In this document: piece after piece, positions 1-24,645 of the stretch
Position numbering within the stretch: position 1 is the stretch's first letter
Layout of the letters: every line of letters begins with the position of its first letter
IMG/VR virus record: IMGVR_UViG_3300033144_002003
Location: 1 to 24,645 of that record
From: a virus
DNA: 24,645 nucleotides
Reading direction: 5' to 3' (one strand)
Notes under the pieces: generated by a model
Told to the model about the DNA's origin: nothing
Seen by the model: the letters and a program-made list of their open reading frames with translations, nothing else
Database searches by the model: none
Position numbers and translations under genes: made by a program

Positions 1-397
1 TATTAATAGCAGCTAGATTATATTAATGCTAATATAAAGCAGGTTTATGGCTATATGATTTATGAATACTTTTCAAACTTGTTTTGAAAGTATGGGGGGC
101 TATATTCAGTAATTATATAGGCTATGGGGTAGTTTGGATAGACAGTCTTCTCACACAGCTCATATAAGTATTTACAGTATGTCTTCTGCTATATGTCACA
201 TTAAAAAAACAATAGCTTACAATCAATCTAACAGTTCATCTGATATTAATATTATATATAGTAGGGATAATTGTGTTTAGTTATTAAATAGTTATTTGGT
301 TGTTGAGATTGGGGGGTGTATTGTTTTATAAAGATTAGTTATGAGTTTTATAAACTAATGTGTTTTATTATATTAGTAAAAAAAATAATAGGTTGTT
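1..397. other. Non-coding AT-rich region with short hairpins
   Basis: No reading frame longer than about 20 codons with a plausible start is seen here on either strand. Visible structure is limited. One imperfect hairpin lies at 66-93, and a 7-bp inverted repeat (ATTAGTT / AACTAAT) at 334-340 and 353-359. Two G6 runs occur at about 93-98 and 311-316, unusual in such AT-rich DNA. Variants of GGCTATA or GCTATAT recur near 49, 97, 119 and 187. The stretch could be an intergenic control region, an untranslated leader for the ORF at 398, or an unrecognised small RNA. I see no tRNA cloverleaf and cannot assign a role. Confidence 0.6.
66..93. other. Imperfect hairpin
   Basis: ATACTTT...CAAA pairs with TTTG...AAAGTAT, giving an 11-bp stem with one bulged T and the 5-nt loop CTTGT. 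G6 follows on the + strand and there is no T-run on either side, so it is not a standard intrinsic terminator. It may be a regulatory RNA structure or chance in AT-rich DNA. Confidence 0.3.
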
Positions 398-559
398 ATG
401 ACGGATAAGAATAGGCAGTTAGCAGATGAGTTGTTATTGGATTTATTGGAGAGGATGAGGTTGAAGTATCCTAACGATAAGGATTATGGTAGGGAGGTAA
501 GGGGGTTGTTGGTAAGGGTAGGTAATAAGGTTGGTTTAGGTAATGTAGGTTTGAATTGA
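398..559 (+). CDS. Small hypothetical protein (53 aa)
   Basis: ATG at 398 opens a 53-residue frame ending in TGA at 557-559. The product starts MTDKNRQLADELLLDLLERM and continues through KYPNDKDYGREVRG. It is mixed in charge, with a Leu-rich N-terminal half that should be helical. I do not recognise the family. Two things favour a real gene: the amino-acid composition is protein-like rather than low-complexity, and a good rightward terminator (626-655) lies 66 bp downstream with nothing else to serve. It stands alone on the + strand and converges on the leftward gene set. An A-rich leader precedes it, as for other genes here. It could instead be the last gene of a rightward unit that begins left of the window. 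Confidence 0.5.
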   Translation: MTDKNRQLADELLLDLLERMRLKYPNDKDYGREVRGLLVRVGNKVGLGNVGLN

Positions 560-625
560 TATAGATATATAAACATCCCCTATTAAGGTTCAGGTGATAA
601 GCGAACAGGTTGTGTTTAGTAGATT

Positions 626-655
626 AAGTTTAACTGTAATGGTTAGGCTTTTTTT
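626..655 (+). terminator. Intrinsic terminator, rightward
   Basis: AAGTTTAAC (626-634) pairs with GTTAGGCTT (642-650) over 9 bp, including two G-T wobbles, with a 7-nt loop. A run of seven T (649-655) follows. This is a standard rho-independent terminator for transcription through the ORF at 398-559. A second, weaker inverted repeat (TAATAA / TTATTA, 659-676) follows directly. Confidence 0.75.
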
Positions 656-695
656 ATGTAATAATTTGTGTTATTATTTACTTACATGACTATAG

Positions 696-738
696 AAAAA
701 TAGAAAATCTGCTCATAGAATTAACTACGGCAGATTTT
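696..738 (-). terminator. Intrinsic terminator, leftward gene set
   Basis: A perfect 9-bp inverted repeat, AAAATCTGC at 704-712 and GCAGATTTT at 730-738, has a 17-nt loop. Read leftward, the stem runs straight into a T-rich tract (TTTTCTATTTTTC). It lies 31 bp past the stop codon of the last leftward gene (770-1009). With the terminator at 626-655 it separates two convergent transcription units. The long loop makes it weaker than ideal. Confidence 0.6.
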
Positions 739-769
739 AAATACGTTCAAGTGTTTCGAGATGTGGTAT

Positions 770-1009
770 TTATCTAGAGTATAGATAAGCCATTACAACC
801 ATTGCTGTTAGTATACCAACCCATATAAGGCCAACAGTGTAGTTATTGGTTTTACCTGGAACTATCTTACAGAACTTATTACATGTAGTACACATAACCC
901 TGCCTAGCTTAGAAGTCTTTAATGGTTCGTTACAGCAAGCTGATCTATCACTATTTCTAATGATACGCTTTGCTAATTGCTTTTTTCTTTTCTCTTTGAA
1001 CTTATTCAT
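770..1009 (-). CDS. Small zinc-ribbon-like protein with a C-terminal membrane helix
   Basis: This 79-residue protein has three parts. Residues 1-22 are strongly basic (MNKFKEKRKKQLAKR). A cysteine-containing segment follows with C25, C26, C40, C43 and C47, including the CxxC of VMCTTCNKFC. Residues about 57-77 form one hydrophobic helix (GLIWVGILTAMVVMAYLY). The cysteines suggest a small metal-binding ribbon. The basic N-terminus suggests the ribbon faces the cytoplasm, with the tail anchored in the inner membrane. It is the last gene of the leftward set, 17 bp after the stop of the gene at 1027-1380. I do not recognise the family. A host-takeover or superinfection role would be a guess. Confidence 0.75.
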   Translation of the reverse strand: MNKFKEKRKKQLAKRIIRNSDRSACCNEPLKTSKLGRVMCTTCNKFCKIVPGKTNNYTVGLIWVGILTAMVVMAYLYSR

Positions 1010-1026
1010 GTTGTAAAGGTATTAAT

Positions 1027-1380
1027 TTATTTAAACTTGTAATCTAATGGTGGAGAAGAGGCTTCTGGAGCTTTACTAAGCTGCTCCTCTTGTGCTTTAT
1101 CAAACTTCTCTATAAAATGTATAGCCTGTATCCTAAAAGCTTCTCTGCTAGGTCTAACCTTCTTCCAAGACTTAATTCCTAAAGGGCTATTGTGAGACAT
1201 AGGCTTAATGCAGAATTTAAACCATTCCTTTTCTAATAGGTCTAATGTTTCATCTGTACTATCTGGAGACACCATACGAACGTTAAGTAGTTTGTTGATC
1301 AGCATTCTCATTTGCTCATCTACCTTCATGCTTTCTTTTTTCTCTCTAGGAGATGCATCTTTTACTTTTTCTTCCGACAT
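1027..1380 (-). CDS. Hypothetical protein (117 aa)
   Basis: The 117-residue product starts with a charged, Lys/Glu-rich segment (MSEEKVKDASPREKKESMKV). A central region follows that should be helical (EQMRMLINKLLNVR, then ETLDLLEKEWFKFCIKP). The C-terminus is Pro/Ser-containing and charged. There is no signal peptide, membrane helix or recognisable catalytic motif. It lies between the 53-codon gene at 1383-1544 (2 bp away) and the membrane protein at 770-1009, so it is almost certainly co-transcribed with them. Function is unknown. The soluble, charged character would fit an early accessory protein. Confidence 0.7.
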   Translation of the reverse strand: MSEEKVKDASPREKKESMKVDEQMRMLINKLLNVRMVSPDSTDETLDLLEKEWFKFCIKPMSHNSPLGIKSWKKVRPSREAFRIQAIHFIEKFDKAQEEQLSKAPEASSPPLDYKFK

Positions 1381-1382
1381 AT

Positions 1383-1544
1383 CTATTTATTTATTGTTTT
1401 TAAAAAATCATCACCCATTTGTTTAATAGCTGAGTCTTGCAATCTAAGTAACTCATCTCTTGACTTACACTTCTCAGTACGTATCCTTAACCAATTCTGC
1501 CACCTTTCAACTAGGCCTTTTATTATTTCTTTATTGTCGGTCAT
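1383..1544 (-). CDS. Small hypothetical protein (53 aa), tightly coupled
   Basis: Read leftward from ATG at 1544 to TAG at 1383, this frame encodes 53 residues beginning MTDNKEIIKGLVERWQNWLR. It is basic, Trp-containing and probably helical throughout, with a central TEKCKSRDELLRLQ segment. It fills the otherwise empty gap between the genes at 1531-1881 and 1027-1380. It overlaps the upstream gene by 14 bp and ends 2 bp before the next start, which is normal for a compact phage operon. A purine-rich GGTGGAG lies a few bases upstream of the ATG, inside the preceding gene. I do not recognise the family. Confidence 0.72.
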   Translation of the reverse strand: MTDNKEIIKGLVERWQNWLRIRTEKCKSRDELLRLQDSAIKQMGDDFLKTINK

Positions 1545-1881
1545 TAATCTCCACCTCTTTACCTGTTAAACAGAAGAATAAGTTCTGAAAATAATGCACA
1601 CACTCTAGTTTCACATCTCCTAAATCTGACCTAAAATATAGACCATCAAGCCTGTCCCATATAACCATCCTAGTTTCGGAGTGCCTGTAGTTATATCCAC
1701 AATCATCATCACCTACGTAGTCAAACCCAAACTTCAACAACCACTCTTTAGTTAAAGGTATTGGTTCAGCTTTTAAATGATTCATACCTAAATCAGAATA
1801 TTTAGATATTGTTGTTGCTCTACTTTCGTTCCCGTACATATCTATATACCAATTCCCTATCCTTAATTCTTTTACTTCCAT
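1531..1881 (-). CDS. Conserved Bacteroidota phage hypothetical protein
   Basis: This 116-residue protein matches the layout of a family I recall from Bacteroidota phages and prophages. It has an N-terminal LRIGNW (6-11), a central EPIPLTKEWLLKFGF (39-53), and a C-terminal VHYFQNLFFCLTGKEVE (95-111). The family has no established function that I know of. Alternating hydrophobic and charged stretches suggest a small globular alpha/beta protein, and no membrane segment is seen. Its presence is a useful host marker, since I associate this pattern with phages of Bacteroidota. It lies in the leftward set, 16 bp after the cysteine-rich gene at 1898-2119, and overlaps the next gene by 14 bp. Confidence 0.8.
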   Translation of the reverse strand: MEVKELRIGNWYIDMYGNESRATTISKYSDLGMNHLKAEPIPLTKEWLLKFGFDYVGDDDCGYNYRHSETRMVIWDRLDGLYFRSDLGDVKLECVHYFQNLFFCLTGKEVEINDRQ

Positions 1882-1897
1882 AATTTCTATTTATTAA

Positions 1898-2119
1898 TTA
1901 CCATTTTCCTTTAGGGCATTTTTCATCTTTTACTCTAGTCTTAGACGGTAAGAAACATCCACAACCACCATTATCTCTTTTACACCAATCAGTATGAACA
2001 CCATTCTTATAAGACACTGGGCAAGCTTTACATATAGCCATTCTCTCTTCGCTAACCTCCTCATTGGTTTTATTTATAAGATTTTTAAAACCATTGGCTA
2101 TATTTATAACTTTTTTCAT
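1898..2119 (-). CDS. Six-cysteine small protein, probably zinc-binding
   Basis: The 73-residue product carries C30, C33, C46, C53, C55 and C68 in the arrangement CxxC ... C ... CGC ... CPKGKW, ending right after the last motif. I recall similar small phage proteins with an ERxxICxxCP start and a CPxGKW end. They are annotated only as hypothetical or DUF. The spacing suggests binding of one or two metal ions. The first 22 residues (MKKVINIANGFKNLINKTNE) are basic and probably helical. It follows a 104-bp gap after the gene at 2224-2706, so it may have its own promoter or be a second cistron. A nucleic-acid or protein adaptor role is plausible but not shown. Confidence 0.75.
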   Translation of the reverse strand: MKKVINIANGFKNLINKTNEEVSEERMAICKACPVSYKNGVHTDWCKRDNGGCGCFLPSKTRVKDEKCPKGKW

Positions 2120-2195
2120 TATGTTTGTGTTGAGGGGTAAATTTAGTGGTTTTTGTTTATTCTATTTTTTCTATAATTTTTAGGTTTTTAGAAAG

Positions 2196-2225
2196 TAGCT
2201 TAGTTTAATTACTAGGCTATTTTTT
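2196..2225. terminator. Hairpin with T-run on the + strand, between leftward genes
   Basis: TAGCTTAGT (2196-2204) and ACTAGGCTA (2211-2219) pair at 8 of 9 positions around a 6-nt loop. On the + strand a run of T follows (2220-2225). Read leftward, the hairpin comes just after the stop codon of the gene at 2224-2706 and is followed only by CTTTCT. It could end leftward transcription weakly, or stop antisense rightward transcription. The T-run favours rightward polarity, yet no rightward gene is seen here. Confidence 0.4.
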
Positions 2226-2706
2226 ATTTAAACTCATCCACTATACAAGGATAATACTCATGCTCTATCTTAGGCATATCTACTTCAGTCCTACCATCAT
2301 ACATCCTAGCCCTTCTATCAAGTATATTCTCCACTCTCATAGTCTCAATACCTTTCTCCATTAAATCACCCATTACACTAAACACAAAGTCCTGTATAGC
2401 ATCTTTAAGCTCTTTCTTATGCTCCCATAGTGATGCGCTGATAGATCCTTGTCTATGATAGAATATTATATTCTTACCACCTATAACAGACTCTATTGTT
2501 ATCTTGATCCTGTAGGTGTAGTCAAAATATATAGCTGAAGGTATAACTGTAAATACATTCTCTACATTCTTTTCTTCCCAGCGTTTAGTTATATGCTTTG
2601 CAGCAAAATCTAACATCATACACTTAGATGATAAGTTGTTATTGATATATTCTATATGTTTAGAATAATCATAAGTTTTCTTTATTTCCTTTTTACCTTC
2701 TGACAT
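2224..2706 (-). CDS. Hypothetical protein (160 aa)
   Basis: This 160-residue soluble protein has a basic N-terminus (MSEGKKEIKKTYDYSKHIEY). A helical segment around LDFAAKHITKRWEEK follows, then a likely beta region (FTVIPSAIYFDYTYRIKITIE) and a long amphipathic helix (HKKELKDAIQDFVFSVMGDLMEKG). No catalytic or metal-binding motif and no signal peptide is apparent. It is the second gene of the leftward set, 2 bp after the gene at 2709-3041, and a hairpin lies just past its stop. I do not recognise the family. The alpha/beta pattern fits a small globular protein. Confidence 0.7.
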   Translation of the reverse strand: MSEGKKEIKKTYDYSKHIEYINNNLSSKCMMLDFAAKHITKRWEEKNVENVFTVIPSAIYFDYTYRIKITIESVIGGKNIIFYHRQGSISASLWEHKKELKDAIQDFVFSVMGDLMEKGIETMRVENILDRRARMYDGRTEVDMPKIEHEYYPCIVDEFK

Positions 2707-2708
2707 AA

Positions 2709-3041
2709 TTAATCTTTTTTGTAATCAAATTTATAAGATACTTTACTTTTCTTTTCCACTTCAACATCCTGTATAGACACTACGAAGTCCTCATACTTCC
2801 CTTTCACATTGCTATACTTCCATATACTCCTAAGAACCCTTTCTTTAGTGTTCTCTGTAGGAAACTCATTATTACTATTCAGAGTAATAGGATATTTCTT
2901 TATCTTAAAGTACTTTATATGTTTATTAGAAGCTCTCCTTTTTATTCCTTCAATTCTATGATTGATCTTATCTAGCTCTTTCTTAGGAAAGTACTTGATA
3001 GTGAAGTTAGACACACATACTTCTGGGACTTCTTCGTTCAT
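2709..3041 (-). CDS. Hypothetical protein, first gene of the leftward set (110 aa)
   Basis: The 110-residue product is basic and Lys-rich (for example HRIEGIKRRASNKHIKYFKIKK), with likely beta strands around VCVSNFTIKYF and DFVVSIQDVEVEKK. No recognisable domain is present. It starts at 3041, about 23 bp from the nearer inverted repeat at 3064-3084. It is therefore the gene most directly exposed to any regulator binding the divergent control region. A nucleic-acid-binding role is possible from its charge but is only an inference. Confidence 0.7.
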   Translation of the reverse strand: MNEEVPEVCVSNFTIKYFPKKELDKINHRIEGIKRRASNKHIKYFKIKKYPITLNSNNEFPTENTKERVLRSIWKYSNVKGKYEDFVVSIQDVEVEKKSKVSYKFDYKKD

Positions 3042-3063
3042 AATTAAAAGTTTAAGTTTTTGC

Positions 3064-3084
3064 TAATGTAAGGAAATTACATTA
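3064..3084. promoter_or_regulatory. Perfect palindrome in the divergent control region (site 1)
   Basis: TAATGTAA (3064-3071) and TTACATTA (3077-3084) form an exact 8-bp inverted repeat around the 5-bp spacer GGAAA. It lies between the divergent genes starting at 3041 and 3133. It shares the core TGTAA-N5-TTACA with a second palindrome centred 22 bp away. This spacing puts both on one face of the helix, as expected for two dimeric operator sites. The regulator is unknown. The winged-helix-like product of 3133-3456 is an obvious candidate. Confidence 0.6.
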
Positions 3085-3087
3085 AAC

Positions 3088-3109
3088 TTGTAAATAAATT
3101 ACAATAGAA
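3088..3109 (+). promoter_or_regulatory. Palindromic promoter/operator element (site 2)
   Basis: TTGTAA (3088-3093) and TTACAA (3099-3104) form a perfect inverted repeat around ATAAA and are followed by TAGAA. A near copy occurs at 23300-23321 upstream of another rightward gene. Over 26 aligned bases the two differ at five positions, four of them in the spacer. Conservation of the asymmetric TAGAA tail on the same strand argues for an orientation-specific element such as a promoter, not only an operator. It ends 23 bp before the start codon at 3133. No standard Bacteroidota TAnnTTTG box is seen in the region. Confidence 0.6.
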
Positions 3110-3132
3110 TATTAAAATAAATTATATAAACG

Positions 3133-3456
3133 ATGGGAAGAGGGCTTAGATGTGTACATGAGAGTAATCCGTTTGAAGAGGAAGTATCTTTAATGGATCA
3201 GAGAGGTATGCTTATATTATGTAGCTTAAACAAGCAAGGTCTTAATATGCTTGATTATTTATTAAGACATGGTAATGTATATGAAGAGATGTTTGTAATA
3301 TCTACAGACGACTATTTATCAGCTACAGGACTTACTTCTGCTAAATCTTTCTACCTAGGTATTGATAATTTAATAAGATGGGATGTCATTGCTAAGAGTA
3401 AAGAGGTAAATTTTTATTATATTAACACTAAGTTCTTCCCTAATGTTGAACTTTGA
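3133..3456 (+). CDS. Winged-helix-like DNA-binding protein
   Basis: This 107-residue protein resembles small winged-helix proteins of the RepL/replication-initiator type. Residues 54-82 have the pattern FVISTDDYLSATGLTSAKSFYLGIDNLI, in which a helix-turn-helix is followed by a helix ending in LIRWDVI. YYINTKFFPN (95-104) looks like the closing wing strand. The family binds DNA, either at origins or as a transcription regulator. The gene is first in the rightward block, directly downstream of two palindromes that could be its own operators. A role as regulator of late transcription, or of the switch between the two arms, would fit this position. That role is inferred from context, and only the wing and helix pattern is seen. 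Confidence 0.65.
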   Translation: MGRGLRCVHESNPFEEEVSLMDQRGMLILCSLNKQGLNMLDYLLRHGNVYEEMFVISTDDYLSATGLTSAKSFYLGIDNLIRWDVIAKSKEVNFYYINTKFFPNVEL

Positions 3457-3700
3457 AGCTAATATGGTGGCATTTATTCATAGAATATCCGAAACGATTA
3501 TAAGCGTTGAAGGAATTGAGTGTATTAAAGAAGCTGATGGTAGGTATTATCCTACTATGCCTGAACTAACCAACGTATCTCTATTCCCTGCTGCTGTAGA
3601 TTGCTTCTTGGAAATTGAGAAGAGAAAGTTTATGAGACAATGGGATATTACGGTAGATAGTTTGTTAAAAAAATTAAATATAGATTATGAGCAAAATTAG
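3443..3700 (+). CDS. Hypothetical protein (85 aa)
   Basis: The 85-residue product has no recognisable domain. It contains ISVEGIECIKEADGRYYPTM and ends in a Lys-rich helical segment (DSLLKKLNIDYEQN). The first ATG (3443) overlaps the preceding gene by 14 bp. An alternative ATG at 3464 starts 7 bp after that stop codon and would give a 78-residue protein. I cannot choose between them from the upstream sequence. The gene lies between the winged-helix protein and the basic micro-gene, so it belongs to the same rightward transcript. It overlaps the micro-gene by 14 bp. Confidence 0.65.
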   Translation: MLNFEANMVAFIHRISETIISVEGIECIKEADGRYYPTMPELTNVSLFPAAVDCFLEIEKRKFMRQWDITVDSLLKKLNIDYEQN

Positions 3701-3785
3701 TCAAAAAGCTGCATTCGCTAAAGCAGCAAAGAAGAAGTCAACAAAGAAAAAAGCTGTTAAGAAAAGTACAGGAAGAAAGTATTAG
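3687..3785 (+). CDS. Very basic 32-residue peptide upstream of the terminase genes
   Basis: ATG at 3687 opens a 32-codon frame ending in TAG at 3783-3785. The product starts MSKISQKAAFAKAAKKKSTK and has 13 Lys or Arg, four Ala-Ala or Ala-Lys steps, and no Asp or Glu. It resembles the Lys/Ala/Ser/Thr tails of histone H1-like proteins, which bind DNA through charge. It overlaps the preceding gene by 14 bp and fills most of the gap before the gene at 3810. Its place just before packaging genes suggests a DNA-binding or virion-associated peptide, but its size makes any call tentative. A low-complexity coincidence is possible, although the start, stop and spacing are well formed. Confidence 0.55.
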   Translation: MSKISQKAAFAKAAKKKSTKKKAVKKSTGRKY

Positions 3786-3809
3786 TATATACTTTAAAAA
3801 GCAAAGCAA

Positions 3810-4358
3810 ATGTTTGGAACTGCAATAGATGTAGACACTGATGGTAATGTATTCCTTAATGATAAAGGAGTAGCGTTACTACCTAGACTCTTTGAGGTCT
3901 ACAAAAAGAAAGGTATGGGGTCTAATATGGTTAAATGGATAGTCATGGTCGATGATTATAAATCCCCCTACAGAAAACTACCATTAGAAGAAAGAGAGTC
4001 ATTAGCAACTAGCGTTGTCTTTGAGAAGTCAAAATACAAAACTTGTGAAGACGAGTTAGTACTAGCTGCTAGGGATGAATATGCTAGAACGCAGTATGAT
4101 CCGTTAATAGACCAGTATAGAGCTATGTCAGATCAAATCTTTAAGATGACTAAGGTTTATAAAGGCATAACGCCAACTAAAGACAATCTATCAGACCTAA
4201 TTAAGATACAGAAAGAGATGGGGGCTGCTGCTAAATCCAGAGATGATATTAAATCTCTTATAGTTAAAGACCAAGAATCTGAGATTAAAATACAGGGAGC
4301 TGGTAGTGAAGACTTTTCTATGTGGGAAGACGAATTAAACATGAGAGGAGAATCGTGA
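3810..4358 (+). CDS. Probable small terminase subunit
   Basis: This 182-residue protein lies immediately upstream of the large terminase gene and overlaps it by four bases (GTGA), the usual place for the DNA-recognising small subunit. It should be mostly helical. A central stretch (DPLIDQYRAMSDQIFKMTKV) could form the oligomerisation coiled coil, and the C-terminal tail is acidic and ends at DELNMRGES. The N-terminal 50 residues (MFGTAIDVDTDGNVFLNDKG, then LLPRLFEVYKKKGMG) do not show an obvious helix-turn-helix. The assignment rests mainly on position, length and helical character. It might be another packaging accessory protein. Confidence 0.5.
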   Translation: MFGTAIDVDTDGNVFLNDKGVALLPRLFEVYKKKGMGSNMVKWIVMVDDYKSPYRKLPLEERESLATSVVFEKSKYKTCEDELVLAARDEYARTQYDPLIDQYRAMSDQIFKMTKVYKGITPTKDNLSDLIKIQKEMGAAAKSRDDIKSLIVKDQESEIKIQGAGSEDFSMWEDELNMRGES

Positions 4359-6310
4359 TAAAAGCACTTAAATACTGCCCTGTATTAACAGATAAGGACT
4401 ACCCTAAGTTAAGAGTGGGTACTATAGAGTATCGTAACTGGTGGAAGATACAGCAAGGAAGAATACTTAACGGATATAAGCCCACAGGAGGAACTTGGAT
4501 TCCAGGTAACTATTATTTCTATTTAAATTTCGGGAAGATACATGGCCTACCAGAAGGAGCTGTAAGAAAGACAATGATTAGCCCTATCTACAGGGATCAA
4601 GACCATGAATACTTTAACACAGTACATCAAGCAAAGGTTGACGGCAAAGGAGTTATAGTGCTGAAAGCCAGGAGGAAAGGTTTTAGTTTTATGAATGTAA
4701 ATATACTTTTACATGAGTGGACTTGTTACTCTCATAGTGAAAACGGACTGGGAGCGCAGAAGTCAGAATACGTAGAGGATTTCAGAAAAAAGCTATTACT
4801 TTCTTACAACGAATTACCTACGCCATTAAAGAATAAGATCCTTCACAATAATGAGGATATAATGATGAGTGGGTATAAGCAGAAAGAGAACGGTATATGG
4901 GTAGAGAGAGGTATGAAGTCTATGATGCATTTCAGGGTGATGGAGAAGCCTAATGCTTTTAGGGGTACATCATTAAACTACATGGTATTTGAGGAAGCTG
5001 GGGAATTTAACAAGCTACGTAGAGCCTATCAAGCTAACGAAGAATGTTTTAGGGAAGGGGCTAGGCAGTTTGGAACTCCTATTATTGGTGGAACAGCGAA
5101 TCAGATAAATGTAGACTCTGATGACTTTATGGAGATGTTCTACAACGCTGAAGACTACAATTTAGTGCCATTGTTTATTCCAGCCTCTAAGGTTTATGCA
5201 GGATACTTTGATACAGAGTATGGTAAGAGTGATATTAAAGGGGCTACTGAAGACATAGTTCGTAGAGCAGAGGCTAAGAAGAAGGGTAATGTGTTAGAGA
5301 ATTACTATGCGTTCCTTCAGGAGATGCCTTTGAAGCCAGAGGATGCTTTCACTAAGTCTGGCTCAACACCATTTGATTTAGATAAGATTAATAAACAAAT
5401 AGCTAATATAAACACCAACAAGAACTTCCAGGTAGTCCAAAGAGGTAGGTTGGAATGGCCTAGAGATAAACAAGGAAGAGAGCAATATGGAGCTAAGCCT
5501 GAGTGGATTATGGACGATGGTAGTTTGGATGCTGACAATCCTGATAAAGACTTATATCCTTTTGAGATTGTAGAGCATCCTATTGAAGGGTATAGAAATA
5601 TCCATGTGTCTGCTGTCGATCCATACCATGTTGATGATGAGTTTGAGGAGATAAAGACTTCTAAGAAATCTAAGAAGGAGTCTAAGGACAGGTCCAAAGG
5701 GTGTATGTGCGTGTATAGAAGGTTCGTAAGTCCTGATATTGTGGGGGAGCAAGCTGTAGCTTTTTATACTGACAGACCTTACAGCAAACAGGAGTTTTAT
5801 GAAAACTGTTTAAAGCTTGCTATTTATTACGACTCCCAAGTGTTAGTGGAATATAATGATGATGGTTTTTTAAAGTACTTTACATCTAACAAGATGACTA
5901 TGTATTTAAAAGAAAGACCTACTTCTGCTGACAGTCCTTGGAGTATCGCTACTAATAGGTATGGTATCCACATGAAGTCTTTCCAGAAGAGGAGACTTAC
6001 TGAATTAGTTGATGAATATATAAGAGATCACTGGGAAGATATATTCTTCATGAAGCTATTAAATGAGTTTGCAGTGTATGGAAAGCAGAACACGGATAGG
6101 GTGATGGCTTTCGGTATGGCATTGATTCATGACATGGATGCATTGAAGAAAGTCATTGATACAAAGGAAGATGAGAAGAGGGAAAAAGACTTTGTTCCTC
6201 ACTTCGCTACAGATAATAACGGGAACATTATATCTAATTATTCAGAAAAAAATGATATTTTTGATAATACGAAAAGAAGTCCTAACTTTAATTACAATCT
6301 GGATGATTAA
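4355..6310 (+). CDS. terL: Large terminase subunit (packaging ATPase/nuclease)
   Basis: This protein is the DNA-packaging motor. I choose GTG at 4355, giving 651 residues. AGAGGAG lies 4-5 bases before it and GTG overlaps the previous stop codon as GTGA. A GTG at 4322 would add 11 residues. Numbered from 4355, the N-terminal GTWIPGNYYFYLNFGKI resembles crAss-like terminases. KARRKGFS (104-111) is a non-canonical Walker A, YMVFEEAGEF (209-218) the Walker B with catalytic acid, and GGTAN (245-249) the coupling motif. The nuclease domain has Asp422 in AVDPY, Glu499 in VEYNDDG and Asp581 in TDRVMAFGMAL. A Lys/Ser-rich insert follows the first nuclease Asp. The portal gene starts 26 bp downstream. 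Confidence 0.92.
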   Translation: MIKALKYCPVLTDKDYPKLRVGTIEYRNWWKIQQGRILNGYKPTGGTWIPGNYYFYLNFGKIHGLPEGAVRKTMISPIYRDQDHEYFNTVHQAKVDGKGVIVLKARRKGFSFMNVNILLHEWTCYSHSENGLGAQKSEYVEDFRKKLLLSYNELPTPLKNKILHNNEDIMMSGYKQKENGIWVERGMKSMMHFRVMEKPNAFRGTSLNYMVFEEAGEFNKLRRAYQANEECFREGARQFGTPIIGGTANQINVDSDDFMEMFYNAEDYNLVPLFIPASKVYAGYFDTEYGKSDIKGATEDIVRRAEAKKKGNVLENYYAFLQEMPLKPEDAFTKSGSTPFDLDKINKQIANINTNKNFQVVQRGRLEWPRDKQGREQYGAKPEWIMDDGSLDADNPDKDLYPFEIVEHPIEGYRNIHVSAVDPYHVDDEFEEIKTSKKSKKESKDRSKGCMCVYRRFVSPDIVGEQAVAFYTDRPYSKQEFYENCLKLAIYYDSQVLVEYNDDGFLKYFTSNKMTMYLKERPTSADSPWSIATNRYGIHMKSFQKRRLTELVDEYIRDHWEDIFFMKLLNEFAVYGKQNTDRVMAFGMALIHDMDALKKVIDTKEDEKREKDFVPHFATDNNGNIISNYSEKNDIFDNTKRSPNFNYNLDD

Positions 6311-6336
6311 TAATTAAGGAATGTTAATAGCAATTA

Positions 6337-8592
6337 ATGGAAGATCAAAAAAATAACACAACAGTATTTCCTAGACAGAATATACCTGAGTCCCAAAAGA
6401 CAGAGCAGTGGCATAGAGATTGTATTCACTACTTTCTAAATCAACAGCAAGTTGAAACCTATGTCGCTAACAAAACAAAAGATTTTGAGAATTACTTAAT
6501 TGCTGCTGGTGAATTTAACAAAGACCAGTTCAAGTATTTAACTGACATGTATGGAATGACTGCTCCTGCGAGATTAGTTAATTATCCTTTAATACAAAAC
6601 AAATTAGACTTGTTGGCTGGTGAATTAATCACTCAGCCATTACAGTATTCTGTTAATGTTATTAATAGAAATGCTATTAGGCGTAAGAACGAAGAATTAA
6701 CAGCTATTGCTGTAGAAACTATATTAAAGCCTGAGAGAAGGAAGATAGAGAAGGTTACTGGTTCTAAAATACCTGACGAAGATTTAGGAATGGAGATTCC
6801 TAATGATGTTGAGGAGTTTATGAAGATGAACTACAGGACTAATGTAGAGAAGCAGGTTAGTGTTGGTCTTAAGTATTGCATTGATAAGTGGAAACTTAAA
6901 GGGACGTTTAAGAGAGGGTTCTATGACCTTATGATTACTAATAAGGAGTTTTATAGGGTTTATATTAAAAACAGAACTCCTTATGTTGAAAGGTTAGACC
7001 CTAGACAAATCATATACGATCAAAACAGCGACCAGGAAACTTTACAAGATTCTATGTATGCTGGTATTGATAACTGGTACACTATAAATGAAATTATAGA
7101 TAGATTTGAGCTAAGTGGTTCTGTTGTAGATGAGTTAGAAGAGTTGGCTAGTCAAAAGAGTCAATGGTACGCTGATAACAATATCTATAACAGCTATATG
7201 ACTCCTGACGGAACAAATGCTTTAAGATGTAGGGTAGTTGACATACAGTGGAAGAGTACTAAGATGATTAATTATAAGATTAGTCCTAATAAGTATGACC
7301 CATCTATCGACTACCATAAAATGCTTCCAGACGACTATAAGCCTAAAAAAGGAGAGAAGGTTGTTAAGAAGGCAATTGTTGAAGTTAGAGAAGCTATTAA
7401 GGTTGGTCACGAGAAACTTATTAAGTTTGGTGCTAAGCCTAATCAGATTAGGTATGAAGAGAATTACGCTAATACTAAGCTAGACTTCTTTGGTGTTATC
7501 AGAAACAGATTTGCAGGATCTACATTATCTATTGTAGATACTTTAAAGAACATACAGTTGATGTATAACATTGTTATGTTCCATATTGACCAAGCATTAG
7601 CTAGGAGTGGTGGTAAAGCATTAGTTTATGATGTATCACAGAAACCTAAGAACATTCCTTTAAGTGATGTTATGTATCATGCTAAGAACTCTGGGCTTAT
7701 TATGATTAACTCTAAGCAAGAGGGCGGTCAGATGAATACATTTAATCAGTGGAAGGATATTGACTTTACTTTAAGTAACTCTGTATCGCAGATGATCAAC
7801 TTAAAGATGATGTTAGAAGAGACTGCTGATAAGCTTACTGGTATAACAGCTAGTAGATCAGGGGTTAATAAGACTAGCGATGCTGTAGGTGTTAACGAAA
7901 GAAGTGTAATGCAGTCTACGTTAATAACAGCTCCTTTGTTTGATATCCATTATCAATTAGTTGGTGAGACCTTACAAGGCATGGCTAACTTAATGAGATA
8001 TACTTGGGGTGAAGATGGGTATATGATTAACGTATTCGGTGACATGGGATATGAGACCTTTAAGATTGATAAGGCTGTTTCTTTAGATGAATACGGAATA
8101 TTTGTTCAAAATAACTCTAAAGAATTAGAGCGTAAGAATACTATGATGCAGATGATTAATAACTTCTCTAGTTCTGGAGCTATTGATCCTATTGCAACTA
8201 TTAAAGCTGTTAATGCTGATAATGCAACTGATTTAGAAGCCATATTGACTACTGGGCTAGAAGCTGTTCAAGCTGCTCAAACTCAGATGGAAGAAAGAAA
8301 GATTGCAGCTACAGAAGCAGCTAATGAAATTAATGGTCAGAAAATTAACGTATCTTTAGATACGGCTAAGATTAAAGCTGAGACAGATATGGAGATTGCT
8401 AAGCTAGAGTCTGAGACCGACTTGATAATAGCTAATGCAAACTCTGAACATAAGGAAGATATGCAGGAGGCTGGTAGAAAGGCTGACTTAGATAAGATAA
8501 TGCTAACAGATTCTAACCAAGCTCGTGCTGCTGAGATGTCGGCTTTACAGGGTGGGGGTCATGAAAAGAAAGAAAACGAAAGTGAAGAATAA
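6337..8592 (+). CDS. Portal protein
   Basis: The 751-residue protein fits the ring through which DNA enters and leaves the head. It is of portal length, directly follows the terminase, and contains VNYPLIQNKLDLLAGEL (81-97), a motif I associate with portals of this lineage. A wing/clip-type alpha/beta region (YRVYIKNRTPYVERLDPRQI) follows, then a long stem/crown region with NLKMMLEETADKLTGITASR around 500. The C-terminal 100 residues (AQTQMEERKIAATEAANEIN onward) are a long Ala/Glu/Lys coiled coil, consistent with a barrel above the crown. The tail is acidic. The protein should form a dodecamer at one capsid vertex and dock the terminase outside. Confidence 0.85.
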   Translation: MEDQKNNTTVFPRQNIPESQKTEQWHRDCIHYFLNQQQVETYVANKTKDFENYLIAAGEFNKDQFKYLTDMYGMTAPARLVNYPLIQNKLDLLAGELITQPLQYSVNVINRNAIRRKNEELTAIAVETILKPERRKIEKVTGSKIPDEDLGMEIPNDVEEFMKMNYRTNVEKQVSVGLKYCIDKWKLKGTFKRGFYDLMITNKEFYRVYIKNRTPYVERLDPRQIIYDQNSDQETLQDSMYAGIDNWYTINEIIDRFELSGSVVDELEELASQKSQWYADNNIYNSYMTPDGTNALRCRVVDIQWKSTKMINYKISPNKYDPSIDYHKMLPDDYKPKKGEKVVKKAIVEVREAIKVGHEKLIKFGAKPNQIRYEENYANTKLDFFGVIRNRFAGSTLSIVDTLKNIQLMYNIVMFHIDQALARSGGKALVYDVSQKPKNIPLSDVMYHAKNSGLIMINSKQEGGQMNTFNQWKDIDFTLSNSVSQMINLKMMLEETADKLTGITASRSGVNKTSDAVGVNERSVMQSTLITAPLFDIHYQLVGETLQGMANLMRYTWGEDGYMINVFGDMGYETFKIDKAVSLDEYGIFVQNNSKELERKNTMMQMINNFSSSGAIDPIATIKAVNADNATDLEAILTTGLEAVQAAQTQMEERKIAATEAANEINGQKINVSLDTAKIKAETDMEIAKLESETDLIIANANSEHKEDMQEAGRKADLDKIMLTDSNQARAAEMSALQGGGHEKKENESEE

Positions 8593-8623
8593 GTAAATGA
8601 GTAATAATTAAAAGTAAAAGAAA

Positions 8624-9811
8624 ATGGCAAACGAAGAAAAAGAAAACAATGAAGCAGCTCCAGTGTTGAACGCTGACGAAGCTAGTAATGAAAATGCAGG
8701 TGGCGAAACTTTAGCTAATAGTGTTGGTAGTGAGGTCGTGGAAGCTAGTGTAGAAACTAGTGTGGATAATAACGAAGAGGCTGAGCCAGCAGAATTTGAC
8801 CCTCAAGCTTTTGCTGGAGTAGGAGAGCCAGCAGCAACAGATGAGAACTCTGAAGTAGAGGCTGAAAACACAGAAGAGAAAACAACAGAAAATGCTGGGA
8901 CTGATAATGATGGTGGTGATTCAGACGATGGGGATGATTTTGTATGGCCTGACTTACCTACTAACAGTAGTGAAGAAGAGGATAAAGAGGTTTCGTCAGA
9001 GGAGAAACAAACTGAAAGTACTGAAATTAAAGATGAGAATAGCTCTCAGGAAGCTGAAGGTACGACTTTAACAGACGACCAGTTTAAGCAATTTGCTAAA
9101 GATTTAGGATTAGAAGCTAACAACTTAGAAGAGGTAAAAACTGTTTTAGATGATCTTGTAAAAGAGAACAAACAGCTTAAGGAAGAAGTTCAATATAGCG
9201 GTAATACCAATAAAAAGATTGAAGATTTAGAAAAATTCCTTAAATTAGATGATGAGAACCTGATGAGAAAGAGTTTAGAGGCTGATGGATTGACAGGTGA
9301 GAAGCTAGACAATGCGATAGAAAAGTATACTAATACTGGTTTATTAGATGTCGAAGCGTTAAAAGTAAGAAGTACATTAGACAAGGCGATCCAAAGTGAA
9401 CGCCAAGCTATAGTTAAAGGCCAAGAAGCTGAAGTTGCAAAGCAACAAGAAAGCAGAATGGAATCGGTTAAATCGTTTACGGAGTACATGCAAAGCCAAG
9501 ACTCTTTATTTGGATTTAAACTAACAGGTGATCCTGACAACCTACCAAAAGTCAGAGAGAACCATGTTGAGTACGTTACTAGTGGTAAGTATCTTTCAGA
9601 GATTACTTCTAGTGAAGAGAACTTAGCGCAAAGTAGTTGGTTGTGGAGAAACAGAGAAGTATTACAAAAAGCTTTCTCTAACAACGGACGACAAAGTGGT
9701 AGAGCAGAAATTTTAAATAAGATAGGAAATCCAGAAAAAACAACCAGTACCACTTTTAGTGAGCCTGGAAAACCAAATGAGTTTGACCCTCAAAAATTTA
9801 TGAAAGGTTAA
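8624..9811 (+). CDS. Capsid scaffolding protein
   Basis: This 395-residue protein lies between the portal and capsid genes, the usual place for the scaffold that guides procapsid assembly and then leaves. The first 150 residues are very acidic and of low complexity (Glu, Asp, Asn, Ser, Ala), so probably disordered. Residues about 155-300 are helical, with a coiled-coil segment (DDLVKENKQLKEEVQ). The C-terminus is Asn/Gly/Ser-rich and ends FDPQKFMKG. A short motif, EFDPQ[A/K]F, occurs twice, at 57-63 and at 386-392, and could be a capsid- or portal-binding peptide. No protease catalytic pattern is seen, so a fused maturation protease seems unlikely. Confidence 0.75.
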   Translation: MANEEKENNEAAPVLNADEASNENAGGETLANSVGSEVVEASVETSVDNNEEAEPAEFDPQAFAGVGEPAATDENSEVEAENTEEKTTENAGTDNDGGDSDDGDDFVWPDLPTNSSEEEDKEVSSEEKQTESTEIKDENSSQEAEGTTLTDDQFKQFAKDLGLEANNLEEVKTVLDDLVKENKQLKEEVQYSGNTNKKIEDLEKFLKLDDENLMRKSLEADGLTGEKLDNAIEKYTNTGLLDVEALKVRSTLDKAIQSERQAIVKGQEAEVAKQQESRMESVKSFTEYMQSQDSLFGFKLTGDPDNLPKVRENHVEYVTSGKYLSEITSSEENLAQSSWLWRNREVLQKAFSNNGRQSGRAEILNKIGNPEKTTSTTFSEPGKPNEFDPQKFMKG

Positions 9812-9835
9812 ATATTAATTAAAAAAATTTAAATT

Positions 9836-11209
9836 ATGAAGTTTTATTCAGGAACGTACGGTAAAGAATCCGTACAATCGAATGCTTTAGTTACTGGACT
9901 TTTAAAGTACCCAGAAATCTCAAGCAAATTGATTAAGCAATATCCTCAGTATTCTCTTACTTATTTTGTTGATGGTACATCAAGATTCGCTAAGGAAGAG
10001 ATTGTTGGTGATGTTAAGGTTCAATGGGCTATTCAAGGTCGATTAAACAAACCTTCTACTTGTACTGGTGCATTAACTGGAACTGGTGTTGCAGGTTCAG
10101 TATTCACAGTAGAATTTGAAGAGAATTTCTTTAACCCTAACGATGTTGTTAGATTTAAAGGAGGTATTCAAGCTATCGTTTTAAGTGAGCCAGTTACTTC
10201 TGTAGGTGGATTTACATTTAGAATGAAGTTACAAACTAATGATCCAACTTTAACTATTGGTGCTGCCAATGCTGGAGCTGGTCTTACTGCTAACACTGTT
10301 GGTTCTTCTTTCGCAGAAGGTTCTGATAGAGGTTACGAGAATCATGCTTACCCAGACTGGTACGTGAACTATTTAAGTATTACAAGAAAAAGTAAAACTA
10401 TCTCTGGTTCTGCTTTAACTGATATTACTTGGATTGAAAGTAACGGTCAAAAGTTATGGTACTTTACTTCTCAAGAGCAAACTCAAGAAGAGTACATGTA
10501 TCAAAAAGAATTGAAATCTTGGTATAACATCTCTACGATGGATGCTAATGGTGTTTCTTCTGTATTTGATGACTTAGGTAAGCCTATCATTGATGGTGAC
10601 GGTATCTTGAAGCAAATTGATTCTTCTAACGTTGATACGTACAATGGCACATTGACTGAGAAGAGGTTAACTGACTTCTTAGCTACTCTTTCTTTGAACA
10701 CTGGTAGAAAAGGAAATCATTGGATGGTGTTTACTGGTACTGCTGGTAGAGTTGCTTTCCACGAAGCTATGAAGGATTTAGTATATCCTGATGGAAACCT
10801 TATCTATGATGCTCAAGTTGGTGCTGAGACTGAAATCGGAGTTAACTTTGTAACCTACAATGCTTTAGGTCACAGAATGACTTTAGTTGACTGTCCATTA
10901 TTTGATGATCCTAACTTGCATTCAAATGATATTGACCCTGTTTCTGGTCATCCAAAAGAATCTTTTAGAATGGTATTCTTAGATTTCGGATACAAGAACG
11001 GAGCTAGTAACATTGAAAGATGTGTTAAGGGAGCAAACGGAATGAAGAGATCAATGATCATGAAGTACATCCCAGGAATGGTTAATCCTTTCGATCAACA
11101 GTCTATGACTGCTGCTAACGCAAGAGATGGATTTGACTGTGAGTGGTTAGATGAATCATGTATGATTGTTAGAAATCCGTTGTCTTGTGGACAATTGATA
11201 TTTGCATAG
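9836..11209 (+). CDS. Major capsid protein
   Basis: The 457-residue protein is placed, sized and composed like the main HK97-fold shell protein. It follows the scaffold and has an N-terminal arm (MKFYSGTYGKESVQSNALVT) and a beta-rich segment at about 80-155 (for example VFTVEFEENFFNPNDVVRFK) that looks like an inserted surface or E-loop domain. A long spine-helix region follows (LTEKRLTDFLATLSLNTGR), then a P/A-domain-like C-terminus with MKYIPGMVNPFDQQ. Codons are dominated by common A/T-ending choices, as in a highly expressed gene. A 26-bp A/T-rich leader without Shine-Dalgarno precedes the ATG. The assignment rests on context and fold pattern, not on a conserved signature. Confidence 0.82.
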   Translation: MKFYSGTYGKESVQSNALVTGLLKYPEISSKLIKQYPQYSLTYFVDGTSRFAKEEIVGDVKVQWAIQGRLNKPSTCTGALTGTGVAGSVFTVEFEENFFNPNDVVRFKGGIQAIVLSEPVTSVGGFTFRMKLQTNDPTLTIGAANAGAGLTANTVGSSFAEGSDRGYENHAYPDWYVNYLSITRKSKTISGSALTDITWIESNGQKLWYFTSQEQTQEEYMYQKELKSWYNISTMDANGVSSVFDDLGKPIIDGDGILKQIDSSNVDTYNGTLTEKRLTDFLATLSLNTGRKGNHWMVFTGTAGRVAFHEAMKDLVYPDGNLIYDAQVGAETEIGVNFVTYNALGHRMTLVDCPLFDDPNLHSNDIDPVSGHPKESFRMVFLDFGYKNGASNIERCVKGANGMKRSMIMKYIPGMVNPFDQQSMTAANARDGFDCEWLDESCMIVRNPLSCGQLIFA

Positions 11210-11236
11210 TATTAATAAGTAAAAAAGTAAAAGGAA

Positions 11237-11983
11237 ATGGACGTAAAAGAAAAGTATACTTCAACAGAAGTAGCAGAGTTATTAAAAGGTGTTCCTAAGA
11301 AAGGTAACGTTGAGATCAGAATGATAAACCCTAAAAAAACAGGAAGTGTAACAATGAGGGATTATACCATAACTGATGAAAACGGAGCTACTGATTACAG
11401 ACCCTTTTTAGATGCCAATGGAAATCATAGGGTAGCGAAGTACACGAAGAAGAAGATTTTAAAGATGGACAGCAAAAACGACAGGTTGGAGTATGTTCAT
11501 TTAAAGAATCATCCTCTTTATTTGACTGGAGCTACTGCTATATTTACATTGTTTAATTATGAGGATGAAGCAAGTGATTATGTTAATCTTAAGAAAGCAG
11601 CAGCTAAGGCTGATGGTATGATTACAGATTTTACTGGTCAGAAACTTCGAGACCTTGCAAGAGTGGTTCAAATAGTTGTTAGAACTGGTTCTTCAGAAAC
11701 CGTATTAAAGCGAGCTTTATACGAATATGCAGAATCTAAGCTTGACACTTTAGGAAACACTGGAGCTTTGGAAATCCTTAAACAATTAGAGTCACCTGAT
11801 TATGACACTAAAGTGTTATTGTTTAATGCAATGGACGCTAAAGAGGTTCAAGTAAAGGGTGGTAGGTATCTATTTGGTCAGATAGGAATGGGAACGACTT
11901 TCGATACTGCGCTACAGTATTTAATAGACAATCCTGATTTAGAATCGGAATTGAGTAAAAAGTTAAACTTTAAAGACGTATAA
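11237..11983 (+). CDS. Virion structural protein of unknown role (248 aa)
   Basis: This 248-residue protein directly follows the capsid gene. The N-terminal third is basic and beta-rich (VEIRMINPKKTGSVTMRDYT). The C-terminal two thirds are helical and include the Ala/Lys-rich segment NLKKAAAKADGMITDFTGQK. AAGGAA lies adjacent to its ATG. The position suggests a capsid-completion, head-vertex or DNA-associated virion protein. In crAss-like phages an IHF-like gene occurs in this neighbourhood, but I do not see a convincing IHF/HU pattern here. The next gene starts 2 bp downstream, so they are translated from one transcript. Confidence 0.6.
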   Translation: MDVKEKYTSTEVAELLKGVPKKGNVEIRMINPKKTGSVTMRDYTITDENGATDYRPFLDANGNHRVAKYTKKKILKMDSKNDRLEYVHLKNHPLYLTGATAIFTLFNYEDEASDYVNLKKAAAKADGMITDFTGQKLRDLARVVQIVVRTGSSETVLKRALYEYAESKLDTLGNTGALEILKQLESPDYDTKVLLFNAMDAKEVQVKGGRYLFGQIGMGTTFDTALQYLIDNPDLESELSKKLNFKDV

Positions 11984-11985
11984 CG

Positions 11986-12624
11986 ATGACAATAATTGAG
12001 ATGCATGCACTTTGCGATTTGTTAATAGATAAGGCAGACGCTCCTTGGTTTAATCCAGGTGAGAAGGATGACTTTATTAATTTAGCGCAGATAGAGTATC
12101 TTGATAACAGTTATAGGTTTTTTGAACTCAATGAAGAGATAAGGGAGAAGCTATTACCGCTTGTTAGGAGTACTACTTTTGTAGGGCCAATTCCTTCAAT
12201 TGACTTGAGTGCGATTACGGACTTTAGGTATATATTGAGCTTAAGAGGAGACTTAACTGATAATTGTGGGGTATTGCAGACGAAAGCAATACCTCCAATT
12301 CAGTTAGATGATGAGGTTAGGAATCAAGATGATCCGTTTAATAGGAATGACAATGAAAGTCCTGGATATACTCAGGAAAATAATGGTACTTCCAATTTGG
12401 CGATTTTTGTTTCTACAACTAATCCTCAAAACTTAATATTAAAGTTCTTGAAAACACCAGTTGATGTTTTTAACGATATTAATACGCCTGCTAATAATGT
12501 AAACTGTGAACTAGCTGGTTCTAGTCATGAAGAGATAGTTAATATAGCCGTGAGGAAAATGTTAGCGACTGTTCAAGATCAGTTACAGTATCAGATGCAG
12601 AGTAAGGAGGCACAAATACAATGA
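11986..12624 (+). CDS. Head-tail connector / ring protein
   Basis: The 212-residue protein starts with a helical pattern I associate with connector proteins of Bacteroidota podoviruses (DLLIDKADAPWFNPGEKDDF, then INLAQIEYLDNSYRFFE). It ends with a helix containing SSHEEIVNIAVRKMLATVQD. The middle is beta-rich, with an Asp/Asn/Glu-rich loop (RNQDDPFNRNDNESPGY). Such proteins form rings beneath the portal that lengthen and seal the DNA exit channel. The gene overlaps the next by four bases (ATGA), so translation is coupled. The ring assignment is inferred from pattern and neighbourhood. It could be a different adaptor. Confidence 0.6.
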   Translation: MTIIEMHALCDLLIDKADAPWFNPGEKDDFINLAQIEYLDNSYRFFELNEEIREKLLPLVRSTTFVGPIPSIDLSAITDFRYILSLRGDLTDNCGVLQTKAIPPIQLDDEVRNQDDPFNRNDNESPGYTQENNGTSNLAIFVSTTNPQNLILKFLKTPVDVFNDINTPANNVNCELAGSSHEEIVNIAVRKMLATVQDQLQYQMQSKEAQIQ

Positions 12625-12851
12625 TTATGAAAGCAAAGGCAGAATTTAAGAAGAAGGCTGATTTAGCATTAGAATTAGACAAACTAGGCGTTGAATACGC
12701 TAAAATACAATCTGGAGCTAATGAAGGAAAAGCCACACAATCTGTAGATGAGTTGTACGAGCTTTATGTGGGTTCTCTTAATGGTGGTGCGGAAGCAAAA
12801 CCAGCATTTAGAAAGACACCATTTAAGACTGGTTTAATGGGTCGCAGATAA
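12621..12851 (+). CDS. Small virion-associated hypothetical protein (76 aa)
   Basis: This 76-residue basic protein has an N-terminal Lys/Ala-rich helix (MIMKAKAEFKKKADLALELD) followed by a short acidic helix (SVDELYELYVGSLNG). The C-terminus is flexible, basic and ends in RKTPFKTGLMGRR. It is translationally coupled to the preceding connector gene through an ATGA overlap. A C-terminal tail of this kind often docks onto a partner, so an assembly factor or minor connector is possible. I do not recognise a family. Confidence 0.6.
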   Translation: MIMKAKAEFKKKADLALELDKLGVEYAKIQSGANEGKATQSVDELYELYVGSLNGGAEAKPAFRKTPFKTGLMGRR

Positions 12852-12885
12852 ATTAATGAATTATTTATTTTAAAAAAAGAAGAAA

Positions 12886-13578
12886 ATGAGAGATTATTTC
12901 GCAATTTTAGCAGAGGCATACGTGCCATCTGTAACGGGTTCTGGTAGTAACGCAGTTATTAACATTAGCCCAGATTATTCAGTTCCATTGTCATGGGTAT
13001 CTAACGCTGTTACTTTTGTAGCAGCAGCAGGTACAGCAGGTGACGCAGTAGTTACTTTCGCAGGTACTTACGCTATTGGAGATTTTGTAAGAGTTACATT
13101 AACTACTCAAGCTAGAAGTAGCCAAGTATTAACTAAGTCTTACACGCACACTGTTCAGTCAGGAGCAACATCTGTAACAGCTGTAGCAACTGCTTTCGCA
13201 GCTTTGATTACTGCTGACATCAATGCAGGTCTTAGTGAGTATTACGCTTCAGCGATAAACGCAGCAGGTGTATTAACTATCACTCAAGCAGAGCCAGAAA
13301 GTAAAGCTATCCAATGTGTAGCTTATACTGATAGTGCTGCTGGTACAGCGGTAGTTGTTGTTACTCCAACTGTTGTTTCAGAAGGTCAACCATCTGATTT
13401 AGTAGCTAGAGGTATTCCAGCAGGAGACATTAACTTAGCGTCTTATGACACTGTTAAGTTTATTGTAGCTGCCGATGCAGCATCTCCTTTTATTGATTCT
13501 CAAGGGAAGACAGTAAGAGAGATTTACTGGTACGGATCTAACCCTCAAGGGGCTGTATTAGCTGGTTTGATTCCATAA
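12886..13578 (+). CDS. Probable capsid decoration / auxiliary head protein
   Basis: The 230-residue protein is rich in Ala, Val, Thr, Ser and Gly and is almost entirely beta-strand in pattern. Residues about 60-140 match a repeat I associate with phage surface and tail proteins. In it, VTFAGTYAIGDFVRVTLTT is followed by a Y-HTVQSGATSVTAVATAFA segment, then ASAINAAGVLTITQ. Cysteines and catalytic motifs are almost absent. Such features suit an external decoration or head-fibre anchor protein. It has an A-rich leader (AAAAAAAGAAGAAA) and codons typical of high expression, and a strong terminator follows 27 bp after the stop. Together these suggest an abundant virion protein. Confidence 0.6.
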   Translation: MRDYFAILAEAYVPSVTGSGSNAVINISPDYSVPLSWVSNAVTFVAAAGTAGDAVVTFAGTYAIGDFVRVTLTTQARSSQVLTKSYTHTVQSGATSVTAVATAFAALITADINAGLSEYYASAINAAGVLTITQAEPESKAIQCVAYTDSAAGTAVVVVTPTVVSEGQPSDLVARGIPAGDINLASYDTVKFIVAADAASPFIDSQGKTVREIYWYGSNPQGAVLAGLIP

Positions 13579-13604
13579 CAGGAAGTTAAATTGATTTATA
13601 AATT

Positions 13605-13634
13605 AGGTGGAGCAAAGTTTGTTCCACCTTTTTT
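13605..13634 (+). terminator. Strong intrinsic terminator after the head genes
   Basis: AGGTGGAGC (13605-13613) pairs with GTTCCACCT (13621-13629) over 9 bp with one G-T wobble around a 7-nt loop. T6 (13629-13634) follows. Its GC content is high for this genome. It separates the head genes from the ring/tail genes and should lower downstream expression or end the transcript. The next gene starts 30 bp later after a very AT-rich leader. Confidence 0.85.
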
Positions 13635-13663
13635 ATTTATATTTATATATAAATTAGACAGTT

Positions 13664-14371
13664 ATGACTTTAAATCACTACGCTTACAACATTAGAAACA
13701 TAGCTAGGGCAGGTCAAGGTAACTCAGACGATGATTCTTTAGACATAAGACAGGTTAAGTTTTGGGTGAATGCTTGGAGGGCTGTAGGTGTGCTACAAAG
13801 AACAGAATACGGTAAACAGATTGATCCTCAATTGGTTCAAGATTTAGGCGTTATTCCATTGGAAACTGTAGATGTAGCTGACTCTAGCTGTCCTCCTGTT
13901 GAATATGGGTGTACTATCAAAAAGATTATACTACCGAAGTTAGTTGACTTTCCTTACAATAGAGGGATTGTATTTGTGGGTAAGATTGATAAACGAACAC
14001 CGTTTATAATTGATTCTGCTGATACTACTATGTTTAAGGAAGCTACGCAGTTTGGGGCTTTAACTAGTAGGGTTTACATGGTAGGAAACACTATGTATGT
14101 AAAATTATCTGCTAAAGATAAAGGATTAAAGTACATTAATGTTAGGGGGGTATTTGAAGATCCAGAGAGTGTTGCAACTTATGTAGCTCCAGGGTGTGAG
14201 GCTAAGTGTTATGATTCTTCTGTAGATGAGTATCCTATGCCACTTGGGATGTATGATTTTGTAACAAAGAATATATTAATGACTGAGCTTAACATGACGT
14301 TACAGACAGCAGAAGACGAACTAAACAACGCTAAGAGTGAGCAAGGAGTGGAAAGTCCAATTAAAGGATAG
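13664..14371 (+). CDS. Connector/ring-type structural protein
   Basis: This 235-residue protein starts with a helical pattern (YNIRNIARAGQGNSDDDSLD, then IRQVKFWVNAWRAVGVLQR) that I associate with tail-accessory proteins of Bacteroidota podoviruses. Cysteines in the middle (SSCPPVEYGCTIKK) are unusual for this genome and may be structural. A beta-rich core follows, and a C-terminal helix (NILMTELNMTLQTAEDELNN) probably packs in the ring. It is the first gene after the terminator at 13605-13634. It overlaps the next gene by 35 bp, the longest overlap in the block. The ring role is inferred. Confidence 0.58.
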   Translation: MTLNHYAYNIRNIARAGQGNSDDDSLDIRQVKFWVNAWRAVGVLQRTEYGKQIDPQLVQDLGVIPLETVDVADSSCPPVEYGCTIKKIILPKLVDFPYNRGIVFVGKIDKRTPFIIDSADTTMFKEATQFGALTSRVYMVGNTMYVKLSAKDKGLKYINVRGVFEDPESVATYVAPGCEAKCYDSSVDEYPMPLGMYDFVTKNILMTELNMTLQTAEDELNNAKSEQGVESPIKG

Positions 14372-14864
14372 TAAGGGCGTTTGTACTACCTTTGCTGTTT
14401 ACAGTGAGGTTGTTGAGGACATAAAGAAAGACCTCAGCAATCTTAAGAACAATAGACGAAGGGTTATTACATATAAAGTTTTTACGTCTGTTATGATGCT
14501 TTATTTTAAGCTAGTTGTAAAAGAGTTGTGGGATGGTTATTTTTTCGCTCTAAACAATAGGCTCGGAGAGATTAGGATAGCTAAGAGAAAGATGGATAGG
14601 TGGATTCCTAACACGCTTAGGAGAAGTAGTGTTGATGGTCAGGTTGTTTATACAAAGCGTAACCAGTTAGAGTTAGCTAGAAAATATAATTGGTTCTGGC
14701 ATTATTTAAACTGGTCTACTTTTAAGAGATACAGAACACACGAAATAAAAGCTTCTAAGTCCTTTATAGCGGAAATGATGAAGAGAGTTAATAGAGGCGT
14801 TGAATATATTGATTACACTCCTTTAGGGTGGAGAGAAGATGGTATTATACGAAAAATAAAATAA
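14337..14864 (+). CDS. Conserved phage protein, tail-assembly region (175 aa)
   Basis: The 175-residue product is basic and rich in Trp and Tyr, with NNRLGEIRIAKRKMDRWIP, TKRNQLELARKYNW and the closing HYLNWSTFKRYRTHEIKASK. I recall proteins of this type (NRLG.I.I.K, then YL.W) in Bacteroidota podoviruses, without a known function. The start is GTG at 14337, inside the end of the preceding gene. No in-frame ATG precedes the conserved region. It lies between two likely ring proteins, which suggests a minor connector or assembly factor. High basic charge could also mean nucleic-acid contact. Confidence 0.6.
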   Translation: MSKEWKVQLKDSKGVCTTFAVYSEVVEDIKKDLSNLKNNRRRVITYKVFTSVMMLYFKLVVKELWDGYFFALNNRLGEIRIAKRKMDRWIPNTLRRSSVDGQVVYTKRNQLELARKYNWFWHYLNWSTFKRYRTHEIKASKSFIAEMMKRVNRGVEYIDYTPLGWREDGIIRKIK

Positions 14865-14865
14865 C

Positions 14866-15618
14866 ATGAAAGACAGTCATAAAGTATCTATAAATCGTAT
14901 TATTGGTAATGTTATTGGCAACTTAGGTATTAAGAATGTAAATAACAGTATTGATGATTTTGCTAGGTGGGCTATTGAGGCTGAGAATAAGATTGGAGCT
15001 ACTGATTCGTACAAACATTTTGAATGTGATATAACGATCAATAACAAGAAAGCAGCACTTCCACCTAACTTTGTTTATTTAGAAGGTCTTAAGCTAGGAG
15101 ATAGCTTTCTTAACGTAAGTTACAGAGAGTTTAGGATGTTTAACAACACTAGTACTAGCAATAACTTAGCTCAAGGAGCTGCTGCAAACATTAACACAGG
15201 TGTAACTGCTGAGTTTAGAAATGACAACTTAGGGTTTAACTTTGGATATAGTCACCAAATAGGCAGTACGGCAAATATATTTTCTATTGTTAATGGATTT
15301 ATATTCGTTAACAGCCTGGATGATGGTAAAAAAATAGGTATATCATATCAAGGGTTTGATTTAGATGACGATGGGTGGCCTATGATCAATAGGCAACATG
15401 AGGATGCGGTGAGTCACTACTTGATGTATATGTATAAGGCAAGACGTTTCTATGAAGGAAAGTTGCCACATGTAGTTTTTAAAGAATTAGAGCAAAGATG
15501 GTATTGGTTAGCTGGTCAAGCTAGAGGAGATAGTGAATTACCTGATACTCAGGAGATGAAGTATTTAGGTAATCAGCATAATCAGCTTCTACCTCTACCT
15601 CCAAAACAATTTTTCTAA
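14866..15618 (+). CDS. Ring / tail adaptor protein
   Basis: This 250-residue protein has an N-terminal helical segment (SINRIIGNVIGNLGIKNVNN) and a beta-rich middle. Its C-terminal half contains ISYQGFDLDDDGWPMINRQH, then EDAVSHYLMYMYKARRFYEG. The D.DG.P.I...HE.A...Y pattern is one I associate with P22 gp4-like tail accessory proteins, which bind under the portal. It starts one base after the previous stop and ends 3 bp before the muzzle gene, so it is likely made together with it. The gp4-like role is inferred. Confidence 0.65.
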   Translation: MKDSHKVSINRIIGNVIGNLGIKNVNNSIDDFARWAIEAENKIGATDSYKHFECDITINNKKAALPPNFVYLEGLKLGDSFLNVSYREFRMFNNTSTSNNLAQGAAANINTGVTAEFRNDNLGFNFGYSHQIGSTANIFSIVNGFIFVNSLDDGKKIGISYQGFDLDDDGWPMINRQHEDAVSHYLMYMYKARRFYEGKLPHVVFKELEQRWYWLAGQARGDSELPDTQEMKYLGNQHNQLLPLPPKQFF

Positions 15619-15621
15619 AAT

Positions 15622-18600
15622 ATGAAAAGTTCAGTAAATAAATTCTCTAAAGGTTTAATCAATGACCTTAACCCTATAAATCAGCCTAACCAATCCTATC
15701 AGGATTCGATGGGAGGAAATCTTATTTATAATGCTGATGGTAATTACGACTGGGTTGTGTCTAATGGGAATCAGTTTTCTTTTAACATTATACCTGATAG
15801 CGGTAGTACTACGAATAAGTATACTCCGATAGGTGGTGTTGGTAATAGCAATATAAAAATATTGTTTAGCGTAGATGAGGTTACTGGAGATAGTGAGATA
15901 GGAATATTCGCTATGAATAGTGATGGTATAGGTTCTTACAAAACTCTGTACAACGATATATCAGATCCTTTAACGCCTAATGTTCAGTCTTTAGCTTTTC
16001 AGGCCAATAATCAGATAGAGGCTAGGTTTTTATATGAGAATGACGACTTGATTAGAATTTACTGGTGTGATGGTGTTAAATCTGATAGTAATCCACCTAG
16101 AGTATTTACATTTAAGTATGATCCATTAATAGGGTCTGAAGATGATGTTACGGCTTATAGTGCTTTAACAACTACAGCTCACTCTATGAATATTCAAGCA
16201 GAGCATAACCCTGGTATTATAAAATACCAAGAGCAGATTGCTGGAAGCTTGCTGTCTGGTGTGTATCAGTACACTTATAGATTAATAACTCTTGATGGAT
16301 ATGCAACCCCTTGGGTAACTCCTACTAGAAGATATTTTGTGACTACTGATGCTGTTAACAATACTAACTGGAACTTGTACGAGATGGAGGTTAGTGGAAT
16401 ATCTAGTCCTCACGGAAATAGAATTGAAATTAAAGGTATTGATACTAGGTATGACAAGATTGAGGTAGCGTTCTTGTATTCTCAAACTGATTTACAGATA
16501 GATGAGAGTACTATATTCTTTAAAGGAAATATAGTTAAGACTAACCCTACCGATTCTATGTTTATAGATCATGTGAGCATGAATGGTACTCCTGTGATAG
16601 CTGACACTATAGCTACACAATTTCAAGGGATTAAAGCTGCTAAAACATTAGACATAAAAGATAGTCTTATATATTTTGGTAACATAGTAGAAAATCTTAG
16701 CACTATAACTGACGCTGAGGCAGAAGCTATAGTTGGCAGTGTTGAGTTTACTCCTGTATTCAAGGATATGAGGTCTGACGAGCAGAACTATGCTAATACA
16801 ACAACTCCTATACTAACTCACCAGACTCCTAAGACAGGAACTACAGTTAGGCAGCTACACAATGCTGTTGGTGGAACTGAGACCTATCAAATAGTTAATG
16901 ATTACGTTAACTACAAAGGAACTCAGATTGACAACATGTATAGTGGCTACTTTAGAGGAGAGACCTATAGGTTCGCTTTACAGTTATTTGATAACTTAGG
17001 GTTTCCTGTATTTGCTATACATTTAGGAGATTTAAAACTACCTGAACAAACTAGCTTAGCTTATTCGTGGGGTAGATTAAGGCAAGATGGAACTTTAGCT
17101 ACTGTGCAAAACAGGAACTTAACAGTATATCCTTGGCCTACAAACAACTTTAACGATCCGTCATTAACATCTAGTAAGCTATGGGCTGAAGACCCTAATC
17201 CTGCTTATGATCAGTTGGTGGGAATATCCTACTTAAGAGTAATGGGTATTAATATAGATAACATTGATATATCTGGAGTAGCTGATAGAATTAGTGGATT
17301 TAGCATTGTTAGGGTTGATAGAGACGCTACTATACTTGCTCAAGGGTTGGCTATGCCTACTATGAGAGATCAGGATGGCAATGGAGATCCTATAGCTAGA
17401 CCTTTTGCTGGATGTACACAAAGATGGTATAATAATGCTGGTTCTTTAGACCCTACAACTCTTTTAGCTAATGTTCAAAATGTAGACACTCAGAGCTATC
17501 AAACTTCTAATGATTTTCATTTAGAAGGGAACTTAACGTCTTTTTACGCTCCTGATTATGATTTTGACCAGAGTTTTATACCTGTCATTCAATCTCAGGA
17601 TGTTTTAAGGATAGTGGGTAGTTGTTTTTCTGATACTAGCCCTATTGGTACAAGTCCTAATTTTGATGTTAATGCTGGTGCGTGGTTTACCTATTACGAA
17701 GGTTCTACTGCTGCTTTACCGACTATTTCAAATGGAGGTCTTCACAGCATATCTAAGTTCTATAACAGTAAAAACAATGCCCACTTTGGAACTGATGACC
17801 CTACTCCGAGGTATTTAACAGAAGCTTCTCTTGAGGAAAGTATATTTATGAACTATGATACAGTAAAGGCTGACTATGTTGTTGGTACAGATCTGCATAA
17901 TTCAATACACCAAGAAGAAGGGGAGTTTCAAGGATACTACGCAGCTACTTCAGCTCAGAACGAAGGTCTTAGAGGAGCTAGTAAAGATTTAATCTATTAT
18001 AGACATGCTAGTTTTGTTCCTAAAACAAGTGCTGGTGTTGCCGATAACTGGTCTCCAATATTTCAGCAGAGTTATTTTAATTTAGACGCACCGTCAGGAA
18101 ATAAAAACAATTACCACTTAGGTTCTTTGATAGCTAACTATGTTAGGGTTAACGCTTCTCCTTATGGAGGTGTAAGTCAGAGTTCATTAGAGCAAAGTGT
18201 ATTTTATAGCACAGGTCATTTTCAACCTGTAAACAACTCTAATTTTCTTACTCCTGTTTCTGGACAATTTGATGGTATCGAAGTGTTTGGAGGAGATTGT
18301 TATTTAGACTATCATGCTTTCATGAGGAACTATCCAAGGTATCATGATACAGACGCTAATCATAGAGAATGTGCTGATGGTGTAGTTTTTCCTTTAGAAA
18401 GCACTTTAAATCAAGTTCTTAGACAAGCTCCTAGTGTTGGTGATCCTCAATATGCAAATATAGGAGCATTACCTAAAGAGCAATACTTAGGAAATAAAAT
18501 AACCTTCTTTACTGATGGGCTGTATACTGCTAGGGGTATTTCTGTAGCTGGTCAGCCAGATCAATTTTTAGAAGAGTTTAATTTAAACGCTGCCTTATTG

Positions 18601-20040
18601 CAAAGAGAGATTTTAAAGTTTTTCTTTACTAAGCCAGTTGATTTTAACCTAAATGATAAATATCCTGTAAGATGGAGGTATCCTCAGAATAAATTCTATG
18701 GAGAAACCTTAGATAGCTGGAGACAATTCTTTGCTTTAGATTATGATGATATAAATGGTAGCTATGGCGAGATTACTTCATCAAGCTATTTGTTTAATCA
18801 AATATATTCTTTTCAAGAATCTGCATTTGGTAGACTAAGAGCTTTCGACAGAGCTATACTAGACTCAACTGCTGGAGCTTTAACTACTGGTGTTGGAGGA
18901 AAGTTAGATGGTATTGATTATATAAGTACTAAGTACGGAAATCAGCATCAATTCTCTATGACTAATAGTGGAAAAGCTCTATACTGGATTGATGTAGACA
19001 AGCGTAAGGCAGTAAGATTTGCAGGAGATGGTAAACAGTCTATATCTGATATAAGGGGCTTACACGAGTTCTTTAAGAATGAGCTAGGGAATTACTACAA
19101 TCAAGATAGTCCTGCTGGAGGTTATGGTATAGCTGTAGGTTATGACTTTAGAAACAATCATGTATTCTGGACTTTTGTAAGGGACTACCATAGAGCACTA
19201 GGAGCTAATATATTTGTAGACTCTGTAGATATAAATAATGCAGATTACTATGCGAACAACAGTACTATTTTCGTTAACGGTGGTGGGGGTGATGTTATTT
19301 TCCCAGAAACAACTTTTGGAACTGGAGAAAACGATAGCGTTGTGTACTATGTTGCTAACGAGGTTGGTGGATCGCCTGTTACTTTACAAACGGCTGTAGC
19401 TAGTCCTCCTTCATCTACTGTGATAGGGACAGTTAATGCTGGAGAGTATTACGAGGTTACAAGAGAGAATAGTACAGGAGTGTGGTCAGCAGTACAGGTT
19501 ACTTTAGCTGATATAACTCCTTTTAAAGCTACTATATGTTACAATGAGGATTTAGATGCCTTTACAGGCTTCTTCGGATTCAGACCTACTTACTACATTT
19601 CTCATAAGGACACTATAATAACTCATGATAAGTTATTCCCTGCTATCCTTAATAAGATGTATGTACATGAATTTAACCCTCTTAAGGCTAACTATTACGG
19701 TCAGAATTATAAGTCTTATATATCTGTATCAAACAAGGAAGATGAGTTTTCTTCTAAGATATTTGACTCTATAAGGGTTAACTTTAATGAGCAAGGAAAT
19801 GATGACATTACTAGGTATATATTTAGGACAGAGGGGCAAGTTAATTATTATGATGTTCAGACTGACTCTAGGAAAAGATATTTAGAAGATAGTTTGAGAA
19901 TGCCTACAAGAACATTTAATCAGAGCGATAGGACTAGGGGTAAATGGATTAATTATATCTTTGAATATAAGAACAATTCTAATATTCCAGTAAAATTGTT
20001 TAATTTAATAACGAATTACAGAATTTCAAATAGAATGTAG
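15622..20040 (+). CDS. Giant tail muzzle / stabilization protein
   Basis: The 1472-residue protein is the largest in the window and matches the tail-stabilization or 'muzzle' proteins of crAss-like phages. These form the nozzle-like tube at the tail tip. The N-terminus reads KFSKGLINDLNPINQPNQSY, then DSMGGNLIYNADGNYDWV, a start I recall for this family. The body is beta-rich throughout, with many Gly, Asn, Asp and Tyr residues, suggesting propeller or beta-sandwich modules. The C-terminus has the family-like SLRMPTRTF, then RGKWINYIFEY, then FNLITNYRISNR. There is no signal peptide. TAG ends the gene one base before the next start. Residues around 1220-1290 contain a Gly/Asn-rich low-complexity patch (VNGGGGDVIF). 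Confidence 0.8.
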   Translation: MKSSVNKFSKGLINDLNPINQPNQSYQDSMGGNLIYNADGNYDWVVSNGNQFSFNIIPDSGSTTNKYTPIGGVGNSNIKILFSVDEVTGDSEIGIFAMNSDGIGSYKTLYNDISDPLTPNVQSLAFQANNQIEARFLYENDDLIRIYWCDGVKSDSNPPRVFTFKYDPLIGSEDDVTAYSALTTTAHSMNIQAEHNPGIIKYQEQIAGSLLSGVYQYTYRLITLDGYATPWVTPTRRYFVTTDAVNNTNWNLYEMEVSGISSPHGNRIEIKGIDTRYDKIEVAFLYSQTDLQIDESTIFFKGNIVKTNPTDSMFIDHVSMNGTPVIADTIATQFQGIKAAKTLDIKDSLIYFGNIVENLSTITDAEAEAIVGSVEFTPVFKDMRSDEQNYANTTTPILTHQTPKTGTTVRQLHNAVGGTETYQIVNDYVNYKGTQIDNMYSGYFRGETYRFALQLFDNLGFPVFAIHLGDLKLPEQTSLAYSWGRLRQDGTLATVQNRNLTVYPWPTNNFNDPSLTSSKLWAEDPNPAYDQLVGISYLRVMGINIDNIDISGVADRISGFSIVRVDRDATILAQGLAMPTMRDQDGNGDPIARPFAGCTQRWYNNAGSLDPTTLLANVQNVDTQSYQTSNDFHLEGNLTSFYAPDYDFDQSFIPVIQSQDVLRIVGSCFSDTSPIGTSPNFDVNAGAWFTYYEGSTAALPTISNGGLHSISKFYNSKNNAHFGTDDPTPRYLTEASLEESIFMNYDTVKADYVVGTDLHNSIHQEEGEFQGYYAATSAQNEGLRGASKDLIYYRHASFVPKTSAGVADNWSPIFQQSYFNLDAPSGNKNNYHLGSLIANYVRVNASPYGGVSQSSLEQSVFYSTGHFQPVNNSNFLTPVSGQFDGIEVFGGDCYLDYHAFMRNYPRYHDTDANHRECADGVVFPLESTLNQVLRQAPSVGDPQYANIGALPKEQYLGNKITFFTDGLYTARGISVAGQPDQFLEEFNLNAALLQREILKFFFTKPVDFNLNDKYPVRWRYPQNKFYGETLDSWRQFFALDYDDINGSYGEITSSSYLFNQIYSFQESAFGRLRAFDRAILDSTAGALTTGVGGKLDGIDYISTKYGNQHQFSMTNSGKALYWIDVDKRKAVRFAGDGKQSISDIRGLHEFFKNELGNYYNQDSPAGGYGIAVGYDFRNNHVFWTFVRDYHRALGANIFVDSVDINNADYYANNSTIFVNGGGGDVIFPETTFGTGENDSVVYYVANEVGGSPVTLQTAVASPPSSTVIGTVNAGEYYEVTRENSTGVWSAVQVTLADITPFKATICYNEDLDAFTGFFGFRPTYYISHKDTIITHDKLFPAILNKMYVHEFNPLKANYYGQNYKSYISVSNKEDEFSSKIFDSIRVNFNEQGNDDITRYIFRTEGQVNYYDVQTDSRKRYLEDSLRMPTRTFNQSDRTRGKWINYIFEYKNNSNIPVKLFNLITNYRISNRM

Positions 20041-20041
20041 T

Positions 20042-20875
20042 ATGGCAATATTTCAAGACGAATCGGAATTAAAGAGGCAAGACCAGAGAGTTCCGTTTGA
20101 AGCAATGAGAGGTCTTAAGAAAGGTGTAGCTAGTGTTTTAGGATACGATGCTAGGGGAGGTAGAAACAAGTGGGGTAAGGCTTTAAACGTTATCACTCCT
20201 TATGCAGAAACGGTTGCTGCTGGTATGGGAGCACCTGGATTAGTTACAGGGCTATCTATTGGGGGTAGGGCTGCATCTAAGGAATTAGCTAAAGGTACTG
20301 ATGCTGGCCTTGTAATGGAAGAGACTGATGATGAGTTCTTAGAAAAGTCAATACAAGATGTAAGTTCTGCTATTACAATGTACGGAAGTGCTACTGCTTT
20401 ATCTGGAGCAGCAGGAGGGACAGGAGCTTTAGGGGCAGCAGGAGGAGCAGCAACAGGAGGTTCTGGAATGGATTCTGTCGTTGGTGGTTCGGCAGGATCA
20501 GAACTTGCTGATATGCAATCTGCTAGTAAATTGGCTAACACTCAGGATTCTATTAATGCTGATATTGATGATATTGATATTGATGAGTTGACTGCTGCTG
20601 ATTTTGATGAAGCTTTAGCTGAGGAAGATGAGTTAGAAGATGTTTCTAATCTAGTTGACAGTGTAAGCTCTAAGAACAAGAAAGAGGAAGCTAAAAACAA
20701 AAGCGTATCAGATAAGGCCACTAAAGATTTAACTAATATGTTAGGAGAGGGAGGTAAGATAATAGAGGCAGGAACTAAATCTTATGCTTTAAATAAAGAA
20801 TATGCTGATGCATCAGAAGAGGAAGCACTGAAGTTATTACAAAGAAAAAGAAAAACTACAAAAAATTATTTATAA
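20042..20875 (+). CDS. Gly/Ala-rich virion cargo (ejection-type) protein
   Basis: This 277-residue protein has a basic, amphipathic N-terminus (residues 1-50), then a hydrophobic Gly/Ala stretch (AAGMGAPGLVTGLSIGG, and SGAAGGTGALGAAGGAATGG around 121-140). An acidic segment with the repeat ADIDDIDIDELTAADFDE (173-190) follows, and the tail is a basic Lys/Arg-rich helix. Such a layout (amphipathic or membrane-active Gly/Ala segments plus charged helices) suits virion proteins ejected ahead of the DNA to form a channel. It starts one base after the muzzle stop and lies 3 bp before the large lysozyme-like protein. The cargo role is inferred from context and composition. Confidence 0.55.
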   Translation: MAIFQDESELKRQDQRVPFEAMRGLKKGVASVLGYDARGGRNKWGKALNVITPYAETVAAGMGAPGLVTGLSIGGRAASKELAKGTDAGLVMEETDDEFLEKSIQDVSSAITMYGSATALSGAAGGTGALGAAGGAATGGSGMDSVVGGSAGSELADMQSASKLANTQDSINADIDDIDIDELTAADFDEALAEEDELEDVSNLVDSVSSKNKKEEAKNKSVSDKATKDLTNMLGEGGKIIEAGTKSYALNKEYADASEEEALKLLQRKRKTTKNYL

Positions 20876-20878
20876 GAT

Positions 20879-23290
20879 ATGGCTAAGAAAATTAACGTAG
20901 ATAATCTAAAGCTTGCGTATTCTGACGGTAGAGTTGTGGATTCAAACGAAACTAGAAGATTTGTTCAGAAGCTAGAGAAGATGTCTAAAAAATATGGTGG
21001 TGTAACGCCAGAAGACTTTTTAACTATTTTCATAAAAGAAAACGGACTAAAAAACGGAGCTATACTATTAGATCAGAAGTCTAAAGCTGATACGGATGAG
21101 TCTGGAGGAAAAGCTAAAGGACTAATACAATTCGTTCCTAGCACAGCTAAAGGTCTTGGTTTAGATCAAGATAAGCTGTCTGAAATGACAGCTACAGAGC
21201 AACTTGATTTTGTAGACAAATACTATAAAGACTTGGGTGATCCAAAAAATATAAAATCTTTTCAGGACTTATATTTAGGAACGTTTTACCCAAAAGCTTT
21301 AGGAGAGGGTGATGACTTTGTAATAGCAAAAGAAGGAAGAAGGGCTTATACAGCCAATGCTAACATAGATACTAAGTTTGGTGATGGTGATGGTGTGCTA
21401 ACTAAAGGCGATTTCTTAGGTTATGCTAATCAAGATATATCTTCTATGACTGGAGATGTTCTTCAGGAAGTTAGTCAAGAGGAGTACGATAGAGGATACC
21501 CTGAGCCTAACGAAGTTTTTATTAATAGCGAAAATGTTTTAGTTAAGTCTGGAAAAAACAAAGGTAAATACAAAACCGTATATACTCTTCCTGACGGATC
21601 TAGAAAAGCTGTTGTAAACCCTAGTCCAACTACTATTAAAACAATTGCTGGAGATCAGTATCTTGCTACAAAAGGAGGTAAAAATTATAAGTTAGATAGA
21701 GAGTCTGGGTTTCAAGAGAAGGCTTTGAGTAATGATAATATATACAATAGTAAGCTTAAAGAGCTAGAAGACAAAGCTAAAAGCGGAGATTTAACACCAA
21801 GGGAGCTTCGTGTTGCTCAGAATATATACGATGTAAGGCAAAGCGAGTTAGATGACAAAATAAAAGGTAGAGATGAAGGGTTCTTTGAAGACGCTCCAAA
21901 GATAGGTGTTAGAAACATAAAAGGATTAAGAAGGGAGAAAGCTGCTTTAGAGAGAAGGTTTTCGGCCAACATACTTCTTCCAGAGGTTAGGAATAGATTT
22001 AAAGCTGAAGGAGAAAAAAGAAAGAATGACCTTAATAAACTAAGAGAAGAGTCTTTAGATTTTAATAAGTCAGAAGACGAACTGATTCAGGCTAAAAAAA
22101 ACTTAGCGATTGCTGAATCTGAGTACGATACGTTTGAAGACGGTAGAGAAGATTTTGCTAAAAAACTAGAGTCTTACGATTATCTATCTTCTAGCAAAAT
22201 TAAAGATGGAAACAGATTTGAGAGTAAAAACCTTATTCAGGAATATGCTGGAGCAGGATTAGGAGATCTTGTGAGTGAAATGTCTAAAGAGCTTAATTCA
22301 TTTTTAAGCAAGGATGTAGAGACTGATGTAGCTCTTCAAGAAGAAAAGGTTCAGGACAAGCCAGACTTAGCTACCCAGGATATTAATAGAGGTGGTGGTA
22401 CAGGTACTTCTACTTCTCAGCAAGTGAAAGTGGGGACTAGAAGCGATAATCAAGTTGTTGATAGCGACCTTGGATTAACCTCTGAAGAACAAGATATTCT
22501 TGACGCTAAGAAAGTTGTTGATACTGATGCTTTACAGCAACAAATAGATTTAAACAATGAAGCTTTAGCAGAAATGAAAGCTCAAAAGCCTATTGACGAT
22601 TCTATAGTTCAAGGTCAGGATGACACGCTAGAGAATGTTCTAGGCTACGGGTCTGACATAGCTAGAGGTATTATAGGGCTGTCTGGAGCTACTGAGAAAC
22701 TTCCTGAGTACGAAAGAGGAGCAGCCTTTAATGAATACCTAGATACTCAAAGAAGGTTTAAGGATCAAGGCTTAACAGCTTTAGAAGAGTCTGTTAGAAA
22801 GCAAAGAGGAGAAAGAGCCTATGGGTTTGATGTTGCTAATATTCGTAGCATGGGTCAAGGAGCTGGAGCTACACTTGCTGCTATGGGGGGTGCTGCTGGA
22901 AGACTTCAAGATAGATACGCTGAAGTAGGACTAGAAGATGCTGCGCTAAAAAGACAAGGTAGAGCTGATTTCGCTAGAGCTGCATTAACTGACGAGCAAA
23001 TCAACAGACAACAGTTTGAAGATAAGTTTAAAGTTTCTATGGCTAATAAAGAGGCTGGAGCTGGTTTAGTAAGAGATGCTTACACTAACTTAAATGAAAG
23101 AGTTGCATTCAATAAAGCTTACGGAAAAGGCAGTCAACACTACGCTTATCAGGACGAGCTGATGAAATCTATGAAAACTAACAGAGAGCTTCTTAAGAGG
23201 GGTGCTGAAAACAGAACTAAGCAAGGAGTTAAAGCTTTAGAAGAAAGTAACATAGAACTTCAAAAAAGAATAGACAAAGCTAATGTCTAA
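20879..23290 (+). CDS. Virion cargo protein with N-terminal transglycosylase-like domain
   Basis: The 803-residue protein begins with a lysozyme-like domain (about 25-190). FLTIFIKENGL holds the candidate catalytic Glu54, followed by GLIQFVPSTAKGLG (81-94) and EQLDFVDKYYKDLG, then LYLGTFYPKAL, the pattern of phage lytic transglycosylases. A short D-x-DG-type calcium-loop-like motif, FGDGDGVLTKGDF (167-179), follows. The middle (about 290-480) is charged and coiled-coil. The C-terminal third is helical, with RGAAFNEYLDTQRRFKDQGL and a Gly-rich segment. It is probably carried in the virion and cuts peptidoglycan during DNA entry. Structural lysozymes like this occur in podovirus ejection proteins. 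The catalytic Glu is inferred from alignment by eye. Confidence 0.75.
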   Translation: MAKKINVDNLKLAYSDGRVVDSNETRRFVQKLEKMSKKYGGVTPEDFLTIFIKENGLKNGAILLDQKSKADTDESGGKAKGLIQFVPSTAKGLGLDQDKLSEMTATEQLDFVDKYYKDLGDPKNIKSFQDLYLGTFYPKALGEGDDFVIAKEGRRAYTANANIDTKFGDGDGVLTKGDFLGYANQDISSMTGDVLQEVSQEEYDRGYPEPNEVFINSENVLVKSGKNKGKYKTVYTLPDGSRKAVVNPSPTTIKTIAGDQYLATKGGKNYKLDRESGFQEKALSNDNIYNSKLKELEDKAKSGDLTPRELRVAQNIYDVRQSELDDKIKGRDEGFFEDAPKIGVRNIKGLRREKAALERRFSANILLPEVRNRFKAEGEKRKNDLNKLREESLDFNKSEDELIQAKKNLAIAESEYDTFEDGREDFAKKLESYDYLSSSKIKDGNRFESKNLIQEYAGAGLGDLVSEMSKELNSFLSKDVETDVALQEEKVQDKPDLATQDINRGGGTGTSTSQQVKVGTRSDNQVVDSDLGLTSEEQDILDAKKVVDTDALQQQIDLNNEALAEMKAQKPIDDSIVQGQDDTLENVLGYGSDIARGIIGLSGATEKLPEYERGAAFNEYLDTQRRFKDQGLTALEESVRKQRGERAYGFDVANIRSMGQGAGATLAAMGGAAGRLQDRYAEVGLEDAALKRQGRADFARAALTDEQINRQQFEDKFKVSMANKEAGAGLVRDAYTNLNERVAFNKAYGKGSQHYAYQDELMKSMKTNRELLKRGAENRTKQGVKALEESNIELQKRIDKANV

Positions 23291-23299
23291 ATAATTTAT

Positions 23300-23321
23300 T
23301 TGTAATATATTTACAATAGAA
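23300..23321 (+). promoter_or_regulatory. Palindromic promoter/operator element (site 3)
   Basis: TTGTAA (23300-23305) and TTACAA (23311-23316) form a perfect inverted repeat around TATAT and are followed by TAGAA. It nearly duplicates site 2 at 3088-3109. Over 26 bases there are five differences, four of them in the spacer. It lies in the 42-bp gap before the next gene, ending 11 bp before its ATG. No gap in the tail gene block before this exceeds 3 bp, so a new transcription unit likely begins here. Confidence 0.6.
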
Positions 23322-23332
23322 CATTTATCAAT

Positions 23333-24645
23333 ATGGGAGATTTCGGTTTATATCAAGCGTTAAGAGGAACTGACAATTGGGCGCAGAAGCGTCAAGATAA
23401 GATGCAGTCTTTAATGATTGCTAGAGAAAGAGACCAGAACTCTCAGAAAGAGCTTAAGCAGTCTATGGAGCTAGAACAAGGTATGCAAAAGTACTTTGAC
23501 GAAATGAAAAACCTAGATGCTCTATCCGAAGATCAAGGAAGGATCAATGATGAAGAGAAGAAAGCTAGGAGAAAGATTTATAAAGGTATAGCTGCTGCTA
23601 ACGGGAACTTAAAAGCTTACATGTCTTCTGGTGGTATTTCAGCTATGAGCGATTACAGGAACTCTGTATTAAACTCTGAAGCTGCTAAAAACGCTGCAAC
23701 TAATAAAGCTAACTATGCCAACTGGATGAAAGACGCTAGTGATGGTAAGTTTATTAACGAGGTTAATGTTGAAGTGCCTGTAATGAAGGATGGTGAGCCT
23801 GTGTTAGATGATAATGGTAAGCCGAAAACTCAAATTAAGAGTGTTTCAATGAAACAACAAGCTGCATTATTCCAAAAAGGAATTATTAAAAGGATGAATT
23901 ACGGTGGTGCTGAGGAAGCTGTAAAAATCAACATGTTCGATTTTGCAGATCAAGCTAAAGATCCAAACAATCCTTATTACGCAGAGAATGTAACTACAAG
24001 CGATATTATAACATTAGCAAGGAGCAGAGGTGCTGGCTTACCTCAAGCTAAATCTATAGCTAAAGATTACGCTATGAATACGGCTAGTAGCGGTCAAGCG
24101 TGGAAGTGGGGTAAAGAAGATTATGATGAAGCCCTATTAAAGCAAGCTAAAGCAGCTAAGCTGAGAGGTCTGGGCAGAGGTAAAGGAGGGTCTAGTAAAA
24201 CAATGATCACAAATCAACTAGCTCCAGCTCTTCTAAATAGGCTTCCAGAAGGAGGTAAAACGCAGTTTGGCTTAAAAGACGATAAGATGTGGTCTGATGT
24301 GTACGGCTTAAGAAGCGACTCTAAAACTAATATGACTAAACCAACCAGACCGCTAGTGATTACAGACAGAGACACTGACGCTGTTTATGATGCGTCAAAC
24401 GTTTTAGACATTAAGTTTACTGGAGAGTATATTAAAAAGAACGGAGAGGTATACGCTGTAACTGACGTAGTTTATGATGCAGACGAACCTAGAAATAAAA
24501 ATCCTCATGTAGAAGATTTCTTTGGTAAAAATAATCTTACAGATGATGACACAAGGCATAATTGGCAGTTTGTAGACGCTGGAGATGTATGGAATGAAAA
24601 TCAATTAGACGCTGCTGAGATAGATTCTGGCAAAGACGTTGTTAG
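23333..24645 (+). CDS. Cargo-type helical protein, cut by the window edge
   Basis: ATG at 23333 starts an open frame of 437 codons that runs to the window end, so the C-terminus is missing. The protein starts MGDFGLYQALRGTDNWAQKR and is charged and helical over about 100 residues. It continues with ISAMSDYRNSVLNSEAAKNA and a VPVMKDGEPVLDDNGKPKTQ segment, a layout I associate with internal cargo proteins of crAss-like virions. Around residue 280 there is a Lys/Gly-rich stretch (AKLRGLGRGKGG). In that lineage a giant virion RNA polymerase is commonly encoded just beyond this point. The palindromic element before the start suggests a separate promoter. Confidence 0.7.
   Translation, partial: MGDFGLYQALRGTDNWAQKRQDKMQSLMIARERDQNSQKELKQSMELEQGMQKYFDEMKNLDALSEDQGRINDEEKKARRKIYKGIAAANGNLKAYMSSGGISAMSDYRNSVLNSEAAKNAATNKANYANWMKDASDGKFINEVNVEVPVMKDGEPVLDDNGKPKTQIKSVSMKQQAALFQKGIIKRMNYGGAEEAVKINMFDFADQAKDPNNPYYAENVTTSDIITLARSRGAGLPQAKSIAKDYAMNTASSGQAWKWGKEDYDEALLKQAKAAKLRGLGRGKGGSSKTMITNQLAPALLNRLPEGGKTQFGLKDDKMWSDVYGLRSDSKTNMTKPTRPLVITDRDTDAVYDASNVLDIKFTGEYIKKNGEVYAVTDVVYDADEPRNKNPHVEDFFGKNNLTDDDTRHNWQFVDAGDVWNENQLDAAEIDSGKDVV

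Follow-up and report, generated by a model that had tools for sequence, protein, structure and literature searches.

A palindromic element at the arm switch and recombination operon of crAss-like phages, very probably a conserved regulator-binding site

How crAss-like phages switch from one class of genes to another is little known, because few of these phages have been cultured. The stretch of DNA analyzed here, hereafter the window (24,645 bases of one IMG/VR record), is a crAss-like phage fragment in which two gene arms diverge from a 91-bp gap, bounded by a leftward gene start at 3041 and a rightward gene start at 3133, and two palindromes (sites 1 and 2) lie within this gap (Table 1). A sequence-only reading had taken them for the operator of a dimeric regulator. 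Are they operators, how far does their influence reach, and which protein would bind them? The terminase, portal and major capsid protein of the window match crAss-like PHROG families and, together with the gene order, place the fragment in the Crassvirales; the terminase is 24-27% identical to the best among the classified crAss-like phages listed. Relatives of complete size measure about 70 kb, and a search with the product of the gene starting at 23333 for the remaining parts of the window's genome found nothing. Three proteins of the leftward arm (2224-2706, 1531-1881 and 770-1009) have no confident function, the second of them matching phrog_10066, itself of unknown function.

Table 1. 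Positions of the palindromes, candidate promoter boxes and genes discussed in the text
Feature	Coordinates	Strand	Remarks
Site 1, TAATGTAA-GGAAA-TTACATTA	3064..3084	none	8-bp arms; core TGTAA-N5-TTACA at 3067-3081
Site 2, TTGTAA-ATAAA-TTACAA	3088..3104	none	Core TGTAA-N5-TTACA at 3089-3103
Site 3, TTGTAA-TATAT-TTACAA	23300..23316	+	Core at 23301-23315; precedes the gene opening the cargo/RNA-polymerase module
Candidate -7 box TAAACTTG	3083..3090	+	Predicted rightward host-type promoter; TTG at 3060-3062, 20-bp spacer
Candidate -7 box TACATTAG	3063..3070	-	Predicted leftward promoter; overlaps the outer half of site 1
Candidate -7 box TATATTTA	23306..23313	+	Prediction; inside site 3
110-aa protein, first leftward gene	2709..3041	-	Conserved at the arm switch of relatives
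107-aa predicted winged-helix protein	3133..3456	+	First rightward gene; best regulator candidate
Terminase large subunit (phrog_6681)	4322..6310	+	Query anchoring the search for relatives
Gene downstream of site 3	23333..24645	+	Cut by the end of the window; homologue of G002_064

The two palindromes of the gap are exactly as first described, perfect and built on a common core, with centers at 3074 and 3096 and thus 22 bp apart. To these we add site 3, absent from the sequence-only reading, which is intergenic, between a stop at 23290 and an ATG at 23333, and ends 17 bp upstream of that ATG. Sites 2 and 3 have in common a one-sided extension, TTGTAA-N5-TTACAATAGAAyATT, that points to the downstream genes. 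The three copies of TGTAA-N5-TTACA observed in the window compare with a mean of 0.07 in 300 dinucleotide shuffles of the window, and when the 91-bp gap was shuffled 20,000 times, at least one copy arose in 0.12% of the shuffles and two copies in none. In the window and four complete-sized relatives (G001-G004), the looser form TGTA-N7-TACA is in excess in intergenic DNA only (11 copies versus 0.72 expected), its number within genes being near expectation (10 versus 9.2 expected). Each genome has only two to four sites. These shuffles and the intergenic enrichment, together with the counts upstream of Sak4 given below, led us to reject a chance origin of the palindromes.

Beyond this group the signal fades. 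Intergenic DNA of five more distant phages holds 0 copies of TGTA-N7-TACA versus 0.81 expected, and the pattern is not enriched over its reversed form in Flavobacterium phage FPSV-S29. A scan of IMG/VR for TTGTAA-N5-TTACAATAGAA returned 50 stretches, most of which, past the close relatives, lie within genes in a chance-like manner. A literature search for the motif string found no paper.

At the arm switch, the motif keeps its position in close and distant relatives alike. Where the terminase is 91% identical to that of the window (L005-L007 and L010), both sites and their 22-bp spacing are kept while spacer bases differ, and at 79% and 86-87% identity (L009 and L012) both positions and the spacing are retained, with site 1 lacking one half. 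Site 2 is kept in L004-L008 and L010 and has the TGTA-N7-TACA form in L009 and L012. One relative (L008:330-372) lacks 8 bases within site 1 relative to L007, which could be a natural variant or an assembly error. A wider terminase search yielded 38 loci. Most clades retain TGTA-N7-TACA at the arm switch until terminase identity falls to about 65%, and it is absent from more distant relatives. Site 1 is the copy with homologues at that position in most clades. TAATGTACTTTTATTACATTA or a near-identical site is present in the L058-L065 group and in L069, and the strand-switch sites read ATGTACTTTTAGTACAT in L067, TTATGTATTTTTTATACATAA in L068, TGTATAAAAAGTACA in L062, TGTATTTAAAATACA in L066 and TTAGTGTATAAAAAGTACACTAA in L070. 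Clade C (L071-L086) counts against the operator reading, in that its site, mostly TGTAW-N5-WTACA-like, lies farther upstream, and in that no full-form site was found at the arm switch of its members L076 and L079. A conserved C-rich block (CCCCCCTATAATCCCCCC, with small variations) adjoins the clade C palindrome at the L071-L086 strand switches and is unexplained. Since other clades have a single site at the arm switch, only the window's subgroup has the pair. The sequence-only reading had named two results that would refute it, a motif no commoner in intergenic than in coding DNA and its absence from this position in close relatives, and neither was obtained. Thus, intergenic excess and conservation in relatives together give good support to the proposed paired operator in the divergent control region, but the 22-bp pairing itself belongs to that one subgroup.

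The element has a second fixed place. In G001-G004, a further intergenic copy is found in the other arm, always upstream of a Sak4-like operon in which an annealing ATPase, confirmed as phrog_2872, is accompanied by SSB-like, NinB-like and exonuclease genes. Scanning for the ATPase gave 78 loci, and among the 75 with enough upstream DNA to be counted, 39 have TGTA-N7-TACA at most 360 bp upstream of Sak4, versus 1.0 expected. The sites lie mostly 235-319 bp upstream of Sak4, directly ahead of a small gene. These sites were picked by exact match to TGTA-N7-TACA, and the invariance of their eight letters therefore follows from the selection, which does not account for their fixed place relative to Sak4. 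The similarity between the two places is close, as TAATGTAATTTTCTTACATTT, the minus-strand sequence of the L006 arm-switch site, differs from the Sak4 site of G001 (TAATGTACTTTTCTTACATTT) at 1 of 21 bases. In L147 and L133 the site stands directly before Sak4, and the L147 core, TGTAATATATTTACA, matches site 3 in every base, as it does site 2 of L005-L010. Both loci probably come from the window's subgroup, judging by the metagenomes they share with L010 and L008 and by their similar GC content, and the window's own subgroup probably also has a copy at its Sak4 recombination operon.

Other features of these regions deserve mention in their own right. A small HU-like protein (Bac_DNA_binding, E 7e-5) is encoded between the DnaB-like helicase and Sak4 at L147:2476-2727, and the replication arm of relatives contains a PRTRC-type ubiquitin-like cassette with Prok_Ub, ThiF/E1-like, Prok-E2_D and PRTRC_E proteins (G002:6141-10959, corresponding to L092; also in G001, G003, G004 and G016).

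Given that relatives carry the element at both the arm switch and the Sak4 operon, it very probably serves as a conserved site at which a phage regulator binds and helps to time gene expression. The palindromes are a real, conserved and very probably functional element of a known kind, and the proposed phage regulon is newly described. Site 3 suggests how much farther this regulon could extend. In complete-sized relatives, G002_064 precedes a polymerase-like gene, whose product in G002 has 2,794 aa and a DxDGD motif as in RNA polymerases. The proteins encoded at G002:37220-45604 and by the homologues in G001, G003 and G004 (2,794-3,472 aa) have the motif S-D-x-D-H-D-G-D-K and are probably the giant crAss-like RNA polymerase. 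Because site 3 stands before the G002_064 homologue, the virion polymerase module may also belong to the regulon. The idea of an operator for the switch between arms therefore describes the arm-switch sites well but is too narrow for the element as a whole, which also marks the Sak4 operon and the window's cargo/polymerase module.

Could the element instead be a promoter for a phage RNA polymerase, for instance a hairpin promoter used by a virion polymerase of the N4 type? The early and middle genes of Crassvirales are transcribed by an RNA polymerase that is carried in the virion and injected, a programme that has been compared to that of N4 (PMC10136315). The sites in the window are able to fold into a short DNA hairpin (-2.8 to -4.4 kcal/mol), but the common Sak4 form has no stem beyond that of shuffled sequences (z 0.01), which makes a hairpin promoter unlikely. 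Two to four sites per genome, some of them fronting the structural arm that the host polymerase would be expected to transcribe, and a varying register to the -7 box also argue against such a promoter, and we consider it very improbable. The same low standing applies to a replication initiator binding its sites at an origin, a role suggested by RepA/RepE-type winged-helix proteins, which bind origins and their own operator. The arm switch of the window is also where its GC skew turns, with the minimum at 2982, and RepE/RepA domains are among the structural neighbors of the winged-helix protein encoded next to the switch. The Sak4 sites and site 3, however, directly precede genes and do not lie at a skew turn, so that an origin function is unlikely for them.

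The sites also overlap predicted promoters. In flavobacteria, the -7 box of sigma-A promoters reads TAnnTTTG and spans -12 to -5 (PMC9723704). The boxes listed in Table 1 and those discussed below are predictions from consensus matches in very AT-rich DNA. In the predicted rightward promoter, the spacer is filled by site 1, and site 2 begins where the TAAACTTG box ends. At many arm switches, boxes of the TAnnTTTG form lie near the start codons of both the leftward and the rightward gene; several of them would give leaderless or nearly leaderless messages, and in L062, L066, L067 and L058 the predicted boxes end 4 bases ahead of the start codon in one or both directions. At the Sak4 operons, most of 27 distinct sites have a right half-site that merges into a TACATTTR box, and the left half-site TGTA, at about -23, belongs to neither the -33 nor the -7 box. 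Promoter boxes are not expected at that position, which points to a separate binding protein, with the caution that the letters of these sites were fixed by their selection. Between the palindrome and the -7 box the distance takes a few fixed values, 11 at Sak4 and, at arm switches, 24-25 and 33-35, and TTG at -33 is missing from most of these predicted promoters.

Each half-site has a TGTA core, and the half-sites are spaced 11 bp apart. From the excess of sites over chance, their intergenic position and their conservation, we judge it probable that the palindromes are operators of a dimeric DNA-binding protein controlling a small phage regulon, most likely as a repressor. The phage would use host-type promoters with a TAnnTTTG box, with sites 1 and 2 overlapping the predicted divergent promoters of the arms and site 3 that of the cargo/polymerase module. 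A phage-encoded regulator, most likely the product of 3133-3456, would bind across these promoters and block the host RNA polymerase, such that middle and late operons would be delayed or silenced in concert and the regulator would also limit the operon that encodes it. Cooperative binding could occur in the window's subgroup, where the two dimers would be two helical turns apart.

The few fixed distances could also suit an activator, which would bind the same operators, replace a weak or missing -33 contact and recruit the host polymerase to a -7 box, as MotA does at the middle promoters of T4. The general lack of TTG at -33 and the repeated spacing of the arm-switch palindromes from two -7 boxes (24-25 and 33-35 bp) fit this idea, and one winged-helix homologue weakly matches the MotA-like family phrog_1345. 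That match is not significant, however (E 0.02, in one of four winged-helix homologues), the registers vary among operons, and at Sak4 the palindrome runs into the -7 box. In the window's subgroup the palindrome covers the box or the start site, the usual place for a repressor. Activation thus seems rather unlikely to us.

For the repressor that we favor, the 107-aa protein is the most likely candidate to bind the palindromes. Its model is a winged helix (pLDDT 87.6), as the sequence-only reading had supposed, with the CodY DNA-binding domain as the nearest structure (Z 7.3), followed by CRP, ArsR, MarR and RepA domains; none of these neighbors is significant as kin, the best Z being under the level that proves kinship. 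The protein is conserved across 16 aligned sequences, including the recognition-helix region. It has no significant match to a named family in Pfam or PHROGs, the best weak matches being HTH_36 (E 0.024) and phrog_9501 (E 4.7e-5, unknown function). Among 52 replication-arm proteins of G002, Pfam recognized no HTH family, which makes the 107-aa protein the best candidate, although another regulator could be hidden, since Pfam hardly sees this winged helix either. The first leftward protein, for which the model is of moderate quality (pLDDT 80.8) and matched no known fold, is a possible alternative.

Autoregulation by the 3133-3456 product is plausible. In L006, L009 and L012, a gene for a MazG-like pyrophosphatase precedes the winged-helix gene, so that the latter is first in its operon only in the window, and the palindromes are not tied to its start. 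The gene also sits in the structural operon, which is odd for a regulator needed early and counts against its role. It is missing from the palindrome-free contigs G013-G018, an absence that says little because G016-G018 have no terminase match and apparently lack that region and G013-G015 are distant. Neither the gene nor the palindrome was detected in L211 (54% terminase identity, from a Cytophagales bin), and L083 has the gene; neither contig shows an arm switch.

A host transcription factor could also bind the palindromes as its operators, with the phage either exploiting or evading it. The small number of sites per genome agrees with such a factor, and the phage protein is only a candidate binder. 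Against a host factor, the phage clade carries both the element and the winged-helix gene throughout, and neither is found in the distant phages examined, although this amounts to one deep split, and the winged-helix protein is the sole recognizable candidate, if from a limited search of the G002 replication arm. We regard a host factor as improbable. A more ambitious version of the phage regulator, which we put forward as doubtful, is that one small winged-helix protein, by binding the palindrome within host-type promoters, might serve as the master timing regulator of the arm switch, the Sak4 operon and, in the window's subgroup, the polymerase module, with the position of the site setting repression or activation.

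A probable conserved operator that recurs at two or more operons and has a single plausible cognate protein offers a concrete handle on the switch between gene classes, and comparing promoters across metagenomic relatives can reveal regulatory sites of uncultured phages. Like the window's phage, crAss001 and phi14:2 have two arms, middle replication and late structural blocks, and a giant virion RNA polymerase (here a probable one, seen in relatives). The TGTA-N7-TACA element was not found in phi14:2, where the three matches are not in excess of the reversed control pattern and both of those examined are inside genes. As in Bacteroidota sigma-A promoters, the sites overlap TAnnTTTG matches, some with TTG 20 bp upstream, but the TGTA half-site at the Sak4 operons falls outside both boxes. 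The middle promoters of T4 provide another parallel, in which a phage protein (here putative) and the host polymerase coordinate one gene class through sites overlapping the upstream promoter box. The MotA box is not palindromic, whereas here a dyad occurs at several registers, and the homology to MotA is not significant. Similar in layout are the OR and OL operators of lambda, where palindromes for one regulator are also about two helical turns apart between divergent promoters, and where a small DNA-binding protein (here predicted) is encoded in an operon that it controls. Unlike lambda, the crAss-like phage has no recognized cI or Cro homologue and two sites in one subgroup only, and these phages have extra sites at their recombination and cargo operons.

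Follow-up and report, generated by a model that had tools for sequence, protein, structure and literature searches.

In phage switches of the lambda OR type, two divergent promoters share dyads and a small HTH protein is encoded next to them, while the virion RNA polymerase of coliphage N4 reads hairpin promoters. In cultured Crassvirales, transcription proceeds through early, middle (replication) and late phases, the last of which has been attributed to the host RNA polymerase (PMC10136315, PMC8375218). In Bacteroidota, sigma-A promoters carry the -7 box TAnnTTTG, which spans -12 to -5 (PMC9723704, PMC6847099), and the -33 element is weak even in promoters of the host (PMC6847099). The literature searched contained no description of an operator or a promoter motif for any crAss-like phage, and the dyads described here are a first testable candidate for switching gene sets.

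The window, i.e., the whole stretch of viral DNA that was analysed (24,645 nucleotides), codes for a terminase, a portal and a major head protein that match crAss-like families (PHROG). Its TerL gives ~25–27% matches to cr125_1, ProJPt-Bp1 and cr50_1, and the window can be assigned to Crassvirales on the sequences of its terminase, portal and head protein. Most of the relatives that we collected have a head protein 68–100% identical to that of the window, on contigs of up to 71 kb; genome contigs searched for a host contained no relative. Single-protein searches with the cargo gene and the 803-aa gene of the window gave no matches, and an alignment found 15 loci. Giant ORFs come after the cargo gene in relatives, and one of them bears the D-x-D-G-D motif known from crAss-like RNA polymerases, which places the element at 23300 ahead of a cargo/polymerase unit. 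The giant ORFs at L104:11470-20000 and L111:5732-16003, which carry the motif SDADHDGDK and have no significant PHROG or Pfam match, likely encode a very diverged crAss-type RNA polymerase of this lineage.

Two similar elements in the window

The element at 3088–3113 (TTGTAAATAAATTACAATAGAATATT) and that at 23300–23325 (TTGTAATATATTTACAATAGAACATT) are identical at 21 of 26 positions. The mismatches fall at positions 7, 8, 9, 11 and 23, and our recount agrees with the initial annotation in placing four of the five in the spacer. Both copies lie within short intergenic stretches preceding rightward genes, and the annotated distances to the start codons were confirmed (23 bp to 3133 and 11 bp to 23333). 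The motif TTGTAA-N5-TTACAATAGAA occurs exactly at 3088 and 23300 and nowhere else in the window, where a scan allowing up to three mismatches returned five matches against 0.36 expected. The sequence is AT-rich, and same-strand pairs with at least 21/26 identity number 12 in the window and 3–7 in four shuffles; the similarity is near chance and was rejected as proof of an element. Given its weakness when taken alone, the case depends on position and on conservation in relatives, and it is by the sequences of the relatives that the element is judged to be real.

At the first copy, the operator candidate is a 17-bp dyad without strand, TTGTAA-N5-TTACAA (3088–3104). A second perfect dyad, ATGTAA-N5-TTACAT (3066–3082), escaped the initial annotation; it is situated 22 bp away, centre to centre, and overlaps a leftward -7 box. 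The best rightward box is TAAACTTG (3083–3090, + strand; predicted start ~3095), preceded 20 bp upstream by a TTG resembling a -33 element (3060–3062, + strand; consensus in PMC6847099 and PMC2483708). The leftward box TACATTAG (3063–3070, - strand; predicted start ~3058), which also has five of the six fixed bases and is exact as TACATTTG in L011, serves the divergent 110-aa gene (2709–3041, - strand). At the second copy, the 17-bp dyad TTGTAATATATTTACAA (23300–23316, no strand) contains the one-mismatch box TATATTTA (23306–23313, + strand; predicted start ~23318), homologous to the TAnATTTA of relatives and without a TTG ~20 bp upstream. Downstream lies the first cargo gene (23333–24645, + strand), whose start MADWGLYSALRGTD is conserved in relatives. 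The boxes of both copies match five of six fixed bases, several registers are possible, and their positions are uncertain by a few bases. The original statement that no TAnnTTTG host-type box lies near either copy overlooked these one-mismatch boxes, which overlap both. The proposal that the elements mark promoters of two late units fares better, both being at promoter position (for the terminase operon and the cargo/virion-RNAP operon), with promoter boxes at the homologous places in relatives.

The palindrome is followed on the + strand of both copies by TAGAA (3105–3109 and 23317–23321), as annotated. At the first copy, this extension, which is otherwise confined to the closest relatives, probably belongs to the early transcribed region; at the second, the predicted +1 is the A at 23318, with a leader of 15 nt. 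It was rightly noted that a symmetric operator has no need of TAGAA; this does not argue against an operator, as TAGAA can begin the transcript.

Dyads and promoter boxes in relatives

At the place homologous to the first copy, between the gene for the 110-aa protein and the terminase operon, L004–L007 and L009 carry TTGTAATATATTTACAATAGAA, with a dyad base-identical to the cargo dyad of the window. L008 and L011 keep TTGTA-N7-TACAA and have no TAGAA, and more distant relatives have a 17-bp dyad of the form [ATG]TGTA-N7-TACA[TCA]. TGTA-N7-TACA is present in 17/17 homologous divergent regions (shuffles: mean 0.13, maximum 2), the dyad being searched as a fixed pattern, so that the invariance of its bases is by construction and the presence rates alone count as evidence. 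Since the loci are related, the dyad and box counts given here, which treat them separately, are not independent. In distant relatives, the dyad is located 8–9 bp from one TAnnTTTG box, exact or nearly so, and 16–19 bp from the other, the two boxes facing outwards. The 3088 dyad lies 17 bp from its leftward box, as do the dyads of L004, L008, L011 and L042, and this spacing identifies it as the equivalent of the one dyad that relatives have there. The 3066 dyad was added within the close group, and L007 has lost half of it. In L005, L006 and L009, extra sequence separates the dyads from the homologue of the leftward 110-aa gene, and the leftward promoter may now serve a different gene.

Unlike the dyad and the host-type boxes, TAGAA does not persist in L008, L011 or any more distant relative, which argues against the phage-specific promoter that had been suggested. 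An exact scan of all viral contigs for the full motif likewise gave no indication of a general phage promoter: it returned 50 stretches, which occupy the homologous place only in five close relatives and the nearly identical contig L003, and which outside the window's own group lie mostly inside genes. A recurrent, non-homologous TTGTAATCCCATTACAATAGAA before a 730-aa gene of other phages (L072, L074, L098–L101) was taken as coincidence, as was the motif of L091, where an ATG follows 3 bp downstream and other virion proteins are encoded.

Relatives often have exact boxes at the terminase-side place. The rightward box is exact as TAAATTTG in L004 and as TAACTTTG in L008 and L011, and the corresponding intergenic region contains an exact TAnnTTTG box in L004, L008, L011, L022, L030, L032, L042, L051, L134 and L139. 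Throughout the relatives, 39 genes have an exact box within 50 bp of the start codon against 9.8 expected, and eight exact boxes lie 4 bp before an ATG against 0.25 expected; examples of this spacing, found at many genes, are L115:14998, L134:677, L109:7509(-) and L104:9929. With a start expected 4–5 nt after the box, such spacing predicts leaderless or nearly leaderless messages; few messages of F. johnsoniae and F. psychrophilum are of the leaderless kind (PMC6847099, PMC9723704). The uncultured lineage is thus indicated to use host-type, often leaderless, promoters for late genes. Elsewhere in the genome, a terminator-like hairpin with a T-run followed by TAnnTTTA precedes a conserved gene for a protein of ~233 aa (window 13664, L110:13976, L116:5468, L051:11606), a site predicted to be a promoter directly after a terminator within the structural operon. 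A strong TATATTTG box lies 14–24 bp before the ATG, upstream of the gene preceding the head protein gene, in relatives such as L103:14998, L110:8950 and L116:457; conserved among relatives, it is missing from the homologous place in the window (8624).

Most relatives have TA[TCA]ATTTA 4 bp before the ATG of the cargo gene, and the window keeps the core TAATATATTTACAATA, set 15 bases farther from the start codon. None of the relatives examined has the left arm of the dyad here, the promoter alone being conserved; the operator at the cargo gene is therefore either specific to the lineage of the window or a chance gain.

Two near-complete relatives each contain one additional intergenic dyad, before the same operon (a small ORF, a Sak4-like ATPase and further genes). 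A scan for the Sak4-like ATPase gave 35 distinct loci, 27 of which have a dyad upstream (shuffles: mean 0.4, maximum 3). The right arm of this replication-operon dyad nearly always itself forms the box, as TGTA-N7-TACATTTA or TACATTTG. The prevailing form is RTGTA-N7-TACATTTA/G, in which orthologous promoters interchange A and G at the last box position, suggesting that one polymerase reads both TTTA and TTTG boxes. The Sak4-like loci L184–L193 form a group without such a dyad; they may depend on another regulator, or the regulon may have been lost there. Over 464 kb, 18 of 27 dyads are intergenic, though intergenic DNA makes up 6.7%. The outermost dyad position is symmetric in 11 of 19 distinct dyads, too loose a figure for a claim of covariation, which was dropped. 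A two-fold symmetric site, the candidate operator, is conserved at the promoters of more than one operon. In the named crAss-like phages FpV4, cr50_1, phi14:2 and crAss001, the dyad occurs 1–2 times per genome against 1–4 for a reversed-pattern control, and the operator hence seems particular to this uncultured lineage.

Competing readings of the elements

The reading that we favour, at somewhat better than even chances, is that each element combines a Bacteroidota sigma-A host-type promoter with a 17-bp palindromic operator of consensus TGTA-N7-TACA. A dimeric, phage-encoded DNA-binding protein would bind the dyads and time transcription by the host RNA polymerase. At 3060–3104, two dyads, two helical turns apart, would each cover the -7/start region of one divergent promoter, an arrangement in which a single regulator can switch both. 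At 23300, the dyad over the cargo promoter would tie the cargo/virion-RNAP operon to the regulator of the terminase-side dyads. Because dyads overlap the -7/start region at the replication promoter and at both divergent promoters of the window, repression is the simpler reading there, and the regulator would mainly repress rather than activate; the dyad of distant relatives falls into the -33 region of their divergent promoters, from which activation would also be possible. The presence of dyads at replication and structural operons fits a switch between middle and late expression, whose direction and timing we infer.

Rather unlikely in our view is that the dyad is an activator site that switches on weak late promoters, replacing the -33 element where the box alone is insufficient. 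The divergent promoters of distant relatives have poor -33 elements, and their dyad occupies just that region, 8–9 or 16–19 bp upstream of the -7 box. However, a weak -33 element is nothing unusual in a Bacteroidota promoter (PMC6847099), and dyads overlap -7 boxes in the window as well as at the replication operon, an arrangement that suits repression.

We also regard it as unlikely that the elements are nothing but host-type promoters and lack an operator, their palindrome arising as a by-product of AT-rich -7 boxes (TATATTTACA, TACATTTG) close together on both strands. The right arms do coincide with boxes (TTTACA, TACATTTA), boxes are strongly enriched before genes, and the cargo gene of relatives retains its box without a left arm. 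Nevertheless, the dyad in the divergent region of distant relatives stands 8–19 bp off both main boxes and yet is found in every region tested, the left arm TGTA precedes the right arm by exactly 11 bp in 27 of the 35 replication-operon loci, and the shuffles give just 0.13 and 0.4 for these two sites.

It is very unlikely that a phage RNA polymerase, such as the giant virion polymerase, uses the elements as its promoters, perhaps reading the dyad as a single-strand hairpin in the manner of the coliphage N4 virion polymerase. Relatives encode the giant D-x-D-G-D protein downstream of the cargo gene, the dyads can form hairpins of 4–9 bp in single-stranded DNA and precede the replication operon, and early and replication genes of Crassvirales are reportedly transcribed by the virion polymerase (PMC10136315). 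Against this, the hairpins are weak, the commonest replication-operon dyad folding no better than shuffles (z -0.4), conservation is lacking in the loops, the placement is explained by host-type boxes, and the same dyad is borne by the late operon, whose transcription is ascribed to the host polymerase. Nor do the elements resemble promoters of a single-subunit RNA polymerase, for which a long asymmetric motif, group-wide and strand-biased before genes, would be expected: TAGAA is lost in L008, L011 and beyond. A search for the T7-type polymerase domain PF00940 gave no match in eight related records and, being equally empty in control genomes, is uninformative. That the dyads are N4-like hairpin promoters of a packaged giant RNA polymerase, active ahead of the replication operon and a second time in the late phase, is highly improbable.

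Candidate regulator and comparison with known systems

If the promoters are under operator control, the gene at 3133–3456 (+ strand) is the first candidate for the regulator, as it adjoins the operator. It encodes a protein of 107 aa with a predicted winged-helix structure (pLDDT 88), and its homologues in relatives are encoded first in the terminase operon or close to its beginning. The copy in the window has no Pfam or PHROG match above the cut-off, HTH_36 is matched by 13 of 22 homologues, and a RepL-domain protein from a crAssphage is among its best viral fold matches; a fold search of the PDB returned generic winged-helix matches only, none at E<0.001. Members of the RepL-like family are usually named replication proteins, not regulators. 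Two repL copies are present in p-crAssphage (PMC10136315). We tentatively propose that the RepL-like product binds the dyads, an assignment that we regard as possible rather than probable. Alternatively, the role may belong to the product of a second gene, winged-helix-like by eye, in G001 (L103:1989-2405), or to a host protein. With a 17-bp site at the replication and terminase operons and a conserved small winged-helix gene beside the terminase-side site, a middle/late switch becomes directly testable.

Compared with the Bacteroidota sigma-A promoters of Flavobacterium and Bacteroides (TTTG/TAnnTTTG, -33/-7), the putative promoters described here resemble them in the sequence of the box, the 20-bp spacing (first copy) and the short distance to genes, and they differ in that the window boxes have five of six fixed bases and that many relatives have TTTA for TTTG and a predicted start at the ATG itself. 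As with the hairpin promoters of the N4 virion RNA polymerase, genes are preceded by an inverted repeat and the phage group packages a giant polymerase; unlike in N4, the loops are mostly of 5–7 nt and unconserved, the stems are weak and a host-type box is present. The candidate regulator resembles the RepL-like winged-helix proteins of crAss-like phages in predicted fold and through weak profile matches, whereas it is short (107 aa) and heads a structural operon instead of lying in a replication module, its role as a regulator being putative. Finally, as in divergent operator-promoter switches of the lambda OR type, dyads are common to two divergent promoters and a small HTH protein is encoded next to them; here, in contrast, the window has no visible lysogeny genes, the sites are single or double 17-bp TGTA-N7-TACA dyads, and their binding by the adjacent protein is putative.
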